The notes under the pieces: generated by a model
The model's database searches: none
Told to the model about the DNA's origin: nothing
The model's input: the letters and a program-made list of their open reading frames with translations, nothing else
Origin: Halorientalis sp. IM1011
GTDB taxonomy: Archaea; Halobacteriota; Halobacteria; Halobacteriales; Haloarculaceae
Direction: 5' to 3'
Assembly (NCBI RefSeq): GCF_001989615.1
Contig: NZ_CP019067.1
Span: 620,001-684,000 of the forward strand
DNA: 64,000 bases
Shown here: piece by piece, positions 1 to 64,000 of the stretch
Numbering within the stretch: position 1 is the first letter of the stretch
Layout: each line of letters opens with the position of its first letter
Made by a program: the position numbers and the translations under genes

Positions 1-99
1 GACCCGAATCGCTGTTAAGCGCTTCGATGCCGAGAAATCGGGCGGTCCCCGTCCGGCCTCGGTCGACGGTCGGGGGCGAGCGGATACCGAAACCAAACG

Positions 100-108
100 G
101 GTTTTAAC
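100..108 (+). promoter_or_regulatory. TATA-like box of the rpl44e operon
   Basis: The AT-rich core GTTTTAA lies in GC-rich DNA about 40 bases before the rpl44e start, a plausible archaeal TATA element. The transcript would have a short leader. No BRE element is clear. Confidence 0.35.
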
Positions 109-143
109 GGGCACTGTCTAACTCGGACACAAGGTAGATATCT

Positions 144-428
144 ATGGAGATGCCACGCCGATTTAACACGTACTGCCCGCACTGCAACGAACACCACGAG
201 GTGGAAGTCGAGAAGGTTCGCTCGGGGCGTTCCTCGGGCATGAAGAAGGTCAACGACCGCCAGCGCAAGCGGCGCGGCACCGGCATCGGGAACAAGGGTA
301 AGTTCTCGAAGGTGCCCGGTGGGGACAAGCCCACCAAGAAGACCGACCTCAAGTACCGCTGCTCGGAGTGTGGCAAGGCTCACCTCCGTGAAGGATGGCG
401 CGCCGGCCGACTCGAATTCCAAGAATAA
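144..428 (+). CDS. rpl44e: 50S ribosomal protein L44e
   Basis: Zinc-ribbon protein of the archaeal/eukaryotic large ribosomal subunit, near the E site. The 94-residue product has a basic middle and two Cys pairs (C11/C14 and C73/C76) forming the L44e zinc site, and ends with the family-typical GRLEFQE. The first ATG is kept because haloarchaeal L44e typically begins M-x-M-P-R-R-F; an internal ATG at 150 is the alternative. It is the first gene of a tight run with rps27e two bases downstream, the usual archaeal arrangement. Confidence 0.97.
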
Positions 429-430
429 CG

Positions 431-604
431 ATGGCAGGAAACTTCTACAGCGTCGCGTGTCCGGACTGTGAGAACGAACAGATCGTCTTCGGCAAGGCCG
501 CCACGGAAGTCGCGTGTGCGGTCTGTGGCCACCAGCTCGCCCGCCCGACCGGCGGCGAAGCGGTCATCGAAGGCGAGGTCACCGACACCGTCGAGGCGCG
601 ATAG
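431..604 (+). CDS. rps27e: 30S ribosomal protein S27e
   Basis: Small-subunit ribosomal protein of 57 residues with a single C4 zinc finger (C10, C13, C29, C32), matching archaeal S27e in length and motif spacing. An upstream in-frame ATG at 395 would overlap rpl44e and add non-conserved residues, so the start at 431 is chosen. The stop codon abuts the aIF2-alpha start codon, so translation is probably coupled within the operon. Confidence 0.96.
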   Translation: MAGNFYSVACPDCENEQIVFGKAATEVACAVCGHQLARPTGGEAVIEGEVTDTVEAR

Positions 605-1405
605 ATGAAATACAGTGGCTGGCCCGAGCCCGGCGAACTCGTCGTCGGCCGGATCGACGAGATCGAGGACTTCGGCGTGTTCGTCGACATGCTGGAGTAC
701 GAGGACAAGCGCGGGCTCTGTCACATCTCCGAGGTCGCCTCCGGCTGGATCAAGAACGTCCGCGACCACGTGAGCGAAGGCCAGACAGTCGTCGCCAAGG
801 TGCTGGAAGTCGACGAGGACTCCCAGCAGGTCGACCTCTCGATCAAGGACGTCAACGACCACCAGCGCAAGGACAAGATCCAGGAGTGGAAAAACGAGCA
901 GAAGGCCGACAACTGGATGGAACTGGCCTTCGGCGAGGACCTCGCCGACGAGACCTACGCCGCCATCGCCAACGAGTTCCTCGCGGAGTTCGGCTCGATG
1001 TACGACGGCTTCGAGCAGGCGGCCATCCACGGGACGGAAGCCCTCGAAGACACCGACCTCGACGACGAGGAGATCGAGAAGATCGTCGAGACCGCCCGCG
1101 AGAACGTCTCGGTGCCCTACGTCAACGTCACCGGCTACGTGGACCTCTCGGTCCCGTCGGCCGACGGCGTCGACGTGATCAAGGAGGCCCTGCAGGCCGC
1201 AGAGGGCAACGGGGAAATACCCGACGAAGTGGAACTCGAAGTCACCTACGTGGGTTCGCCGGAGTACCGCATCCGGGTCCGCGCCCCCGACTACAAGACC
1301 GCCGAGTCTCACCTCGAAGAGAGCGCCGACCGCGCGAGTGCAGTCGTCGCCGACCACGGTGGCACCGGCCACTACCACCGCGAGCGCAACACCGACGAGG
1401 AGTGA
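605..1405 (+). CDS. Translation initiation factor aIF2 subunit alpha
   Basis: Alpha subunit of the heterotrimeric archaeal initiation factor 2, which delivers initiator tRNA to the small subunit. The 266 residues are the normal family length: an N-terminal S1/OB domain (about residues 10-85, with [18 protein letters not shown]), a helical middle domain and a C-terminal alpha/beta domain that contacts the gamma subunit. The start ATG follows the rps27e stop directly. The beta and gamma genes are not in this window. Confidence 0.95.
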
Positions 1406-1430
1406 CGGTCACTCCGTCGGAGCCCTTCTC

Positions 1431-1613
1431 ATGAAATCCGACATCCGCGTCTGTTCGGCCTGGGAGTCGGCCCACGAGCGGCCGGTCTACACGCTGGGCG
1501 AGAGCTGTCCGGAGTGTGGGGCCGACGCCGAGAACAGCGCGCCAGCGCCGTTCGATCCCACGGACCGATACGGGGAATATCGACGCGCTATTAAGCGCAG
1601 GAACCGCGAGTAG
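1431..1613 (+). CDS. nop10: H/ACA RNP protein Nop10
   Basis: Small zinc-ribbon component of the H/ACA box ribonucleoprotein, which binds Cbf5 during RNA-guided pseudouridylation. The 60-residue product has CPECG at C26/C29 and the conserved DRYGEYRRAIKRR tail. An ATG at 1338 in the same frame would overlap aIF2-alpha by 68 bases, so the ATG at 1431 is used. The order aIF2-alpha, nop10, PAC2-family gene is a recurrent archaeal context. Confidence 0.95.
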   Translation: MKSDIRVCSAWESAHERPVYTLGESCPECGADAENSAPAPFDPTDRYGEYRRAIKRRNRE

Positions 1614-1618
1614 CGGGT

Positions 1619-2377
1619 ATGGACGAGTTCGAAATCGAGACGCTCGCGGACCCGGAGCTATCGGATCCCGTGCTGATCGAGGGACTGCCGGGCGTGGGCC
1701 ACGTGGGGAAACTCGCCGCCGAACACCTCCTCGAGGAACTGGACAGCGAGGAGGTGCGCCGGATCTACTCACAGCACTTCCCGCCGCAGGTCAGCATCGA
1801 CGACGGCGAGTCGGAACTGGCAAGCGCCTCCTTCCACGCGGTCCACACCGAACAGGGCCAGGACCTGCTCGTGTTGACTGGCGACCATCAGGCACAGGAC
1901 AACCAGGGCCACTACCGCCTGACCGACCGGATCCTCGACGTAGCTGAGGAGTTCGGCGTCGAGCGCGTGTTCGCCCTGGGCGGCGTCCCGACCGGCGAAC
2001 TCATCGAGGAGTACGACGTGCTGGGTGCGGCGACGACCTCCGAATTCGTCGACGACCTCGAGGACGCGGACGTGGAGTTCCGCGAGGACGAACCGGCCGG
2101 CGGCATCGTCGGCGTCTCGGGTCTCCTGCTCGGGCTGGGCGAACGCCGCGACTTCGAGGCGGCCTGCCTGATGGGCGAGACCAGCGGGTATCTCGTCGAT
2201 CCCAAGAGCGCGCAGGCAGTGCTGACGGTACTGGAGGACCTCGTCGGCTTCGAGGTCGACTTCGGGTCGCTCGAAGAGCGGGCCGAGGAGATGGAGGAAG
2301 TCGTCCGGAAGATCCAGGAGATGGAGGGCAGTGCGGCGGCGGGGCCCGCCGACGAGGATCTGCGGTACATCGGGTAG
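1619..2377 (+). CDS. PAC2-family proteasome assembly chaperone-like protein
   Basis: 252-residue protein of the PAC2/DUF75 family, related to eukaryotic proteasome-assembly chaperones; the archaeal role is not settled. The N terminus carries the hallmark LIEGLPGVGHVGKLAAEHL, followed by an alpha/beta core and a C-terminal helix rich in Glu. It starts 5 bases after nop10 and completes the operon. A second family member lies at 38190-38921 on the other strand, so the window holds two paralogues. Confidence 0.9.
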   Translation: MDEFEIETLADPELSDPVLIEGLPGVGHVGKLAAEHLLEELDSEEVRRIYSQHFPPQVSIDDGESELASASFHAVHTEQGQDLLVLTGDHQAQDNQGHYRLTDRILDVAEEFGVERVFALGGVPTGELIEEYDVLGAATTSEFVDDLEDADVEFREDEPAGGIVGVSGLLLGLGERRDFEAACLMGETSGYLVDPKSAQAVLTVLEDLVGFEVDFGSLEERAEEMEEVVRKIQEMEGSAAAGPADEDLRYIG

Positions 2378-2440
2378 GTCCGAGGGTTCTTTAGCGACCG
2401 GCCCCTACCGTGTTCGTGTATCCGGAGGTGCTCTGACCGC

Positions 2441-3019
2441 TTGCCACAGTGGCTCATCGACGGTGCGCTGTTGGGGTTCGCTCTCAGCGCGGTGATCGCC
2501 GCCCTCTTCTACGTCGGCGTGACCCGGTTCCCCGGCCGCGGCCGGGTCGACGGCCGCGAACCCAGCGGCGAGGCCCACCGCCGCGACGAAATCCGCACCT
2601 ACCTCGACGCAATCGGCGAACAGTACGCCGAAGGCCACTTCGTCGAGGGGCAACACGTCGCCTTCTACCTGCCCAAACGCGACGTGGCGATCACCTTCGA
2701 CGCCCGCGCGTACTACCGAATCGAGCGCTCGGCGACGTTCCCGGTCCTCGTCGAACACGAGTTACCCGGCGTGGCACTCGGCCCGCGCCTCCCCTTCGAG
2801 ACACCCGAGATCAGCTTCGAGGAGGACGGCGGCGGCGAACTCGACCCGCGAGAGGCCGCCCACGCCGTCCTCGGACTGCCAGTCGGGGCCGGCCTCGACG
2901 ACATCAAGCGGGCCTATCGAGAGAAGGTCAAGGAGGTTCACCCGGACCACGGCGGCGACGAGGACGAGTTCAAGCGCGTCCGGGAGGCCTACACCACGGC
3001 CAAACAACACGCCAGCTAG
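2441..3019 (+). CDS. Membrane-anchored J-domain protein
   Basis: 192-residue protein with one N-terminal hydrophobic segment (about residues 5-27) and a C-terminal J domain (about 130-192) containing the HPD tripeptide at 167-169 that stimulates DnaK-type chaperones. The middle region is unassigned. The start is TTG at 2441, chosen because a strong GGAGGTG ribosome-binding site lies at 2424-2430 and the transmembrane segment begins immediately. This is a C-terminal J domain, unlike canonical DnaJ, so it probably recruits Hsp70 to the membrane. Confidence 0.8.
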   Translation: MPQWLIDGALLGFALSAVIAALFYVGVTRFPGRGRVDGREPSGEAHRRDEIRTYLDAIGEQYAEGHFVEGQHVAFYLPKRDVAITFDARAYYRIERSATFPVLVEHELPGVALGPRLPFETPEISFEEDGGGELDPREAAHAVLGLPVGAGLDDIKRAYREKVKEVHPDHGGDEDEFKRVREAYTTAKQHAS

Positions 3020-3055
3020 CGGCAGGCATTTACCGGGCAGAACCCGACGGGGAGT

Positions 3056-3754
3056 GTGGACGTGACTTTCCGGGACCGGGCCGCCCTGCTCGGCGACACG
3101 CTCGTCTGTGCCGACCTCCACGTCGGGAAGGCCGCGGCCGCGAACGTCTCGCTCCCCCTCGGCGAGCGCGACCACCTCGTCGACCGCGTGACCGCGCTCT
3201 GTGCACGGTACGACCCGGCGACGGTCGTGTTCGCCGGCGACCTCCTGCACTCCTTCGACCAGGTCGCCACGGCCGCCGAGGAGACCGTCGCCGCCCTCGA
3301 TCAAACGGTCCGGGACGCGGGTGCGCGGCCGGTCGTTACGCCGGGCAACCACGACACGATGCTCGACGTGGTCTGGTCCGGCCCGACAGCCCACGAGTTC
3401 GAGGTCGAGACCGACAGCGGGACCGCCGTGATCTGTCACGGCGACCACGAACCCGCGACCGAGGCGGACCTGTACGTCGTCGGGCACGACCACCCGACGA
3501 TTACCGTCGAGGGCAAGAAGTGGCACTGCTACCTCTACGGTCGCGAGGGCTACGACGGCGCGGACCTGCTCGTCCTCCCCGCCTTCTCCCACCTGATCGA
3601 AGGCGTCTCGATCAACCGGCGTTACGGCGGGACCGCCTCGACGAACTCGCCGCTGATCGGCGACCTCGACCGGTTCCGGCCCGTCGTCTGGGACGACGAG
3701 GCCGAGGAAGTTCGGGAGTTCCCACCCCTCGGCGAGTTTCGGGACCTACTGTAG
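3056..3754 (+). CDS. Metallophosphoesterase
   Basis: Calcineurin-like phosphoesterase of 232 residues. The metal ligands are visible in order: CADLHVGKA, FAGDLLHS, GNHD, CHGDHEP and GHDH, the full dinuclear-metal set. Small archaeal members next to helicase genes act on nucleotides or nucleic acids, but the substrate here cannot be read from sequence. The start is GTG at 3056. The last 9 bases overlap the end of the convergent FAD-enzyme gene. Confidence 0.88.
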   Translation: MDVTFRDRAALLGDTLVCADLHVGKAAAANVSLPLGERDHLVDRVTALCARYDPATVVFAGDLLHSFDQVATAAEETVAALDQTVRDAGARPVVTPGNHDTMLDVVWSGPTAHEFEVETDSGTAVICHGDHEPATEADLYVVGHDHPTITVEGKKWHCYLYGREGYDGADLLVLPAFSHLIEGVSINRRYGGTASTNSPLIGDLDRFRPVVWDDEAEEVREFPPLGEFRDLL

Positions 3755-4999
3755 CCGTTCGGCAGCGATGCGACCGCTCTCCAGCGCCCCCTGGATCGAG
3801 GACCAGCGAGTGTAATCGCCCGCGAGGACGACGGGACCCTCGGGCGCGTCGACCGTGGGCAGATCTCCGCGAAAACCCGGGGGCTGGACGAACTGGGCCA
3901 CGTCGATCCGGTCGGTCCGCAGGAGTTCGAGGGAATCGAACTGGCGCTCGGGGTACCACTGGCCCAGTACTTCGCGGGCACGGGCGTGAAGTTCGTCGTC
4001 GCTCGCGTCAGGGTCGCCGAGCCACGTCGCGCTCAGCTGCGTCCGGTCGTCGGGCGCGTACTCGGACGCGACCGTCGAGAGTGGCGCGACCTGATTCGGT
4101 TCCGCGTCGCGGGCGTTCAGGACGATCTTTTTGCCGGTCTCCAGTTCGACGTGGCCCGGGAGCCCGTAGTACTGGGTGACACAGCCGCGGATCTCGGTCG
4201 GGACGGCAACGTCCGTCAACTCGGCCGCAGTCTGGGGATCGGTGGCGACGACCGCGCTGTCGGCGTCGATCGACTCCCCGTCGGTCTCGACGGTGACGCC
4301 GCCGTCGCCCACGTCGAGACTCGTGACCCCGACGCCGAGTTCGATCTCTGCACCTGCGGCGCGGGCGCGGTCGGCCAGTTGCTCGGTGATCGCACCCATC
4401 CCGTCTGCGGGGACGGCCGTCTTCCCCTCGGCGAGCATCTTGAAGGTGTAGCGGAATACGCCGGCGTCGCTCGACAGCGAGCGGTCCAGCGTGATCCCGC
4501 CGTAGAACGGCTCGGCGAAGTTCTCGACGAACTTCTGGGAGAAGCCCCGGTCTTTCAGGTAGGCCCGCACGTCCTCGGTCTCGTCGGGGTCGAACAGCGT
4601 GCCGGTGTCGGCCGCCTTGAGGTCCCGCTGGAGTTTGAAGAGGCGGAGTTTGTCGCCCAGCGTCACGTCGGTGTTGAACAGCGTGTCCGAGAGGTCGCCC
4701 GGACTGGAGAGGGGGTCGGCCAGCACCGACCGGCGGCCTGGGTGGGCGATGGCCGCGCCGGCCGAGAAGTACCGCAGGTCGAGGGCGTCGTAGTCCAGTT
4801 CCCGCCGCGCCGCGGGATAGGCGGTGAACAGCACCTGAAAGCCGCGGTCGAAGACGAACCCGTCCTCGCGGACCGAGCGGACGCGGCCGCCCACCTCCTC
4901 GCGCGCTTCAAGCACCGTCACGTCCTGGCCAGCATCGGCGAGGTGGCGGGCCGCGACCAGTCCGGCCAGCCCCCCGCCGACGACCACGGCGTCTGTCAT
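3746..4999 (-). CDS. FAD-dependent amine oxidase / phytoene desaturase-like oxidoreductase
   Basis: 418-residue flavoprotein. It opens with the dinucleotide-binding VVVGGGLAGLVAARHL, has the GGRV step at about residue 40 (EEVGGRVRSV), and ends with the second FAD segment VVLAGDYTRWSSIQGALESG, the pattern of the amine oxidase/phytoene desaturase superfamily. Carotenoid or other isoprenoid substrates are plausible but not shown. The frame extends upstream to 5065, but the fold starts at MTDAVVVGGG, giving the start at 4999. Confidence 0.85.
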   Translation of the reverse strand: MTDAVVVGGGLAGLVAARHLADAGQDVTVLEAREEVGGRVRSVREDGFVFDRGFQVLFTAYPAARRELDYDALDLRYFSAGAAIAHPGRRSVLADPLSSPGDLSDTLFNTDVTLGDKLRLFKLQRDLKAADTGTLFDPDETEDVRAYLKDRGFSQKFVENFAEPFYGGITLDRSLSSDAGVFRYTFKMLAEGKTAVPADGMGAITEQLADRARAAGAEIELGVGVTSLDVGDGGVTVETDGESIDADSAVVATDPQTAAELTDVAVPTEIRGCVTQYYGLPGHVELETGKKIVLNARDAEPNQVAPLSTVASEYAPDDRTQLSATWLGDPDASDDELHARAREVLGQWYPERQFDSLELLRTDRIDVAQFVQPPGFRGDLPTVDAPEGPVVLAGDYTRWSSIQGALESGRIAAERLQ

Positions 5000-5094
5000 G
5001 CCCGGAGGAACGGGTGGGACCCACAAAAGGGTCCTGTGGCCGGCCGACTCCTGTCGCCGAAACAACTATTGGATCGCGACTACGACGGTAGTTC

Positions 5095-5376
5095 ATGAGC
5101 GCCGACGCGGGTCCCCGCGACAGCGACGCGACGGCCGGGCGGTCCCGACCCCAGTTCGGTGCGATCATCGTCGCGACCGTCTCCGCGTTCGTCCTCGCGT
5201 ACAGCCTCTTTATCGTCCAGACTCCGATCCTCGGTACGCTCGTCGTCCTCCTGCTCGCCGGCGGGTACACGGTCTGGCGGGCCGGTCGCTGGTTCGCCGC
5301 CGCCTACGATCGCCGGACGGCGGCCATCGAGCGCGTGGCCGACTCGCTGGGAGACCCAGCCGAACGCGAGCGCTGA
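5095..5376 (+). CDS. Small two-helix membrane protein
   Basis: 93 residues: a polar, Asp/Arg-rich N terminus, two hydrophobic helices (about residues 22-42 and 45-60) and a charged cytosolic tail (RRTAAIERVADSLGDPAERER). Codon use fits a real gene and spacing to neighbours is tight. I do not recognise a function. It lies divergent from the FAD oxidoreductase and upstream of the threonine-synthase-like gene. Confidence 0.7.
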   Translation: MSADAGPRDSDATAGRSRPQFGAIIVATVSAFVLAYSLFIVQTPILGTLVVLLLAGGYTVWRAGRWFAAAYDRRTAAIERVADSLGDPAERER

Positions 5377-5429
5377 CCGCCCCGGAGCGAACGGACAGGG
5401 CTTAGTCCGTCGCGACCCGATCCGCGGAT

Positions 5430-6620
5430 ATGACCGACAACCCGGCCGTTCGGGACCTCACCTGCCGCGCGTGTGGCGACTCGTTCGACCCCGCGGAGAC
5501 GACCGGCACCTGCCCGTCGTGTGACGGCCACCTCACTGTCACCTACGACCTCGACGCGGTCGATTTCACGCCCGAGACCACCACGGAACGACGCTACGAG
5601 GGCATTGCCCGCTACGCCGAGTTGCTCCCCTTCACGGCCGAGACGCTGGTGACGATGGACGAGGGCGCGACGCCGCTGGTTTCCTGTCCGAGCCTCGCCG
5701 ACGAGTGGGGCGTCGGCGAGGTGTACGTCAAAGACGAGGGCCGAAACCCGACGGGGAGCGTCGCGGACCGCGGGATGGCGGTGGCGGTGACCGCGGCCGC
5801 CGAGGCCGGGGCCGACGACGTGGCCCTGCCGACGACGGGCATCGAGGGGCAGGCAGCGGCCGCCTACGCCGCTCGTGCGGGGCTTGACTCCCATTCGTTC
5901 GTCCCCTCGCGGGCGACCTTCGACGCCAAGGCGATGATCAACGTCCACGGCGGCGACATGGAAGTCGTCGGCGGGCGCTACGGCGACGCCGTCGAGGCCT
6001 TCCACGAGACCGTAGCGGAGGAAGGCTGGCACTCGCTGGCTCCCTTCGAGACGCCCTACCGTCGGGAAGGAGCCAAGACGCTGGGCTACGAACTCCTCGA
6101 GCAACTCGACTGGGAAGTTCCAGACGCAGTCGTCTACCCCACCGGCGAGGGGGTCGGTCTCGTCGGCACCTACGCCGGCACGCGGGATCTGGCCGACCTC
6201 GGCGTGGTCGAGGACACGCCGGCGATGTACGCCGCGCAGGCCGCCGGGTGTGCCCCCATCGTCGAGGCGTTCGAGAACGGCGAGGAGGACACCGCGGTCT
6301 GGGAGACGCCCGACACGATCTGTGGCGGCGTCGAGATCCCCGACCCCGCCGGCGGGCCCGACGTACTGGCGGCCGTCCGGGAGAGCGACGGCGGGGCGGT
6401 CGCGACCGAGGACCGGGACGTGCTGGAGGGCGCGGTCAGCATCGCCCAGTCCGAAGGGGTCGAACTCGGCGCGACGGCCGGCGTCGCGGCCAGCGGCGCG
6501 GCGAGGCTCGCAGAGCAAGACGAGTTCGGCCCCGACGACACCCTCGTACTGGTGAACACGCTCACCGGCAACGCCGAGGCCGACGTGCTCCGCAGTCACC
6601 TCATGAGCAAGGGGATCTGA
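5430..6620 (+). CDS. Threonine synthase-like protein lacking the PLP lysine (probable pseudoenzyme)
   Basis: 396 residues with clear threonine-synthase architecture: an N-terminal zinc ribbon (CRACGDSFD...CPSCDG), then a fold-type II PLP domain with YVKDEGRNPTGS and AAYAARAG. The cofactor motifs are altered. SFK(A/D)RG reads SVADRG, so Ala112 (GCG at 5763-5765) replaces the Schiff-base lysine; the TGNAG-like loop reads TGIEG; the glycine-rich phosphate loop reads TGEGVG. Length and frame are intact, so this is not a decayed gene. It sits 3 bases before a LysE/RhtB-type exporter, suggesting a sensing or regulatory role rather than catalysis. Alternatively it performs a different PLP-independent reaction. 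Confidence 0.85.
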   Translation: MTDNPAVRDLTCRACGDSFDPAETTGTCPSCDGHLTVTYDLDAVDFTPETTTERRYEGIARYAELLPFTAETLVTMDEGATPLVSCPSLADEWGVGEVYVKDEGRNPTGSVADRGMAVAVTAAAEAGADDVALPTTGIEGQAAAAYAARAGLDSHSFVPSRATFDAKAMINVHGGDMEVVGGRYGDAVEAFHETVAEEGWHSLAPFETPYRREGAKTLGYELLEQLDWEVPDAVVYPTGEGVGLVGTYAGTRDLADLGVVEDTPAMYAAQAAGCAPIVEAFENGEEDTAVWETPDTICGGVEIPDPAGGPDVLAAVRESDGGAVATEDRDVLEGAVSIAQSEGVELGATAGVAASGAARLAEQDEFGPDDTLVLVNTLTGNAEADVLRSHLMSKGI

Positions 6621-6623
6621 CCG

Positions 6624-7319
6624 ATGGCGGCGAGTCCCGTCGCGTCGCTGGGTGCCGGGGTCCTGTTCGGACTGGCGCTGGCGGCTCCGCCCGGGCCGAT
6701 GAACGCCGTCATCGCCGAGGAGAGCGTCCTCCGCGGCTGGCTAGCGGGCGTTACCGCGGGCCTCGGTGCGATGCTCGCCGACGCCTGCTTCTTCGTGCTC
6801 GCGCTGGTCGGGATCGTCACGGTCGTCCAGGACGCGCCGACGCTGCGCGGGGCGATGATCCTCGGCGGCGGTGCGTTGATGCTGTACTTCGCGATCGGCG
6901 CGGCGACGAGCGCTCGCGAGGCCCTGACCGTCGAGTCCGAAGCGGCGGCGACCGAGGAGGGTGTCGGCCGCGGGTTCCGGAAGGCGTTCGTGCTGGCGCT
7001 GACCAACCCCTACCAGATCGCGTTCTGGCTGACCGTCGGTGTCGGTCTGCTCGAACCCGGGACGGTGGACGTACTCGAAAAGACACCTTACGTCGGCGCG
7101 GAACTCGCGGGCCTGGTGGTCGTCCGAACCGGCAGCCCGCTGTTGCTCACCGGACTGTTCGCGGGTATCGTCTGCTGGATCGTCGGATTCCCGACGGCGC
7201 TACGCGCGGCTGGGAAGCGGGTCGACCGTCTCACGCCGGTGGTCGCCGGCGGGAGCGCGGTCGTACTGGCCGGCTTCGGCCTCCTCTTCGTGGCCGACGG
7301 GCTGGGGACGCTGCTCTAG
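6624..7319 (+). CDS. LysE/RhtB-family amino-acid exporter
   Basis: 231-residue membrane protein with about six transmembrane helices and the family signature near the N terminus (LAAPPGPMNAVIAEESV), typical of LysE-type translocators that export amino acids such as lysine, threonine or homoserine. It follows the threonine-synthase-like gene by 3 bases, so the two are almost certainly one transcript; threonine or a related metabolite is therefore a reasonable guess for the substrate. The end overlaps the convergent HD gene by 4 bases. Confidence 0.88.
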   Translation: MAASPVASLGAGVLFGLALAAPPGPMNAVIAEESVLRGWLAGVTAGLGAMLADACFFVLALVGIVTVVQDAPTLRGAMILGGGALMLYFAIGAATSAREALTVESEAAATEEGVGRGFRKAFVLALTNPYQIAFWLTVGVGLLEPGTVDVLEKTPYVGAELAGLVVVRTGSPLLLTGLFAGIVCWIVGFPTALRAAGKRVDRLTPVVAGGSAVVLAGFGLLFVADGLGTLL

Positions 7320-8047
7320 TCGTCGAGTTCGTCGTCCAGTTCTTTCTCCATGCCGGGGCTCAATTCGGCGTCGGAGTCGCCCATCATGGCTACCTCGGAT
7401 TCGAGCCACTCCTTGAACCACTTGACGCGTTTGAGCCGCTGGTGGACGACGCTCTCGGCGGTATCGCTTTCGACGCGGTCGGCGGCGTCGCGGCCGCGTT
7501 CGAGCACGCGCCCGACCATCTCCGCGGCGTCCATGTGCGTGCGGGACTCATAGCCCATCCGCAACAGCATCAACGCGGTGCCGTTCGCGCCGACCTTGTC
7601 GAGCAGGTCGGCTTCGATGAGACACTGGGTCTCCAGTGAGAGATCCGAGAGCGGCCCCTGATAGGAGTGGTCCTCGACCGCGGCGCAGACTTCGTCGACG
7701 AAGGATTGCGGGTAGTCGCAGTGAGCCGTCAGGTACTCGCGGGTGATGCGGGCTCCCTCCTCAGCGTGGACGTCCTGGTCGGCCTCCAGTTTGGCGATGT
7801 CGTGAAAGAGGGCGGCGACGCGCGTCACGTCGACGTTTGCGCCCTCCTCGCGCGCGATGTCGGTCGCCAGTTCGACCACGTTCATGATGTGGTTGAACCG
7901 GTAGGCCGCCGAGTGCCAGGGATACCACCGCATCCGCCCGCCTTCGTCCTCGCTGACGACGCTCGCTTCGAGGTAGTCGTGGACGAAGACCTGCATCGCC
8001 TCGAATTCCGCGTCCGAGACGGGCGACTCCCGTATTTCAACACCCAC
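7316..8047 (-). CDS. HD-domain protein (putative phosphohydrolase)
   Basis: 243 residues with an HD-superfamily core: FNHIMNVVELA, then ALFHDIAKLEAD, then further conserved His/Asp residues. The metal-binding H...HD...D pattern is present. Such proteins hydrolyse phosphate esters of nucleotides; the substrate is unknown. The start is GTG at 8047 preceded by a strong GGAGGTGG ribosome-binding site at 8052-8059 (read on the minus strand). Confidence 0.85.
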   Translation of the reverse strand: MGVEIRESPVSDAEFEAMQVFVHDYLEASVVSEDEGGRMRWYPWHSAAYRFNHIMNVVELATDIAREEGANVDVTRVAALFHDIAKLEADQDVHAEEGARITREYLTAHCDYPQSFVDEVCAAVEDHSYQGPLSDLSLETQCLIEADLLDKVGANGTALMLLRMGYESRTHMDAAEMVGRVLERGRDAADRVESDTAESVVHQRLKRVKWFKEWLESEVAMMGDSDAELSPGMEKELDDELDD

Positions 8048-8086
8048 GGGACCACCTCCGGACGTGACGTTCGCTGTTCATCTTAC

Positions 8087-8097
8087 GGATATAAAAG
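8087..8097 (-). promoter_or_regulatory. TATA box of the HD-domain gene
   Basis: On the minus strand this reads CTTTTATATCC, a clear TATA element in GC-rich surroundings. Transcription would begin about 20 bases before the GTG start, consistent with the leader carrying a Shine-Dalgarno sequence. The rest of the 236-base spacer to 8283 shows no gene that I can support. Confidence 0.5.
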
Positions 8098-8283
8098 CGA
8101 GTGCGGGTCTTTAGCGTTACGACAGACTGAAATCTACCACGCCCCCAAAGTCGAGTTCAGAAACCGGTTCCGTCGCACCGTCACTGCAGTCCCAGACCAC
8201 CCGCGCTGTCGCCGTCACGAGTCGACCGTTTCACCGGTACGGTGTGACATGGATTTATGAGAGCCTCCCTCGTACTGTAACAT

Positions 8284-9015
8284 ATGGAAGTCAGAGCGGC
8301 AACTCCTGACGATCAACGAGCAGTCATGGAGATCGCCGAACGGTCGCTACAGGCGTCCTACACGCTCAGTCCGGGTACCATCGAGGGGACGGTCCAGCAG
8401 TGGTACGACGACGAGGATTACGCGGAGAAGGTCGCGCGAGACGACATGCTCTTCTTGCTGGTCGAACTGGAGGGCCAACCGGTCGGGTTCACCGAGACCG
8501 TGATCCACGACGACGAGAACGGCGCGGACCTGCTGTGGCTCCACGTCCACCCCGACTACCGTGGCGAGGGAATCGGCTCCGAACTGTTCGCTGCCGTCCG
8601 CGACCGCCTCCGCGAGATGGACATCAGCCAGTTGCGGGGTCGCGTCCTCTCGATGAACGAGGTCGGTAACACCTTCTACCAGGACAAGGGCTTCGAGAAG
8701 GTCGGCGAAGGGGAAGTCGAGATCGACGGTAGCCCCTACACCGAAGCCATCTACCTGGAGGCCGAACCGGAGGGGCTAGAGCCTCGCACCACCGAGAGCG
8801 GCCAGACGGTGTACATCGACTACGACGACGTGGATCCGGGGTCGATGGAGCCGTTCCACGGCGTCTACACCGATCAGGACCGCGACGAGAAGTACGGCTA
8901 CCACTGCGGGAAGTGTGATTCACTGGCCAACGCGATGGACGCCATGGGCCGTATCGAGTGCAGCGAGTGTGGCAACAGCCGCAAACCCACGCGCTGGGAC
9001 GCGGCCTACATGTAG
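8284..9015 (+). CDS. GNAT acetyltransferase with C-terminal zinc ribbon
   Basis: 243-residue fusion. Residues 1-155 form a GCN5-related N-acetyltransferase with the acetyl-CoA loop HPDYRGEGIGSEL and the late motif NTFYQDKGFEKVGE. The C-terminal 90 residues are a separate domain ending in a four-Cys ribbon (CGKC...CSECGN), which resembles the haloarchaeal DUF5816 tail. Substrate unknown. An upstream TATTTATGA-like element at about 8252 could be its promoter. Confidence 0.85.
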   Translation: MEVRAATPDDQRAVMEIAERSLQASYTLSPGTIEGTVQQWYDDEDYAEKVARDDMLFLLVELEGQPVGFTETVIHDDENGADLLWLHVHPDYRGEGIGSELFAAVRDRLREMDISQLRGRVLSMNEVGNTFYQDKGFEKVGEGEVEIDGSPYTEAIYLEAEPEGLEPRTTESGQTVYIDYDDVDPGSMEPFHGVYTDQDRDEKYGYHCGKCDSLANAMDAMGRIECSECGNSRKPTRWDAAYM

Positions 9016-9025
9016 CGCGGATCGG

Positions 9026-9688
9026 TCACGACGAGTAGCCGGGCAGATCGGCTTCGGCCCGTAGTTCTTCCATCTCCTCGTCGCTCTCGGCCATGCCAGT
9101 CGTCACGAGTAACCGAACGCCCCTCCGGACGCTGATATCCAGTTCGTGCAGTTCGTCCTCGGGGACCATCAGGAACGCGCCACCCGTCGGGTTCGGACTG
9201 TTCGGCAGGAAGACGTTGTAAAGCGGTTCGCCGGTGGCGTTCACGGCCTCTCTGGGTCCGTCCCCCGTAACGAACCCGATGCTGTAGACGCCGTCACGGG
9301 GGTACTCGACCATGACGACGCGTTTGTAGCGGTTCGACCCCTCGGTCAGGGCGTTGGCGACCTGTCGCACGCTGGAGTAGACGATACTGACCAGCGGGAC
9401 GACACCGATCCCGCGGTCGATTCCAGCGAACACGCGCCCGCCGACGCTCCCCTGGGCGAGATACCCCAACACGACGACGAAGCCGGCGATCGACAGCAGC
9501 GCGAGCACCTGTGCGACCGCTTCGATGTTCGCCGTGTACTGGGTCAGCCGCGTCCCCTGGACCACCGGATCGATGAACGTCGTCACCCAGCCGACCAGAA
9601 ACTGCATCGCCACGACCGTCACCACGAGCGGCGCGAGCAACGCCAGCCCCGCGATGAAACTGTTCCGGAGTACCTGTCGGAATCCCAT
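9026..9688 (-). CDS. DUF502-family membrane protein
   Basis: 220-residue membrane protein matching the DUF502 pattern: two N-terminal transmembrane helices (about 10-35 and 65-90), then a soluble domain with conserved VEYPRDGVYSIGFVTG and VFLPNSPNPTGGAF. Function unknown. The frame is open upstream to 10042, but the family starts at the MGFRQVLRNSF methionine, and the longer version would overlap the divergent gene. Confidence 0.88.
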   Translation of the reverse strand: MGFRQVLRNSFIAGLALLAPLVVTVVAMQFLVGWVTTFIDPVVQGTRLTQYTANIEAVAQVLALLSIAGFVVVLGYLAQGSVGGRVFAGIDRGIGVVPLVSIVYSSVRQVANALTEGSNRYKRVVMVEYPRDGVYSIGFVTGDGPREAVNATGEPLYNVFLPNSPNPTGGAFLMVPEDELHELDISVRRGVRLLVTTGMAESDEEMEELRAEADLPGYSS

Positions 9689-9761
9689 ACCAGTACGTAT
9701 CCGCGGCCCGACAAAGAACGTGGCCCCCATTGCTTTCCGTCCGAAGACCCTCTCGAATACC

Positions 9762-10283
9762 GTGACCGACAGCGATAGACCCGCCGGAGCCGACGGCGAG
9801 CGTGACGGCGACCAGCCCTGGGAGCCCTCGGGACCCTGGACTCGCGGCGAGGCAGAGACGTTTCTGACCGAGAGCCGAGTTCCCATCCGGCTGAGTTGTC
9901 GAACCCCCGGCGGCGGGCTCTGGATGCTCTCGCTGTGGTACGAGTTTCGCGATGGCTCCCTCCACTGTGCCACCGCCGCCAGCGCCGACGTGGTCGGGTT
10001 CCTCGAACACGACCCCGGTGTGGCCTTCGAGGTGTCCGTCAACGACCCGCCCTATCGCGGCGTCCGCGGCCAGGGCCGTGCCACCGTCGAACCGGACCCC
10101 GAGAAGACCGTCCTGCGGTCGCTACTGGAACGGTATCTCGACGGAACGAACTCAGGGCTGGCTCGACGACTGCTCGACGAGGACCGCGAGGAAGTTTCCA
10201 TCCGGATAGACCCGACCAGAGTCGCTTCCTGGGACTACGCCGACCGAATGGCTCACGGCTCCGACCGCGAGGACTCCGCGTAG
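9762..10283 (+). CDS. Pyridoxamine 5'-phosphate oxidase-like flavin protein
   Basis: 173-residue protein of the PNPOx-like split-barrel superfamily. The core begins around residue 30 (FLTESRVPIRLSC) and includes LWYEFRDGSLHCAT and a VEVSVNDPPYRGVRGQG-like strand pair typical of FMN or F420 binding. Substrate unknown. The GTG at 9762 is chosen; extension to 9525 would overlap the divergent DUF502 gene. Its last 31 bases overlap the end of a small convergent gene. Confidence 0.78.
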   Translation: MTDSDRPAGADGERDGDQPWEPSGPWTRGEAETFLTESRVPIRLSCRTPGGGLWMLSLWYEFRDGSLHCATAASADVVGFLEHDPGVAFEVSVNDPPYRGVRGQGRATVEPDPEKTVLRSLLERYLDGTNSGLARRLLDEDREEVSIRIDPTRVASWDYADRMAHGSDREDSA

Positions 10284-10411
10284 AAACGGAGGAACAGGTA
10301 AAAGGCCGCCACGATCACCAGTCCAGCCACCACGCCGATGATCCCGTCGACGACGGCGTGGGGCAACGGTATCCGTGACGCGCCAGCGTGTAGAAAGACG
10401 GGATCGATCAT
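10253..10411 (-). CDS. Small single-helix membrane protein (52 aa)
   Basis: An intact 52-codon frame on the minus strand, MIDPVFLHAG at the start, a hydrophobic helix at about residues 20-43 (IIGVVAGLVIVAAFYLF) and a short polar end. The composition is that of a real single-pass protein and the frame fills the gap between the flavin protein and tRNA-Gln. It overlaps the 3' end of the convergent flavin-protein gene. Function unknown. Confidence 0.6.
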   Translation of the reverse strand: MIDPVFLHAGASRIPLPHAVVDGIIGVVAGLVIVAAFYLFLRFYAESSRSEP

Positions 10412-10507
10412 CGTCTCACTCCCCCGTACGATACCCGGAAAGTCAACTCTGTCGGTTCCGGCCGAACTCGTTCGGGAACAACGGCAATAATGTAAGAATA
10501 ATTATAG

Positions 10508-10631
10508 TAGTCCCGGGCGGATTCGAACCGCCGTCGTGGGCTAACCTCGGAATACACTGCCGAGGTTGCCGAATCAAGTCGGCATGTATTCCTCCAAAGG
10601 CCCATATGATTGGCCACTACACCACGGGACT
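10508..10631 (-). tRNA. tRNA-Gln (UUG) with a 51-nt intron
   Basis: Mature length is 73 nt without encoded CCA (exon 1 10631-10594, exon 2 10542-10508). The acceptor AGTCCCG pairs with CGGGACT; the D arm GTGT/TCAT, anticodon stem TGGGC/GCCCA and T arm GGCGG/CCGCC with TTCGAAT all form. The anticodon loop CTTTGGA gives TTG, i.e. glutamine. The intron interrupts at the canonical position between nucleotides 37 and 38. A TATA-like CCATAAGA lies about 30 bases upstream, at the end of the HNH gene. Confidence 0.95.
10543..10593 (-). other. Archaeal tRNA intron with bulge-helix-bulge motif
   Basis: The exon-intron junctions fold as a bulge-helix-bulge substrate for the archaeal splicing endonuclease: outer helix GGGC/GCCC, 3-nt bulges GG^A and TT^A, a 4-bp central helix CTTT/GAGG (with G-U pairs), and an 8-bp inner helix GGAATACA/TGTATTCC. 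Inside, GCCGA and TCGGC form a second hairpin. Cleavage in the bulges gives exactly the mature tRNA. Intron-containing tRNA-Gln(UUG) is known in Haloferax. Confidence 0.9.
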
Positions 10632-10658
10632 GCAAGAGGGTGTTCTGGTTCTGGCGTC

Positions 10659-11405
10659 TTATGGATTCCGGGATTTCGCCATGCCACGAAGCACCGACGC
10701 GGGGATAGTTTCGTGTTCAGCCAGTCCGTGACAGCTCGGACAGAGTGAAATTACGTTGTCCAAAACATGCGCATCCTGTGGATCGTCAAAATCCCGGACC
10801 GGTCTGATATGATGAACGTCCGGGTTACGACCGATCTCGTCGCTATCTTTAGTACAGAATCGGCACTGGTGGTCGTCGCGTTCGAGCGCTTTTCGTCGGA
10901 TCCAACGCCAGTCACCGTTGTAGACGGCAGTTCCGTCACCCCACTCGTCAGAGAGCCACGAGCTGAGACAATCGTGGTCACAGAATTTCCGGTCGCCATC
11001 TCGTGTAAAACAGGGCAGAACCTCGAACTGTTCACCACACTGCTTGCACTCGCGTGGAACTGGCTCGATATCGTGAACGTCTGCGTAGTGTGTCCCCAGA
11101 AACTCGTCCGCTTCCTCGACGCAGGTCGGGCAGTAGACACCCTTCTTATCCGAGGGATAATACTCGAACTCGTCGCCACAGCGCTCGCACTCGGTCGTCT
11201 CCTTCGCGTCTTTCCAGTTGCCGTTGTTTTCGCCGGCGTTAGGATTACAGTTATCGCAGTACGTCAGCCGAGCCTTCGGATCGTAAAATTCCGTCCCGCA
11301 GCCAGCACACTCCCGGTTCGGAAGCGGGTCGTCGTGGACCTTTGTGTGGTGTTGTTTGACGCCACGTTCAGTCGTGGGCGACTTACCACAGGTCGGACAT
11401 TCCAT
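10659..11405 (-). CDS. Multi-zinc-finger HNH endonuclease
   Basis: 248 residues: an N-terminal C2H2 finger (CPTCGKSP...HHTKVH), three further Cys-pair fingers (CAGCG...CDNC, CERCG...CPTC, CKQCG...CDHDC), then a C-terminal HNH domain (CRFC, DVHHIRPV, NVISLCPSCH) with intact catalytic residues. This is the layout of free-standing homing-type nucleases, although a restriction-like or repair role is also possible. Codon choice is visibly more AT-rich than its neighbours, suggesting acquisition. It lies 27 bases upstream of tRNA-Gln on the same strand. Confidence 0.88.
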   Translation of the reverse strand: MECPTCGKSPTTERGVKQHHTKVHDDPLPNRECAGCGTEFYDPKARLTYCDNCNPNAGENNGNWKDAKETTECERCGDEFEYYPSDKKGVYCPTCVEEADEFLGTHYADVHDIEPVPRECKQCGEQFEVLPCFTRDGDRKFCDHDCLSSWLSDEWGDGTAVYNGDWRWIRRKALERDDHQCRFCTKDSDEIGRNPDVHHIRPVRDFDDPQDAHVLDNVISLCPSCHGLAEHETIPASVLRGMAKSRNP

Positions 11406-11466
11406 GGCCGATCATTCGGCTGTCGGTGGGATATATGCGACCCTACCGAAGTGAAACTAAAAGTAG

Positions 11467-11907
11467 TCAGTCGGCCGGGTCGGCCGGATCGGGTTCGACT
11501 TCCAGCAGGGAGCAGGCGTCGGCTTCGGGGGCGAAACAGTCGGGACACTTCGAGTCGCGGTCGATGATGGTGTCGAGTCGCTCGGCGACGGTCTCGTCGA
11601 TGACGGGTTCGAGCTGTTTGGCCTCGGCGCGGAACTCCTCGACGTCGAGCACTTCCAGCAGGAATCGCTCGATGATGCAGTAGGTCTGGAGCGCGTCGCG
11701 GGCGCGGACGATGCCCTCGTCGGTGAGGGTGACGCCCTTGTACTTCTCGTGTTCGAGCAGTTCGCGCTCTTCGAGTTTGCCGATCATCTCGTTGGCGCTG
11801 GCCGGGCTCACGTCGAGCATGTCGGCGACGCGACCGGTCGAGGCCGGGCCGTCCTCCTCCTGCTGGACGAGATAGATCGCCTTGAGATACTGGTCGGACG
11901 TGTTCAC
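11467..11907 (-). CDS. DtxR/SirR-family metal-dependent regulator
   Basis: 146-residue iron/manganese-dependent repressor: an N-terminal winged helix (residues 1-65: YLKAIYLVQQEE, VSPASANEMIGKLEERELL, VTLTDEG) and a dimerisation/metal domain with CIIERFL and the later ligand segment CPDCFAPEADAC. No C-terminal SH3-like FeoA domain is present, as in SirR/MntR-type short members. It is 31 bases downstream of the ferritin-like gene and probably co-transcribed. A DtxR-type palindrome sits at sufC in the same window. Confidence 0.92.
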   Translation of the reverse strand: MNTSDQYLKAIYLVQQEEDGPASTGRVADMLDVSPASANEMIGKLEERELLEHEKYKGVTLTDEGIVRARDALQTYCIIERFLLEVLDVEEFRAEAKQLEPVIDETVAERLDTIIDRDSKCPDCFAPEADACSLLEVEPDPADPAD

Positions 11908-11938
11908 GCGAGATCCCCTCCGTGCAGATAGCTCCCAT

Positions 11939-12463
11939 TCATTCTCGTTTCTCCATGAGTTCGGTGACTTCCTCGACGCCCTCGGCTTCCTCGTCCCGGA
12001 TCGCCGCCAGCGTGTCGACGACGTACTCGCGATCGACGCTGAGCGTGGCGTCCGAGTTCTCGATCGCTTCGATGAGGTCGTCGTAGAACTTGTAGGCCGT
12101 CTCCTCGTTACACAGCTGATCGTAGAGCACGCCGTCGAAGTCCGATTCGGCCTCGTACTGGGCCGTGACGAGCCCCTTGATCTCCTCGAAGGGAATCGTG
12201 TCGGCTTCGAGGTCGTCGATCAGGTCCTCCAGTCGGTCGCGGTGGTCGGCCGACTCCCGGGCGGCGTCGTCGAGCAGCGCTTCCAGTTCCGGATCGTCGA
12301 CGTCCATCGTCCGGGCGTGTTCGCCCGCTCGGGCCTCCACGACCTCCTCGAGGACGACGCCGATCTGGAGGAGGCGCGCCAGCTGGTGGTCGTTCGAGAC
12401 CGGTTGCTGGACGCTCACGGCGACCACCGCCGACACCGTCGGCTCTGTCCCGCCAGCATACAC
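11939..12463 (-). CDS. Ferritin-like domain protein
   Basis: 174 residues, almost wholly helical and acidic, with four-helix-bundle spacing: LLQIGVVLEEVVEARAGEHA, an ELEALLDDAARESADHRDRL helix, a long third helix around EAESDFDGVLYDQLCNEE and a final helix. Glu/His pairs suit a di-iron site, but ligands are not unambiguous. A TATA-like CTTAAG at 12484-12489 lies 24 bases before this ATG, supporting a leaderless start here rather than the internal GTG at 12418. The operon partner is the DtxR-type regulator, so iron storage or sensing is likely. Confidence 0.72.
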   Translation of the reverse strand: MYAGGTEPTVSAVVAVSVQQPVSNDHQLARLLQIGVVLEEVVEARAGEHARTMDVDDPELEALLDDAARESADHRDRLEDLIDDLEADTIPFEEIKGLVTAQYEAESDFDGVLYDQLCNEETAYKFYDDLIEAIENSDATLSVDREYVVDTLAAIRDEEAEGVEEVTELMEKRE

Positions 12464-12483
12464 AACGATCGGGTAGGCGGGAA

Positions 12484-12489
12484 CTTAAG
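12484..12489 (-). promoter_or_regulatory. TATA-like element of the ferritin-like/SirR operon
   Basis: CTTAAG centred about 24 bases before the ferritin-like start codon, the distance expected for a leaderless haloarchaeal transcript. Confidence 0.35.
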
Positions 12490-12542
12490 CCGTTCCCTCG
12501 GCAGTCGAGACCGCTAAGCGCCCGCCTGCGGACCACTCGACC

Positions 12543-13565
12543 GTGACCCGCGCCAGCGAGTTCCGCGAGTTCGCCGACTGGGCGAGCGACCAGTCCCCGC
12601 TGTACGAGCAACTGAGCCGCGCCGTCGCCGACGACGAGGACCTCCTCGCCCTCGCCGCGACGGCCCCGGAGAGCCAGCCCGCGCCGAACCTGTTGCTGGG
12701 TGCCGTCCACGACCTCCTGCTCGATGGGGTGGATCATCGGCTCGCCGAGTTCTACCCCACCGTCGACGACGATCCCATCGACCCGACCGAGACAGATCCG
12801 TTCCCGGCCTTCGATGAGTTCTGCCGGACCCACCGCGATGCCATCAGCGACCGCCTCGAAAGCCGACTTGTCCAGACCAACGACGTGGGGCGGTCGGCCG
12901 TCCTCTACCCGACGTTTGCCCGGGTCGCCGCAGCCGACGGCGAACCCCTGGCCCTCGTCGAGCTCGGTGCCAGCGCCGGCCTGAACCTCGTCTGGGACCG
13001 GTACAGCTACGCGTTCGACGACCGCGTCGTCGGCAATTCCAACTCCCCGGTCCGCATCGAGACCGACCTCCGGGACGGGACGCCACCGCTCCCGGCGGAC
13101 CCGCCGGCCGTCGCCGACCGCTGGGGCGTCGATCTGAATCCCCTCGACGCGACCGACGAGAGCGACGCCCGCTGGCTCCGGGCGCTCGTCCTCCCGAACC
13201 AAAAGCGGCGACACGACCGGCTCGCCGCCGCGCTGGATCTGGCCGCCGACACTCCACCGGAACTCGTCACCGGCGACGCCGCCGCGGTCCTCCCCGCGCG
13301 CCTCGGCGACGCGCCCGCGGACGCGACGCTCGTCGTGTTCAGTACCATCGCGCTCTACCAGTTCCCCGACGATGCCGTGGCGGCCATCCGCGAGACGCTG
13401 GCCGACGCCAGCCACGAGCGCCCGGTCCACTGGCTGTCGGGAGATCCGTCGACCCCGCCCAGCGATCCGACGTACCGGCACGTCCGCTTCGAGGACGGCG
13501 AGGCCGAGACTACAGAGCTCGCCGCGTTCGAGGCCTACGGGAGCTGGCTCTCCTGGCGAGTGTGA
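12543..13565 (+). CDS. DUF2332-family protein
   Basis: 340-residue protein of the DUF2332 family. Recognisable segments are an N-terminal helical region (FADWASDQSPLYEQLS), the central VELGASAGLNLVWDRYSY and the later VVFSTIALYQFPDD. The central block resembles the SAM-binding loop of class I methyltransferases, so a methyltransferase-like fold is possible, but no activity is established. The start is GTG at 12543. It stands between the iron regulator operon and sufD without obvious linkage. Confidence 0.82.
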   Translation: MTRASEFREFADWASDQSPLYEQLSRAVADDEDLLALAATAPESQPAPNLLLGAVHDLLLDGVDHRLAEFYPTVDDDPIDPTETDPFPAFDEFCRTHRDAISDRLESRLVQTNDVGRSAVLYPTFARVAAADGEPLALVELGASAGLNLVWDRYSYAFDDRVVGNSNSPVRIETDLRDGTPPLPADPPAVADRWGVDLNPLDATDESDARWLRALVLPNQKRRHDRLAAALDLAADTPPELVTGDAAAVLPARLGDAPADATLVVFSTIALYQFPDDAVAAIRETLADASHERPVHWLSGDPSTPPSDPTYRHVRFEDGEAETTELAAFEAYGSWLSWRV

Positions 13566-13601
13566 CCTGCGACTGCAAAAGAAAGCGCCCGGAGTCTACG
13601 C

Positions 13602-13647
13602 ACGGGCCTCCGGCCCGTTCGATGTCGAGGTTGCTACCGCAACCTCG
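13602..13647 (+). repeat. Two perfect hairpins between convergent genes
   Basis: ACGGGCC-TCC-GGCCCGT (13602-13618) and CGAGGTTGC-TACC-GCAACCTCG (13626-13647) are perfect stems of 7 and 9 bp in the 82-base gap between the convergent DUF2332 and sufD genes. The second ends at the base before the sufD stop codon. They may end transcription from both sides, or belong to the same palindromic class seen in the histidine-kinase genes. Confidence 0.7.
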
Positions 13648-14865
13648 CTATTCGCGCAGTCGGCGCGCGATCAGTCCTTCGAGGCCCTCGCGGAACTCGT
13701 CGACTTCGACTTCGCTGAGGACGGGCTCGAAGAAGCCCTCGACCAGCATGTTCTCGGCGACCTGTTCGGGGATCGAGCGGGAGGTCATGTAGAACATGTC
13801 CTCGGCGTCGACCTGCCCGACCGTCGCGGAGTGGCTGGCCTCCGTGTCGTGGTTGTTGATGATCAGCTTCGGGGAGGCGTCGGCCTCGCTTTCGTCCGAA
13901 AGCATCAGCGTGTTCTCGCGCTGGTAGGAGTTGGTGTCCCAGGCCTCCCGACCCACGTCCTGGACGCCCTCGTAGACCGAGCGGGCCTCGTCGTCGAGGA
14001 CGCCCCGGGTCACGAGGTCGGCGGTCGTGTGTTCGGCCTCGTGCCAGACTCGCGAGGCCAGATCGAAGTGCTGGTCCTCGTGGCCGAAGAACGCCCCGAC
14101 GATCTTGCTCTCGGAGCTATCGCCGAGCAGTCGCGTCTCGACGCTGGTCTTCGTAAGTCTGGATCCGATGTTGCCTTCGATCCAGTTGACCGTGCCGTAC
14201 TGGCCGGTGTGGCCGCGCTTGACCTGGAAGTTGTAGGTGTCCGAATCCAGGTTCTGGAGCGCGCCGTACTGCACGTGGGCGTTCTCGCCCGCGACGGCCT
14301 CGACGACGCCGCTGTAGTAGCGGGCGTCCTCCTCGCTCGCGTCCTCACCGGTCTCCTGCCGTTCGAGGATGGTGACCGAGGCCGATTCCTCGGCGATCAC
14401 GAGCGTGTAGTTGAACAGCGCCCGGGAGTTCATCCGGGTCCGGATCGTCACGTCCTCGGCGTCGACGCCCTCGGGGACGTAGACGACCGTCCCGGCCGAG
14501 AACAGCGCCGTCGACAGCGCGGTGAGGTAGTTGCGCTGGGGATCGACGACGCTGCCGAACCGATCCTCGATCAGGTCGCCGTGCTCGTCGAGTGCCTCGG
14601 ACCAGGAGAGCACGTCGACACCGTCGGCGTCGACGCGGTCTTTCTCCTGAGCCATCTCGAGGGGGTCGACGAAGCTCTCGTAATCGAGCGCGTCGAGGTT
14701 CGTCCACTCCCGGCCCGGCGTCTGAATGACGGCGGGCATGTCGAGGTCTTCGAGGGCCTCCAGCGCGTCGAGTCGCGTCTCCAGCAGCCACTCGGGCTCG
14801 TCGAGCTGGTCGCTGATCTCCGTTACCTGCTCCTCCGTGAGGTTCGCGTGTACCTGCGTGCTCAT
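13648..14865 (-). CDS. sufD: Fe-S cluster assembly protein SufD
   Basis: 405-residue SufD, partner of SufB in the SufBCD scaffold that assembles Fe-S clusters in the cytosol. The N-terminal helix region (LDEPEWLLETRLDALEAL) precedes a right-handed beta-helix core and a C-terminal helical SufC-binding region (HSATVGQVDAEDMFYMTSRSI). It begins one base after sufB, third gene of sufC-sufB-sufD. No SufS, SufU or SufE is in the window. Confidence 0.93.
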   Translation of the reverse strand: MSTQVHANLTEEQVTEISDQLDEPEWLLETRLDALEALEDLDMPAVIQTPGREWTNLDALDYESFVDPLEMAQEKDRVDADGVDVLSWSEALDEHGDLIEDRFGSVVDPQRNYLTALSTALFSAGTVVYVPEGVDAEDVTIRTRMNSRALFNYTLVIAEESASVTILERQETGEDASEEDARYYSGVVEAVAGENAHVQYGALQNLDSDTYNFQVKRGHTGQYGTVNWIEGNIGSRLTKTSVETRLLGDSSESKIVGAFFGHEDQHFDLASRVWHEAEHTTADLVTRGVLDDEARSVYEGVQDVGREAWDTNSYQRENTLMLSDESEADASPKLIINNHDTEASHSATVGQVDAEDMFYMTSRSIPEQVAENMLVEGFFEPVLSEVEVDEFREGLEGLIARRLRE

Positions 14866-14866
14866 A

Positions 14867-16297
14867 TTATCCGAGCGAGCCCTCCATCTCGAGTTCGATG
14901 AGGCGGTTGAGCTCGACCGCGTACTCGATGGGCAGTTCCTCCGTGATCGGCTCGATGAAGCCGGCGACGATCATCTGCTTTGCGTCGTCGTCGTCGAGCC
15001 CGCGGGTCTCCAGGTAGAACACGTCCTCGTCGCCGATCTTGCCGACCGTGGCCTCGTGGGCCACGTCGACCTTGTTCTCCTGGATCTCCATGTACGGCAT
15101 CGTGTCCGAGGTCGACTCGTTGTCGAACATCAGCGCGTCACACTCCACAGAGGTCGAGGAGTTCTCCGCGCCGTCGGACATGTGGACCAGGCCGCGGTAG
15201 TTCGTGCGGCCGCCGTCCTTGCTGATGGACTTGGACTCGATGGTCGACTTCGTGTTCGGCGCGTTGTGGTAGACCTTCGCGCCAGTGTCGATGTTCTGGC
15301 CCTCGCCGGCCATCGCGATGGTGATGTGGTTGTCCGTCGCACCTGGGCCCTTCAGGATGGTCGAGGGGTACAGCATCGTCGCCTTCGACCCCATCGACCC
15401 CGACACCCACTCCATCGTGCCGTCGGCCTCGGTGATGGCGCGCTTGGTGTTGAGGTTGTAGGTGTTCTTCGACCAGTTCTGCACGGTCGAGTACTGGACG
15501 TGTGCGTTCTCGCCGACGAAGACCTCGACGCCCCCGCTGTGGAGGTTGAACGCCGAGTACTTCGGCGCGGAACAGCCCTCGATGTAGTGAACTTCCGAAT
15601 TCTCCTCGGCGATGATGAGCGTGTGCTCGAACTGGCCCATCCCCTCGGAGTTCATCCGGAAGTACGCCTGCACGGGCATCTCCACGGTCGTGTCCTCGGG
15701 GACGTAGACGAACGACCCGCCGGACCAGACCGCGCCGTGGAGCGCGGCGAACTTGTTGTCACTCGGAGGGACGCACTTCGTCATGAAGTGCTCCTTGACG
15801 AGATCCTCGTGTTCCTGAACGGCCTTGTCCATGTCACAGAAGATCACGCCTTTCTCCTCCCAGCGCTCCTGCATGTTCTGGTAGACGATCTCGGACTCGT
15901 ACTGGGCGCCCACGCCCGAGAGGGCGTTCTTCTCGGCTTCCGGGATGCCCAGTTTGTCGAAGGTGTCCTGGATCTCTTCGGGGAGGTCCTCCCATGACTC
16001 CGCGCCGCCGCGTGTCTCGATGTCCGGGCGGATGTAGGGGACGATCTCGTCGAAGTCGATCTCGCTCAGGTCCGGCGCGCCGGGCCAGTCGGTCGGCATC
16101 GGCATCTCCTGGAACTGCTTCAGGGCGCGCAGGCGGCGTTCGAGCATCCACTCCGGTTCGTCCTTGTCTTCGCTGATGACCCGGATGGTCTCCTCTGTGA
16201 GGCCCTTCTCGGATTTGAAGGCGGAGTTCTCCTCCTTCTTGAACTCGAAGCGAGCCTCGGTGTCGGTCTCTTTGAGATGGTCTTGATCTGAACTCAT
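14867..16297 (-). CDS. sufB: Fe-S cluster assembly protein SufB
   Basis: 476-residue SufB, scaffold subunit of the SufBCD complex. Family blocks are intact: the N-terminal EPEWMLERRLRALKQF, the central VGVGAQYESEIVY-like region, the beta-helix (CVPPSDNKFAALHGAVWSGG) and the C-terminal HEATVGKIGDEDVFYLETRG. Full bacterial/archaeal length. It follows sufC after 57 bases and precedes sufD by one. Confidence 0.95.
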   Translation of the reverse strand: MSSDQDHLKETDTEARFEFKKEENSAFKSEKGLTEETIRVISEDKDEPEWMLERRLRALKQFQEMPMPTDWPGAPDLSEIDFDEIVPYIRPDIETRGGAESWEDLPEEIQDTFDKLGIPEAEKNALSGVGAQYESEIVYQNMQERWEEKGVIFCDMDKAVQEHEDLVKEHFMTKCVPPSDNKFAALHGAVWSGGSFVYVPEDTTVEMPVQAYFRMNSEGMGQFEHTLIIAEENSEVHYIEGCSAPKYSAFNLHSGGVEVFVGENAHVQYSTVQNWSKNTYNLNTKRAITEADGTMEWVSGSMGSKATMLYPSTILKGPGATDNHITIAMAGEGQNIDTGAKVYHNAPNTKSTIESKSISKDGGRTNYRGLVHMSDGAENSSTSVECDALMFDNESTSDTMPYMEIQENKVDVAHEATVGKIGDEDVFYLETRGLDDDDAKQMIVAGFIEPITEELPIEYAVELNRLIELEMEGSLG

Positions 16298-16354
16298 TGT
16301 TGGTGTGTCTGGTTTCGGTCTCTGGACGTATCAGTCTGTGCTAGCCCCGGACGG

Positions 16355-17287
16355 TTACGCGGTCTCGAAGAACTCCTCGCGCACCCAGTCGTACCCCTTG
16401 TCCTCGAGTTCCTCGGCCAGCGAGGCGTCGCCGGACTTGGCGATCTGGCCGTCGAGCATCACGTGGACGTGATCGGGCTCGACGTAGTCGAGGATCCGCT
16501 GGTAGTGGGTGATCTGGAGGATGCCGGCGCCCTGCTCGTCGCGCAGCGCGTTGATGCCGTTCGAGACGTCCTGCAGGCGGTCGATGTCCAGCCCGGAGTC
16601 GATCTCGTCGAGCACGGCGATCGAGGGCTCCAGGATCGCGGCCTGCAGCACCTCGTTTTGCTTTTTCTCCCCGCCGGAGAAGCCCGCGTTGAGGTATCGC
16701 TGGGCGAAGCTCTCGTCCATGTCGAGTTGCTCCATCTTCTCCTGGAGGATCTCCTGGAACTCCGCGACGCCGATGTCGCCTTCCTCGGGGTCGCCCTCCA
16801 TCGGAGAGGTGTCGTAGCCGGCCGCGTCCTCGTTGGTGTCGCCACCTTCGGCTTCTTCCTCCTCCTCGTCCTCCTCGAACAGTTCCTCGCGCTCTTCGAG
16901 TTTGGCGTTCAGCGCCGTGCGCAGGAAGTTGACCATCGTGACGCCCTCGATCTCCGCGGGATACTGGAAGCCCAGGAAGATACCGAGTGCCGCGCGCTCG
17001 TTGGGTTCCAGGTCCAGCAGATTCCACGTGCGGAGGTCGTCGGGGATCTCCTCGTCGAGGTCCTCGAACTCGTCGTCCTCGATGTGCAGGAGGACCTCGC
17101 CCTCGGTCACTTCGTACGCCGGGTGGCCGGCGATGATCTTCGCGGTCGTCGACTTCCCGCTCCCGTTGGGACCCATCAGCGCGTGGATCTCACCGGATTC
17201 GACTTCGAGATCGACCCCGCGCAGGATCTGCTCACCGCCCTCCTCGGCAACTTCAGCGTGTAGGTTGGATATTTCGAGTGTTGCCAT
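16355..17287 (-). CDS. sufC: SUF system ATPase SufC
   Basis: 310-residue ABC-type ATPase of the SufBCD complex. Walker [10 protein letters not shown] lies near residue 38, the signature [13 protein letters not shown] and Walker [12 protein letters not shown] follow, then the H-loop ITHYQRIL. Typical SufC is about 250 residues; the extra length is an acidic insertion between [11 protein letters not shown] and the signature, a block of Glu/Asp followed by [17 protein letters not shown]. First gene of the operon, with a palindrome resembling a DtxR box at its start. Confidence 0.95.
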
Positions 17288-17290
17288 TGT

Positions 17291-17304
17291 TTAGGGACAC
17301 CTAA
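17291..17304 (-). promoter_or_regulatory. Putative DtxR/SirR-type operator before sufC
   Basis: TTAGG-GACA-CCTAA, a perfect 5-bp inverted repeat with a 4-base spacer, ends three bases before the sufC start codon. TTAGG-N4-CCTAA is the core of the DtxR/IdeR box. For a leaderless transcript this overlaps the transcription start, a repressor-type location. A DtxR-family gene is present at 11467-11907. Direct binding is inference. The rest of the 277-base spacer to 17564 shows no convincing gene. Confidence 0.55.
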
Positions 17305-17564
17305 GTCGTCTTCAGATCCGGCCGTGACGTTGATAATGCTTTCGCATTCACCCGGTTACGATTTCCCCAACGGAAAATTTGATTTCGTATTCTGGAAACC
17401 AGAGTGGCGGGACGCCGTCCCGCTATTCCGAACCGTGGGTGACCCTCGGTGGCCAGGAACGGGACGGCAGGCAGGGGAAACCGTCGGCCGACTGCTGGTT
17501 TCAGAGAGAAATGCGTGAAATGCCCACAACATTCATACCCCGTACCTGAATAGTTCGGTTGGGA

Positions 17565-19439
17565 ATGGTGCAGTTCAGTTGGCTCCTGTTGCCGCTCGTG
17601 TTCCCGCTTCTAGTCGCTATTCCAACGGTTTACGTGATCGTACGGAACTTCGAGACCCCGCGGCTCTCCCCGATTCCGCCCCTGGTGTTGATCGTCGCCG
17701 TGACGCTATGGTGTCTCAGCGACGCGGCGCGGCTGGCCGTCACCGACCTCGACACCAAACTGGCGCTGTATCCCGGCTACTACCTGATGGGGACGGTCGT
17801 CGTGGTCTCGCTGTTCGTCTTCGCCGCCGACTACACGGAGCGAACCGACTGGCTGCGGCCCGAGCGACTGGCTCTCGTCACGCTTCCCGTCGCGCTCTCG
17901 ACCGTGCTCGAAGTTACCAACCTCGGGTCGTGGACGATGCGGTCGGCGCGTCTCGTCAGCCGAGACGGGGTACTCGTCGCCGACGTGACCTGGGGGCCGC
18001 TGTTTTACCTCCACCACGGCATCGCCTATCTGTTCGTCGCCGGGGCCGCGTATCTGTTTCTGACCTTCGAGACGGCCAACCGACACTACCGTGGCCAGGT
18101 CCGGTCCATCGTCGCCGCACTCTCGATCCCGTGGCTGCTCAACATGGCGTATCTGGCCGGACTGACGACGTTCAACTACACCTCCATCGGGTTCGCCGCC
18201 GCCCTCCCGATCGGCGTGTTGATGGTCTTTCGCTACCGCATCCTGCAACTCATCCCCGTCGAGCGCTCCTCTGTCGTCGCGGAGATGGACACCGGTTACC
18301 TCGTGCTGGACCAGGGAGACGTGGTCGTCGACGTCAACGACCGGGCCGCGGAGTTGCTCGGGATGGATCCCGAGGGACTGCTCGGTCGCGACCGCGCATT
18401 CCTCGAAGCCACGTTCCCCGAGATCGCGACCGCCTTCGAGGACAGCGAGGGGTTCAACACCATCACGCGCGAAGAAAACGGCGACGACCGCTACTACAAC
18501 GTCGAGACCTCGACTCTGGGCCCCCCGATCGAGGGAGCGAACTCTGACACCGGTTCGGTCGTGCTCTTCCAGGACGTGACCGACCAGATAGCGGCTCAAC
18601 GCCAGCTCCGCGCCCAGAAAGACCGCCTCGAAGAGCAGAACGAACGGCTAGAGGAGTTCGCCAGCATCCTCTCACACGACCTCCGTAACCCCCTCTCGGT
18701 CGCCGACGGCCGACTCGAACTCGCCCGAGACGAGTACGACAGCGTCCACATGGAGAAAATCGCCGAGGCCCACGACCGGATGGACGAACTCATCGAGGAC
18801 GCGCTCGCGCTGGCTCGACAGGGCCAGACCGTCCTCAACCGCGAGCCGGTGTCGCTCCGTCGGATCGCCGAGCACGCCTGGGAGAACGTCGACACCGGGG
18901 CAGCGACGCTCGACGTCACGACCGATCGGACGGTCGTCGCGGACGGCTCACAGCTCACCCAGCTGTTCGAGAACCTCTTTCGTAACGCCGTGGAACACGG
19001 TTCCACGAGCCCTGACTCGCAGGCTCGTCAGGACGCTGTCGAGCATGGCTCGACAGGCAATCAGAACGCGAAGCGTTCTGATGACGCCGTGGAACACGGT
19101 TCCACGAGCAATCGGACGTCGTCCGATGACCCCGTCGAACCCGGCGGGTCGGACGTGACCGTCACCGTCGGCGAGATGACCGACGGGTTCTACGTCGCAG
19201 ACGACGGCCCCGGCATCCCGCCCGAAAAGCGCGGTCAGGTGTTCGAGAAGGGGTTCACGACGGCCACGGACGGCACCGGGTTCGGGCTCGCCATCGTCGA
19301 GAACGCCGCCGAAGCACACGGCTGGACCGTCGAGATCACCGAGAGCGAGAGTGGCGGCGCTCGCTTCGAGATCGACGGCCTCGATGATGCGTCGGGCCCG
19401 AACCCGGCCACCAGCGACGGGCCGGCGACGACTACATGA
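17565..19439 (+). CDS. 7TM sensor histidine kinase with PAS domain and repeat insertion
   Basis: 624 residues: seven hydrophobic helices (about 1-225, histidine-kinase 7TM type), a PAS domain (about 240-350, GYLVLDQGDVVVDVNDRAAELLG), a short coiled coil, HisKA with the phosphoacceptor SHDLRNPL, and HATPase_c with DDGPGIP and GTGFGLAIVENAAEAHGW. The N box, normally LFRNAxxHG, is expanded by about 45 residues of VEHGST repeats (18990-19140). No response-regulator gene adjoins it. The ATG at 17565 is preferred to a TTG at 17559. Its end overlaps polB by 8 bases, convergent. Confidence 0.9.
   Translation: MVQFSWLLLPLVFPLLVAIPTVYVIVRNFETPRLSPIPPLVLIVAVTLWCLSDAARLAVTDLDTKLALYPGYYLMGTVVVVSLFVFAADYTERTDWLRPERLALVTLPVALSTVLEVTNLGSWTMRSARLVSRDGVLVADVTWGPLFYLHHGIAYLFVAGAAYLFLTFETANRHYRGQVRSIVAALSIPWLLNMAYLAGLTTFNYTSIGFAAALPIGVLMVFRYRILQLIPVERSSVVAEMDTGYLVLDQGDVVVDVNDRAAELLGMDPEGLLGRDRAFLEATFPEIATAFEDSEGFNTITREENGDDRYYNVETSTLGPPIEGANSDTGSVVLFQDVTDQIAAQRQLRAQKDRLEEQNERLEEFASILSHDLRNPLSVADGRLELARDEYDSVHMEKIAEAHDRMDELIEDALALARQGQTVLNREPVSLRRIAEHAWENVDTGAATLDVTTDRTVVADGSQLTQLFENLFRNAVEHGSTSPDSQARQDAVEHGSTGNQNAKRSDDAVEHGSTSNRTSSDDPVEPGGSDVTVTVGEMTDGFYVADDGPGIPPEKRGQVFEKGFTTATDGTGFGLAIVENAAEAHGWTVEITESESGGARFEIDGLDDASGPNPATSDGPATTT
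18990..19127 (+). repeat. Palindrome array inside the kinase N box
   Basis: Three copies of a motif encoding VEHGST are each themselves palindromes: GTGGAAC-ACG-GTTCCAC (18990-19006 and 19089-19105) and GTCGAGC-ATG-GCTCGAC (19038-19054). Between them lie unrelated palindromes: CCTGAC-N10-GTCAGG (19011-19032), ATCAGAACGC-GAA-GCGTTCTGAT (19060-19082) and ATCGGAC-GTC-GTCCGAT (19111-19127). Every element keeps the reading frame. Confidence 0.9.
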
Positions 19440-22197
19440 AGTTGCCGAGACCGGTCTGTTCCTGCCCGCTTTTGACCTCGTCCCAGGAGATGTCCAGCGC
19501 CTCCAGAATGCGCTCGATCGGTCCCTTGAGCGTCTTGTCCAGCATCTTCTCCCAGTCGACCTCGAACTCCTCGGGGACCTGATCCGCGTACTCGTAGCAG
19601 ATCACGTCCGGATCGCGGCGGAACTCGCCGTACAGCGGATCTGTCGACGGGTCCAGCCCGTGTTCGGCCTCGACCTTGTCCCAGAAGTCAGAGTGGACCC
19701 GGTCGAGATAGACGCGCTTGGGTTTCGAACCCGACGCGAAGTTCGTCCCGAGCAGGAGGTTGGCGTACTTCGCCCCACGGACCTGGGCCGTGTCGGTGTC
19801 GTAGTTGTCCAGTTTCTTCCCGATACCGCCGGGGATTCCCACGTCGTCGAGGCTGACGTTCCCCGCCTCGAAGTCCTGAATGACTTCGTGGACGTAGTCT
19901 TTGATATCCTCCGTGTCCGCACCCGTCACGATGCGGTCGATCACCTCCTTCTGGACCTCCTTGGTGATCGGCGCGATGTCGCTGCGCTGGTACTCGAAGC
20001 CCGTGATGTCGATGTCGTCGACGTCTTTGCCCTCCTTCCAGACGATGTGGCCGGCGTAGCGTTTCTTCTTGCCCGCCTGGAAGAACCGACGGTAGAGCTT
20101 CTCGAACTCGATCTGGAAGCGGTGTTCCTCGCCGGCGTCGAGGTCGACGTTCAGTTCCGACTCGGCGAACTCGTCGTAGGCGTCGTTGATCTGCTCCTCC
20201 AGTTCGAAGGACTGCTCGATGGCCGCCTCCTTCGACACGTCGCCACCGAGTTCTATCATCACGCTGTCAGTGTCACCATACACGACCTCTTTATCCATAC
20301 GGCCCGCGACTTCGTCGGTATAATCGATAACGTCTCTCCCCGTTGCAGTGACCGCAGCTCCCATCTCCTTGTCGTATAGCCGGAACCGATCCCAACCCAA
20401 GACCCCATATAAAGAGTTCATAATTACCTTGACAGCTGCTTGTTGCCTGTCAAACTGCTCGTATTCCGAACTATCGGGATCGTGGTCGTTCCGGAGCGAT
20501 TTCTTCTCCTCGCGTTCGCTCAGCAGTTCGTCGACCATCTCCCGGATGACGCCGTCCGGTTCCTTCCGGAAGTGCTGGCCGTTCGGGGCGCGGAAGGTGT
20601 CACCCTCGTAGGCATCGGGATCGACCTTGGTCTCGGGGCTGGCGTTGATCGTCACCATGCACATCGGGTAGAGGCTCTTCAGGTCCAGCACCGTCACCAT
20701 CTCCCGGACTCCCGTGATCGGGTCGAAGACGGCCCCGCCCTCGTAGTCCTCGGCGTCGTGTTGCCCTTTCGAGGGGAGGGCGAAGTTGCCGTGGAGTTTG
20801 TGGAGGACGTACATGTCGACGGCGTCGCCGGGCGTCGTGGCGTCCTCCAGTTTACAGCCGACGAAGGAAGCGACCTCCTGCCAGAATGGGATGATCTCCT
20901 GCTGGTCGTTCAATTCCACACAGAGTTCCACGTCCCGGAGGTTGTACTCCAGCAGGCGCTCGGGGTCGTCCTCCCAGAGGTCGCCGATGTCGCCGGGGTA
21001 GCGCTCTTTTCCGACGCCGAGTTCCTGTTCGCCGACGGCGTCCAGTCGGTAGGAGTCGAGTTCGGTGAACTTCGTGCGCTGGTAGGCGTAGAGCAGGTCG
21101 AAGACGACCCGGCCCTTGATGTTCGGCCCCTGCCAGTTGTTGCGCCAGACCTCGTCGACGCGGGAGAGCCGTTCGATCGAGAGGTCGTAGTCGTGGTGGG
21201 GGCCCTGGAGTTCTTCGAGCCTGTCGAGGAAGTAGGGGGCGTCGAAGTCGTCGAAGTTCCAGCCGGTCAGGAGGTCCGGGTCGGTCGTCTCGATGTAGTC
21301 CACGAACGCTTCGAGCATCGCCTCCTCTTCCTCGAAGACGCGCACGTCGGCCTCGAAGTCGGCCTCGATGGGGTCGTACTCGGCCAGGGCCTCCGGCGGG
21401 TCGATGCCCGCGGGGGAGTCGTACAGCCACGTGATGTACTCGTCGTCGTAGGAGTCGTGTGAGGTGAGACAGACGATGGTCTCCTCGCCCTCTTCCGGGA
21501 ACCCGTGGCGGTCGTCGACCTCGATGTCGAAGGTGTTGACGCGCGGATCGGCGCTGGCGTCGACGGCCTCGATCTCGTCGTGGGGGACCCGAATGGGTTC
21601 GCCTTCGGCCTCGCGGCGGGCGGGCACGCGCACGCCGCTGGTGATGTCCTTGTCGATCAAAAGGCGGTTGGGAAAGAGGATGTCTGCTTCGTAGTGGTCG
21701 AACTCGTCGCGCATCTGGCCCACGTCCCGCGGCGTCTGGCCGAAGATCTTGGTCAGGCGCTCGCCGCGAATCGACTCGTAGGGCTCGCCGTCGTCGTCTT
21801 CCTCCTCCCAGCCGGTGATCGTGTCGCGCTGGAGGTCCGCGTCGGTCAGCGAGTCGGTCGGCGCGTAGAAGTAGGGTCTGAACTCGTAGACTTCGATGTG
21901 GACCTGTTCGTTGTCCTCGGGTGTGCGGCCGAAGATGTGTACCACGGGGAACTCGTCGTCGCCCCGGCCCTCGACGGTGTAGTCGACCTGCGTGACAGCG
22001 GCGGTCACGTACTCGTCGGTGTCCGGATAGCGGATGTCGTCGAGGTCGACGATGTCGAACGTGTCGCCGCCGTTGCCCGCGACGGCCGCCGCCTCCGCCG
22101 CCGCGTCACGGTCGCCCTCGCCGTCGGCCCCGTCGCTCCCCGGCCCGTCCTCGAACGCAGAGAGACCTGTCTGTGTTCCGTTCCCGGTCTCGTCCAT
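19432..22197 (-). CDS. polB: Family B DNA polymerase
   Basis: 921-residue replicative/repair DNA polymerase. An acidic N-terminal tail precedes the OB/exonuclease region (FDIEVDDRHGFPEEG; LLTGWNFDDFDAPYF; YNLRDVELCVEL) and the polymerase domain with motif A LDLKSLYPMCMV, motif B KVIMNSLYG and motif C YGDTDSV near residue 640. No intein is present although motifs B and C are classic intein sites; the DNA over both is unusually AT-rich with rare codons (20250-20480). The ATG at 22197 is used because the upstream extension is not conserved-looking and a TATA-like box sits at 22223-22232. Confidence 0.95.
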   Translation of the reverse strand: MDETGNGTQTGLSAFEDGPGSDGADGEGDRDAAAEAAAVAGNGGDTFDIVDLDDIRYPDTDEYVTAAVTQVDYTVEGRGDDEFPVVHIFGRTPEDNEQVHIEVYEFRPYFYAPTDSLTDADLQRDTITGWEEEDDDGEPYESIRGERLTKIFGQTPRDVGQMRDEFDHYEADILFPNRLLIDKDITSGVRVPARREAEGEPIRVPHDEIEAVDASADPRVNTFDIEVDDRHGFPEEGEETIVCLTSHDSYDDEYITWLYDSPAGIDPPEALAEYDPIEADFEADVRVFEEEEAMLEAFVDYIETTDPDLLTGWNFDDFDAPYFLDRLEELQGPHHDYDLSIERLSRVDEVWRNNWQGPNIKGRVVFDLLYAYQRTKFTELDSYRLDAVGEQELGVGKERYPGDIGDLWEDDPERLLEYNLRDVELCVELNDQQEIIPFWQEVASFVGCKLEDATTPGDAVDMYVLHKLHGNFALPSKGQHDAEDYEGGAVFDPITGVREMVTVLDLKSLYPMCMVTINASPETKVDPDAYEGDTFRAPNGQHFRKEPDGVIREMVDELLSEREEKKSLRNDHDPDSSEYEQFDRQQAAVKVIMNSLYGVLGWDRFRLYDKEMGAAVTATGRDVIDYTDEVAGRMDKEVVYGDTDSVMIELGGDVSKEAAIEQSFELEEQINDAYDEFAESELNVDLDAGEEHRFQIEFEKLYRRFFQAGKKKRYAGHIVWKEGKDVDDIDITGFEYQRSDIAPITKEVQKEVIDRIVTGADTEDIKDYVHEVIQDFEAGNVSLDDVGIPGGIGKKLDNYDTDTAQVRGAKYANLLLGTNFASGSKPKRVYLDRVHSDFWDKVEAEHGLDPSTDPLYGEFRRDPDVICYEYADQVPEEFEVDWEKMLDKTLKGPIERILEALDISWDEVKSGQEQTGLGNFM

Positions 22198-22222
22198 ACT
22201 GTCCACCCGTTCGAGACCCCCG

Positions 22223-22232
22223 ACTAAAATCC
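22223..22232 (-). promoter_or_regulatory. TATA-like element of polB
   Basis: Reads GGATTTTAGT on the minus strand, about 30 bases before the chosen polB start codon. It supports the shorter start rather than the extension to 22287. Confidence 0.4.
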
Positions 22233-22315
22233 CGACGGTCCCCCGGCCGCGTTTCGAGCCGCGACGGGAACACAAGGTATATGGCATGACACATCATACC
22301 ACATGCCGAAGCGAT

Positions 22316-22498
22316 ATGACGGACCGCGCAAACGGAAGTCGGTCGGAGTTGGACAGTGCCGAAACGGGACCGGACGGCCCCGAGGTCGAGACGATAGAGG
22401 CCTACGAGACCGACGACGGGGTCGTACTCTACGACGCCCAGAACCCGCTCGCGTGGGTCCAGTCGAGTGCGGCGACCACGCTGGAGGACGCGGTATAG
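22316..22498 (+). CDS. Small acidic haloarchaeal protein (60 aa)
   Basis: 60 residues, MTDRANGSRS at the start and TDDGVVLYDAQNPLAWVQS in the C-terminal half, a pattern resembling the DUF7331 group of small haloarchaeal proteins. A GGTATATGG element at 22276-22284 could be its TATA box. An alternative ATG at 22286 would add ten residues. Function unknown. It is divergent from polB. Confidence 0.7.
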   Translation: MTDRANGSRSELDSAETGPDGPEVETIEAYETDDGVVLYDAQNPLAWVQSSAATTLEDAV

Positions 22499-22544
22499 AG
22501 CGGTCACGGAACGCTTTTCTCACCCCCTGCCCGACGACGGAGTA

Positions 22545-22904
22545 GTGAGCGACGACGACCGCTGGCCCCACGAGCCGGACGATCCCGGGAGCCCCGAGAA
22601 CGTCGAGCCCGATCCGGAACCCGACGCAGAGCCGGATCTGGGCCCCGATGTTCCGGAAGTCGATATCCCGGAGCCGCCGGATCCCGCGCCCGAAGACGTG
22701 CCGGAGGGACTCGCCCGGTCGTTCTGGAAACTCGTCGCCATCTTCAACCTCGCACTGTTCGCGGTCGCGCTCGGCCCGATGCTCGCCGTCTTCCGCGGCG
22801 AGTGGGTCAACGGCGGTGCGGTGTTTTTCATGGGTCTCGCCGTCTTCTTCTACGGCTACGCCCGCTACCAGCGCGCCCGTGAGGAGTTCGTCGACAGTGA
22901 CTGA
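22545..22904 (+). CDS. Two-helix membrane protein with Pro/Glu/Asp-rich N terminus
   Basis: 119 residues: the first 55 are a proline/aspartate/glutamate-rich low-complexity stretch (repeated PEPDAEPD-like units), followed by two transmembrane helices (about 65-85 and 92-108) and a charged end. The GTG at 22545 is taken as the start because the upstream frame is Arg-rich and unlike haloarchaeal proteins. Probable haloarchaeal family protein of unknown function. Confidence 0.7.
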   Translation: MSDDDRWPHEPDDPGSPENVEPDPEPDAEPDLGPDVPEVDIPEPPDPAPEDVPEGLARSFWKLVAIFNLALFAVALGPMLAVFRGEWVNGGAVFFMGLAVFFYGYARYQRAREEFVDSD

Positions 22905-22967
22905 CGGTCGCGGACCATCGACAGCGGTCCAGAACGGTTACCCGTCACCGACCACTACCGGCGAGCG

Positions 22968-23399
22968 ATGCGTACCGTCCGCGACGAGTCCGGGACCCGG
23001 CTGTTGCTGATCAAGCAGTCCGGCGACTCCAGCCGCGTCCGCGACCCCGAGACCGGCGAGGAGCGCTACGTCCCGAACGACGAACTGGAGTTCGTCGACG
23101 AGTCTCCCCTCGACACGGCCGCCGGTACCGTCCCCGACGCGACGCGGACGATCCTGACCGCTGTCCGCGACGACCGGTCGCTGGGACTCCTGTTCGAACT
23201 CGACCGCCGCGGGCCGCTGGCCGTCCGCGACCTCCTGAGCGGGTACGATCTCTGTGAGAGCGATCTCCACGGCCTGCTCGGGGAGTTCCGCGCCGCCGGC
23301 CTCGTCGACGAGGCGACTGTGGCCGGCGAGCGTGGGTATCGGCTCACCGACGAGGCAGTCGAAGGGCTGGACTACCTCCGTGCCGGAGAGAAGAGTTAG
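22968..23399 (+). CDS. Winged-helix-like protein (143 aa)
   Basis: 143 residues. The N-terminal 50 form a small strand-rich region ([20 protein letters not shown]), the rest a winged-helix-like fold: [17 protein letters not shown], then [18 protein letters not shown] and [15 protein letters not shown]. This suggests DNA binding, though no family assignment is certain. It converges on rad50 with a 4-base overlap. Confidence 0.75.
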
Positions 23400-26086
23400 T
23401 CCGTTGCGGCGTCGGCGACGAGTTCTCGCGTCGCCGCATCGGGGTCTTTGCGTGATACCGTCGACCGGTTCGTCGTGGCGTCCTTCGAGACCGTCACCAG
23501 ATCGTCTGCCGCGCCGAACAGTTCCTCGTCGTGGCTGACGACGAGAATCTGTTCGACGCCGAGATCGTGCATGTGTTTGACGAGGTCGACCAGCCGGGAG
23601 ACGTGCCCCGAATCGAGGAACACAGTCGGTTCGTCGAGGATCAGCGGCGGCATCGGGGCCGAGCCCTCGATCCCCTCGGCCAGCAACTGGTAGATCGCAC
23701 ACCGAAGACTGAGGTTGAACAGCGCGCGCTCGCCGCCCGAGAGCTGTTCGGGATCGAGCGGCTGGCCGTCCTTCTGGTAGACCGTCAGCTCGTACTCCCC
23801 GTCGAGTTCGATCCGGGAATAGGAGTCGTTGCCGTAGATCAGATCGAACGTCTCGTTGAGCATCCGTTCGAGACTCTCGACGTTGCGCTGGCGCAGTTCC
23901 GCCCGTAGCTGGCCGTACATCTCCTCCAGTCGCTCGGTCTCGTCGTACAGCGAGTCCAGCCGTTCGACCGTGGCTTCGAGGTCGTCGTGTCGGTCCCGCA
24001 GATCCTCCAGTTCCTCGATCTCCTGTTTGACGCCGCCGATCTCGTCGATCAGGTCGTCACGTTCCGCGCGGAGTTCGTCGAGTTTCGGCTCGACTTTCTC
24101 GATGTACTCCACAGCGCGTGCTTTCTCCTCGCGGGCCTGTTCGACGGCCGACTCGTCGAACTCGGCTTCGAGTTCGTCGCGCTGGTCGCGTTTGTCCGCT
24201 AGCCGGTCGCGGCGCTCGTCGTTCAACTCGGCCTTGTTGTCCCGTTGCTCGCGCAGGCGCTCGATCTCGTCCTCGCAGTCGGCCACGCGCTCGAAGGTTC
24301 CTCGAATCGCTTCCAGGCGGTCGAGTCGATCGCCGATCTCGCTGCGTTCCTCGTTGCACTCGGCGACGGCCTCGCGTTTCTCCTCGGCTGCCTGTTCGGC
24401 CTCCGCGGCGGCCTCGCGTTTCTCCGCCGCTTCGGCGTCGAGTTCCTCGGCCGCTTCGCGCAACTGTTCGATCTTCTCGACCGTGTCGTCGAGCCCGTCT
24501 TCCTGCTCGTCGACCAACTGTTCGACGTTCTCCAGATCGTTCTCGAGCGTCCGGATCTCGTTCTCCCGGTCGACCAGGTCGCTGGCCGCTTCGACCTCGT
24601 CTTCGAGTCGTTCGCGACGCTGCCGGACCGAAACGAGTTCGTCCTGCAGGTCGTCGATCCGCTCGCGGTGCTCGTCGATGGATTCGACGTGCGGGGAATC
24701 CTCGACGGGCTGGCCGCACTCCGGGCATTTCCCTTGCTCCAGCAGGTTTTCGGCCTCTTCGAGGGTATCCTCTGCGTTTTTCAGTTCGGTCTCCAGTTCC
24801 GTCTCGCGCTCGCGGGCCTCGTTCAGCTCGTCTGCCAGTTCGTCCCAGTGGTCGCTGGCCTCGCCGACCGCGACCGGAGCATCCTCGAAGGCCTCACGCT
24901 TTTCCTCGATGTCGGAGTCCAGGCGTTCGATCCGCTCGCGTCGCTCGGCGAGTGTCTCCCGCGTCGCCGCGAGTTCGCTCGCCAGTTCTTCGGCCTCCCC
25001 GCGTTTCTCCTCGGCCCGGGCGGCCTTCTCCTCGGCAGTCTCTCGAAGCGATTCAGCCTCGCTCGTGTGTTCGCTAACTTCGACCCGGAGGTCTTGAATG
25101 TCGTCCCGTAACTGCTCGTCCCGGGCTTCGAGGTCCTCGATAGTCTCGTCGATGGTCGCCTCGTCGGGATCGTCGAGTTCCGATTCTTCGAGCAGATCGT
25201 CGCGCTCGCTCTCGATCTCGTCGATATCGGTCTTCAGGTCGCCGATCCGGTCGCCGAGTCGCTCGCGTTCGCGCTCGGTCGCCTCGATCGTCTCGGTCAG
25301 CTCCTCGATCTCGGTTTCGAGGTCGCCGAGTCGTTCGCGTTTCTCCTCGTGATCGTCGAGGATCGCCTGGGCATCGTCGCGGGTCGTCACGGCCTCCTCA
25401 CGGTTCTCCTCGAACCGTTCGATATCGCTTTCGAGGTCCTTGCGCTCGGTCTGGAGTGCGTTGAGCCGCTCGTGAAGGTCCTGCTCCTCCTTCCGTTCGA
25501 TCTGGGCGGCGAGATCGTCGAGCAGTTCCCGCTTGCCGTCCCGGACGTGTTTGACCCCCAGGCGGGCCTTGCTCGCCCGTTCCCGGTAGTCCTCGAGCTT
25601 CCCGAGCTGGAGCAGGTCGTCGATCATGTCCTGCCGGTCGGCGGGGGAAGCGTTGATGAGTTTGTTCACCTCGCCCTGGCGGACGTAGGCGCAGTTGACG
25701 AACGCCTCGTGGTCCATCCGGAGCAACTCGGCGACGTGCCCGCGAACGTCGCGGGCCCCCTCGTAGGTCGACTCGGGCGTCTCCAGCACGCACTTGGCCG
25801 TGGTCGCGCGGTCGTCGGTCACCCGGACGCGTCGTTCGACGTGGTAGGACCTGCCACCGTGCGTGAACCACAGCTCGACCGTCGCATCTTCCTCACCGAT
25901 GGTCACGACCTCGTCGAGGTTCTCGTCCAGCGCGCGGGCTCCGTACAGCGCGAAGAAGCAGGCCTCAAGCAGCGAGGACTTCCCGCTGCCGTTCAGCCCG
26001 TGGATGACCGTCACACCGCTGTCGAGCCGAAGGTCCGCGTCCCCGTAGCACTTGAAATTCTCCAGCCTGACACGCTCGAATCTCAT
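23396..26086 (-). CDS. rad50: DNA double-strand break repair ATPase Rad50
   Basis: 896-residue SMC-like ATPase of the Mre11-Rad50 complex. N-terminal Walker [10 protein letters not shown] follows [19 protein letters not shown]; two long Glu/Arg/Asp-rich coiled-coil arms flank the zinc hook CPECG near residue 450; the C terminus has the ABC signature [18 protein letters not shown] and Walker [15 protein letters not shown]. Its start overlaps the mre11 end by 4 bases, giving translational coupling. Confidence 0.96.
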
Positions 26087-27384
26087 TCGAAATCACCCAG
26101 CGAGGGCTGGTCCGACCCGCTGGCGTCTGTGTCGGTATCGGCATCGGCGTCGGCGGCCGCCGACGGGTCGTCGTCCGCGTCGCCGCCGTCGGTCTTGGTC
26201 GGTTCCCCGGTGGTCGCGGGCTCGGCGGTCGCCGTCGATCTGTCGGCCTCCTCGTCTGTCGAGTACTCCTCGGCAGGACGGAAGGCGTCGGCGTCGCCCT
26301 CGTCGACGATCTCGCGGACGCGGCGCTCGACCTCGTCGGTGACGTTCGAGTCGGCGGTCTTGCTCGCCCGGACGGTCTCGTCGATGTCTCGGGCCGCCCG
26401 ACTGAGTCCCATCTCGCGGATGCGCTCCTGGACGGCGTCGTCGGGGTCCGCGAAGTTCACATCGATGTCCGCGCTGTCGGCTACCTCGCGGTGGTCGGTG
26501 ACGCGAGCGACGAGCGCACCCTCCTCGTCGGCGTACTCTTCGATGGTGGCCGGGGCGACCGGATCGCCCTCACCCTCGATGTGGACGACGACGACCGCGT
26601 CCGCCAGATCGTACTGGCCGACGCGTTCCCGGACGCGCTCGACGCCCTCACCCTCGCCGAGTTCGGTCTCGACGAAGACGAACTCGCGGGTCGGGAGGCC
26701 ACGCCGCCTGATCGACACCTGCTCGTCGAACTCGACGATGTTGTACCCGCGGTCCTCGCGCTCGTCGGCGCTGGCTCGCTCGGTCGACCCACAGTAAGTG
26801 ATCCAGGTGTCTTCGATCTCCGTCTTCTGTGGTTCGTGGTTGTCCCCGAGCAGGACGGCGTCGAAGTCGACGGTCGACTCCTCGAGGAGGCGCTCGGTAT
26901 CCCAGTCGGCGTAGTCGAACGGCTCGAAGAGGCCGTGGGCCACGAGGGCGGCGTGGTCTGCGTCGTGGGAATCGAAGTCGTACTCGAGATCCTCACGCTG
27001 GGACCGCGGGACGAAGTCGAGGCCGTAGAAGGCGGTGTTCCCGACGGTGATCGGCTCGTCGCCAAGTCGGGTCGCCAGCCCCAGCGACTCGAACAGGTCG
27101 AGCCACTGGGCGTCGCGTTTGGTCTCGTGGTTGCCGACGATAGCGAGGAAGGGCACGCCGGCTGCGTCCAGCTCCCGCAGTACGGAGAGGGTCCCGAGGA
27201 TGTCGGGCAGGTCCGGTCGGCGGTCGTGGAAGAGGTCGCCGGCGTGGACGACGGCGTCAACGTCGTCCTCGACCGCGTCCTCGACCACTCGGCGGAACGC
27301 GTCGAGAAAGTCCTCGCGGCGCTCGGGCCGGTGGTACTGCCGGTACCCGAGGTGGGTATCACCCGTATGTATTACCCGTGTCAT
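26083..27384 (-). CDS. mre11: DNA double-strand break repair nuclease Mre11
   Basis: 433-residue nuclease. The phosphodiesterase motifs are intact: [33 protein letters not shown] and LGDNHEPQ. The C-terminal 120 residues are an acidic, low-complexity tail, typical of haloarchaeal versions, ending in SLGDFE. The start [11 protein letters not shown] at 27384 is chosen over an upstream in-frame ATG. It overlaps rad50 downstream and a small gene upstream. Confidence 0.95.
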
Positions 27385-27760
27385 TTCTCCCACCTTGGGC
27401 ACCACCTCCTAAAGCCGTTCCGTGACCGGAGTGAAACTGGTCGCCCCGGGCCGCCGCCCGGAAGTCGGTCAGGGTCTCCCGGACTCGTCGGCCACGACGG
27501 GCGGCCGCATGGTCGCCCGCGTCTTCGGCCGACTCGATAGCGGCGTCGAGGCGGTCGATGCCGTCGCCGTCGAGGAAGTCCACAGCAGCGTCCACGGACT
27601 CGACTGCGTCCTCGGCCGTCGCGACGACATCCCGGTAGTCGTCGGCCCCGAACCAGCCGCTCTCCGTGGACGGTGTTCCGGGGGGTTCGCGAGCGAGGCG
27701 TGACAACGCGTCCTTGACGGTGGCTGTATCGGGCACACGACGCGGTGGTCCCGCTTTCAC
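27359..27760 (-). CDS. Small helical protein upstream of mre11
   Basis: 133-residue frame on the mre11 strand, overlapping the mre11 start by 26 bases. The central part (ADDYRDVVATAEDAVESVDAAVDFL, then LDAAIESAEDAGDHAAARRGRRVRE) has heptad-like helical periodicity and haloarchaeal composition. The last 25 residues are Gly-rich. The operon position suggests a role linked to Mre11-Rad50, but I recognise no family. The true start could be at a later methionine-equivalent. Confidence 0.6.
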   Translation of the reverse strand: MKAGPPRRVPDTATVKDALSRLAREPPGTPSTESGWFGADDYRDVVATAEDAVESVDAAVDFLDGDGIDRLDAAIESAEDAGDHAAARRGRRVRETLTDFRAAARGDQFHSGHGTALGGGAQGGRNDTGNTYG

Positions 27761-27800
27761 ACTTGAAGGCTCGGGCGAGCGGTCGGGCTGGTGGGACCGC

Positions 27801-28073
27801 TCAGCGGGACTCGTCGATGGTCAGCGTGTAGATGCGCTTGCGCGCGTCCGAGAAGGAGAACCGCGAGTCGACGACTCCGACCTCTTCGAGGCGGTTCAGC
27901 CCGTAGCGAACGGTCCGGGGCGGCAGTAGCGTCTCCTCGGCCAGCTGACTCTGGGTCAACGTGTCGTTGTACTCCAGGGTCTTCGCGACCAGTTTCGCAC
28001 TGGGCGGAAGGTCGCGCACCGCGTCCCAGCCGCCAGTGTCGACGTCCGTTCCCGCTGACTCTGAGGCACTCAT
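27801..28073 (-). CDS. Winged-helix transcriptional regulator
   Basis: 90-residue MarR/ArsR-like winged helix: AKLVAKTLEYNDTLTQSQLAEETLL, recognition helix PPRTVRYGLNRLEEVGVV and the wing SRFSFSDARKRIYTLTI. Small size suggests a dimeric one-domain regulator. It is divergent from the PAN gene across a 157-base AT-rich spacer, so autoregulation or control of PAN is possible. Confidence 0.85.
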   Translation of the reverse strand: MSASESAGTDVDTGGWDAVRDLPPSAKLVAKTLEYNDTLTQSQLAEETLLPPRTVRYGLNRLEEVGVVDSRFSFSDARKRIYTLTIDESR

Positions 28074-28201
28074 GTTACCCGCTACTATCGCATACAGGCT
28101 AATAATATTTCCTGTTCTAATTTATTCTTCATAGTAATCCGCCGAATCTCGGAATCGCACGGTACCGGGCTTGCTTCGGTGCTTGTGTCTACCCGAAGTC
28201 T

Positions 28202-28209
28202 CTTATTAC
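28202..28209 (+). promoter_or_regulatory. TATA-like element of the PAN gene
   Basis: CTTATTAC lies about 26 bases before the ATG at 28231, as expected for a leaderless transcript; this also supports ATG 28231 over the GTG at 28225. A separate AT-rich block at about 28090-28135 may hold the divergent regulator's promoter. Confidence 0.45.
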
Positions 28210-28230
28210 TACATCCCCTAGCCGGTGCCA

Positions 28231-29445
28231 ATGACTGACACCGTGGACGATGTCGAGCTGCCCTACGACGAGGACGCTTCTCAACAGGAGAAGATCAACG
28301 CCCTCCAGGAACGGCTCGAAGTCCTCGAGTCCCAGAACGAGGAGATGCGGGACAAGTTGCTGGACGCCAACGCCGAGAACAACAAATATCAGCAGAAACT
28401 CGAGCGGCTCACCCACGAGAACAAGAAGCTCAAACAGTCCCCGCTGTTCGTCGCCACGGTACAGGAACTCACCGACGAGGGCGTCATCATCAAACAGCAC
28501 GGCAACAACCAGGAGGCTCTCACCGAGGTCACCGACGAGATGCGCGAGGACCTCGAACCCGACAGCCGGGTCGCCGTCAACAACTCCCTCTCTATCGTGA
28601 AGTCACTGGACGACGAGACGGACGTCCGTGCCCGCGTCATGCAGGTCGACAAGAGCCCCGACGTGGGCTACGAGGACATCGGCGGCATCGAAGAACAGAT
28701 GGAAGAGGTCCGCGAGACCGTCGAGATGCCGCTGAAGAACCCCGGAATGTTCGAGGACGTGGGTATCGACCCGCCGAGCGGCGTCCTGCTCCACGGCCCG
28801 CCGGGCACCGGGAAGACGATGCTCGCCAAGGCCGTCGCCAACCAGACCGACGCGACCTTCATCAAGATGGCCGGCTCCGAACTGGTCCACAAGTTCATCG
28901 GCGAGGGCGCGAAACTCGTCCGCGACCTGTTCGACCTGGCCCGGCAGGAAGAGCCCGCCGTCGTCTTCATCGACGAGATCGACGCGATCGCGGCCAAGCG
29001 CACCGAATCGAAGACCTCCGGGGACGCCGAGGTCCAGCGGACGATGATGCAACTCCTCTCGGAGATGGACGGCTTCGAGGACCGCGGTGAGATCCGCATC
29101 ATCGCCGCTACCAACCGCTTCGACATGCTCGATCGGGCCATCCTCCGCCCCGGTCGGTTCGACCGCCTCATCGAGGTCCCCAAGCCCGACGCAGAGGGAC
29201 GGGAACAGATCTTCCAGATCCACACCCGGGACATGAACGTCTCCGAGGACGTGGACTGGGCCGAACTCGCCGAGATGGCCGACGACTCCTCCGGCGCCGA
29301 CGTGAAGGCGATCTGCACCGAGGCCGGGATGTTCGCCATCCGCGACGACCGCACCGAGGTCCGCATGACGGACTTCGAGGAGGCCTGGGAGAAGATCCAG
29401 AAAGAGGCCGACGAGGACGAGGACGTCTCGAAGACGTTCGCGTAG
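28231..29445 (+). CDS. pan: Proteasome-activating nucleotidase (PAN)
   Basis: 404-residue AAA+ unfoldase that feeds substrates to the 20S proteasome. It has an N-terminal coiled coil (about 15-75), an OB domain, then Walker A GPPGTGKT, Walker B VVFIDEIDAIAAKR, the second region of homology IIAATNRFDMLDRAILRPGR and the C-terminal helical domain. The extreme C terminus is SKTFA, so the canonical hydrophobic-Tyr-X docking tripeptide is not obvious. The proteasome subunits are not in this window. Confidence 0.95.
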   Translation: MTDTVDDVELPYDEDASQQEKINALQERLEVLESQNEEMRDKLLDANAENNKYQQKLERLTHENKKLKQSPLFVATVQELTDEGVIIKQHGNNQEALTEVTDEMREDLEPDSRVAVNNSLSIVKSLDDETDVRARVMQVDKSPDVGYEDIGGIEEQMEEVRETVEMPLKNPGMFEDVGIDPPSGVLLHGPPGTGKTMLAKAVANQTDATFIKMAGSELVHKFIGEGAKLVRDLFDLARQEEPAVVFIDEIDAIAAKRTESKTSGDAEVQRTMMQLLSEMDGFEDRGEIRIIAATNRFDMLDRAILRPGRFDRLIEVPKPDAEGREQIFQIHTRDMNVSEDVDWAELAEMADDSSGADVKAICTEAGMFAIRDDRTEVRMTDFEEAWEKIQKEADEDEDVSKTFA

Positions 29446-29488
29446 CGACGGACCGTCGACCCACGTTTTTGCTGCAGTACCAGCCGAT

Positions 29489-29568
29489 GTTTGCATCGAG
29501 TGTCCGCAAACGCAAGTACGAGTGCGTGTTCCGTCCCGTAGTTGCATCGGACCAGTCTCGATGCAACT
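29489..29568 (+). repeat. Two inverted repeats downstream of the PAN gene
   Basis: After a T-run (29466-29470) that probably ends the PAN transcript come GTTTGC-N11-GCAAAC (29489-29511) and a perfect 10-bp stem AGTTGCATCG-N9-CGATGCAACT (29540-29568). Both lie in the 185-base gap between convergent genes. Function unknown; a terminator for the minus-strand gene or a small structured RNA are options. Confidence 0.6.
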
Positions 29569-29630
29569 GGACGTGTCCGTGAAGAGCCTGGTGAACACCA
29601 GCGCAACGGAAAATTAGTGCGCCGCCGCGA

Positions 29631-29768
29631 TCACAGCGCCGTGAAGATCAGGAACGGGACGACGAACAGCAGAACGAACATCACCACGAGGATGATCCCG
29701 TAGCCAGCGACTGTCCCACCGATGGTGAACCACGACGGATGATCGAACTTCTCGACGAGGTCTGTCAT
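29631..29768 (-). CDS. Small single-helix membrane protein (45 aa)
   Basis: 45 residues: MTDLVEKFDHPSWFTIGG, then one long hydrophobic helix (about 19-44). The frame is intact with haloarchaeal codon use, and such tiny single-pass proteins recur in these genomes. Function unknown. It converges on the PAN gene. Confidence 0.6.
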   Translation of the reverse strand: MTDLVEKFDHPSWFTIGGTVAGYGIILVVMFVLLFVVPFLIFTAL

Positions 29769-29812
29769 GTGAGTACGATTCGGAGCGTGGAATTTAGTTG
29801 TACCGACTCGGT

Positions 29813-30010
29813 TCAGGCGAGGATCTCCGCGATCCGCCGGGGTTCACCGGACAGCGCCGGATCCTCGGCGACGATTTTCAGCACTTCGTGGTCGGTCACG
29901 TCGGGGTAGGCCTTGCCGATAGCGTCCTCGATGAGGGCCTTCTCCAGGCGGAACTCGGTGCCCTGGTACACCACGTCGACACCCTGTTCGTCGAAGGAAA
30001 GCGCCGTCAT
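29813..30010 (-). CDS. DUF5800-like small protein
   Basis: 65 residues beginning MTALSFDEQGVDVVYQGTEF, with LEKALIEDAIGKAYPDVTDHEV in the middle, matching the pattern of the short haloarchaeal DUF5800 family. The ATG at 30010 is preferred; the upstream extension is Thr/Arg-rich and not protein-like. Cytosolic, no membrane segment, function unknown. Confidence 0.72.
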   Translation of the reverse strand: MTALSFDEQGVDVVYQGTEFRLEKALIEDAIGKAYPDVTDHEVLKIVAEDPALSGEPRRIAEILA

Positions 30011-30129
30011 GCCGCGAACGTTGGCCGTCGTCGGTAAAAAACTGCGCGGTGTGACGGTCCAGGCCGTCAGGACCGCCCGCGGGACCGCAGGCAAGAGCCT
30101 TTACTTCGCATCGAACCGTCTGTGAAACT

Positions 30130-30252
30130 ATGTCCCGGGTCCCCCTGCTCGAGATGGACGAGATTCCCGAGTCACACCACCACCTGTTCACCGACGAGTA
30201 CCTCGGCGACCGGTGGCGTCAGACGAGCGTCAGACGTTGCCCCCGAGTTTAA
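30130..30252 (+). pseudogene. Remnant of a carboxymuconolactone decarboxylase-like gene
   Basis: A 40-codon frame whose first 28 residues (MSRVPLLEMDEIP, HHHLFTDEYLGDR) read like the conserved N terminus of haloarchaeal carboxymuconolactone decarboxylase/AhpD-type proteins. After GDR the similarity stops abruptly, the sequence becomes RWRQTSVRRCPRV and ends at TAA; the roughly 150-residue catalytic part is gone. A TATA-like CTTTACTT about 26 bases upstream suggests the promoter survives and may now drive the downstream bactofilin-like gene. Confidence 0.5.
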
Positions 30253-30277
30253 TATCTGTCCCGACAGTTGTGGGGGT

Positions 30278-31495
30278 GTGCCGCTGCGCTCGGATCTCCT
30301 GGACGAACTGCAGATCCCGGACGGGACGACCGTCGAGGAACACGACCTCGTGACGGACGGGGACGTGATCGTCGGCGGGCAGAGTACCGTCGAGTTCGGC
30401 GTCCGCGGGCACAACGTCATCGCGGGCGAGCGCGTCCGCTTCGGCGGCGACATCGAGGCCGAGGGCGACTGTCGGCTGGACATGTGGAGTGACGTGGCAG
30501 GCAACGTCCTCGTGGGCGAGAACGCCTACATCGGCGAGCGCGTCCACGTCGGCGGCCAGCTCATGGTCTCGGGTGACCTCGACATCGGCGACGACGTCGA
30601 CATCGAGGAGGGCTTCGAGGCCAACGGCTGGATCGTCATTCGCAACCCGATGCCGACCATCGTGTTCCTGTTCGTGTACCTCTCGCATCTCCTCCGGATC
30701 GGTGAGGAGGAGACCGCAGACGAAGTCGTCTCCGAAGTCCTGAGCGACGACGGTGCCGACAGCGATCCGGTCCTGATCCCCCGGAACGGGAGCGTCAGCG
30801 ACGACGCCTGGCGCGTCTCGACGCCGGCCACCGTCGGCGACGACTGCCGACTGCACGGCAACCTGCGCGCCGAACGCCTGGCCGTCGGCGAGGACAACAT
30901 CGTCTTCGGGAGCCTCCGCGCCAAGTCCGACGTTCACGTCGGCGAGGGCACGGAGATCAAAGGCGACGTGACGACCCGGGACGGCACCGTCAGCGTCGGC
31001 CCGGACGTAACGATCTGGGGCGACATCTCGGCGACCGACGTGCAACTGCACGAGGACGCCACCGTGGAGGGATCCATCCGTGCGCGCGGTGAGATGACCA
31101 TGTTGCAGTCCGACTCCGGAACTGGAGCGCCGGAGGAGGACGCGACCGATACCGACGACTCCGACACCGACGAGTCGGACGGCGGCGACGCCGTGACCGA
31201 CGACGAGACGGCCGACCTCGACGCCGCGGAAGTCCACGATGGATGGGCGAACTCGGGGTTCCAGCCGTCCGACGACGGCGCGGCCGCCGACGACACTGGC
31301 GAGTCGACCGACGACACGGCCGACGAGTCCGACGACTCGGAAGCGGACGACGAGCGTGTGACTGCATCCGACGCCGAGTCGGAGCGTGTGACTGACCGGG
31401 ACCCAGACGACGAACGGGTGACTGTCACCGAGGACGGGTCCGACACCGACGACGACTACCGCGAGAACGGCCACGAGGCCGGCCTCGCGGAGTAA
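30278..31495 (+). CDS. Bactofilin-like polymer-forming protein
   Basis: 405 residues. Short Gly/Val/Asp-rich repeats (DGDVIVGG, NVIAGERVRFGGDI, NVLVGENAYIGERVHVGG) form a predicted right-handed beta-helix as in bactofilins. A second helix block follows after a hydrophobic segment near residue 130 (PTIVFLFVYLSHLL), and the last 130 residues are a highly acidic tail with ERVT repeats. The start GTG at 30278 is chosen because the upstream part of the frame is the shadow of a decayed gene. A scaffolding or shape role is inferred. Confidence 0.75.
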   Translation: MPLRSDLLDELQIPDGTTVEEHDLVTDGDVIVGGQSTVEFGVRGHNVIAGERVRFGGDIEAEGDCRLDMWSDVAGNVLVGENAYIGERVHVGGQLMVSGDLDIGDDVDIEEGFEANGWIVIRNPMPTIVFLFVYLSHLLRIGEEETADEVVSEVLSDDGADSDPVLIPRNGSVSDDAWRVSTPATVGDDCRLHGNLRAERLAVGEDNIVFGSLRAKSDVHVGEGTEIKGDVTTRDGTVSVGPDVTIWGDISATDVQLHEDATVEGSIRARGEMTMLQSDSGTGAPEEDATDTDDSDTDESDGGDAVTDDETADLDAAEVHDGWANSGFQPSDDGAAADDTGESTDDTADESDDSEADDERVTASDAESERVTDRDPDDERVTVTEDGSDTDDDYRENGHEAGLAE

Positions 31496-31700
31496 GTCGG
31501 CTCTTTCTGGACTCAGCGACGTACATCGAGTACCATCAGTGTGAGGACCGGACAGAGCACGAGAAGGGCCCGACGAGTCGTCCCCGTGGCTAGTGACTCG
31601 GCCGTTCGGACGAGTGTATTGGCCCACACTTCTGGGCAGTTGACCGCACGCGACCCCCGGAACCGAAAGCCCCTTCCACCCGTCACGGGTATCTCGGGGC

Positions 31701-32882
31701 ATGCTTTCGGTCGCTCTCGCCGGCAAACCAAACGCCGGCAAGTCGACGTTCTACACGGCCGCGACCAGGGCCGACGTCGACGTGGGGAACTATCCTTTCA
31801 CTACTATCGACGCCAACCGTGGCGTCAGCTACGTCCGGACGGAGTGCCCCTGTCTCGAACGCGACGAGCGCTGTGGCGACGACCACTGCCGGGACGGCAA
31901 GCGCTACGTCCCCGTCGAACTGCTGGACGTGGCCGGCCTCGTCCCCGGTGCCCACGAGGGCAGAGGGCTGGGCAACCAGTTCCTCGACGAACTCTCGAAC
32001 GCCGACGCCATCCTGAACGTCGTGGACGCCTCCGGCGGGACCAACGAGGAAGGTGAGCCGGTCGAGGTGGGCGAACACGACCCGGTCGAGGACGTGGACT
32101 TCGTCGAGGAAGAGATGGACCTCTGGCTTGCGAGCATCGTCGACCGCAACTGGGAGTCGGTCGAACGGCAGTCGCGCTCGCCCGATTTCGACATCGACGA
32201 GGCGCTGGCGGAGATGCTCACCGGCGTCGGCGCGACGGAACTGGACGTGGCACGCACCCTCCGGGAACTGGAGTATCCCGAGGATCCGATCCAGTGGACC
32301 GACGAAGACCGCGAGGCGCTGGCCGGGGAGATCCGCCGGCGCACCAAACCCATCGTCGTCGTCGCGAACAAGGCCGACATCGCGCCGGAGGGCAACGTCG
32401 AACGCCTCCGTGAGGCCGCCGAGTACGTCGTGCCCGCGACCGCAGACGGCGAGCTGGCGCTGCGCAACGGGGCCGACGCCGGCGTCGTCGACTACGACCC
32501 GGGCGATCCCGACTTCGAGATCGCCGGCGACGTGAGCGACCAGCAGGCAGAGGGGCTAGAGCGCATCCGCGATGTGATGGGTGAGTGGGGCGGCACAGGA
32601 GTGCAGACGGCGCTGAACACGGCCGTCTACGACCTGCTGGATCACCTGACGGCCTACCCCGTCCAGAACGAGAGCAAGTGGACCGACGGCACCGGGAACG
32701 TCCTGCCCGACGCGCACTTGCTTCCCGACGGCTCGACGCCGGTCGATCTGGCCTACGCCGTCCACTCGGACATCGGCGACGGCTATCTCCACGCCGTCGA
32801 CGCCAAGGACGGCCGCAAGATCGGCGACGACCACGAGCTCGAAGAGGGAGACGTGGTGAAAATCGTCAGCTCGGCCAAGTAA
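31701..32882 (+). CDS. ychF: YchF/Obg-related GTPase
   Basis: 393-residue P-loop NTPase of the Obg-HflX superfamily. G1 is [11 protein letters not shown]3 is [19 protein letters not shown]4-like is VVANKADI, and a C-terminal TGS domain ends the protein ([19 protein letters not shown]). YchF-type proteins bind ribosomes and often prefer ATP. An insertion with three Cys ([16 protein letters not shown]) follows the G2 region and is typical of archaeal members. The 205-base upstream spacer holds no gene I can support. Confidence 0.92.
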
Positions 32883-33269
32883 TCAGGCTTCGGCGATCTC
32901 GATTTTTCCGGCGGCCCGCTGTTGACGGGAGGCCAGCGTATCCAGCACGCGCTGGAGGTACTCACTGTGGGCCATATCGCCCAGAATCGCGGCCCGCGCC
33001 CAGGACGCCTCGACGACGTACGACGCCGTCGGGACGGATGCCTCGCCCGAGTAGATGTGCACGGTGAGTTCGGGTCGCCCCGCGCCGTCACGGACTGCCA
33101 GCAGGTACGCGCTGGCGACGGCGGCGGCCTGTTCCGTCACGGCATCCGGGTCGTCGGTGTCCGCGACGCGATAGCCCAGTGACATCGCCTCGTCGGCGAC
33201 GACCAGCGATTCGAGTTCCGCCTCGGTAACGTCGAGTGCTTTGGATATTGCGTTCTGAAACGTCGGCAT
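32883..33269 (-). CDS. Conserved hypothetical protein (128 aa)
   Basis: 128 residues, alpha/beta, no membrane segment. Recognisable blocks are LDVTEAELESLVVADEAMSLGYRV-like in the N-terminal half and RPELTVHIYSGEASVP in the middle. I do not recognise a family. It abuts the YchF stop codon (convergent) and has an AT-rich promoter-like stretch (about 33338-33350) upstream. Confidence 0.65.
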   Translation of the reverse strand: MPTFQNAISKALDVTEAELESLVVADEAMSLGYRVADTDDPDAVTEQAAAVASAYLLAVRDGAGRPELTVHIYSGEASVPTASYVVEASWARAAILGDMAHSEYLQRVLDTLASRQQRAAGKIEIAEA

Positions 33270-33408
33270 GTGACCCCTTCCCGTACGATACAGGATGGCC
33301 CGCTCCCCGGTAGGGCCACTGCCGGCTATACCCCCTTATTTTTAAGAAAGTTGATTATTACCGACGCGAGGGGCCAGAAAGCAATTTCGAGGAGTGCGGG
33401 CGGTGAAC

Positions 33409-34530
33409 TCACCGAACCGCCGTGGCAGCCTCGTCCATTATCTCGAGGGCCTCCTTCAGCGTCTCCACGTCCACGGCGTAGGAGATGCGTGCGTAGCCTG
33501 CGCCGTGGTCACCGAAGGCTTCGCCGGGAACGATCACCACGCCGCGGTCGATGACCTCGTCGACGAACCCCTCGGGCACCTCCGGCATCGCGTAGAACGC
33601 GCCACGGGGCGTCGGGCAGTCCAGTCCGATGTCGGCCAGGCCGTCGACCAACACGTCCCGGCGCTCCTCGAAGGCCGCGACCATCTCCTCGACGGGTTCC
33701 TGGGGCCCCGAGAGAGCGGCCTCGGCGGCGTGCTGACTGGCGGCGGTGGCACAGGCCTGGCCGTACTGGTGGGCCCGGAGCATCCGCTCGATCCGGCGTT
33801 CACTGGAGGTGATCCAGCCGAGTCGCCAGCCCGTCATCGAGTAGGTCTTCGAGCACGCGCCGACGACGGCGACGTTGTCCGTCTCGGCGAACTCTAGCGG
33901 TGAGCGGTGTTCCCCGTCGAAGACGATGTGTTCGTACACTTCGTCGGAGAGACAGAGCACGTCGTGTTCGTCGGCGATGCGGGCGAACTCGCGCATATCG
34001 TCGGGCGACTGCACAGCGCCAGTCGGGTTCGCCGGCGAGTTGACGACGAAGACGGCGGTGTCGTCGGTGATCGATTCCTCGACGGTCGCGGGATCCATCG
34101 TGAGGTCCTCGCGCAGGGAGACCGGTTTGGGTTCGCCCCCAGCGATGTGGGTCAGCGCCTCGTAGGAGACGAATCCGGGGTCGGGGTAGATCACTTCGTC
34201 GCCGGGGTCGACGTGGGCTTCGAGGGCGATGTGGAGGGCCTCGCTGCCGCCCGCGGTGGCGATGACGTGCTCGGGGTCGACGTGGAGCCCGTAGTCGCGG
34301 TCGTACTTCGCCGAGATGGCGTCTCTGAGCTCGCGAGTCCCCTTGTTGGAGGTGTAGGCGTCGGCCTCGCCGGCTTCGATGGCCTCGACGGCCGCCTCGC
34401 GGACGTGCTCGGGGGTGGGGAAGTCAGGCTGGCCCAGCCCGAGGTTGATCGCGTCCTCGCCCGCGGCCTCGAACACCTCGCGGATGCCCGAGATCGACAC
34501 CTGCTCGATCCGCTCGGAAAACTCCGTCAT
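33409..34530 (-). CDS. Class I/II pyridoxal phosphate aminotransferase
   Basis: 373-residue fold-type I aminotransferase. The PLP lysine is in GACSKTYSMTGWRLGW, the cofactor-contact Asn in NSPANPTGAV and the aspartate in CLSDEVYEHI; the C-terminal Arg region is YARISYAVD. This is the aspartate/aromatic aminotransferase group; the amino donor cannot be fixed from sequence. Monocistronic by spacing. Confidence 0.93.
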   Translation of the reverse strand: MTEFSERIEQVSISGIREVFEAAGEDAINLGLGQPDFPTPEHVREAAVEAIEAGEADAYTSNKGTRELRDAISAKYDRDYGLHVDPEHVIATAGGSEALHIALEAHVDPGDEVIYPDPGFVSYEALTHIAGGEPKPVSLREDLTMDPATVEESITDDTAVFVVNSPANPTGAVQSPDDMREFARIADEHDVLCLSDEVYEHIVFDGEHRSPLEFAETDNVAVVGACSKTYSMTGWRLGWITSSERRIERMLRAHQYGQACATAASQHAAEAALSGPQEPVEEMVAAFEERRDVLVDGLADIGLDCPTPRGAFYAMPEVPEGFVDEVIDRGVVIVPGEAFGDHGAGYARISYAVDVETLKEALEIMDEAATAVR

Positions 34531-34588
34531 ACCCTACTCGCGGGGACCGATCCCGATAATGGTAGCGGATTCGGGGACTCCGCGTCGC

Positions 34589-35044
34589 TCAGTCCTGCCG
34601 GTACTCCTTGCGGAACCCGCGGAACTCCGTGCGGTGGGCCTCCTCGTCGGAGAGGATCGTCACCGCGATGTCCTCGGTCACGGGGTCGTCGGCGTCCTCG
34701 GCGGCGTGGACCAGCGAGCGGTAGGTCTCGATGGCGTCGTTCTCGGCGTCGAGGACGCCCTCGATGACGCTGAGCACGTCCGTGGTGTCCTCGGGCGGCT
34801 GCAGCGACTCCTGGCTCGCCTCGAACGCCATCGATCCCGGCGGGCGCGCGTCGAGTTGTTTGAGTCGCTGGCCCAGCATCTCCGCGTGACCCAGTTCCTC
34901 CTGAATGTCCTCCTGGAGGCTCGCCTTGACTTCCTCGGCGCTCACGCCGTCGAGCACGATGGAGTTCGTGAGGTAGTTCATCACGGTCTCGATCTCGTCG
35001 CCGTAGGCCGTCTGCAGCAGGTCGATGACCTCGTCGTCGGTCAT
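34589..35044 (-). CDS. Ferritin-like (bacterioferritin/rubrerythrin-type) protein
   Basis: 151 residues, four-helix bundle with di-iron ligand motifs: an early helix AYGDEIETVMNYLTNSI, the ExxH of QEELGHAEMLGQRL and the last ExxH of LSDEEAHRTEFRGF. Likely iron storage or peroxide handling. The third helix (ENDAIETYRSLV) supplies the remaining ligands. It begins 57 bases after the start of a spacer and sits next to a small acidic protein gene. Confidence 0.85.
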   Translation of the reverse strand: MTDDEVIDLLQTAYGDEIETVMNYLTNSIVLDGVSAEEVKASLQEDIQEELGHAEMLGQRLKQLDARPPGSMAFEASQESLQPPEDTTDVLSVIEGVLDAENDAIETYRSLVHAAEDADDPVTEDIAVTILSDEEAHRTEFRGFRKEYRQD

Positions 35045-35101
35045 GCGTGTCAGTCCGGTCGCCAGCCACTTAGCGACGGACCCGGCGAGTGCAAGCCCCC
35101 C

Positions 35102-35248
35102 TCAGTCGCCTGCCTCGTCGAGGTCCTCGATGTGTCCGCGAAGGCGTTCGAGCGCCGCGTCCGCATCCATGTAGCCCTGGTCGTACTCCTCGAAGACGGT
35201 CTCGGATTCGTCGAGGAACGTCTCGACGGCGTCGTCCGTGTCGGTCAT
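35102..35248 (-). CDS. Small acidic protein (48 aa)
   Basis: 48 residues, MTDTDDAVETFL followed by a helical, strongly acidic sequence (YDQGYMDADAALERLRGHIEDL). Shares the ferritin-like gene's strand, 57 bases upstream. The longer frame to 35311 adds a non-typical sequence and is not used. Function unknown. Confidence 0.6.
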   Translation of the reverse strand: MTDTDDAVETFLDESETVFEEYDQGYMDADAALERLRGHIEDLDEAGD

Positions 35249-35297
35249 GTACCACTGTCCGAGCGGGAACCCGGTGAAAGTTGCGAAGCGAGGCCGC

Positions 35298-35573
35298 TCA
35301 CTCGCTGCCACGCGTCAGCGAGGCCAGGATCAACACCATGCCGCTTGAGACGACGACGGCTTGCACGAGCGCTGCCGACAGGAGGGACGTGCCTAGCAGC
35401 TGGTAGATCAACCCCTCACAGATCGCCCCGACACCGATGAACACGAACCCGCCGGCGACGTACAGCATCGGCTCGTTCCCGCTGCGTCGGTAGCCGTGGA
35501 AGGCCAGCGACGCGACCACGAGCGCGAGCACGAGCGTGACGAGTTTCACGAGCAGGAAGGGCGCGTCGATCAT
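35298..35573 (-). CDS. Three-helix membrane protein paired with a winged-helix regulator
   Basis: 91 residues with three hydrophobic helices (about 5-25, 36-57, 63-85), consistent with a small haloarchaeal family (DUF7521-like). Its start overlaps the end of the upstream winged-helix gene by 4 bases, so the pair is co-transcribed and translationally coupled. Function unknown; a membrane sensor partner for the regulator is a guess. Confidence 0.75.
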   Translation of the reverse strand: MIDAPFLLVKLVTLVLALVVASLAFHGYRRSGNEPMLYVAGGFVFIGVGAICEGLIYQLLGTSLLSAALVQAVVVSSGMVLILASLTRGSE

Positions 35574-35998
35574 GTGCTGTCCCGGAGATTCGACCAGAGG
35601 TTGGTGAAGTTATCCGCGAGTTCGTCCCGCGTCGTGATCGATCCCTGGAGTTCGCCGTCGTCCATCTCGACGTGGAGTGCTTCGAGTGTCGTCTCGTACC
35701 TGCGGCGGTGGGCCCCGTCGTCGTCGACGGTCGACCGCTCGTCGACGAGTTCGTAGTCCTGTAGCGTCGAGACACGACGGTAGATCGTCGCGAGGGAGGC
35801 GTCACAGATGTCGCTGAGGTCTTTTGCCGTCCGTGGCTTCTCGTCGGCCGCCAGCAGGATCCGGCGTGAGTAGTCGTCCGCGAGGATCTGGAGAACGTCT
35901 GCCATCGACGCGCTCTCGCCACCGTCCATGTCCCCACGGAGACCACCCAGGACCAAAGCGTCGGTGGTTCGTGAATCACCGACAGCAGGAATGTGCAT
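35570..35998 (-). CDS. Winged-helix (ArsR-like) regulator
   Basis: 142 residues: an N-terminal tail, a DNA-binding winged helix (MADVLQILADDYSRRILLAA, RTAKDLSDICDASLATIYRRVSTL) and a C-terminal helix region ending NFTNLWSNLRDST. The HTH resembles haloarchaeal ArsR/TrmB-type one-component regulators. The ATG at 35998 is taken; frame extends further up but would overlap the divergent gene, and ATG 35928 is a shorter option. Divergent from the Cys-rich membrane protein gene by 58 bases. Confidence 0.8.
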   Translation of the reverse strand: MHIPAVGDSRTTDALVLGGLRGDMDGGESASMADVLQILADDYSRRILLAADEKPRTAKDLSDICDASLATIYRRVSTLQDYELVDERSTVDDDGAHRRRYETTLEALHVEMDDGELQGSITTRDELADNFTNLWSNLRDST

Positions 35999-36056
35999 TT
36001 TAAACAAGACTGCAAAGAGCCAGTTCCCTTTAGTCTGCCACCTGCGAACGACGGGT

Positions 36057-36497
36057 ATGACCCGTTCCTGGAAACGCGTCCTGAAAGCGGTGGCGGTGGG
36101 GGCCGGTACGTTCGTCCTCTTCGGGGTCGTCACTGGATTGATCCCGAATCCCCTTTACGTCCGTATGGTTCCACGCACGGGTCTGGACTACCTGTTCCTG
36201 ACGCTCACTGCGGGCGCGCTCGCACTCTATACGTTCCAGCGCACGCCCGACGGGGGCGACGACAGGAGCGCGGCCGCCGGAACAGCCCTCGGCTTTCTCG
36301 CGTTCGGCTGTCCGATCTGTAACGCCATCCTGCTGGCGCTGTTCAGCAGTTCCGCGCTGATGACGTATCTAGACCCGCTCCGCCCGGTGATCGGCGCGGT
36401 GAGCGTCGTCGTCTTCGCGGGACTGCTCTACGTCCGGTCCCAGAAATCCTGTGCAGACTGTGCGGGTCAGCCGTCGACGGATCCGGGGGCCGACTGA
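36057..36497 (+). CDS. Membrane protein with intramembrane GCPIC motif
   Basis: 146 residues with about four hydrophobic helices. A CxxC pair (C85, C88 in AFGCPICNAILL) sits at the start of the third helix, and a second pair (SCADC) lies near the C terminus. I do not recognise a named family. The same GCxxC-in-a-helix design recurs in the gene at 36793-37338, so redox or metal chemistry at the membrane is likely. The ATG at 36057 begins the first helix. Confidence 0.75.
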   Translation: MTRSWKRVLKAVAVGAGTFVLFGVVTGLIPNPLYVRMVPRTGLDYLFLTLTAGALALYTFQRTPDGGDDRSAAAGTALGFLAFGCPICNAILLALFSSSALMTYLDPLRPVIGAVSVVVFAGLLYVRSQKSCADCAGQPSTDPGAD

Positions 36498-36502
36498 GAC
36501 CG

Positions 36503-36757
36503 ATGACGGACGGAGCCGACGAGGACGCTGACGACGCGGACGCCCGATGGCCCCTCGTGGCCGTCGGCGGCGCAGTGAGTCTCTGCTGTCTGTTCGCCGC
36601 GCCGGCGGCGACCGGCGCAGCAAGCGGTGTCGCGGCTGGCGGTGCGACCGCGGCGCTGGGCGGGGGCGTCGTTCGCGTCGCCGTCTCGGCCCTGACGGTC
36701 GGGCTCCTCGCCGTGGTGTGGCGACTCCGCACCGACGCGAGTTGCTGTGAGAAGTGA
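36503..36757 (+). CDS. Two-helix membrane protein with vicinal cysteines
   Basis: 84 residues: acidic N terminus, first helix containing SLCCLFAAPAATGAASG, second helix, and a terminal DASCCEK. The CC in the first helix followed by small residues resembles the metal-binding helix of MerT/MerF-type mercury transporters, but it is too short and divergent to call. It follows the GCPIC protein by 5 bases, so the two form an operon. Confidence 0.65.
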   Translation: MTDGADEDADDADARWPLVAVGGAVSLCCLFAAPAATGAASGVAAGGATAALGGGVVRVAVSALTVGLLAVVWRLRTDASCCEK

Positions 36758-36792
36758 GATAACAGGTCGTTTGGGTCCGTTCCCGACGCTCC

Positions 36793-37338
36793 TTACTCGC
36801 CGCCGGCCCCCGACGGGATCGCACAGTACCGGGGGTCCCCGAGCCGGGAGAGATAGGCCACGAGGAGCACGAGGCCCGCCAGACGGAGGAGGTTCCCGTC
36901 GAAGGGGAGCGTCGAGAGCGCACCGACGAATCCGAGCGTACCGAGGAGGCCGGCTCCACAGCTCGCACAGCCGGAGGCGAGCAGTCCGGGGAGCACGCTC
37001 GACAGGCCGCGAGCGCTCACGCCGCCGGCGTGTCGGATACGGCCGATGGCGGTCGTGAGTGCGACCCCGGTGACGACGGCGTAGACGACGGTCAGACCGA
37101 GCCCGACCGCACCGATCGACTCGAACGTGTTCGCGGTGAGCGCGAGCACCGCGTCGTCGAGATAGGCCAGATCCGACGTGAGCATCTGTATCGAATAGGT
37201 CGGGAACGAGGACAGGATCAACAGGGCGTAGGTCGTGACGGCGAACGCGAGCGTCGCGACCGTCCGCCGTGTCGAGGTGAACGGGTAGCCGAAGGCTTCG
37301 ACGAACCGCGAGACGTGGGCGTCGACGATATCGTTCAC
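36793..37338 (-). CDS. Membrane protein with GCASCG motif
   Basis: 181 residues with about five transmembrane helices; C124/C127 (LLASGCASCGAGLLGTLG) open a membrane helix and C172 lies near the end. The start is GTG at 37338, overlapping the TGA of the upstream DsbA-like gene (GTGA), so translation is coupled to it. A partner role in re-oxidising or feeding the exported thiol protein is plausible; transport is the alternative. Confidence 0.78.
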   Translation of the reverse strand: MNDIVDAHVSRFVEAFGYPFTSTRRTVATLAFAVTTYALLILSSFPTYSIQMLTSDLAYLDDAVLALTANTFESIGAVGLGLTVVYAVVTGVALTTAIGRIRHAGGVSARGLSSVLPGLLASGCASCGAGLLGTLGFVGALSTLPFDGNLLRLAGLVLLVAYLSRLGDPRYCAIPSGAGGE

Positions 37339-38090
37339 GCGTTTCTCACCCTCGAGATCGCTTCGTCGAAGCGTTCGTACGGCTGTGCGCCGACGAGTTT
37401 CCCCGCCTTGTCGGCGTCTCGGTTGTAGAGGACGAACGCCGGCGTCCCTCTGATCCCGAACCTCGAAGCCTGCTGTACGTCCGTCTCGATTTCGGCTTCG
37501 ATCTCCGTCCCGTGATCGTCCATGCACGTCTCCACGGCGTTGGCGTCGACGCCCTCGACACCCGCCGTGATCTCTAGCAGGTTCTCCCTCGACGCCCAGC
37601 CCGAACCCTTCTCGCCCTGCGCCTCGAACACGGCCGAGTGCCAGTCCAGATAGCGGTCCGGGTTCGCGTCCCGGACCTGCCGCCAGACACACCGGTCCAT
37701 CACTGCGGCCGTCGTCGACGCGTCGCTGAGGTACGGAAACTGGATGAACACGAAGCGGACGGTACCCTCCTCGACGTGGTTCTCGATCAGTTTCGGGAAG
37801 GCGCCGCCCTCGAAGCGGCGGCAGAACGGACACTGGTAGTCGCTCCAGTAGTACACGTCGACCGGAGCGTCCTTCGCGCCGAGGATCGGATGGCCACCGA
37901 GTTCGATGCCGAAACCGGTCGTCTTGGAACTGCTGTGAAACCCTGCCCCGCTCGATTCGTTCGAAGTCGATCCGTCGGAGCTGTCACCATCGAGCCGTGA
38001 CGCTCCGTAGACGACGCCACCCCCGACGGCGACTGTGCCGATCCCACCGAGGAGGGCACGACGCGTCGCCGGCGAATCCGGTCCTTCCAT
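37335..38090 (-). CDS. Exported DsbA-like thioredoxin-fold protein
   Basis: 251 residues. The N terminus has a twin-arginine-type signal (TRRALLGGIGTVAVGGGVVYG) followed by a Ser/Asp-rich linker, then a thioredoxin fold with the active site CPFC (C87, C90 in SDYQCPFCRRFEGG) and cis-Pro region IRGTPAFVLYNRD. The family catalyses or accepts disulfide exchange outside the cell. The last codons overlap the GCASCG membrane-protein gene. Confidence 0.88.
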   Translation of the reverse strand: MEGPDSPATRRALLGGIGTVAVGGGVVYGASRLDGDSSDGSTSNESSGAGFHSSSKTTGFGIELGGHPILGAKDAPVDVYYWSDYQCPFCRRFEGGAFPKLIENHVEEGTVRFVFIQFPYLSDASTTAAVMDRCVWRQVRDANPDRYLDWHSAVFEAQGEKGSGWASRENLLEITAGVEGVDANAVETCMDDHGTEIEAEIETDVQQASRFGIRGTPAFVLYNRDADKAGKLVGAQPYERFDEAISRVRNA

Positions 38091-38189
38091 GCGTCGTGGT
38101 CGTCGTTGGGCTCACATAGACCACCCGACGATTTGCAGAGCGTGCAAAACAGCCCGGGGGTGGGGGCAGGCGACTGCTGGCGTGGGCGG

Positions 38190-38921
38190 TTACTGGAACC
38201 CGATGGGCTGGGCCTGGGAACTCTCGTCGCCGGCCTGGCCCATCTGCTGGGCGAGTTGCTGGCGGGCCTGTGCGATCTCCTCGGCCTGATCGACCAGTTT
38301 CTGGGTGTCGACGTCGATCCCTGCGACGGGCGCGACGGCGTCGATCAACAGCTTGCGAGCGGCCTCGGGATCGGGGAACTGCGCGTTGGACTCGACGACG
38401 AACCCGAGGCTGTCGAGGCCGTCCCGTTCGGCCCGCGAGAGCAGGTTCCCGGTCGGGCCGCTGACGAACCCGCTCTGTGGCGGGGCGGTGATGTCGTGTT
38501 CCTCCAGCAGGTCGCCGGCTTCGCCCGTGGCGACCCCGTGTAGTTCCGGCGGGCCGCCCTTGTCGGCGGGGAGGCCGCTGAGATACAGCGGGAGGGCGTC
38601 CTGCTCGGCGATCCACCCCGAGAGGCAGGCCGCGAACTCGGTAGCCTCGCTCGGCGAGACGGGCACGTCGCTCTGGAGGGCGAGCAGGTCTTGGTCGTGG
38701 TCGGCGTAGATCCGAACCGGCGGTTCGACGCTCTGGCTACCTTCGTGGTAGACGGCCACGTCGGGCAACCCGTCACACCGGCAGGCGGCGTAGTAGGACA
38801 TATCGAACGCGTCGACGAGGTGGTCGGTGGCGATCTTCCCGACGAGGCCGACACCGGGCAACCCCTCGATCAGGACCGGCGACTCCAGTGAACGGTCGTC
38901 GTGGACATCGACGTGTGCCAT
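38190..38921 (-). CDS. PAC2-family protein (second copy)
   Basis: 243-residue PAC2/DUF75 protein, start MAHVDVHDDRSL with the hallmark LIEGLPGVGLVGKIATDHLV. A central block (FVVESNAQFPDPEAARKLL) and a Gln-rich C-terminal helix (AEEIAQARQQLAQQMGQ) follow. Only about half the motifs match the copy at 1619-2377, so these are ancient paralogues. Probable proteasome-related chaperone; function in archaea unproven. ATG 38921 is chosen over an upstream in-frame ATG. Confidence 0.88.
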   Translation of the reverse strand: MAHVDVHDDRSLESPVLIEGLPGVGLVGKIATDHLVDAFDMSYYAACRCDGLPDVAVYHEGSQSVEPPVRIYADHDQDLLALQSDVPVSPSEATEFAACLSGWIAEQDALPLYLSGLPADKGGPPELHGVATGEAGDLLEEHDITAPPQSGFVSGPTGNLLSRAERDGLDSLGFVVESNAQFPDPEAARKLLIDAVAPVAGIDVDTQKLVDQAEEIAQARQQLAQQMGQAGDESSQAQPIGFQ

Positions 38922-39066
38922 AGCCGCCCTTTGACCGGCAGCGAGTAAAATCCCGTGGGCCACACACTTTGTTCGGTTTCCCTCCACTCTCGCGACCGGG
39001 TGCCGCCTCGTCGCCCGCCACCGTACCGGTGGCCGGATAGCGGTTCTCTCCGGAGTGAATTCCGCG

Positions 39067-39075
39067 AATATTATG
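39067..39075 (+). promoter_or_regulatory. TATA-like element of the short-chain dehydrogenase
   Basis: AATATTATG, an AT-rich core centred 27 bases before the start codon at 39098, as for a leaderless transcript. Confidence 0.45.
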
Positions 39076-39097
39076 TGCGATCGTTCGAAACTGTCGG

Positions 39098-40018
39098 ATG
39101 ATGATACTCGGGGACAGGGATCCGGAAGTGAAGGCGGGGGTACAGGGCGTGGACTTGTCCGGACAGACGGTGCTCGTGACGGGGTCGACGAACGGCCTCG
39201 GTCGGCAGGCCGCGGTGGCGATGGGACGACTCGGGGCCGACGTGATCGTCCACGGCCGCGATAGGGCGGCCGGCGAGAGCGCCGTCGACGAACTGGAAGC
39301 GGTCGGCTCCGACGCGCAGTTCGTCTCGGCGGACTACGCGTCGGTCGAGGCGGTGCGCGGGATGGCCGACGAGGTTCGCGACTCGGTCGACGAGATCGAC
39401 GTGCTCTGTAACAACGCCGGTGGACTGTTCGACGACGACGAGCGGACGGAACTCGGCGTGGGGATGCACTTTCACATCAACCACCTCTCGCCGTTCCTGC
39501 TGACGACGGAACTGCTCGACACGCTCGCGCCGGACGCGCGGGTCGTCACCACGGCCTCCATCGGCCACCGCGTCACCTCGATGAATCTCGACGCGCTGAT
39601 CGAGCCGAGCCCGTTCTCGGAGTGGGCGGCCTACTGCCGGTCGAAACTGGCGAACATCCACTTCGCGAACGAACTGGCCCGGCGGCTGGACAACGCGGGG
39701 CGGGGCGTCACGTCCAACTCGTTCCACCCGGGCATCATCCCCGGAAGCGAGTTCTCGCGGGCGCTCCCCGGCCCGATCCAGCAGTTCGGCAACTTCCTCG
39801 ACGACGTGCCGCTAACCGATTCGCCCGCGGACGGAGCCGCGACGATGACCTACCTCGCAGCGTCCGAGGACGTCGCGGGGACGACCGGCAAGTACTTCGC
39901 GCGCTGTCGCAAGCGCCGCCCCGCACCGGACGCGCGCGACGAGCAGGCCCAGCGCGACCTCTGGAAGCGCAGCGCCGACCTGCTCGACATCGAGGAACCG
40001 CTCGCGGATTACGCCTGA
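39098..40018 (+). CDS. Short-chain dehydrogenase/reductase
   Basis: 306-residue SDR. Rossmann motif TGSTNGLGRQAA near residue 30, NNAGGLF, catalytic Ser in TTASIGHR and the YxxxK in AYCRSKLAN. Length and layout resemble retinol-dehydrogenase/WW-domain-oxidoreductase-like SDRs, so a lipid or retinoid-like substrate is possible. The C terminus (KYFARCRKRRPAPDARDEQ) is typical of that group. Confidence 0.9.
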   Translation: MMILGDRDPEVKAGVQGVDLSGQTVLVTGSTNGLGRQAAVAMGRLGADVIVHGRDRAAGESAVDELEAVGSDAQFVSADYASVEAVRGMADEVRDSVDEIDVLCNNAGGLFDDDERTELGVGMHFHINHLSPFLLTTELLDTLAPDARVVTTASIGHRVTSMNLDALIEPSPFSEWAAYCRSKLANIHFANELARRLDNAGRGVTSNSFHPGIIPGSEFSRALPGPIQQFGNFLDDVPLTDSPADGAATMTYLAASEDVAGTTGKYFARCRKRRPAPDARDEQAQRDLWKRSADLLDIEEPLADYA

Positions 40019-40058
40019 GAACCGCGTCGGGCCTAGGGTTTTCCGGGCGGGCGTAGAC

Positions 40059-40397
40059 GTGGCCGATATGGTCGCCAGCCGCGGTCCCGTCGCCGGCCCG
40101 CTCGTGGTCGTCCTGGCCGGCGTCGTCATCGCCGCCGTCCCGCTCCAGTTCGGCGGGGTGTTCGCACTCGTCGGTGCCGACGGCGCGCCGGCCGTCGGCC
40201 TCGCCATCGGGTGTGCGCTCGTCCTCGTCGGCGTGGCCGCCCACCTTCGACCGTCGTTCACGACCGAACTCGGTGCCGTCGCCATCGTCCTCTCGCTCGC
40301 GTCCGTGTTCGGTGCGCTCGGCGGCCTCGTCGTGGGCCTCCTGCTGGGTGTCGTCGGTGGGAGCCTCTGTGTCGCGTGGAAGCCGACAGCGGGATGA
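40059..40397 (+). CDS. Four-helix membrane protein (DUF6114-like)
   Basis: 112 residues with four closely packed hydrophobic helices and almost no soluble part (AVPLQFGGVFALVGADG between helices). It resembles the DUF6114 family of small membrane proteins. Start GTG at 40059, or ATG at 40068. Function unknown. Confidence 0.68.
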   Translation: MADMVASRGPVAGPLVVVLAGVVIAAVPLQFGGVFALVGADGAPAVGLAIGCALVLVGVAAHLRPSFTTELGAVAIVLSLASVFGALGGLVVGLLLGVVGGSLCVAWKPTAG

Positions 40398-40454
40398 TTC
40401 CGAACCTCCCCGACCCGCGGGAGGGTTTAGTGCCTTCGGCCCGTCGACTCCGGT

Positions 40455-40739
40455 ATGGGTTCGATCACCCTCTTCACCACGTCGGAGTACGAACCGCAGG
40501 CGTTCGACGCCGTCCTGTTCCGGGAGACGCTCGTCGTCTGCGTGCAGGCCGACGAGGAGTCGGTTCGGCTGGTGCCGCTCGACAAGGTCAACCACGTCGA
40601 CGGAGACGCCGACGACGTACTCGTCGACACCGAGATCCCCGAATCGTTCTACGGCGGTGCCGAGTACGGCCTCGCCGACGTCGAGGCGTTCCCCGACCTC
40701 CAGACCCACCTCGAAGATCTGGAGGGTGAAGAGTACTGA
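40455..40739 (+). CDS. Small acidic protein (94 aa)
   Basis: 94 residues, MGSITLFTTSEYEP at the start, strand-rich first half (AVLFRETLVVCVQADEESVRLVP) and an acidic helical end. Codon use supports a real gene. Family and function not recognised; no membrane segment. Confidence 0.65.
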   Translation: MGSITLFTTSEYEPQAFDAVLFRETLVVCVQADEESVRLVPLDKVNHVDGDADDVLVDTEIPESFYGGAEYGLADVEAFPDLQTHLEDLEGEEY

Positions 40740-40758
40740 ACGCTCGCGGTTCCTTTCG

Positions 40759-40935
40759 TCACCGCTCGACTGTTCGAGGACTCCCTCCGGTCGTCCTCGC
40801 TACCCTCGTCCGCCCGTCCCGCGGTTCCTCACGTCACCGCTCGCACCTCCGGCGGACTCCCTGTCTCGCGGTTTCACCGCTCGACTGTTCGAGGACTCCC
40901 TCCGGTCGTCCTCGCTACCCTCGTCCGCCCGTCCC
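40759..40935 (+). repeat. 62-bp perfect direct repeat with a degenerate third copy
   Basis: The 62 bases at 40759-40820 recur identically at 40874-40935 (offset 115). Each copy opens with TCACCGCTCGACTG and ends CCGCCCGTCCC. The DNA between (40821-40873) contains a diverged partial copy (ACGTCACCGCTCGCACC). This fills the 239-base spacer between the 94-aa gene and the RNA methyltransferase gene. No coding potential is evident. Confidence 0.9.
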
Positions 40936-40978
40936 GGGATAGCCGAGGTTTTAATCACCGGGAGCGAACGGACGGCCA

Positions 40979-41884
40979 ATGGAGGTACTGGACCGCTACG
41001 AACCGCTGATCGACGACTTCGAGGCGTTCCGCGACGCCTGCGAGCGCCCGCTGCCGTCGGTGGTTCGGGTGAACACGATCGCGACCGACCCCGAGCGGGC
41101 CCGCGAGGCGCTCGAAGCCGAGGGGATCGGCGTCGAGCCCTGCGAGTGGCACCCCGGCCTCTTCAGACTGGACACCCAGCCGGGGGCCAACTGGCCGTAC
41201 TTCCACGGCTGGCTCCACGGGCAAGAGGAGGTCTCGGCCGTCCCGGCGACGGTCCTCGACCCCGAGCCGGGCGACCGGGTCTGGGACGCCTGTGCCGCCC
41301 CCGGGAGCAAGACCACCCAGCTCTCGGCGCTGATGGACGACCGCGGCCTGCTGGTGGCGACCGACAACAACCTCGGGCGCATCTCCGCGCTGCGGAGCAA
41401 CGCCGAACGGCTCGGCGTCACCAACATCGCCGTCACTCGCGAGGACGCCCGCAACCACTCGCTGAAGCCCTGGGAGTCGAAGGGGTACGACGCCGCCCTC
41501 GTCGACGTGCCCTGTTCCTGTGAGGGCACCATCCGGAAGAATCCCGACACGCTTGACGAGTGGACGCTCGAACACGTGACGGGCATCGCCGGGACCCAGA
41601 AGGGCATCCTCCGACGGGCGGTCCAGGTGGTCCGGGAGGGCGGCCACGTCGTCTACTCTACCTGTACGTTCGCCCCCGAGGAGAACGAGGCCGTCCTCGA
41701 TCACGTGCTGGCCGAGGCGGACTGCCGGCTGGTCGAGTTCGACCTGCCCCTCGACCACGCGCCGGGCGTCACCGAGTGGGAGGGCGAGACCTTCGACGAG
41801 TCGGTCCGGAAAGCGAAGCGGATCTATCCCCACCACAACGACACGGGCGGGTTCTTCTGTGCGAAACTGGAGGTGGAAGGATGA
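40979..41884 (+). CDS. RNA m5C methyltransferase (NSUN/Trm4 type)
   Basis: 301-residue SAM-dependent RNA cytosine-C5 methyltransferase. SAM-binding CAAPGSKTTQLSALM near residue 105, catalytic motifs VPCSCEGTIRKN and YSTCTFAPEENE with both cysteines. The family modifies tRNA (archaeal Trm4) or rRNA. Overlaps the next gene by ATGA. Confidence 0.93.
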   Translation: MEVLDRYEPLIDDFEAFRDACERPLPSVVRVNTIATDPERAREALEAEGIGVEPCEWHPGLFRLDTQPGANWPYFHGWLHGQEEVSAVPATVLDPEPGDRVWDACAAPGSKTTQLSALMDDRGLLVATDNNLGRISALRSNAERLGVTNIAVTREDARNHSLKPWESKGYDAALVDVPCSCEGTIRKNPDTLDEWTLEHVTGIAGTQKGILRRAVQVVREGGHVVYSTCTFAPEENEAVLDHVLAEADCRLVEFDLPLDHAPGVTEWEGETFDESVRKAKRIYPHHNDTGGFFCAKLEVEG

Positions 41885-42399
41885 CGGACCAGCACGACGG
41901 TCAGACGTTCGTCCGCCTCCCGACCGACCCCGAGGATCGGATCCACGAAGACCAGCCTACCCGTGAGGAACTCCTCGACTGGTGGGACGAGCGGTTCGGC
42001 ATTTCGCGGGCGTTCCTCGCCGACTTTTCCTTCTGGGAGAAAGGACGCGGGAAGGTCTGGGCGTTCCACGCCGACACCGAGTCACCGGTCAGAGTGGAGG
42101 GACTCGGCATGAGCGTCCTGCGGACCCGGGGCGACCACTGGAAGCCGACGACGAACGCGGTCCAGCGATTCGGCCACCGGGCCGAGAAGAACGTGATCCA
42201 CCTCACTCGCGAGCAGGCCGAAGCGTTCGTCGCGGGCGAGGATCAGGAGATCGCGTGGGACGGCGACTGGGGTTACCTGATCGCCACCCACGACCTCGCG
42301 GGGGCGGCCGAACCGCTCGGCGTCGGCCTCTACCTGCACGGGGAGTTGCGCTCGCAAATCCCGAAGGGTCGACGCCGGGACCTCCGAGTGGATCAGTGA
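41881..42399 (+). CDS. DUF7122-like PUA-type partner protein
   Basis: 172-residue protein coupled by ATGA to the RNA methyltransferase. Conserved-looking blocks are DWWDERFGISRAFLADFSFW, GLGMSVLRTRGDHWKPTTNA and HLTREQAEAFVAGEDQEI, then a closing GVGLYLHGELRSQIPKGRRRD. The last block resembles PUA-like RNA-binding ends, suggesting RNA substrate recognition alongside the methyltransferase. Confidence 0.78.
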   Translation: MTDQHDGQTFVRLPTDPEDRIHEDQPTREELLDWWDERFGISRAFLADFSFWEKGRGKVWAFHADTESPVRVEGLGMSVLRTRGDHWKPTTNAVQRFGHRAEKNVIHLTREQAEAFVAGEDQEIAWDGDWGYLIATHDLAGAAEPLGVGLYLHGELRSQIPKGRRRDLRVDQ

Positions 42400-42584
42400 C
42401 CGGCGCGGTACTCGCCGTGTTTGACGCCCAGGAAGAGACAGATCCCGCCGAAGATGGCCATCGACGGGAGGACCATCGTCAGGACGGTCGTCGTCCCCAT
42501 CATCGGCGCGACGAGCAACGCACCCACACCGACGACGATCAACGCCGCGAACAGTGCCAGCGTCTTCGGCAGGTCGAACTCCAT
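42393..42584 (-). CDS. Two-helix membrane protein (63 aa)
   Basis: 63 residues, MEFDLPKTLALF followed by two hydrophobic helices (about 7-28 and 36-55) and a short charged end (GVKHGEYRAGH). Tail-overlaps the convergent DUF7122-like gene by 7 bases. Small haloarchaeal membrane protein of unknown function. Confidence 0.68.
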   Translation of the reverse strand: MEFDLPKTLALFAALIVVGVGALLVAPMMGTTTVLTMVLPSMAIFGGICLFLGVKHGEYRAGH

Positions 42585-42653
42585 ATCTGACCCGTAGGAA
42601 GCGACGGAAATGTGAGTTGTGCTTCCGGCGGTCAGTTCCGGTGGGAGGGGGTT

Positions 42654-43430
42654 TCAGTCGTCGCTGCCGCCGTCTCCGCCGTCGGCCTTCGGCCGGACGA
42701 GGTCGGCCAGCGTCACGAGGATGCCGAGCACCCAGCCGACGGGGACGGAGAGGCCGAACCACATGCCTGCGAAGGCGAGCCCTTCGAGGTCGTACCGCGT
42801 CTTCAGGTACGTGTTCACGTCGGCGAAGTCGAGCGGGTTCTCCAGCAGCCAGATGGCGAGGCTCTCGCTGCGGGGCAGGACGACCTCGGCAACCGTCGGG
42901 GAGTACAGTGCGGCGACGACCGGCGGGAGGAAGATCGCCGTCATCGCGAACGGCCACGCGAACAGGACCGTCGTCACCCGGCCGCCGATCACCCGGAAGC
43001 CGACCGCCAGCGCGGCGGCGACGACCGCTACCGTCGAGGCGGCCGCGACCGCGAAGAAGCCCTCCGTGAGCCCGTCGAACCGGACGTACGACGCCGCGGT
43101 TAGCGCACCCCACAGCAGGATAAACAGGAAGACGACGCCCACGGTTCCGAGTCGAAGCGCCGCGCTGTCGAGCCGTCGGCTCTGGAAACGCAGGACGACA
43201 CCGAGGAGAACGAGCGGGTAGAGGAGTCCGATGATCGGAATCCCGAGGTAGTACCAGGTGTTGTAGGTCACCTTCTCCCGGGCCGTCTTCGGTTCCCACT
43301 TCCCGAGGACGGAACTCGAAGCGTTGCGCTGGCGCGGAAAGAACAACTCCATCCAGGTCTCGTGCATCCGCCGGAGATCGAAGCGGATATCGTCGACGAC
43401 ACCGCCGCCCGACGCGCGTCCCGCTGCCAT
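42654..43430 (-). CDS. Multi-helix membrane protein
   Basis: 258 residues, an N-terminal amphipathic region (FDLRRMHETWMELFFPRQRN) and about six transmembrane helices, ending in an acidic tail. I recognise no family. Short conserved-looking segments are EKVTYNTWYYLGIPIIG and VLFAWPFAMTAIFLPPVV. Monocistronic by spacing. Confidence 0.72.
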   Translation of the reverse strand: MAAGRASGGGVVDDIRFDLRRMHETWMELFFPRQRNASSSVLGKWEPKTAREKVTYNTWYYLGIPIIGLLYPLVLLGVVLRFQSRRLDSAALRLGTVGVVFLFILLWGALTAASYVRFDGLTEGFFAVAAASTVAVVAAALAVGFRVIGGRVTTVLFAWPFAMTAIFLPPVVAALYSPTVAEVVLPRSESLAIWLLENPLDFADVNTYLKTRYDLEGLAFAGMWFGLSVPVGWVLGILVTLADLVRPKADGGDGGSDD

Positions 43431-43534
43431 GTGCGGCGGGTTACGACGCGGGGGGTATAATCATTCTGGCCTCGTCAGACGCGTGTCAACGAGGGGGAAT
43501 TCGAGAGGCCAGCCGCCGGTCCGCGACAGGACGG

Positions 43535-44368
43535 TTACCAGGCGTCCGGCGCGAAGTCGGGGTGGACCCGCCGGTCCCGCTCGTCGATGGCGTCGATCCG
43601 CTCGATATCGTCCGCTGAGAGGTCGACGTCGACGCTCCCGAAGTTGTCCCGGATGTGGTCCTCGCCGGTCGCCTTCGGGATGGCGGTGACGCCCTTCTCG
43701 CGGAGCCAGGCGAGGCTGACCTGCGCGGGGCTAGCGTCGTGGGCCTCGGCGATGTCGACGATGGTGTCGTTCTCGAAGACCTGCCCGCGAGCGAGCGGCG
43801 AGTACGCCACCAGTTCGAGGTCCGTGTCGGCCGCGAACTCCCGGAGTTCGGTCTGGGGGAGGAGCGGGTGCATCTCCACCTGATTGGCGAACACGGGCAT
43901 GTCGGCGTGCTCGCGGGCCTCCTCGACGTGGTGGGGCTCGAAGTTCGAGACCCCGAACTGCTCGATCTTGCCCTCGTCGTGGAGCTGGTCGAACGCCGAG
44001 ATGGTCCCCTCGGGGTCGTACTCGCGGGCCGGCCAGTGGATGTACAGCAGGTCGACGTAGTCGACGCCGAGTTTGTCCAGACTCGCCTCGGTGCTCTCGA
44101 TCACGTCGTCGTGGGCCAGTTCCGAGATCCACACCTTGGTCGCGAGGAACACGTCCTCGCGGTCCACGTCGGCTTCGGCGATGCCGCGGCCGACGGCCTC
44201 CTCGTTGCCGTAGGCCTGTGCGGTGTCGATGTGCCGATAGCCGGCCTCGAGTGCGGTCCGGACGCTCTCGGCGCACTGGTCGGCGTCCTCGTTCTGCCAG
44301 GTGCCGAGACCGAGCATCGGCATGCCGTTCGCTCGCGGAACGCTCTCGGGGTCGAGTTGTGGAGACAT
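43535..44368 (-). CDS. Aldo/keto reductase
   Basis: 277-residue NADPH-dependent reductase with a TIM-barrel fold. The catalytic tetrad is visible: Asp in YRHIDTAQAYGNE with Tyr, Lys in VFLATKVW, His in LLYIHWPA. AIPKATGEDHIRDNF binds the cofactor phosphate. Substrate unknown. The ATG at 44368 is chosen (an ATG two codons upstream is equivalent). Confidence 0.92.
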   Translation of the reverse strand: MSPQLDPESVPRANGMPMLGLGTWQNEDADQCAESVRTALEAGYRHIDTAQAYGNEEAVGRGIAEADVDREDVFLATKVWISELAHDDVIESTEASLDKLGVDYVDLLYIHWPAREYDPEGTISAFDQLHDEGKIEQFGVSNFEPHHVEEAREHADMPVFANQVEMHPLLPQTELREFAADTDLELVAYSPLARGQVFENDTIVDIAEAHDASPAQVSLAWLREKGVTAIPKATGEDHIRDNFGSVDVDLSADDIERIDAIDERDRRVHPDFAPDAW

Positions 44369-44424
44369 AGTCATAGAACGAACGGCTGCCGCGTGGAAAA
44401 CGGTTGTGAAACCGGCGCGAAGCG

Positions 44425-45711
44425 TCAGCGCCGGAAGAACTTCGCGATGGCCTCGACGGGGCTCGCGGGGTTCGATCCGGCCCCGTCGAACTGCTCTTTC
44501 GCGTAGTCGACCAGGATCGGGAGGTCGCCGGTGTGGATCAGTTTCCCGATGGCTAGCGGGTTCCCCTTGTTGGCCTTCGCGAGTGTCTCGTCTGGCATCC
44601 GGTGGAGATCCGTCATCAGCTGGTCGTAGCGCTCGTTGGGGGCGAGATACAGCAGTTTGGTCATCAACAGCCGGTTGCGCATCCGGGGTGCGACCCGCTG
44701 GTGCCAGAGGTCGTCGTAGGTCGCCATGTTCTCGGCGGACGTGTCGGGGTCGTTCGGCGTGAGACACTTGTCGGCGGTCGCGGCCGCGACGCGACCGGAC
44801 TCCATGCACTTGTGGATGCCCTCGCCCCACAGCGGATCGAGGGTCGGCACGGTGTCACCGATGGCCATGAAGTTGTCCGTGCTCATCTCTCCGGGCATCT
44901 GGATGTGGGCCGACCCGCGGTGCATCTTGCCTTCGAGTTTCGTCGCGTCCTCGAAGCGGGGGTCGGAGTCGAGCCAGTAGTCGAGGTGGTCGTCGATGGT
45001 CATGCCCTCGTGACCACGGGACTGGTAGCGCTCGTTCTGGATGTAACAGAGGCCGACCTTGGCGGTGTCTTCGCCGGTGTGGAAGATCCAGGAGTACCCG
45101 CCCGGCGCGAGGTCGTGATCGAGTCGGAGCATCATCGCGTCGGTCAGGTCGGCGTACCCGTCGTGATCCACGTCGATACCCTCGAACTCGTACTCGATGC
45201 CGATGGCCTGGTTCCGTCGCTCCAGATCACTCACGCCGAGGGCGCGGGCGAGCGGCGCGGAGGGGCCCGTCGCGTCGATTACGATGTCGGCGTAGACCTC
45301 CTCGTCACCGTCGTACTCGACGCCGATGATCTCGCCGCCGTCCATGATCGGGTTGGCGACGCGGGCGTCGAACCAGTACTCGGCACCGTTCTCGCGCCCC
45401 TTCTCGACGAGCCACTGCTTGAAGTCGGCGAACTCGAGGACGGCACCCGCCTGTTCCTGGACGTAGTGTTCGTTGGGCGACTCCAGGACGACGTTGTCGG
45501 TGTAGTTCATCACGACGTCGCTGGGCACGTTGAACGACGCCATCATCGAGGGGAACGTGCCCGCCGTCGACTTGTTGCTCTGGCGCGGGAACTCGTCTTC
45601 GGGTTCGGTTTCGAGGACGAGCACCTCGTAGCCCCGTGCTGCCAGGTCGCGAGCGCACTGTGCTCCGGCCGGACCCGCACCGGCGACGAGGACGTCGTAA
45701 CGATCGGTCAT
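44425..45711 (-). CDS. Geranylgeranyl-reductase-family FAD oxidoreductase
   Basis: 428 residues. FAD-binding GAGPAGAQCARDLAARG at the N terminus, EDEFPRQSNKS, the second motif VIDATGPSAPLARALG and the GD box AIGDTVPTLDPLWGEGIHKC. The family includes the enzymes that saturate archaeal lipid isoprenoid chains and menaquinone side chains; several paralogues occur per haloarchaeal genome, so the substrate is open. The start ATG overlaps the TGA of a 53-codon upstream frame. Confidence 0.88.
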   Translation of the reverse strand: MTDRYDVLVAGAGPAGAQCARDLAARGYEVLVLETEPEDEFPRQSNKSTAGTFPSMMASFNVPSDVVMNYTDNVVLESPNEHYVQEQAGAVLEFADFKQWLVEKGRENGAEYWFDARVANPIMDGGEIIGVEYDGDEEVYADIVIDATGPSAPLARALGVSDLERRNQAIGIEYEFEGIDVDHDGYADLTDAMMLRLDHDLAPGGYSWIFHTGEDTAKVGLCYIQNERYQSRGHEGMTIDDHLDYWLDSDPRFEDATKLEGKMHRGSAHIQMPGEMSTDNFMAIGDTVPTLDPLWGEGIHKCMESGRVAAATADKCLTPNDPDTSAENMATYDDLWHQRVAPRMRNRLLMTKLLYLAPNERYDQLMTDLHRMPDETLAKANKGNPLAIGKLIHTGDLPILVDYAKEQFDGAGSNPASPVEAIAKFFRR

Positions 45712-45869
45712 AGCATCCTCTCCTGCACTGCGGATCGTTCCTGACAGCGCTGTTCTCCACCGGACACCGAGCCGCATCGTCGCATGCGATACGCCCCCCG
45801 CGACGGCGAGTCCGTGATCACGGCCCCCACCGCGTCACCCCCCACGGTACTATCGGACTGCACACTCAT
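45708..45869 (-). CDS. Leader ORF coupled to the geranylgeranyl-reductase-family gene
   Basis: 53-codon frame beginning MSVQSDSTVGGDAVGAV and ending with TGA overlapping the ATG of the next gene (ATGA). A GGAGAGG ribosome-binding site inside it precedes that ATG. Its own ATG lies about 27 bases after CTTTTTATGAG, the distance for a leaderless transcript, so the frame is probably translated first. It is Arg/Ser-rich and has no recognisable domain; a coupling or regulatory leader is more likely than an enzyme. Confidence 0.45.
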   Translation of the reverse strand: MSVQSDSTVGGDAVGAVITDSPSRGAYRMRRCGSVSGGEQRCQERSAVQERML

Positions 45870-46015
45870 TGGTCTCCATTATCGTCCCAGCTCATAAAAA
45901 GGACCCTATCCGCGGCGAAATCGGCCGACTCCCCGGCATTCCCCCGGATAGCTTAAAAGCAGCCGTAGATTAGTGGTAGAACGTTCATGGGCGGTCCGGT
46001 GTGAAAGAAAGGCAT
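45712..46015. other. Intergenic region with divergent promoters
   Basis: A 304-base spacer between divergent genes. It holds the 53-codon leader frame (45708-45869), the TATA-like element at 45891-45901 for the minus strand, and GCTTAAAAGC at 45952-45961, a palindrome that probably serves as the TATA element of the plus-strand hydrolase. Nothing else is evident. Confidence 0.5.
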
Positions 46016-46984
46016 ATGTTCGACGACCAGCCGGTACGGGGGGATCTCGACGGGCACGTCGAGAACATGCTCGACTTGCTCAACGACTACGAAATCTCGC
46101 TCTCGGAGGGCACACCGGAGGACTCGCGCCAGCAGCTGTCTATCATGACGGACCTCTCGACGGCCGAACCGGAGGACGTCGACACCGTCGAGGACGTGGA
46201 GATTCCGGCCGCCGGCGACGGCGAGGACCCGATTCCCGCCCGGGTCTACGCACCGGCCGGTGAGGGACACCCGACGGTCACCTACTTCCACGGTGGCGGC
46301 TTCGTCGCCGGCGATATCGACACGCACGACCCGCTCTGCCGGATGCTGGCTAACCGGGCCGAAGCCGTGGTCGTCTCCGTCGAGTACCGCAAGGCCCCCG
46401 AAGCGGCGTGGCCGGAGCCGATCAAGGACGCCTACGCCGGCGCGCAGTGGACCGCCCGCAACGCCGACGAGTACGGCGCCGACACGGGCACCCACGTCGT
46501 CGCCGGCGACAGCGCCGGGGGGAACCTCGCCGCCGTCGTCTCGCTGATGGCCGCCGAGCGCGGGATGCCGAACATCGACCGGCAACTCCTGCTCTACCCC
46601 GCGACGACCTACATGGACCCGATGCCCTCCCGCGCTCAGAACGGGGACGGCTACTTCCTGACCGCACAGGACATGCTCTGGTTCGTCAAGCAGTACATCG
46701 ACGACGAGATCGACGCCCACCACCCGTGGGCGTTCCCGCTGAACGCCCGCCGTGACAAACTCGCCGAGACGCCGCCCGCGTTCGTCCTCACCTGCGGGTA
46801 CGACCCGCTGCGCGACGAGGGGCACGCCTACGCCGAGGAACTCGCCGAGGCCGGCGTCGACGTGGAGTACAGCAACCACGAGTCGATGATCCACGGCTTC
46901 CTCAACATGGAGGCCATCGTCGACCACACCTACGATGGCGTCGAGGAAGTCGCCGAACAGGTCCGGAAAGCCGGCGGAAACTGA
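46016..46984 (+). CDS. Alpha/beta hydrolase (hormone-sensitive-lipase type esterase)
   Basis: 322-residue carboxylesterase of the HSL group. Oxyanion-hole HGGGF, nucleophile GDSAGGNLAAV, acid in CGYDPLRDEGHAY and His in MIHGFLNM are all present. ATG 46016 is used; GTG at 46001 in frame is possible. Likely cytosolic hydrolysis of short acyl esters. Confidence 0.9.
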   Translation: MFDDQPVRGDLDGHVENMLDLLNDYEISLSEGTPEDSRQQLSIMTDLSTAEPEDVDTVEDVEIPAAGDGEDPIPARVYAPAGEGHPTVTYFHGGGFVAGDIDTHDPLCRMLANRAEAVVVSVEYRKAPEAAWPEPIKDAYAGAQWTARNADEYGADTGTHVVAGDSAGGNLAAVVSLMAAERGMPNIDRQLLLYPATTYMDPMPSRAQNGDGYFLTAQDMLWFVKQYIDDEIDAHHPWAFPLNARRDKLAETPPAFVLTCGYDPLRDEGHAYAEELAEAGVDVEYSNHESMIHGFLNMEAIVDHTYDGVEEVAEQVRKAGGN

Positions 46985-47027
46985 CGACCCACCAGCCCTT
47001 TTCTCCCGGCCCGCCCTACGTCGAGCC

Positions 47028-47465
47028 ATGCCCGACGCACGGATCGAGGTCGTCGCCGGCGACGGCGATCTGTCTGATGCGTTCGCGGTCCGTCGCGACG
47101 TGTTCGTCGACGAGCAGGGCGTCGACGAAGCCGTGGAGATCGACGGGCGGGACGACGACGCCGTCCACACCGTTGCCTACGAGGGCAGCAGACCCGTTGG
47201 CACGGCCCGACTCCGGACCGTCGGCGACGACACCGGCAAGGTCGAACGAGTCGCAGTCCGCCGGGAACGGCGTGGGGAAGAGCTGGGCCGAAAACTGATG
47301 GACACCGTCGAGGACCTCGCCCGCGAGCGCGATCTGGACCGCCTCGTCCTGCACGCACAGACCACGGTCGAGGAGTTCTACCGAAAGCTGGGCTACGAAA
47401 CTGTTAGCGACGAGTTCGAGGAGGCGGGTATCCCGCACGTGGAGATGACGAAGCAGGTGCGGTGA
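47028..47465 (+). CDS. GNAT-family N-acetyltransferase (ElaA-like)
   Basis: 145 residues. Acetyl-CoA loop RRERRGEELGRKLMD and the FVDEQGVDEAVEIDG segment near the N terminus are typical of the ElaA/YjcF-like GNAT group; the C terminus has EFYRKLGYETVSDEF. Substrate unknown. ATG 47028 gives the standard length. Confidence 0.85.
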   Translation: MPDARIEVVAGDGDLSDAFAVRRDVFVDEQGVDEAVEIDGRDDDAVHTVAYEGSRPVGTARLRTVGDDTGKVERVAVRRERRGEELGRKLMDTVEDLARERDLDRLVLHAQTTVEEFYRKLGYETVSDEFEEAGIPHVEMTKQVR

Positions 47466-47489
47466 TCGTGTACTACCAGCCCCTGCAGA

Positions 47490-48623
47490 TCACTGCGGGA
47501 CGGCGACCCCGGTGATCTCGAACCGCGCCCCGCCCTGCTCGCTCTCGGTCACCTCGATCTCCCAGTCGTGGGACTCGACGATGCTCGCGACGATCGAGAG
47601 GCCGAGGCCAGTCCCCTCCTCGCGGGTCGAGTAGCCCGATTCGAAAACCGTCTCGCGGTCCTCTCCGGGGATGCCCGGGCCGTCGTCCTCGACGTAGAAG
47701 CCGTCGGGGGCCCGGAGGGAGCCCACGGTGACGGTGACGCCCTCGCCGGCGTGGTCTAGCGCGTTGCGGAGCAGGTTCTCGAACAGCTGGCGGAGTCGGT
47801 CGGGGTCCGCCGCGAACTCGATGTCTTCGGTGACGGTCACCGTCGCGTCGCGCAGGTCGACCGACTGCCGGCAGGACGATAGCTGTGACTCGAGGGTGAC
47901 GGGTTCGGTATCCTCGACGTCCCGGCCCTGGCGAACGACGGTCAACACGTCGTCGACGATGTCGTCCATGCGGTCGACGGCGGTGGCGGCCGACTCGAGG
48001 TGCTCGCTGTCGCGGTGCTCGCGTTCGAGTTCGATGCGATTCTTGGCGACCGTCATCGGGTTCCGGAGGTCGTGGGAGACGACGCTCGCGAACCGTTCGA
48101 GTTGCTCCAGCTCGGTCTCGGTGCGCTCCCGGACGAGTTCGTGTTCGAGCATCCGGCCGATCAGCTCGGCGTACAGCGTCTCGTCCTCGGTGAACGGGTC
48201 CTCCCGAGGCGTAATCGAACCGAAGCAGACCGTCCCGTACAGTTCGTCGTCGACGGTGATCGTCGTCCCGTGGTAACACTGGATACCGTAGTCGGTCCGG
48301 GCCGGGTGGCCGCCCCATCCCTGCGCGTCGACGTCGTGGATTCTGAGCGGATCCTCCCGCTGGATCGCCTCCCGGCAGAACGTCTTCTGGAGGTCCATGA
48401 CGAGCCCGGGCGTGATGACGCCGTCCGACGGGTCCGAACTCGCGATGACCTCCCGGTAGTCGATCGGTTCGTCGATCCGGGTCAGGTGGCCGTTCTGGAC
48501 GCCGAGATACTTCCGGCCGAGACGCAAGGCGTCGGTCGCCTTCGTATCGAAGTCGGTGTCGCGACTCATCACCTCGTAGAGGTCTCGGCGTGCCTGTTCC
48601 GCGTCGAACTCGTGTTCTGACAT
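47490..48623 (-). CDS. GAF-domain histidine kinase
   Basis: 377-residue soluble kinase. An N-terminal GAF domain (about 25-165, with a conserved Cys in KTFCREAI and CYHGTTITVDDELYGTVCFG), then HisKA with SHDLRNPMTVAKNRIEL, then HATPase_c with LLRNALDHAGEGV, DDGPGIP and GTGLGLSIVASIVESHDW. No transmembrane helix and no adjacent response regulator. The GAF type is found in haloarchaeal light/redox sensors; ligand unknown. Confidence 0.9.
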   Translation of the reverse strand: MSEHEFDAEQARRDLYEVMSRDTDFDTKATDALRLGRKYLGVQNGHLTRIDEPIDYREVIASSDPSDGVITPGLVMDLQKTFCREAIQREDPLRIHDVDAQGWGGHPARTDYGIQCYHGTTITVDDELYGTVCFGSITPREDPFTEDETLYAELIGRMLEHELVRERTETELEQLERFASVVSHDLRNPMTVAKNRIELEREHRDSEHLESAATAVDRMDDIVDDVLTVVRQGRDVEDTEPVTLESQLSSCRQSVDLRDATVTVTEDIEFAADPDRLRQLFENLLRNALDHAGEGVTVTVGSLRAPDGFYVEDDGPGIPGEDRETVFESGYSTREEGTGLGLSIVASIVESHDWEIEVTESEQGGARFEITGVAVPQ

Positions 48624-48822
48624 CGTGTATCGTTCCGGTGTTCGCTCGTCGTCTCGGAAGCGCGCGAGACGATCGTACAGTTCGATTATTTGATATACGA
48701 GTGGCGAAGGTAAATACTTCGTCGTCGATTCTCAGTACTGAATCTCGGGGCTGATCGAACTGCGACGCGGCGGTCCGGCAGGACTCGATTCCGACGGCGA
48801 TTCAGTCACTGCTGGCGGTGGG

Positions 48823-48911
48823 GTGGCTGTTTGGTCGCGGTGCGGTGGCGGTGCGGTGGCTGTGCGGTCGCGGTGCGGTGGCGGTGCGGTGGCTGTGCGG
48901 TCGCGGTGCGG
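48823..48911 (+). repeat. 33-bp tandem repeat, 2.7 copies
   Basis: Units at 48823-48855, 48856-48888 and a partial 48889-48911, each beginning GTGGCTGT and rich in GGTGCGG/GGTCGCGG. Units 2 and 3 agree over the shared part; unit 1 differs by two bases (TT for GC). A shorter 6-bp sub-periodicity is visible. Confidence 0.85.
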
Positions 48912-48927
48912 AGCAAGGAAGTCGTAC

Positions 48928-49007
48928 GGAGTTCGCGCCGGCGGCGCGAACTCCGCCTTTTTCGCGCACGTTTTTGCCGCGAGTGGTGCCGCGCGGAGCG
49001 CGGCACC
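48928..49007 (+). terminator. Two perfect hairpins, first followed by T5
   Basis: GGAGTTCGCGCC-GGC-GGCGCGAACTCC (48928-48954, 12-bp stem) is followed by TTTTT at 48958-48962. GGTGCCGCGC-GGA-GCGCGGCACC (48985-49007, 10-bp stem) lies next, with TTTTT at 48971-48975 between. They sit downstream of korB on the opposite orientation, so they could end read-through transcription in either direction or be dispersed palindromes. Confidence 0.6.
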
Positions 49008-49024
49008 CGAGCGGGAAAAAGGTG

Positions 49025-49888
49025 CTAGTAGAACTCCCGGACGAGATCCATCGCGTCCTCGGGCGCGCCGTCGGGGATGTCGTGCATCGGCTCGCTCAGA
49101 CCCTCGCGTTCGTCGAAGGGCACGGAGCCCTCGTCCTGATAGATGACGCCCTGATACTCCTTGTCGGCGTCGAGGATGGCCGACTTGGCGTCGTCGTAGT
49201 CGGTGGGGTCGTGGTCGGTCTCGCTGAGGTCCACGATGGTGTCACGGAAGTAGTCGTAGGTGTCGACGTCGTTGAAGGTGACACACGGGCTGTAGACGTT
49301 GACGAAGCCGAAGCCGTCGTGTTCGATGGCCTCCTTGACGATCTCGGTGTGGCGCTGGCTGTCGGAGCTAAAGGACTGGGCGATGAAGGTACCGCCGGCG
49401 GCCAGCGCGAGCGCGAGGGGGTTGACCGGGGGCTGTTTCGGCCCGTCGGGGGAGGTCGAGGTCTCGAAGTCCTCACGCGAGGTCGGCGAGGCCTGGCCCT
49501 TGGTGAGGCCGTAGATTCGGTTGTCCATGACGACGTAGGTCATGTCGACGTTCCGGCGGACGGCGTGGATGAAGTGGCCCGCGCCGATGGAGTAGCCGTC
49601 GCCGTCCCCGCCGGCGACCATCACTTCGAGTTCGGGGTTTGCCAGCTTCGTCCCGATGCCCACGGGGAGTGCGCGGCCGTGGACGCCGTGGAGCGCGTAG
49701 CTGCGCATGTAGGTGCCGATCTTCCCGGAGCACCCGATGCCGGCGACGACGAACGTGTTGTCCGGGTCGTTGCCGGTGTTCGCGAGGGCTTTCATCATGC
49801 CGTTCATGGTCCCGAAGTCGCCGCAGCCGGGACACCACGTGGGTTGCTTGTCGGTCTTGAAGTCGGTGAATCTGATATCGGAGCTCAT
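49025..49888 (-). CDS. korB: 2-oxoacid:ferredoxin oxidoreductase, beta subunit
   Basis: 287-residue thiamine-diphosphate subunit. WCPGCGDFG near the N terminus, then GIGCSGKI, and the ThDP/Mg motif GGDGDGYSIGAGHFIHAVRRN with the later NRIYGLTKGQASPTS. The size and wording match the 2-oxoglutarate enzyme (KorB) rather than the pyruvate one. Start codon overlaps the korA stop by one base. Confidence 0.9.
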   Translation of the reverse strand: MSSDIRFTDFKTDKQPTWCPGCGDFGTMNGMMKALANTGNDPDNTFVVAGIGCSGKIGTYMRSYALHGVHGRALPVGIGTKLANPELEVMVAGGDGDGYSIGAGHFIHAVRRNVDMTYVVMDNRIYGLTKGQASPTSREDFETSTSPDGPKQPPVNPLALALAAGGTFIAQSFSSDSQRHTEIVKEAIEHDGFGFVNVYSPCVTFNDVDTYDYFRDTIVDLSETDHDPTDYDDAKSAILDADKEYQGVIYQDEGSVPFDEREGLSEPMHDIPDGAPEDAMDLVREFY

Positions 49889-51654
49889 TATTCTGCCTCC
49901 ACCTCGCTGGGTTCGGCGAGTTTGTCTTCGATCTCCGCTGCGAGTTCGTCGGCCTTGAATCGCACGCCGTTGTACTTGTTGACGCGTTTGAGTCGTGTCA
50001 GCGTGTCGTGTTCGAGGAGGTCGGCGAACTGCCCCGTGGAGTTACACTCGACGACGATCACGTCGTCTGCGGCTTCGATCTCCTCGGACAAATCCGGACG
50101 GGGGAAGATGTACGGCACGGAGATGAAGCGCACGTCGATGTCCTTCTCGTCGAGGAAGCCGAGGGCCTCGCGCATCGCGCCCTCGTTGGACCCCCACGAG
50201 ATGACGAGCGTGTCCGCGTCGGTGTCACCGTACTCGCGGTAGTCCCACTCTTCGGCCTCGCGGGCGGTCTCGACTTTCTGCTGGCGCTTGTCGACCTGCT
50301 CGATGCGGACGTCGGTGTCCTCGGTCCGGCGACCGAGTTCGTCGTGTTCGAGCCCGGTCGTCATGTGTGCGCCGCCGTCGGTCCCGGGGAAGGTCCGCGG
50401 GCTGACGCCGTCTGCGGCCGGGAAGTGAGGCTGGAACTGCTCCTTCTCGTTTTGCCACTCCGAGATCGAGTCCTCGTCGACGACCTTCCCGCGGTCGATC
50501 TCGACCTCGTCCATGTCGAAGACCTCCGGCGGGAACGTCTGCTCGGAGACCGACATGGCCAGGTCCGAGACCAGGAAGACCGGCGTCTGGTACTTCTCGG
50601 CGAGGTTGAACGCCTCGATCGTCTTCCAGAAACACTCCGAGATGCTCGTCGGCGCGACGACGAAACGGGGGACCTCGCCGTGGCCGCCGTACAGCGCCAT
50701 GTTGAGGTCGCCCTGCTCCTGTTTCGTCGGCATCCCGGTCGACGGCCCGGAGCGCTGGACGTCGGTGATGACCAGCGGCGTCTCGCTCTGTGCGACCAGT
50801 CCAAAGGTCTCGGTCATCAGGTCGATCCCGGCACCGGAGGTTGCGGTCATCGCACGTGCACCGGCCCGTGCGGCGCCGAGTGCCATGTTGATGGCCGCGA
50901 GTTCGTCCTCGGCCTGGACGACCTTCCCGCCGTAGGAGTCCAGCCGGCCGGTCAGATACTCCATGATGCTGGTCGCCGGGGTGATCGGGTAGCCGGAGTA
51001 GAACCGACAGCCGGCGGCGATAGCGCCCATGCCGAGCGCCTCGTTGCCGTTCAGGAGGACGTAGTCGTTGTCGGTCGTCTCCACGTCGTAGTCGAAGTCG
51101 TGGTCGAACTCCTCGGCGACGTACTCCTGCCCGAGTCGGGCGGCCTCCTTGTTGTTCTCGACGATGGCCTGGCCCTTGTCCTTGAACCGCTTGTCCAGCG
51201 ATTCGTCGAGGTTCTCGATGGGGAAGTTCGTCACCTCGCAGGCAGCGCCCAGCGCGACGATGTTGCGCATGATCGCGCCGCCGGCGTCCTCCGCCAGCGA
51301 TTTGAGGGGGACGTCGAGCCCGACCATCCCGTCGGGGATCTCGACGTCCTGCATCGTGGTGCGCTCACCGTCGTAGATGATGACGCTGCCCTCGTGCAGT
51401 TCGTCCATGTTCTCGTCGATGGTTCGCTCGGTCAACGCGATGAGAATGTCGAGTCTGTCGACGACACTCTCGACCTGGTCGACCGAGGTGCGTATCTTGT
51501 ACGCCGTGTACCCGCCACGGATACGCGACGCGAAGTCCTTGGAGGTGAAGACGTGGCGACCGGCACGGGACAGAGCTTGTGCGAAAATCTTGCCCGTCGA
51601 GTCGATCCCGTCGCCAGCTTCACCGCCGATGGCCCAGTTGAGGTCCGCGGGCAT
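49888..51654 (-). CDS. korA: 2-oxoacid:ferredoxin oxidoreductase, alpha subunit
   Basis: 588-residue alpha subunit fused from the gamma and alpha parts. The N-terminal gamma domain has GEAGDGIDSTGKIFAQALS; the alpha part has GNEALGMGAIAAGCRFYSGYPITPATSIME and AEDELAAINMALGAARAGARA. Length and motif wording fit KorA (2-oxoglutarate). Reaction: 2-oxoglutarate + CoA + oxidised ferredoxin to succinyl-CoA + CO2. Operon with korB. Confidence 0.9.
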   Translation of the reverse strand: MPADLNWAIGGEAGDGIDSTGKIFAQALSRAGRHVFTSKDFASRIRGGYTAYKIRTSVDQVESVVDRLDILIALTERTIDENMDELHEGSVIIYDGERTTMQDVEIPDGMVGLDVPLKSLAEDAGGAIMRNIVALGAACEVTNFPIENLDESLDKRFKDKGQAIVENNKEAARLGQEYVAEEFDHDFDYDVETTDNDYVLLNGNEALGMGAIAAGCRFYSGYPITPATSIMEYLTGRLDSYGGKVVQAEDELAAINMALGAARAGARAMTATSGAGIDLMTETFGLVAQSETPLVITDVQRSGPSTGMPTKQEQGDLNMALYGGHGEVPRFVVAPTSISECFWKTIEAFNLAEKYQTPVFLVSDLAMSVSEQTFPPEVFDMDEVEIDRGKVVDEDSISEWQNEKEQFQPHFPAADGVSPRTFPGTDGGAHMTTGLEHDELGRRTEDTDVRIEQVDKRQQKVETAREAEEWDYREYGDTDADTLVISWGSNEGAMREALGFLDEKDIDVRFISVPYIFPRPDLSEEIEAADDVIVVECNSTGQFADLLEHDTLTRLKRVNKYNGVRFKADELAAEIEDKLAEPSEVEAE

Positions 51655-51795
51655 ACTAGCGAGGGGCTACCCAGCGGCGACGCAAAAGCCTTCTGCAATA
51701 GGTGTTCAACCCCGCAAATCGGTCAGTTTATTGACTGTCCGTCCAGTTCTCTTCGGATCGAAAGCACCTTTCGGCAAGGGCGCCCAGAGTGAAAT

Positions 51796-52437
51796 ATGGA
51801 AGACGAACCCGTCTCCGTCGCCGCCGTCGAGTCCGTCGGTCAGGACGCCATCGCCATCGCGTTCGAGTCACCAGCGGACTTCACGGCCAACCCCGGCCAG
51901 TTCGTCAAGCTCAGTGCGGACATCGACGGCGAGCGCGAGAGCCGCTTCTACACCATCTCGTCGTCGGACGTCGAGGACACCTTCGAGATCACCGTCGAGA
52001 TCGACCCCGACGGCGCGTTCGGGCCGATCCTCGCCGATCTGACGGCCGGCGACGAACTCGACGTGTCGGGCCCCTACGGGAACGCCTACTACGAGGACGA
52101 ATCCCGGACGGTCGTCCTCGCGGGCGGCCCGGGTGTGGGTCCAGCAGTCGGCATCGCTCGCCGCGCGCTCGCGGACGGCAACGAGGCCGCCGTCGTCTAC
52201 CGCGACGACGATCCCATCCACGAGGACGCACTCGAGGATATCGAAGCCCGGGGCGCAACCGTCCACGTCCTCGACGCCGACGACGACACGGTCGCGGCCA
52301 CGACCGACGTGGTGACCGGCGAAGAGGGCGAACAGGTGTTCGTCTACGGCTTCGCGGACTTCCTGGACGCCGCGACGTCCGCCATCGACGCGGCCGGCGG
52401 CGACCCCGACGCCGCCAAGGTCGAGAACTTCGGCTAG
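51796..52437 (+). CDS. Ferredoxin reductase-type FAD/NAD(P)-binding oxidoreductase
   Basis: 213 residues: FAD domain with RFYTISSS (isoalloxazine site), then a NAD(P) domain beginning VVLAGGPGVGPAVGIARRAL. Short for the family, as in haloarchaeal single-unit reductases. Divergent from korA, so a link to ferredoxin re-oxidation is plausible. Electron partner not determinable. Confidence 0.88.
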   Translation: MEDEPVSVAAVESVGQDAIAIAFESPADFTANPGQFVKLSADIDGERESRFYTISSSDVEDTFEITVEIDPDGAFGPILADLTAGDELDVSGPYGNAYYEDESRTVVLAGGPGVGPAVGIARRALADGNEAAVVYRDDDPIHEDALEDIEARGATVHVLDADDDTVAATTDVVTGEEGEQVFVYGFADFLDAATSAIDAAGGDPDAAKVENFG

Positions 52438-52483
52438 GCGAACGCGGGTGGGATTTAACCCCCATCGGTCGGTACTCCGGGTG

Positions 52484-52864
52484 ATGAGTGTGCGTCGGTG
52501 GTCGCGGATCGCCGCCCGGATCGGTGCCTGCCTGCTCGTCGCGAGCGTGGTGGCCGTCTTCGCCGCACCGGGACCCGTCGGTCCGGCGACCGCTCAGGAG
52601 ACTGCAAACGGGACGGCTGCGGACGGGGCCGGGAACGGCTCCCAGCTTCAGACGGCCGCGAACGCCGACGGCGACGAGGGGGGTGGCGGCCTGCTGAGCG
52701 GACTGTTCGGACTCGTCGGCGGCGTGGTCGGCTTTTTCGGCGGAATCGTCGGAGCGATCCTCGGCTTCCTCGACAGCCCCATCGGACACGCACTGGTCGG
52801 GATTCCGCTCGGGCTCTACCTCGGGCTGAAGGCGATCGCGCTGTACCTTGAGTACTACGAGTAG
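52484..52864 (+). CDS. Small exported membrane protein with signal peptide
   Basis: 126 residues. N-terminal Sec-type signal (ARIGACLLVASVVAVFAAPG) with a likely cleavage near ATAQE, then a polar Asn/Gly/Asp-rich linker, then Gly-rich hydrophobic helices (LLSGLFGLVGGVVGFFGG and LGLYLGLKAIALYLEYYE). ATG 52484 begins the signal. Unknown function; envelope protein of haloarchaea. Confidence 0.72.
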   Translation: MSVRRWSRIAARIGACLLVASVVAVFAAPGPVGPATAQETANGTAADGAGNGSQLQTAANADGDEGGGGLLSGLFGLVGGVVGFFGGIVGAILGFLDSPIGHALVGIPLGLYLGLKAIALYLEYYE

Positions 52865-52889
52865 GTGCACCGCTGACCCGTCGCAACTG

Positions 52890-52906
52890 CCGGTGGTCGC
52901 CACCGG
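52890..52906 (+). terminator. Hairpin after the secreted-protein gene
   Basis: CCGGTGG-TCG-CCACCGG, a perfect 7-bp stem 26 bases after the stop codon. No T-run follows, so termination is inferred from position only. Confidence 0.4.
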
Positions 52907-52956
52907 TCGCGTCGGCAGATTGCTTATATACCACCACCAATGTGAAGTGTGAGAAA

Positions 52957-52969
52957 TGTATAATTTATA
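52957..52969 (+). promoter_or_regulatory. Palindromic AT-rich element GTATAA-T-TTATAC
   Basis: A perfect 6-bp inverted repeat around one base. Together with CTTATATACC at 52922-52931 it gives this spacer two TATA-like cores. It could be a TATA element read in either direction or an operator for the oleate hydratase transcript. Confidence 0.4.
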
Positions 52970-53043
52970 CCTGTCGCAACTAACCACCGGTTGATAATTG
53001 TCGGGAGTGTCCTTTTCCCGGGGCATCGAATCAACAAACGAAG

Positions 53044-53160
53044 ATGAGACCACTACCCGACCACGACACAGGACGGACAGTACCCGACACACGCTCGCCG
53101 TGGTCGCGAACTGAGGCGGTCGCACGGAACCAGCGGCATACCGGAGGTGTTCGAGAATGA
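53044..53160 (+). CDS. Leader ORF coupled to oleate hydratase
   Basis: 38-codon frame, MRPLPDHDTGRTV at the start, Arg-rich, with its TGA overlapping the oleate hydratase ATG (ATGA). A GGAGGTG ribosome-binding site within its last codons precedes that ATG. The arrangement copies that of the geranylgeranyl-reductase-family gene at 45708-45869. No domain; possibly a translated regulatory leader. Confidence 0.4.
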   Translation: MRPLPDHDTGRTVPDTRSPWSRTEAVARNQRHTGGVRE

Positions 53161-54761
53161 GCCACGTCGACGACGGACGGACGGAACCGGACGTGACCGA
53201 GCGAGAAGCGTACTTCGTGGGCGGCGGGATCGCGTCGCTCGCCGGGGCTGCGTTCCTCGTGCGAGACGGTGGCATGCCGGGCGAGAACGTCCACGTCCTG
53301 GAAAAGCTCGACGTGATGGGCGGGGCCCTCGACGGGGCCGGCTCGCCCGAGGAGGGGTACGTCATCCGCGGCGGGCGGATGCTCAACTTCCCCACCTACG
53401 AGTGTACCTGGGACCTGCTGGACTCGATTCCCGCGCTGGAGGACGAGGACAGGTCGGTGAAGGCGGTGATGGACGAGTTCAACGCCGAGCACGAGACCTA
53501 CGCAGAAGCACGGTTGATGAACAGCGACCAGGAGATTCTCGACGTGTCTACCTACGGCTTCGAGATGGAGCATCGGCTCTCCCTGTTGCAGCTCGTCCTC
53601 ACGCCCGAGGAGAAACTCGGGGACACGCGGATCGAGGAGTGGTTCTCGGAGTCGTTTTTCGACACGACCTTCTGGTATCTGTGGTCGACGACGTTCGCGT
53701 TCCAGCCGTGGCACAGCGTCGCGGAGCTGCGCCGGTATCTCCACCGGTTCATGCACGAGTTCCCGCGCCTGCACACGCTCGAGGGCGTCGACCGGACCAA
53801 GTACAACCAGTACGACTCGATGGTCCGTCCGCTCCGTCAGTGGCTCGAAGCGCGGGGCGTCCAGTTCGAGGGCGGCTGTGAGGTGACCGATCTCGACATC
53901 GTCCCACAGCGGGACGGCAAGACCGTCGAGGCGATCCACTACGACACCGACGGTGGGTCCGAAACCATCGCGGTCGAACCCGAGGACATGGTGTTCGTCA
54001 CGAACGGTTCGATGACCGACGGGTCGAGTCTGGGGTCGATGACGGACGCCCCAGACCTGAACAGGACCGGAGCCTCCTTCCAGCTGTGGAAGTCCATCGT
54101 CGAGGACAACCCCGAGTTCGGCGATCCATCGGTGTTCGCCGACCACATTGAGGAGACCAAGTGGGAGTCGTTCACCGTCACGCTCGACGAACCGGATCTG
54201 CTCGAACACATCGTCGAGGTCACTCGGGAAGAACCCGGCAACGGGCTGGTAACGTACACGGAGTCGAACTGGCTGCTCTCCACAGTCGTCGCCGCACAGC
54301 CACACTTCGCGAACCAGCCCGACGACGTGAAGGTACTCTGGGGATACGGCCTGTTCCCCGAGGAAGAGGGCAACCACGTCGAGAAGAAGATGGAGGACTG
54401 TACCGGTGAGGAGATCCTCGAAGAGCTCTGTTACCATCTGGGCTGTCTCGACCGCTTCGAGGAGTTCGTCGACGACGCCAACTGCATCCCCTGTATGATG
54501 CCGTTCATCACGGGCCAGTTCATGCCCCGGACCCCCGGTGATCGACCGGACGTGGTCCCGGACGGGTCGAACAACCTCGCGTTCCTCGGCCAGTTCGCCG
54601 AGGTGCCACGGGACGTGGTGTTCACCGTCGAGTACTCGGTCCGGTCGGCCATGATGGCCACCTACGAGCTGCTCGACATCGACAGGGAGATCCCGCCGGT
54701 GAGCGACCACGAGTACGAACCCGACGTGTTGCTCGACGTGGGGAAGGCGGCGTTCCGATAG
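53157..54761 (+). CDS. ohyA: Oleate hydratase (myosin-cross-reactive antigen family)
   Basis: 534-residue FAD-dependent fatty-acid hydratase, which adds water across the cis-9 double bond of oleate. The FAD motif is shifted (VGGGIASLAGAAFLVRDG), then the substrate-loop VIRGGRMLNFPTYECTWDL and FAFQPWHSVAELRRYLHRF. The usual GGREME reads GGRMLN, so the Glu normally credited with activating water is missing, as in reported short-type hydratases. The family is rare in archaea. Upstream leader ORF overlaps the start. Confidence 0.9.
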   Translation: MSHVDDGRTEPDVTEREAYFVGGGIASLAGAAFLVRDGGMPGENVHVLEKLDVMGGALDGAGSPEEGYVIRGGRMLNFPTYECTWDLLDSIPALEDEDRSVKAVMDEFNAEHETYAEARLMNSDQEILDVSTYGFEMEHRLSLLQLVLTPEEKLGDTRIEEWFSESFFDTTFWYLWSTTFAFQPWHSVAELRRYLHRFMHEFPRLHTLEGVDRTKYNQYDSMVRPLRQWLEARGVQFEGGCEVTDLDIVPQRDGKTVEAIHYDTDGGSETIAVEPEDMVFVTNGSMTDGSSLGSMTDAPDLNRTGASFQLWKSIVEDNPEFGDPSVFADHIEETKWESFTVTLDEPDLLEHIVEVTREEPGNGLVTYTESNWLLSTVVAAQPHFANQPDDVKVLWGYGLFPEEEGNHVEKKMEDCTGEEILEELCYHLGCLDRFEEFVDDANCIPCMMPFITGQFMPRTPGDRPDVVPDGSNNLAFLGQFAEVPRDVVFTVEYSVRSAMMATYELLDIDREIPPVSDHEYEPDVLLDVGKAAFR

Positions 54762-54821
54762 CGTCGCCCCTCGTCTTCGCCGTCCCGAACCGTTATTCGG
54801 GGAGCGACAGACCGTTCGCGC

Positions 54822-55775
54822 ATGGGACTGCGCGACGCACTCGGCGAGTGGCTCGGAAGCGACGACGAACGGGTGAGAATACCGACCGATGACGGGTCCG
54901 ATGCGCTGGCACTGGCCCGTGAGATCGCCGAGAACCCCCGGACCGTCGAGTTGCGGGACGGTCGGGATCTGGGGTACGCGACCGTCGGCGATCCCGACGG
55001 CGACCCCCTCGTCCTGTTCCACGGGTTCCCCAACTCGAGAGTGTTCGCGGCGGCGTTCGACGACGTGGCCCGCGAGCAGGGCGTGCGTGTGATCGCGCCC
55101 GAGCGGCCGGGCTTCGGCGTCTCGGATCCGGACCCCGACCGGGCACTGACCGACTGGCCCGCCGACGTGGCCGATATGGCCGACGCGCTGGAACTGGCCG
55201 AATTTCCAGTCCTCGGGATTTCGGCCGGCGGCCCATACGCCGCGGTGACGGCGGCGTTGCTGGACCAGCGGGTCGAGCGAGCGGGCATCGTCTGTGGACT
55301 CGGGCCGATGGCTGCGGTCGGCGTCCGTGACCGGCTCTGGTACTACAGCGCACGTGCCCTGCCGCCCGCGGCGAAACTCGCCCTGTGGCTCGGCGGCCGG
55401 CAGGCCCTGAAAGACCGGGACGCCTTCCTCGAATCGATGGCCGACAGTGCCGCGCCGGCGGACGGACCGGTCTGGACGGGCGAACTCGGGCAGGTCGTCC
55501 ACGCGAGCATGATCGAGTCGCGCCGCCACCACGGCCTCGATCCGCTGGTCACCGAGACGGCGCTGTTCGGCCGCTCGTGGGGATTCGATCTCGGGTCGGT
55601 CGACGTACCGACGTGGCTGTGGTACGGGAAGGAAGACACCGTCGTACCAGCTGCGATGGGGCTGTACCTGGCCGACGCGATTCCCACGGCCGAGGCGCAC
55701 GTCTATCCCGACCTCGGCCATCTCTCGACGGTCGAGCGGACCGCCGAGGAGGTATTCGAGACGCTGTCGGGCTGA
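54822..55775 (+). CDS. Alpha/beta hydrolase
   Basis: 317 residues. Oxyanion region LFHGFPNSRVF, nucleophile in GISAGGPYAAV, acid in WYGKEDTVVP and His in DLGHLSTVE form the triad. N-terminal 45 residues are a helical/charged lead-in. Resembles haloarchaeal proline-iminopeptidase/lipase-like hydrolases; substrate unknown. Lies 60 bases after oleate hydratase on the same strand, so co-expression is likely. Confidence 0.88.
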   Translation: MGLRDALGEWLGSDDERVRIPTDDGSDALALAREIAENPRTVELRDGRDLGYATVGDPDGDPLVLFHGFPNSRVFAAAFDDVAREQGVRVIAPERPGFGVSDPDPDRALTDWPADVADMADALELAEFPVLGISAGGPYAAVTAALLDQRVERAGIVCGLGPMAAVGVRDRLWYYSARALPPAAKLALWLGGRQALKDRDAFLESMADSAAPADGPVWTGELGQVVHASMIESRRHHGLDPLVTETALFGRSWGFDLGSVDVPTWLWYGKEDTVVPAAMGLYLADAIPTAEAHVYPDLGHLSTVERTAEEVFETLSG

Positions 55776-55855
55776 CCGTTCGGCTCTTGCGGGGACCAGG
55801 CCGGGACTGGCGGGTCGGAGGACATTTCAGTGCGAACGAAAAGTATGGGCCGAAG

Positions 55856-56434
55856 ATGGCCCACGAGGTGAACCGGACGGAGGTCGACTGCCGGCAGGAC
55901 CGACTGCTGTCGGAGTACGGCGACGTGCCCGTCCGGGAGGAAGAGGAGGAAGTGCCCGCCGACGTGTTCCCGGAGTTGCGCGATCTGGCCACCGAAGGGT
56001 ACACCGGCGGCGGCTACGTCTGGGTCGTTCGCGAACCGCCCGAGACCGCACCGCTCTCGGAGTCGCTTCCGGCCGACATCCCGGAGTCCCGGCGCGTGCT
56101 GATGATCCTCTCGCGTGGCTCGACCCGGTGGGGCCTCCCCGGCGGCGGTCGGGAGTGTGGCGAGTCCTACGAGGAGGCGGCCGTCCGGGAGGTCCGCGAG
56201 GAGACCGGCGTCGACTGCCGGATCGTCGAACCGTTCCTGATCCGCCGGCGGATCAGCGTCTCCCAGGGCGACCACGACGAGCGACTGCACACGCTGTGGG
56301 TCTTTTTCGACGGCCGCTACGAGGGCGGTCACCTCGCCATCCAGCCCGGCGAACTCAACGGCGCGGCCTGGTTCGCCGAACCGCCCGCCCGGATGCACCC
56401 GGAAGGAGAGTTCCGCGCCGCCGACTGGGGCTAA
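55856..56434 (+). CDS. NUDIX hydrolase
   Basis: 192 residues. Nudix box GGGRECGESYEEAAVREVRE followed by ETG matches the Gx5Ex7REUxEExGU pattern. An N-terminal 80-residue region precedes it. Likely cleaves a nucleoside-diphosphate-linked substrate; which one cannot be read. The ATG at 55856 is chosen because the upstream frame lacks haloarchaeal character. Confidence 0.88.
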   Translation: MAHEVNRTEVDCRQDRLLSEYGDVPVREEEEEVPADVFPELRDLATEGYTGGGYVWVVREPPETAPLSESLPADIPESRRVLMILSRGSTRWGLPGGGRECGESYEEAAVREVREETGVDCRIVEPFLIRRRISVSQGDHDERLHTLWVFFDGRYEGGHLAIQPGELNGAAWFAEPPARMHPEGEFRAADWG

Positions 56435-56537
56435 TTCGTTATCAGCCGCGATAATACAGGAGATATCTTTTACACCACTCGAAGGAACTGACAAACAACG
56501 ACACCGTTCATCCATCGGGGAACGGTGACCGAGTCGC

Positions 56538-58367
56538 ATGTTCCAGTACAGCATCTACGTGCCCGCGCTGTTGCTCGTCGCGGTGGTCTCGTCGGTCGCC
56601 GGGTACCTCGGTTACGCGAAGCGCGGCCGGCGGGGGACAATCTGGTACGTCGGGGCCATGTTCAGCCTCGCCACGTGGTCACTGTCGCTCGCCCTCGTGG
56701 TGGCCAGCACGACGCTCCAGCTGAAGCTGGTCTTTTTCACGAGCTTTCTCGTCTCGACCGTCACCCTCTGTAGCTGCTGGTTCCTCTTCGCCGTCGCGTA
56801 CGCCGGCCACTACGACAGGCTTCAGCGATACCTGCCCCACGCCCTCCTCCTGGTGTCGCTGGTGTACGTGCCCCTGACCCCGACGAATCAAGCACACGGA
56901 CTGGTACTCGCGAACGCCCGGCTCGTGCGTGACGGGTCGCTGGTGTTGCTGGCCTACGACACTTGGGGACCGGTCCCCTGGGCGTTCGTCGGACTGACCT
57001 ACGTCCTGCTGTTGAGTGCGACCGCGATCTTGCTCCGGAAGGCGATCCACTCCCGGAACGTCTACCGGAAGCTGAGTCTGGTGCTCGCGTTCGCCGGTCT
57101 GTCGATGTGGGTCGGCAACCTGATCACTATCGCCGGCTGGAGTCCGTTTCCCCACATGATGATCGTCCCCCTCTCGTTCCTGTTCTGGGGCGCGATCGGG
57201 CTGGTGATCTTCACGAGCATGCGGTTCGTCCAGATGCTCCCCATCGACACCGTGCTGGCCCGACTGAGTTCGCGGTTCGACGACGTGTTGCCGCTGGCGC
57301 GTGACTTCGTGATCGAGGAGTTCGATAGCGGCGTCATGATCCTGGACGCCGACGGTCGAATCGTGGACATCAACTCCACGGCCCGCAAGATGATGGGGCT
57401 GGAAGACCGGGTCGTCGGCAAACCCGTCTTCGAGGTGATCGACCTCGGCAAGTACTGGGACGACTACGAGGAAGGTGAACTCCTGAGCGACCGGCGTAAG
57501 CAGATCTGGGTGTCCGTCTCCGAAACCGAAGAACGCTGCTACGACATCAATATCTCGAACATCGAGAACAGTTCGGGGGCCTTCGCCGGACAGAGCATCC
57601 TCCTGTACGACGTCACCGGCCAGAAGGAACGCGAGACACAGCTCCGCCAGCGCGAGGAGGAACTCCGCCAGCAGAAACGGGACCTCGAACGGCAGAAACA
57701 ACAGCTCGAACACCAGAACGAGCGACTCGACCGCTTCGCCAGCATCGTCTCCCACGACCTCCGGAACCCGCTGAACGTCGCCACCGGCCACGTCGAACTG
57801 CTGGACACCAAACTCGACGACGAGTACCAAAACAGCGTCCAGGAGATCGACATGGCCCACGAACGGATGCAGGACATCATCGACGACGCGCTCACCCTCG
57901 CACGCTCCGGGAAGGCCATCACGGAGAAAGAAGACGTGGACGTACGCGCAGTCGCGACCGAGGCCTGGGAGAACGTCGAAACCGACCGGGCCTCGCTCGA
58001 TACCGACGTCGAACTCCGACTGGAGAGCGACCGGGACCGCCTGCTGAACGTCTTCGAGAACCTGTTCCGCAACTCGATAGACCACAACGACGGTGACGTC
58101 ACGGTCCGGGTCGGCGCACTCACCGGCGACACCGGCTTCTACGTCGAGGACGACGGCGAAGGGATCCCCCAGGACGAACGCGCCGACGTGTTCGAACAGG
58201 GCTACACGACCCACGAGGAAGGGACCGGCCTCGGACTGGCCATCGTCCGGGACATCGTCCGCGCGCACGGCTGGGAGCTGTCCATCGCGGAGAGCCCGGA
58301 GGGCGGCGCACGCTTCGAGATCGACTGTTTCAGCGACCCGGTCGAGGTCGAGACGGCGACCGCCTAG
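56538..58367 (+). CDS. 7TM sensor histidine kinase with PAS domain
   Basis: 609 residues: seven-helix N terminus (about 1-230), PAS domain (SGVMILDADGRIVDINSTARKMMG), a long coiled coil (QLRQREEELRQQKRDLERQ), HisKA with SHDLRNPLNVATGHVELL, HATPase_c with LFRNSIDHNDGDV, DDGEGIP and GTGLGLAIVRDIVRAHGW. The N box and G2 region are normal here, giving a reference for the insertions in the other two 7TM kinases. Its stop overlaps the convergent epimerase by 4 bases. Confidence 0.92.
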   Translation: MFQYSIYVPALLLVAVVSSVAGYLGYAKRGRRGTIWYVGAMFSLATWSLSLALVVASTTLQLKLVFFTSFLVSTVTLCSCWFLFAVAYAGHYDRLQRYLPHALLLVSLVYVPLTPTNQAHGLVLANARLVRDGSLVLLAYDTWGPVPWAFVGLTYVLLLSATAILLRKAIHSRNVYRKLSLVLAFAGLSMWVGNLITIAGWSPFPHMMIVPLSFLFWGAIGLVIFTSMRFVQMLPIDTVLARLSSRFDDVLPLARDFVIEEFDSGVMILDADGRIVDINSTARKMMGLEDRVVGKPVFEVIDLGKYWDDYEEGELLSDRRKQIWVSVSETEERCYDINISNIENSSGAFAGQSILLYDVTGQKERETQLRQREEELRQQKRDLERQKQQLEHQNERLDRFASIVSHDLRNPLNVATGHVELLDTKLDDEYQNSVQEIDMAHERMQDIIDDALTLARSGKAITEKEDVDVRAVATEAWENVETDRASLDTDVELRLESDRDRLLNVFENLFRNSIDHNDGDVTVRVGALTGDTGFYVEDDGEGIPQDERADVFEQGYTTHEEGTGLGLAIVRDIVRAHGWELSIAESPEGGARFEIDCFSDPVEVETATA

Positions 58368-58750
58368 TGCTCGACGAACTCGAGCAGGACCCCGCCAGTG
58401 GATTCGGGGTGCAGGAAGGCCACGTCGTGGCCCCAGGCCCCGCCGCGTGGCTGTTCGTCGATCAACTCGACGCCCGCCTCGCGTGCGCGATTCAGCGCCG
58501 CTTCGATGTCTTCGGTCGCCACCGCGAGGTGGTGGATTCCCGGGCCGTTTCGGTCGAGGTAGTTCGCGATGGCACCCTCGCCGTCGAGGGGTTCCAGCAC
58601 CTCGAAGAAGCCGTTGCCGAGGTCGAGAAAGACGACCTGCATGCCGTCGAACTGTTCCTCGTGGGCGACCGTCGCGTCGAAGAGGGCCGCGTACTGCTCG
58701 GCCAGCGCGTCGGCGTCGTCGGTCGCGATGCCCGCGTGATCGAACTTCAT
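58364..58750 (-). CDS. mce: Methylmalonyl-CoA epimerase
   Basis: 128-residue VOC-fold epimerase interconverting the two epimers of methylmalonyl-CoA. Typical MKFDHAGIATDDAD start, metal-ligand regions FDHAGIA, GIHHLAVATEDI and LLEFVEH end. Partner of the mutase subunit 1.2 kb away. The pair serves propionyl-CoA metabolism. Confidence 0.93.
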   Translation of the reverse strand: MKFDHAGIATDDADALAEQYAALFDATVAHEEQFDGMQVVFLDLGNGFFEVLEPLDGEGAIANYLDRNGPGIHHLAVATEDIEAALNRAREAGVELIDEQPRGGAWGHDVAFLHPESTGGVLLEFVEH

Positions 58751-58805
58751 ACCGGGTCTGCGTGGCGGGGCACAATCAGCGCTGTGGACGTGCGTCAGCG
58801 GGGAC

Positions 58806-58997
58806 CTACTCGGGGTCGAAGATGTCCTCGATCCGGCAGTCGAAGTAGGCGGCCAACTCGAAGGCCAGTTCCAGCGAGGGGTCGTACCGACCGCGTTCGA
58901 TGGAGTTGATCGTCTGGCGGGTCACGTCGACCTCGGCCGCGAGGTCGGCCTGGCTCAGGTCGCGTTCCGCTCGGCGCTCGCGCAGGTCGTTGTTCAT
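58806..58997 (-). CDS. XRE-family helix-turn-helix regulator
   Basis: 63-residue Cro/C1-type HTH: LRERRAERDLSQADLAAEVD, recognition helix VTRQTINSIERGRYDP and a closing LAFELAAYFDCRIEDIF. Such single-domain proteins pair with DUF2178 membrane proteins; the partner is the gene directly upstream (ATGA overlap). A multi-site operator precedes the operon. Confidence 0.93.
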   Translation of the reverse strand: MNNDLRERRAERDLSQADLAAEVDVTRQTINSIERGRYDPSLELAFELAAYFDCRIEDIFDPE

Positions 58998-59407
58998 GTC
59001 CGGTACCGATACACGGTGTAGACGGCACCCCAGAGCAGGTAGAAGGCACTGAGGACCCAGATGCCACCCCAGACGACCGGAGGGATGTCGTACTGCCCGA
59101 TGGCGTCGAGCAGGTAGAGGGCCACGATGATCGGGAGCGCGACGTACGAGACCGCCGAAACGGTCGCGTGGCTTGCTCGCTCGTGGAGTCGCTGATCGCG
59201 TTCGTCGAGGAAGGTTATCGCGTCGCTGAACTCGGCGTACACCGTCACGACGAGCGCTCCCATCGCGCCGACGGCGTAGACGATCAGTCCCGCGAGGTAC
59301 TGGTCGATCAACATACCGGCGAAAAACGCCAGTACACCTATCGCGACGAACCCGAGCATCACGCGTTTGTACTTCTGTCCTCGTCGAATCGGATGTGTCG
59401 GTGTCAT
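58994..59407 (-). CDS. DUF2178-like four-helix membrane protein
   Basis: 137 residues with four transmembrane helices in two pairs, separated by a charged loop (FSDAITFLDERDQRLHERAS). The loop wording and pairing with a small XRE regulator are typical of DUF2178 proteins, whose function is unknown. First gene of the operon, the XRE gene following with a 4-base overlap. Confidence 0.85.
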   Translation of the reverse strand: MTPTHPIRRGQKYKRVMLGFVAIGVLAFFAGMLIDQYLAGLIVYAVGAMGALVVTVYAEFSDAITFLDERDQRLHERASHATVSAVSYVALPIIVALYLLDAIGQYDIPPVVWGGIWVLSAFYLLWGAVYTVYRYRT

Positions 59408-59421
59408 GGTTGCAGGGCGGT

Positions 59422-59470
59422 GTAAAGCGACGTTTCCGTAAAGGTCGCTTTACAGTAAAGGAGACTTTAC
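59422..59470 (-). promoter_or_regulatory. Operator array for the DUF2178-XRE operon
   Basis: Two perfect palindromes GTAAAG-N4-CTTTAC at 59438-59453 and 59455-59470, start to start 17 bases apart, plus an extra half-site GTAAAG at 59422-59427, 16 bases from the first. They lie 15-63 bases before the first start codon, covering the expected promoter. Binding by the XRE protein of the same operon is inferred. Confidence 0.75.
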
Positions 59471-59536
59471 ACAGATACTTAGGTCTGTCGCTGATCGAAT
59501 AACTGTCTGAACGTCGACCGAGAAGGGTTCGCGCCG

Positions 59537-61216
59537 TCAGATGCCGCCGCCCTGGTACTCGCCGAACACGTCGCGCATGGCGTCACAGATCTCGCCGGTC
59601 GTGGCGTAGACCTTGACGGCGTCGACGAGATACGGCATGAGGTTCTCGTCCCCGCGGGCGGCCTCCCGGATCGCTTCGAGTTTGGCCTCGACTTCCTCGT
59701 CGTCGCGGTCCTCGCGGACTTCGGCGAGAGTCTCCTGTTGTTGGGCTTCGAGTGACTCGTCGACTTCTTCGATGTCCACGTCCTCCTCCTCTTCGACCTG
59801 GTACTCGTTGACGCCGACGATGACGCGTTCGCCTTCCTCCTGTTCGCGCTGGCGCTCGAAGGCCACGTCCTGAATCTCTCGCTGGACCCACTGATCCTCG
59901 ATGGCCGGGAGCATCCCGCCCTTGTCGTCGATTCGGTCGAGAAGGTCGAAGGCCTCTTCTTCGAGCTCGTCGGTCAGGCTCTCGACGTAGTAACTGCCCC
60001 CGAGCGGGTCGATGGTGTCCGCGGCTCCGGACTCGTGGGCGAGGATCTGCTGCGTTCTGAGCGCGGTCCGGACGCTCTCCTCGGTCGGGAGGCCGACGGC
60101 CTCGTCCTTGCCGTTGGTGTGGAGGCTCTGGGTCCCGCCCAGCACCGCGGCCAGCGCCTGGTAGGCTACCCGGACGACGTTGTTCTCGACCTGCTGGGCC
60201 GTCAGCGTGGACCCGGCGGTCTGGGTGTGGAACTTGAGCTGTTTGCTCTTGGGGTTCTCGGCGTCGAAGCGCTCCTCCATGATCTTGTACCACATCCGTC
60301 GGGCTGCGCGGAACTTCGCGACCTCTTCGAGGATATTGTTGTACGAGGCGAAGAAGAAGGAGAGCTGCGGGGCGAACTCGTCGACGTCCAGTCCGGCCTC
60401 GATGGCAGCCTCGACGTACTCGATGCCGTTGCCCAGCGTGAAGGCGATCTCCTGGGCCGCGGTCGAGCCGGCCTCCCGGATGTGGTAGCCCGAGATCGAG
60501 ATGGTGTTGAAGTTGGGGACCTCCGCGGCACAGAACTCGAAGATGTCCGTGATGATCCGCATCGACTGCTCGGGCGGGTAGATGTAGGTGTTGCGCGCGA
60601 TGTACTCCTTGAGGACGTCGTTCTGAATGGTCCCCCGGAGTTCCTCGCGGTCGACGCCCTGCTGGTCGCCGACGGCGATGTACATCGCGAGCAGGACCGA
60701 GGCCGGTGCGTTGATCGTCATGGAGGTCGACACTTCGTCGAGCGGGATGCCCTCGAAGACGGTCTCCATGTCGGAGAGGGAGTCGATGGCGACGCCGGTC
60801 TTGCCGACCTCGCCGGCGGCCATGGCGTTGTCCGAGTCGTACCCCATCTGTGTGGGGAGGTCGAAGGCCATCGAGAGCCCGGTCTGGCCCTCGTCGAGCA
60901 GGTAGTTGAACCGCTCGTTGGTCTCGCTGGCGGTCCCCATGCCGGCGTACTGGCGCATGGTCCAGAGTCGGCCGCGATACATCGTCGGGTAGACGCCCCG
61001 CGTGTAGGGCTCCTCGCCGGGGAAGCTCAGATCCTCGTCGTAGTCGATATCGGCCACGTCCGCGGGCGTGTACAGGCGATCTACGGTCTGTCCCTCCGTG
61101 TCGGTCGTGAACGTCTCCTTGCGTTCACCGAACCGCTCGACGGTCGGCTGGACCGACTCCTCGTCCCAGTCGGCCTTCGCCGAGCGGATCTCCCGGAGGT
61201 CCTCCTCGTCGAACAT
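59537..61216 (-). CDS. mcmA: Methylmalonyl-CoA mutase, catalytic subunit
   Basis: 559 residues covering only the substrate-binding TIM barrel, with [35 protein letters not shown] and [20 protein letters not shown]. The cobalamin-binding domain is absent, so the B12 subunit is encoded elsewhere, as in archaea with split mutases. Isomerises (R)-methylmalonyl-CoA to succinyl-CoA. Near mce but not adjacent. Confidence 0.93.
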
Positions 61217-61481
61217 GGCTGGGTGAACGACGTGGCCGTGTATAAGCGTTGTCTGAGCGGACGGCGGCCACGCTGGGGCGTTTCACTCCCGACGCGGTCC
61301 TCGCGATGAGTCCGCCGGCGAGTCGGCAGTGAAATATTACACGGGCGGACGCGATTTCGCCGGCCGCAAATGGGAGATTTTTCGCGCTGAATCACCGAAA
61401 GGGTGGCCGAACCGTGTACGTACACTTCGAGAGGGTACACAGACTAAGAGTACTTATGGAAACAGTATTTATGGTCGATGG

Positions 61482-63317
61482 ATGAGTCTCCACGAGATAC
61501 TCTATCAGGGGACACTGGTCGTCGCGGGTCTGCTGTGTCTGGGCGTGGCGAGTTACGCCTGGCGACACCGGGATCGGCGTACTGCCAAGTTACTCGCGGG
61601 CGTGTTGCTTTCGGTGGTCTTCTGGACGCTGATGGCCGGGTTGGTCAGTGTCTTTTCGGGGACCCCGATAGCGAAGTTCGCGACGCGATTCCTGCTCGTC
61701 GGCGTCGTCGGGTCTGTCCTGTTCCTCTTTTTGCTCTCGCTGCGCTACACCGGCCGCGAGGAGTACATCAGCCGGCGGTCGGTCGCGCTCTTGCTCCTCG
61801 AACCGGTCTTCATCACCGTTGCGAGCTGGGCCCCACAGTCACGGGACCTCGTCTACGCGTTCGGTGCGATGGATCCGGGGACGTTCACCGGCTACTCCGT
61901 CACCTACGGGCCGCTATTTATCGCTCACACCGCTTACTCGTACGTCCTCCTGACCGCTTCGGCTGCCATGCTGGTGAATTTCGCGGTCAAGTCCGAGTAC
62001 CTCTACCAGCGACAGGTCGCCGCGATCCTCATCGCCGTGTTCGCCCCCTGGGTCGGAAACGCGCTGTTCCTGTTCGGGCCGGTCAGTTTCGACCTCACTC
62101 CGGTCGCGTTCGCCGTTACGGGGCTCTCGCTCTGGTGGGCCATCTTCAGCCAGGACTTCCTGGAGCTCGTTCCCGTCGCCCGCAGCGTCGTCGTCGAAAA
62201 CATCGGCGCCGGTGTGTTCGTCCTCGACAGGGACGACCGACTCGTGGACATCAATCCGAAAGGTCTGGAGATGCTCGACCTCGAGGCGACCGACGCCATC
62301 GGAATGGACGCAACGGGACTGTTGGCTGGCATGCCGGCCGTCCGCGACCAGTTCGAGGACATCGCCGACGTCGACGACGAGGTCACAGGCGAGCTGTCGT
62401 TCGGCGCGAACCACTACCAGGTCCGGGTGCGACCGCTCGAAGACAGCAGCGGGACCCTGATCGGTCGGCTGTTCCTGGTCAACGACGTCACCGAACAGAA
62501 GCGTCGCCAGCGTGAACTCGAACGCCAGAACGACCAGCTCGAACAGTTCGCAAACGTGGTGAGCCACGATCTGCGTAACCCGCTCAACGTCGCGACGGCA
62601 AAACTGGAACTCGGTCGCCTCCGGGACGACGACCAGGAGCTCAGGGAAGCCGAGGAAGCACTCGACCGCATCGACGTCATCATCGACGACGTGTTGACCC
62701 TCGCCAGAGAGGGGAAACAGGTCGACGATCGGTCGCGGGTGTCCCTCCATTCGCTGGCCAACCGTGCGTGGGGAAACGTCGAGACGGTCGACGCCGAACT
62801 CGTGCTCGGTGACGACCGCGAGTTCGAGGCCGACGAGCAGCGCCTCCTTCGGGCGCTCGAGAACCTGTTCCGCAACGCCCTCGATCACGGCCGCGGGGAC
62901 GTTACCGTCACCGTGGGCGCGACCGAGGACGGCTTTTTCGTCGCCGACGACGGCCCCGGCATCCCCGCTGACCAGCACGACGAGGTGTTCGAGGACGGGT
63001 TCACCACCAGCGAGTCGGGAACCGGCTTCGGGCTCGCCATCGTCCGGAGCATCGTCGAGGCCCACGGCTGGGAGATCGCGGTGAGTGACAGCGAAGCGGG
63101 CGTCCCCGCGAGTAGCGCGGAACGGAGTTCCGCGGACAGTTCGAGCGGGCATGGCCCGCGAGAAGATGAAGTGAGTGGGCGGTCACAAGAGGACCACCGT
63201 TCGTCTTCCGGCGGCGCGCGGTTCGACGTGACGGACATCCCGCCGCTTGCGGACGACGAGCCGTCCGGGCGAGGGGACGGCGGGTCTCACTCATCGCCAA
63301 CCGAACCGTCCGAGTAG
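61482..63317 (+). CDS. 7TM sensor histidine kinase with palindrome-rich C-terminal insertion
   Basis: 611 residues: seven-helix N terminus (1-225), PAS domain (GVFVLDRDDRLVDINPKGLEML), coiled coil, HisKA with SHDLRNPLNVATAKLEL, HATPase_c with LFRNALDHGRGDV, DDGPGIP and GTGFGLAIVRSIVEAHGW. Between SDSEA and GGARFDV an insertion of about 37 Ser/Arg/Asp-rich residues is encoded by palindromic DNA (63097-63159). ATG 61482 begins the first helix. Divergent from mcmA across a 265-base spacer with promoter-like elements and no gene I can support. Confidence 0.9.
   Translation: MSLHEILYQGTLVVAGLLCLGVASYAWRHRDRRTAKLLAGVLLSVVFWTLMAGLVSVFSGTPIAKFATRFLLVGVVGSVLFLFLLSLRYTGREEYISRRSVALLLLEPVFITVASWAPQSRDLVYAFGAMDPGTFTGYSVTYGPLFIAHTAYSYVLLTASAAMLVNFAVKSEYLYQRQVAAILIAVFAPWVGNALFLFGPVSFDLTPVAFAVTGLSLWWAIFSQDFLELVPVARSVVVENIGAGVFVLDRDDRLVDINPKGLEMLDLEATDAIGMDATGLLAGMPAVRDQFEDIADVDDEVTGELSFGANHYQVRVRPLEDSSGTLIGRLFLVNDVTEQKRRQRELERQNDQLEQFANVVSHDLRNPLNVATAKLELGRLRDDDQELREAEEALDRIDVIIDDVLTLAREGKQVDDRSRVSLHSLANRAWGNVETVDAELVLGDDREFEADEQRLLRALENLFRNALDHGRGDVTVTVGATEDGFFVADDGPGIPADQHDEVFEDGFTTSESGTGFGLAIVRSIVEAHGWEIAVSDSEAGVPASSAERSSADSSSGHGPREDEVSGRSQEDHRSSSGGARFDVTDIPPLADDEPSGRGDGGSHSSPTEPSE
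63097..63159 (+). repeat. Palindromes within the kinase G2-box insertion
   Basis: GCGGG-CGTC-CCCGC (63097-63110), CGCGGAAC-GGA-GTTCCGCG (63116-63134, 8-bp perfect stem) and GCGGGC-ATG-GCCCGC (63145-63159, 6 bp). All are in frame inside the kinase gene, at the position where homologous kinases continue directly to GGARF. Confidence 0.8.
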
Positions 63318-63335
63318 ACGGTCGAAACCACCGGG

Positions 63336-63917
63336 TCACCGCCCGGTGTCATACTTGTAGGTCGCCTCGTCGGGATCGATCCCGAAGTCCTCTGGCCCCT
63401 CTTCGGGCTCGGCCTCGCCTTCGTCCGCAGCGGCCTGTTTGAAGGCCTCCCGGAACTTCCGGGGCATCCGGAACTCCGCGACCGACAGCGCCATCGGGAC
63501 TGCGTCGGGCGCGGTCGTCTCGCGTTTTTCCTCCAGCCGACCCTGAAGTTTCTCCGGGAGCGAACCAGCGTCGATCGGCTCGAACTCGAACTGTCGGAGG
63601 TAGTCCGGCTGGTCGGTCAGCGAGTAGACGGTCTCGAACCCTTCGTCGCCGGCCTTCTGGATGAGCCGCTCGACGACGTGTGCACCGACGCCCTGTCCGC
63701 GCCAGTCCTCGAGGACGCCGATAGAGGTGAGTTCACAGACGTCTTCGTCGTCGGTCTTGTGGACGCGGACCCGCCCGAAGCCCGCCTTCTCGTTCGTCTC
63801 CTCGTCGATGGCGATGACGTAGTCGCGCGAGCGAAACGCGGTCTCGTCCAGGCCCATGTCCTCGATGTGATCCAGAAGCCAGACCTCCTCACGGTTTTTC
63901 GCGTCCCGGACGTACAT
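63336..63917 (-). CDS. GNAT-family N-acetyltransferase
   Basis: 193 residues: acetyl-CoA loop EDWRGQGVGAHVVERLI, SIGVLEDW, and LTDQPDYLRQFEFEPID typical of haloarchaeal arginine-N-succinyl/NAT-like enzymes, then an acidic tail (DEGEAEPEEGPEDFG). ATG 63917 (MYVRDAKNREE) is taken as the start over 63974. Substrate unknown. Confidence 0.85.
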   Translation of the reverse strand: MYVRDAKNREEVWLLDHIEDMGLDETAFRSRDYVIAIDEETNEKAGFGRVRVHKTDDEDVCELTSIGVLEDWRGQGVGAHVVERLIQKAGDEGFETVYSLTDQPDYLRQFEFEPIDAGSLPEKLQGRLEEKRETTAPDAVPMALSVAEFRMPRKFREAFKQAAADEGEAEPEEGPEDFGIDPDEATYKYDTGR

Positions 63918-64000
63918 GGTGGCCCCTTGGCCACGCCCGGCTAAAAACGTTGGCAGCCCTTCTGCTGGAAACACCGACGGCGACGCGGTCAGTCCGCGTT

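Follow-up and report, generated by a model that had tools for sequence, protein, structure and literature searches.

The ThrC-like gene and its product

The window analysed is a stretch of 64,000 nucleotides from Halorientalis sp. IM1011 (NZ_CP019067.1, positions 620,001 to 684,000). It possesses a gene for a protein of the threonine synthase (ThrC) type, followed by a LysE-family gene. Both open reading frames lie exactly where the preliminary description had placed them, and the gap of 3 bases claimed there was also found, as the stop codon of the first gene ends at 6620 and the ATG of the second is at 6624. The features of the locus are as follows.

5430..6620, plus strand: ThrC-like (PALP, PRK08197-type) protein without PLP lysine, 396 aa (ORF, Pfam, NCBIfam, AlphaFold2, Foldseek)
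5463..5522, plus strand: zinc-ribbon cysteines C12, C15, C28 and C31, intact (sequence)
5760..5765, plus strand: V111-A112, at the F-K invariant in Lys-bearing relatives (Schiff-base lysine, T. thermophilus K61; alignment)
5835..5846, plus strand: T136-G137-I138-E139 replacing A-G-N-A (T. thermophilus N87 and T88 positions; alignment)
6042..6062, plus strand: PFETPYR segment, with P205 a convergent position, F206 at T. thermophilus S155 and R211 (R160) kept (alignment)
6147..6149, plus strand: E240 in the PLP-phosphate loop PTGEGVG, an invariant G in Lys-bearing relatives (alignment)
6624..7319, plus strand: LysE-family (PF01810) putative exporter, 231 aa (Pfam 3e-25), whose functional link to the ThrC-like gene is unsupported

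The ThrC-like gene starts with ATG and its frame is intact. By sequence (Pfam E = 3.2e-62) and by fold, its product belongs to the PALP, fold-type II superfamily (PF00291). It scored 340.8 bits with the NCBIfam model NF006050, "threonine synthase" (cut-off 303), and five other proteins without the lysine scored 324-347 bits. An AlphaFold2 model predicted with 43 relatives reached a pLDDT of 95.6 and a pTM of 0.94, and its best PDB matches in Foldseek were all threonine synthases (6NMX_A, TM 0.78/0.89). The fold as modelled is intact.

The lysine motif reads NPTG-SVADRG; its residue 112 is Ala, from the codon GCG at 5763-5765. In the Asn loop the sequence is TTGIEG (I138, E139) and in the phosphate loop PTGEGVG (E240), while the CxxC...CxxC pattern of the zinc ribbon is retained. 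The earlier observation of a full-length protein with Ala112 at the PLP lysine, two altered cofactor loops and a preserved zinc ribbon was thus confirmed, including the frame and the length of 396 aa. No other conserved lysine is available for the Schiff base. A relocated lysine was rejected, as the lysines that the Lys-less proteins conserve (101, 167 and 216) are also present in the Lys-bearing proteins. Sequencing error was ruled out as well, since every Halorientalis relative examined (60-87% identical) lacks the lysine; the closest relatives, 82-87% identical, are Halorientalis species.

Compared with ThrC (EC 4.2.3.1; T. thermophilus 1UIM/1V7C, B. subtilis 6NMX), the window protein has the same fold and order of motifs, and it keeps NPTG-S..DRG, Gly137, R211 and the zinc ribbon of haloarchaeal ThrC. 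Unlike ThrC, it is changed in the PLP lysine (A112), the N87-type Asn (I138) and the PLP-phosphate loop (E240). The residues T88, S155, N188 and R160 of T. thermophilus ThrC, which we take to be the ligands of the substrate phosphate, correspond to E139, F206, E240 and R211, and only the last of these is kept.

The paralogue family and the loss of the lysine

The same genome encodes a separate canonical ThrC (L002, C1:1583690), which possesses SFKDRG and the classical loops and is 38% identical to the window protein. An orthologue of this canonical ThrC occurs as a single copy in 83/83 well-assembled family genomes, in most cases 76-97% identical, and threonine synthesis is therefore covered without the window protein. 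The paralogue family to which the window protein belongs is present in 384 of the 391 genomes sampled from the class Halobacteria. After removal of near duplicates, 139 haloarchaeal orthologues were compared. Position 112 is Lys in 53 of them and another residue in 86, namely Ala (36), Thr (25), Val (10), Arg (4), Leu (3) and others. Almost all Lys-bearing members show [ST]FKDRG, SAGNAG and PTGGGVG, and Lys-less members vary at all three motifs. The zinc ribbon is largely retained in the Lys-less proteins (C12 in 84/86; C15, C28 and C31 in 76/86).

The Lys-bearing members of the NF006050/PRK08197 family, haloarchaeal and bacterial, represent the orthologous gene and have the TPYR..G segment in common with the window protein; their rows are nested among the Lys-less ones. 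They differ from the window protein in possessing F-K-D-R-G, SAGNAG and PTGGGVG. At the phosphate-ligand positions they are also unlike ThrC, and their own substrate is uncertain. The haloarchaeal ones align Ala, Phe and Gly with T. thermophilus T88, S155 and N188, and only R160 is matched. Their PTGGGVG loop is similar to the GGGG loop found in dehydratases (compare VPIGGGGLI in L004). Threonine deaminase activity has been described for a cyanobacterial ThrC (PMC12172450). Judged from these residues, the ancestral activity of the Lys-bearing relatives may not be threonine synthesis. In Haloferax volcanii, a transposon-insertion mutant of thrC3 (HVO_2969, named threonine synthase) was rescued by a joint supply of glycine, serine and threonine (PMC4300041); this gene may lie on either the canonical or the paralogue branch. 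The name "threonine synthase" is almost certainly wrong for the Lys-less proteins, and it is doubtful for the whole paralogue family because even the Lys-bearing relatives are without the usual phosphohomoserine-binding residues. As a curated NCBI model gives this label to many haloarchaeal Lys-less genes, pathway reconstructions which count them are misled.

The preliminary description had proposed to check whether the Lys-less proteins form a separate conserved clade. They do not; the trees and the AU test found them polyphyletic. A single origin was rejected after removal of 13 pocket or convergent columns (AU p 3.3e-5), and with the 13 columns removed each tested pairing of Lys-less lineages was rejected too (p 1e-10 to 5e-5). 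Parsimony gave 5-7 state changes across three trees built without the diagnostic alignment columns. If a lost lysine is never regained, 6 to 14 losses are counted, the figure varying with the tree and the definition used. The lysine was lost at least four times. The exact number is uncertain because four Lys-bearing proteins, L108, L127, L134 and L136, lie inside the main Lys-less group.

The Lys-less lineages include the following four. One is a Natrialbaceae-like group beside Lys-bearing Natrialba, and another is Halococcus, which has a Lys-bearing neighbour from its own family in the trees. The third is a large Haloarculaceae-centred group which includes the window protein; inside it, L108 carries the lysine with canonical motifs beside Lys-less sisters. 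The fourth is L116, whose motif is also found in L225, a protein absent from the trees. In L116 the lysine codon AAG of its sister L115 is ACG, and the other pocket motifs are canonical; L116 and L225 are from sister species in which Lys is replaced by Thr and the rest of the pocket is intact. Because L116 keeps the rest of its pocket without the lysine, this state suggests a first step, with lysine loss preceding the other changes. The two proteins can be regarded as living intermediates of the change from enzyme to pseudoenzyme.

The opposite combination was observed in L127, L134 and L136 (genus code g12; 4001-5158 region of each), where Lys112 is present in an otherwise broken pocket with N138D, GGGVG changed to [ED]GT.G and two zinc-ribbon Cys changed. 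Their sister species have E, V or A at position 112. By its sequence context, this Lys112 is probably non-functional, regained or retained.

Pocket remodelling and selection

Positions of the pocket were assigned by aligning the proteins with T. thermophilus ThrC, whose residue numbering was checked. The Lys-bearing proteins have 159 invariant positions, 17 of which are changed in the Natrialbaceae-like lineage, 18 in Halococcus and 22 in the large group. Ten changed positions are common to the three lineages (34, 111, 112, 136, 156, 205, 215, 240, 247 and 307). The pairwise overlaps gave hypergeometric p values of 3e-7, 3e-16 and 2e-8, which are indicative, because the test assumes that any position could stand for any other and because the sharing of position 112 follows from the definition of the group. 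In the Lys-less proteins, relaxation is stronger in the PLP pocket than at the remaining invariant positions (permutation p 0.009). The lineages often arrived at identical or similar residues: Thr replaces A136, Ala replaces K215, Ala or Ser replaces V156, and F111 gives way to a smaller residue and G240 to a larger one (H/S/A/E). Residue 240 is E in Halorientalis, H in most Haloarculaceae and A or S elsewhere. Many pocket changes replace Gly or Ala by larger residues, and V242, G243 and Y236 drift freely.

Residue 34 of the window protein (5529-5531) is situated in the zinc-ribbon region, outside the known PLP pocket, and is changed in every listed Lys-less lineage including L116. These changes hint that the zinc ribbon may touch the active site.

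The Lys-less gene is under purifying selection. Within Halorientalis its dN/dS is 0.12-0.19, compared with 0.08-0.19 for the neighbouring LysE gene and 0.08 and 0.23 for two Lys-bearing pairs. The Lys-less lineages have longer branches (median from the most recent common ancestor to the tip 1.17 vs 0.48 for the Lys-bearing ones). Several residues show little or no variation among the Lys-less proteins (E103, T108, D113, R114, P159, R161, K167, N171, H173, P209, R211 and G214), and R388, S389, L391, M392 and G395 near the C-terminus are invariant. The maintenance of the gene serves something apart from the PLP site. The window family thus combines, as a pseudoenzyme does, the loss of an indispensable catalytic residue with the retention of the gene by selection.

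Possible role of the Lys-less proteins

The preliminary description had proposed a non-catalytic sensor of threonine or phosphohomoserine, evolved from threonine synthase and controlling the export through the adjacent LysE protein. The pseudoenzyme part of this proposal stands, with the lysine lost, the pocket remodelled, the fold intact and the gene under purifying selection; the sensor and its control of the exporter are not supported, given the polyphyly and the pattern of LysE adjacency. The tight LysE spacing of 3-15 bp is a feature of Halorientalis, where most species show it, and R211, at the phosphate-ligand position R160 of T. thermophilus, is kept in 84/86 Lys-less proteins; both would suit a sensor. 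A further check proposed there was whether the exporter always adjoins the Lys-less proteins. LysE was found within 700 bp downstream at only 26/86 Lys-less loci (27/86 if the locus of the window, omitted from the automated count, is added) and also at 10/53 Lys-bearing loci. An association of LysE adjacency with lysine loss was not found over phylogenetically independent pairs, of which few are informative. A LysE orthologue is present, adjacent or elsewhere, in 114/116 genomes of the family, so that adjacency does not track the loss. Relatives with the same neighbour thus keep the lysine, which by the reasoning of the preliminary description itself refutes a coupling with the exporter. This refutation does not extend to the loss of PLP catalysis, because those relatives are Lys-bearing orthologues of the kind that gave rise to the Lys-less ones. 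A FAD amine oxidase and an HD protein, unrelated by annotation, are near the ThrC-like gene as often as LysE or oftener in both groups, among counts which cover the named neighbours of the window only. The FAD amine-oxidase family gene, situated upstream on the opposite strand in the window (3746-5065, minus strand), is near the gene at 62/85 Lys-less and 21/53 Lys-bearing loci. Because such unrelated neighbours are equally or more conserved, LysE seems to belong to an old chromosomal block. The linkage to the exporter is neither conserved nor exclusive. Pfam and NCBIfam profile searches of the window proteins revealed no DNA-binding or signalling domain, which also speaks against a sensor. 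A role in exporter control is possible but unsupported, and the sensor as a whole is very unlikely.

PLP can bind Lys-less PLP sites non-covalently, and rare PLP proteins work without lysine. The remodelled pocket might accordingly host a new PLP-independent activity or use PLP without a Schiff-base lysine. The recurrence of derived residues in lineages of separate origin might reflect a new activity instead of a loss, and the convergent changes at A136, K215 and G240, including His240 in 44/86 Lys-less proteins, could build a new site. This is nevertheless unlikely, as residue 240 differs by lineage, the positions 242, 243 and 236 are free to vary, and the exchange of Gly or Ala for larger residues is what would be expected from the filling of an empty cofactor site. 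A dead paralogue which activates or stabilises a catalytic partner, for example in a heteromer with canonical ThrC, would agree with the constant presence of canonical ThrC in well-assembled family genomes, with a fold capable of forming an interface and with the invariant C-terminal residues. The well-assembled genome G013 possesses canonical ThrC and no member of the paralogue family, and such a partnership seems improbable here. The faster evolution of the Lys-less lineages might point to a gene decaying towards loss. The frames are full length throughout, the dN/dS is low, the absence of the lysine recurs in dozens of species and independent assemblies agree; a pseudogene or an assembly error is already refuted by the recurrence together with purifying selection, and decay is scarcely credible.

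It is probable that the protein is a recurrent PLP pseudoenzyme which keeps a non-catalytic role already held by its Lys-bearing ancestor. Its origin would be a Lys-bearing, fold-type-II, threonine-synthase-like paralogue near universal in Halobacteria, and this enzyme would already have served in a further, non-catalytic way, for instance by binding a partner or ligand with parts of its surface away from the PLP pocket. In lineages that could spare the chemistry, the non-catalytic role alone would have been retained; the lysine would have been lost several times, in place at the orthologous gene, which purifying selection would then have held. Without the lysine no internal aldimine could be formed and no substrate returned from one, and the reshaped pocket would fit an empty or differently filled cofactor site. 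We infer with high confidence from the sequences that Lys-less proteins would carry out no ordinary PLP catalysis, and with moderate confidence that they keep a non-catalytic role common to the Lys-bearing ancestor. A pre-existing second role is favoured because in-place loss in several lineages would be easiest that way, and it is the retention of the gene by itself from which the ancestral function is deduced. More tentatively, and with somewhat less than even probability, the Lys-bearing paralogue may be bifunctional, its PLP chemistry having been discarded at least four times through a common pocket series, the lysine first and then the filling of the cofactor site, to give class-wide regulatory pseudoenzymes in amino-acid metabolism. 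If true, a regulatory pseudoenzyme family of amino-acid metabolism is hidden under the name threonine synthase.

Lys-less pseudoenzymes with a PLP fold and dead paralogues kept as regulators are already known. The available part of the report on M. tuberculosis Rv3778c describes a PLP-enzyme fold without Schiff-base lysine that is predicted to be non-catalytic, as is the window protein; Rv3778c is related to cysteine desulfurase, of another PLP group, and recurrent parallel loss is not described in that part (PMC12910592). The dead deoxyhypusine synthase paralogue (prozyme) of trypanosomatids is, like the window protein, kept by selection beside an active homologue, and it works there as an obligate heteromer activator, a link which for the window protein is conjectural (PMC3663545). 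A search of the openly accessible literature found no report on a Lys-less threonine synthase, an absence which is weak evidence. The unusual part is the parallel, repeated loss and convergent remodelling in one near-universal orthologue. Such recurrent loss of a defining catalytic residue represents a natural replicate experiment on the origin of pseudoenzymes.

Other members of the family were also observed. Several genomes carry, in addition to Lys-less copies, members of a deep, separate Lys-bearing branch with NPTNTFKDRG (L138, L148, L156, L159, L164, L177, L182, L183 and L203). In genome G115 (genus code g53), the best-matching family copy, L226 (about 4001-5119), is Lys-less with NPTGTFLDRG; in this genome, the only one of g53 examined for copies, it occurs alongside canonical ThrC (L232) and the Lys-bearing L227 and L228. 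Several g53 genomes (G147:C27, G235:C11, G113:C11 and others) possess ThrC-like matches with one in-frame stop in the aligned stretch.
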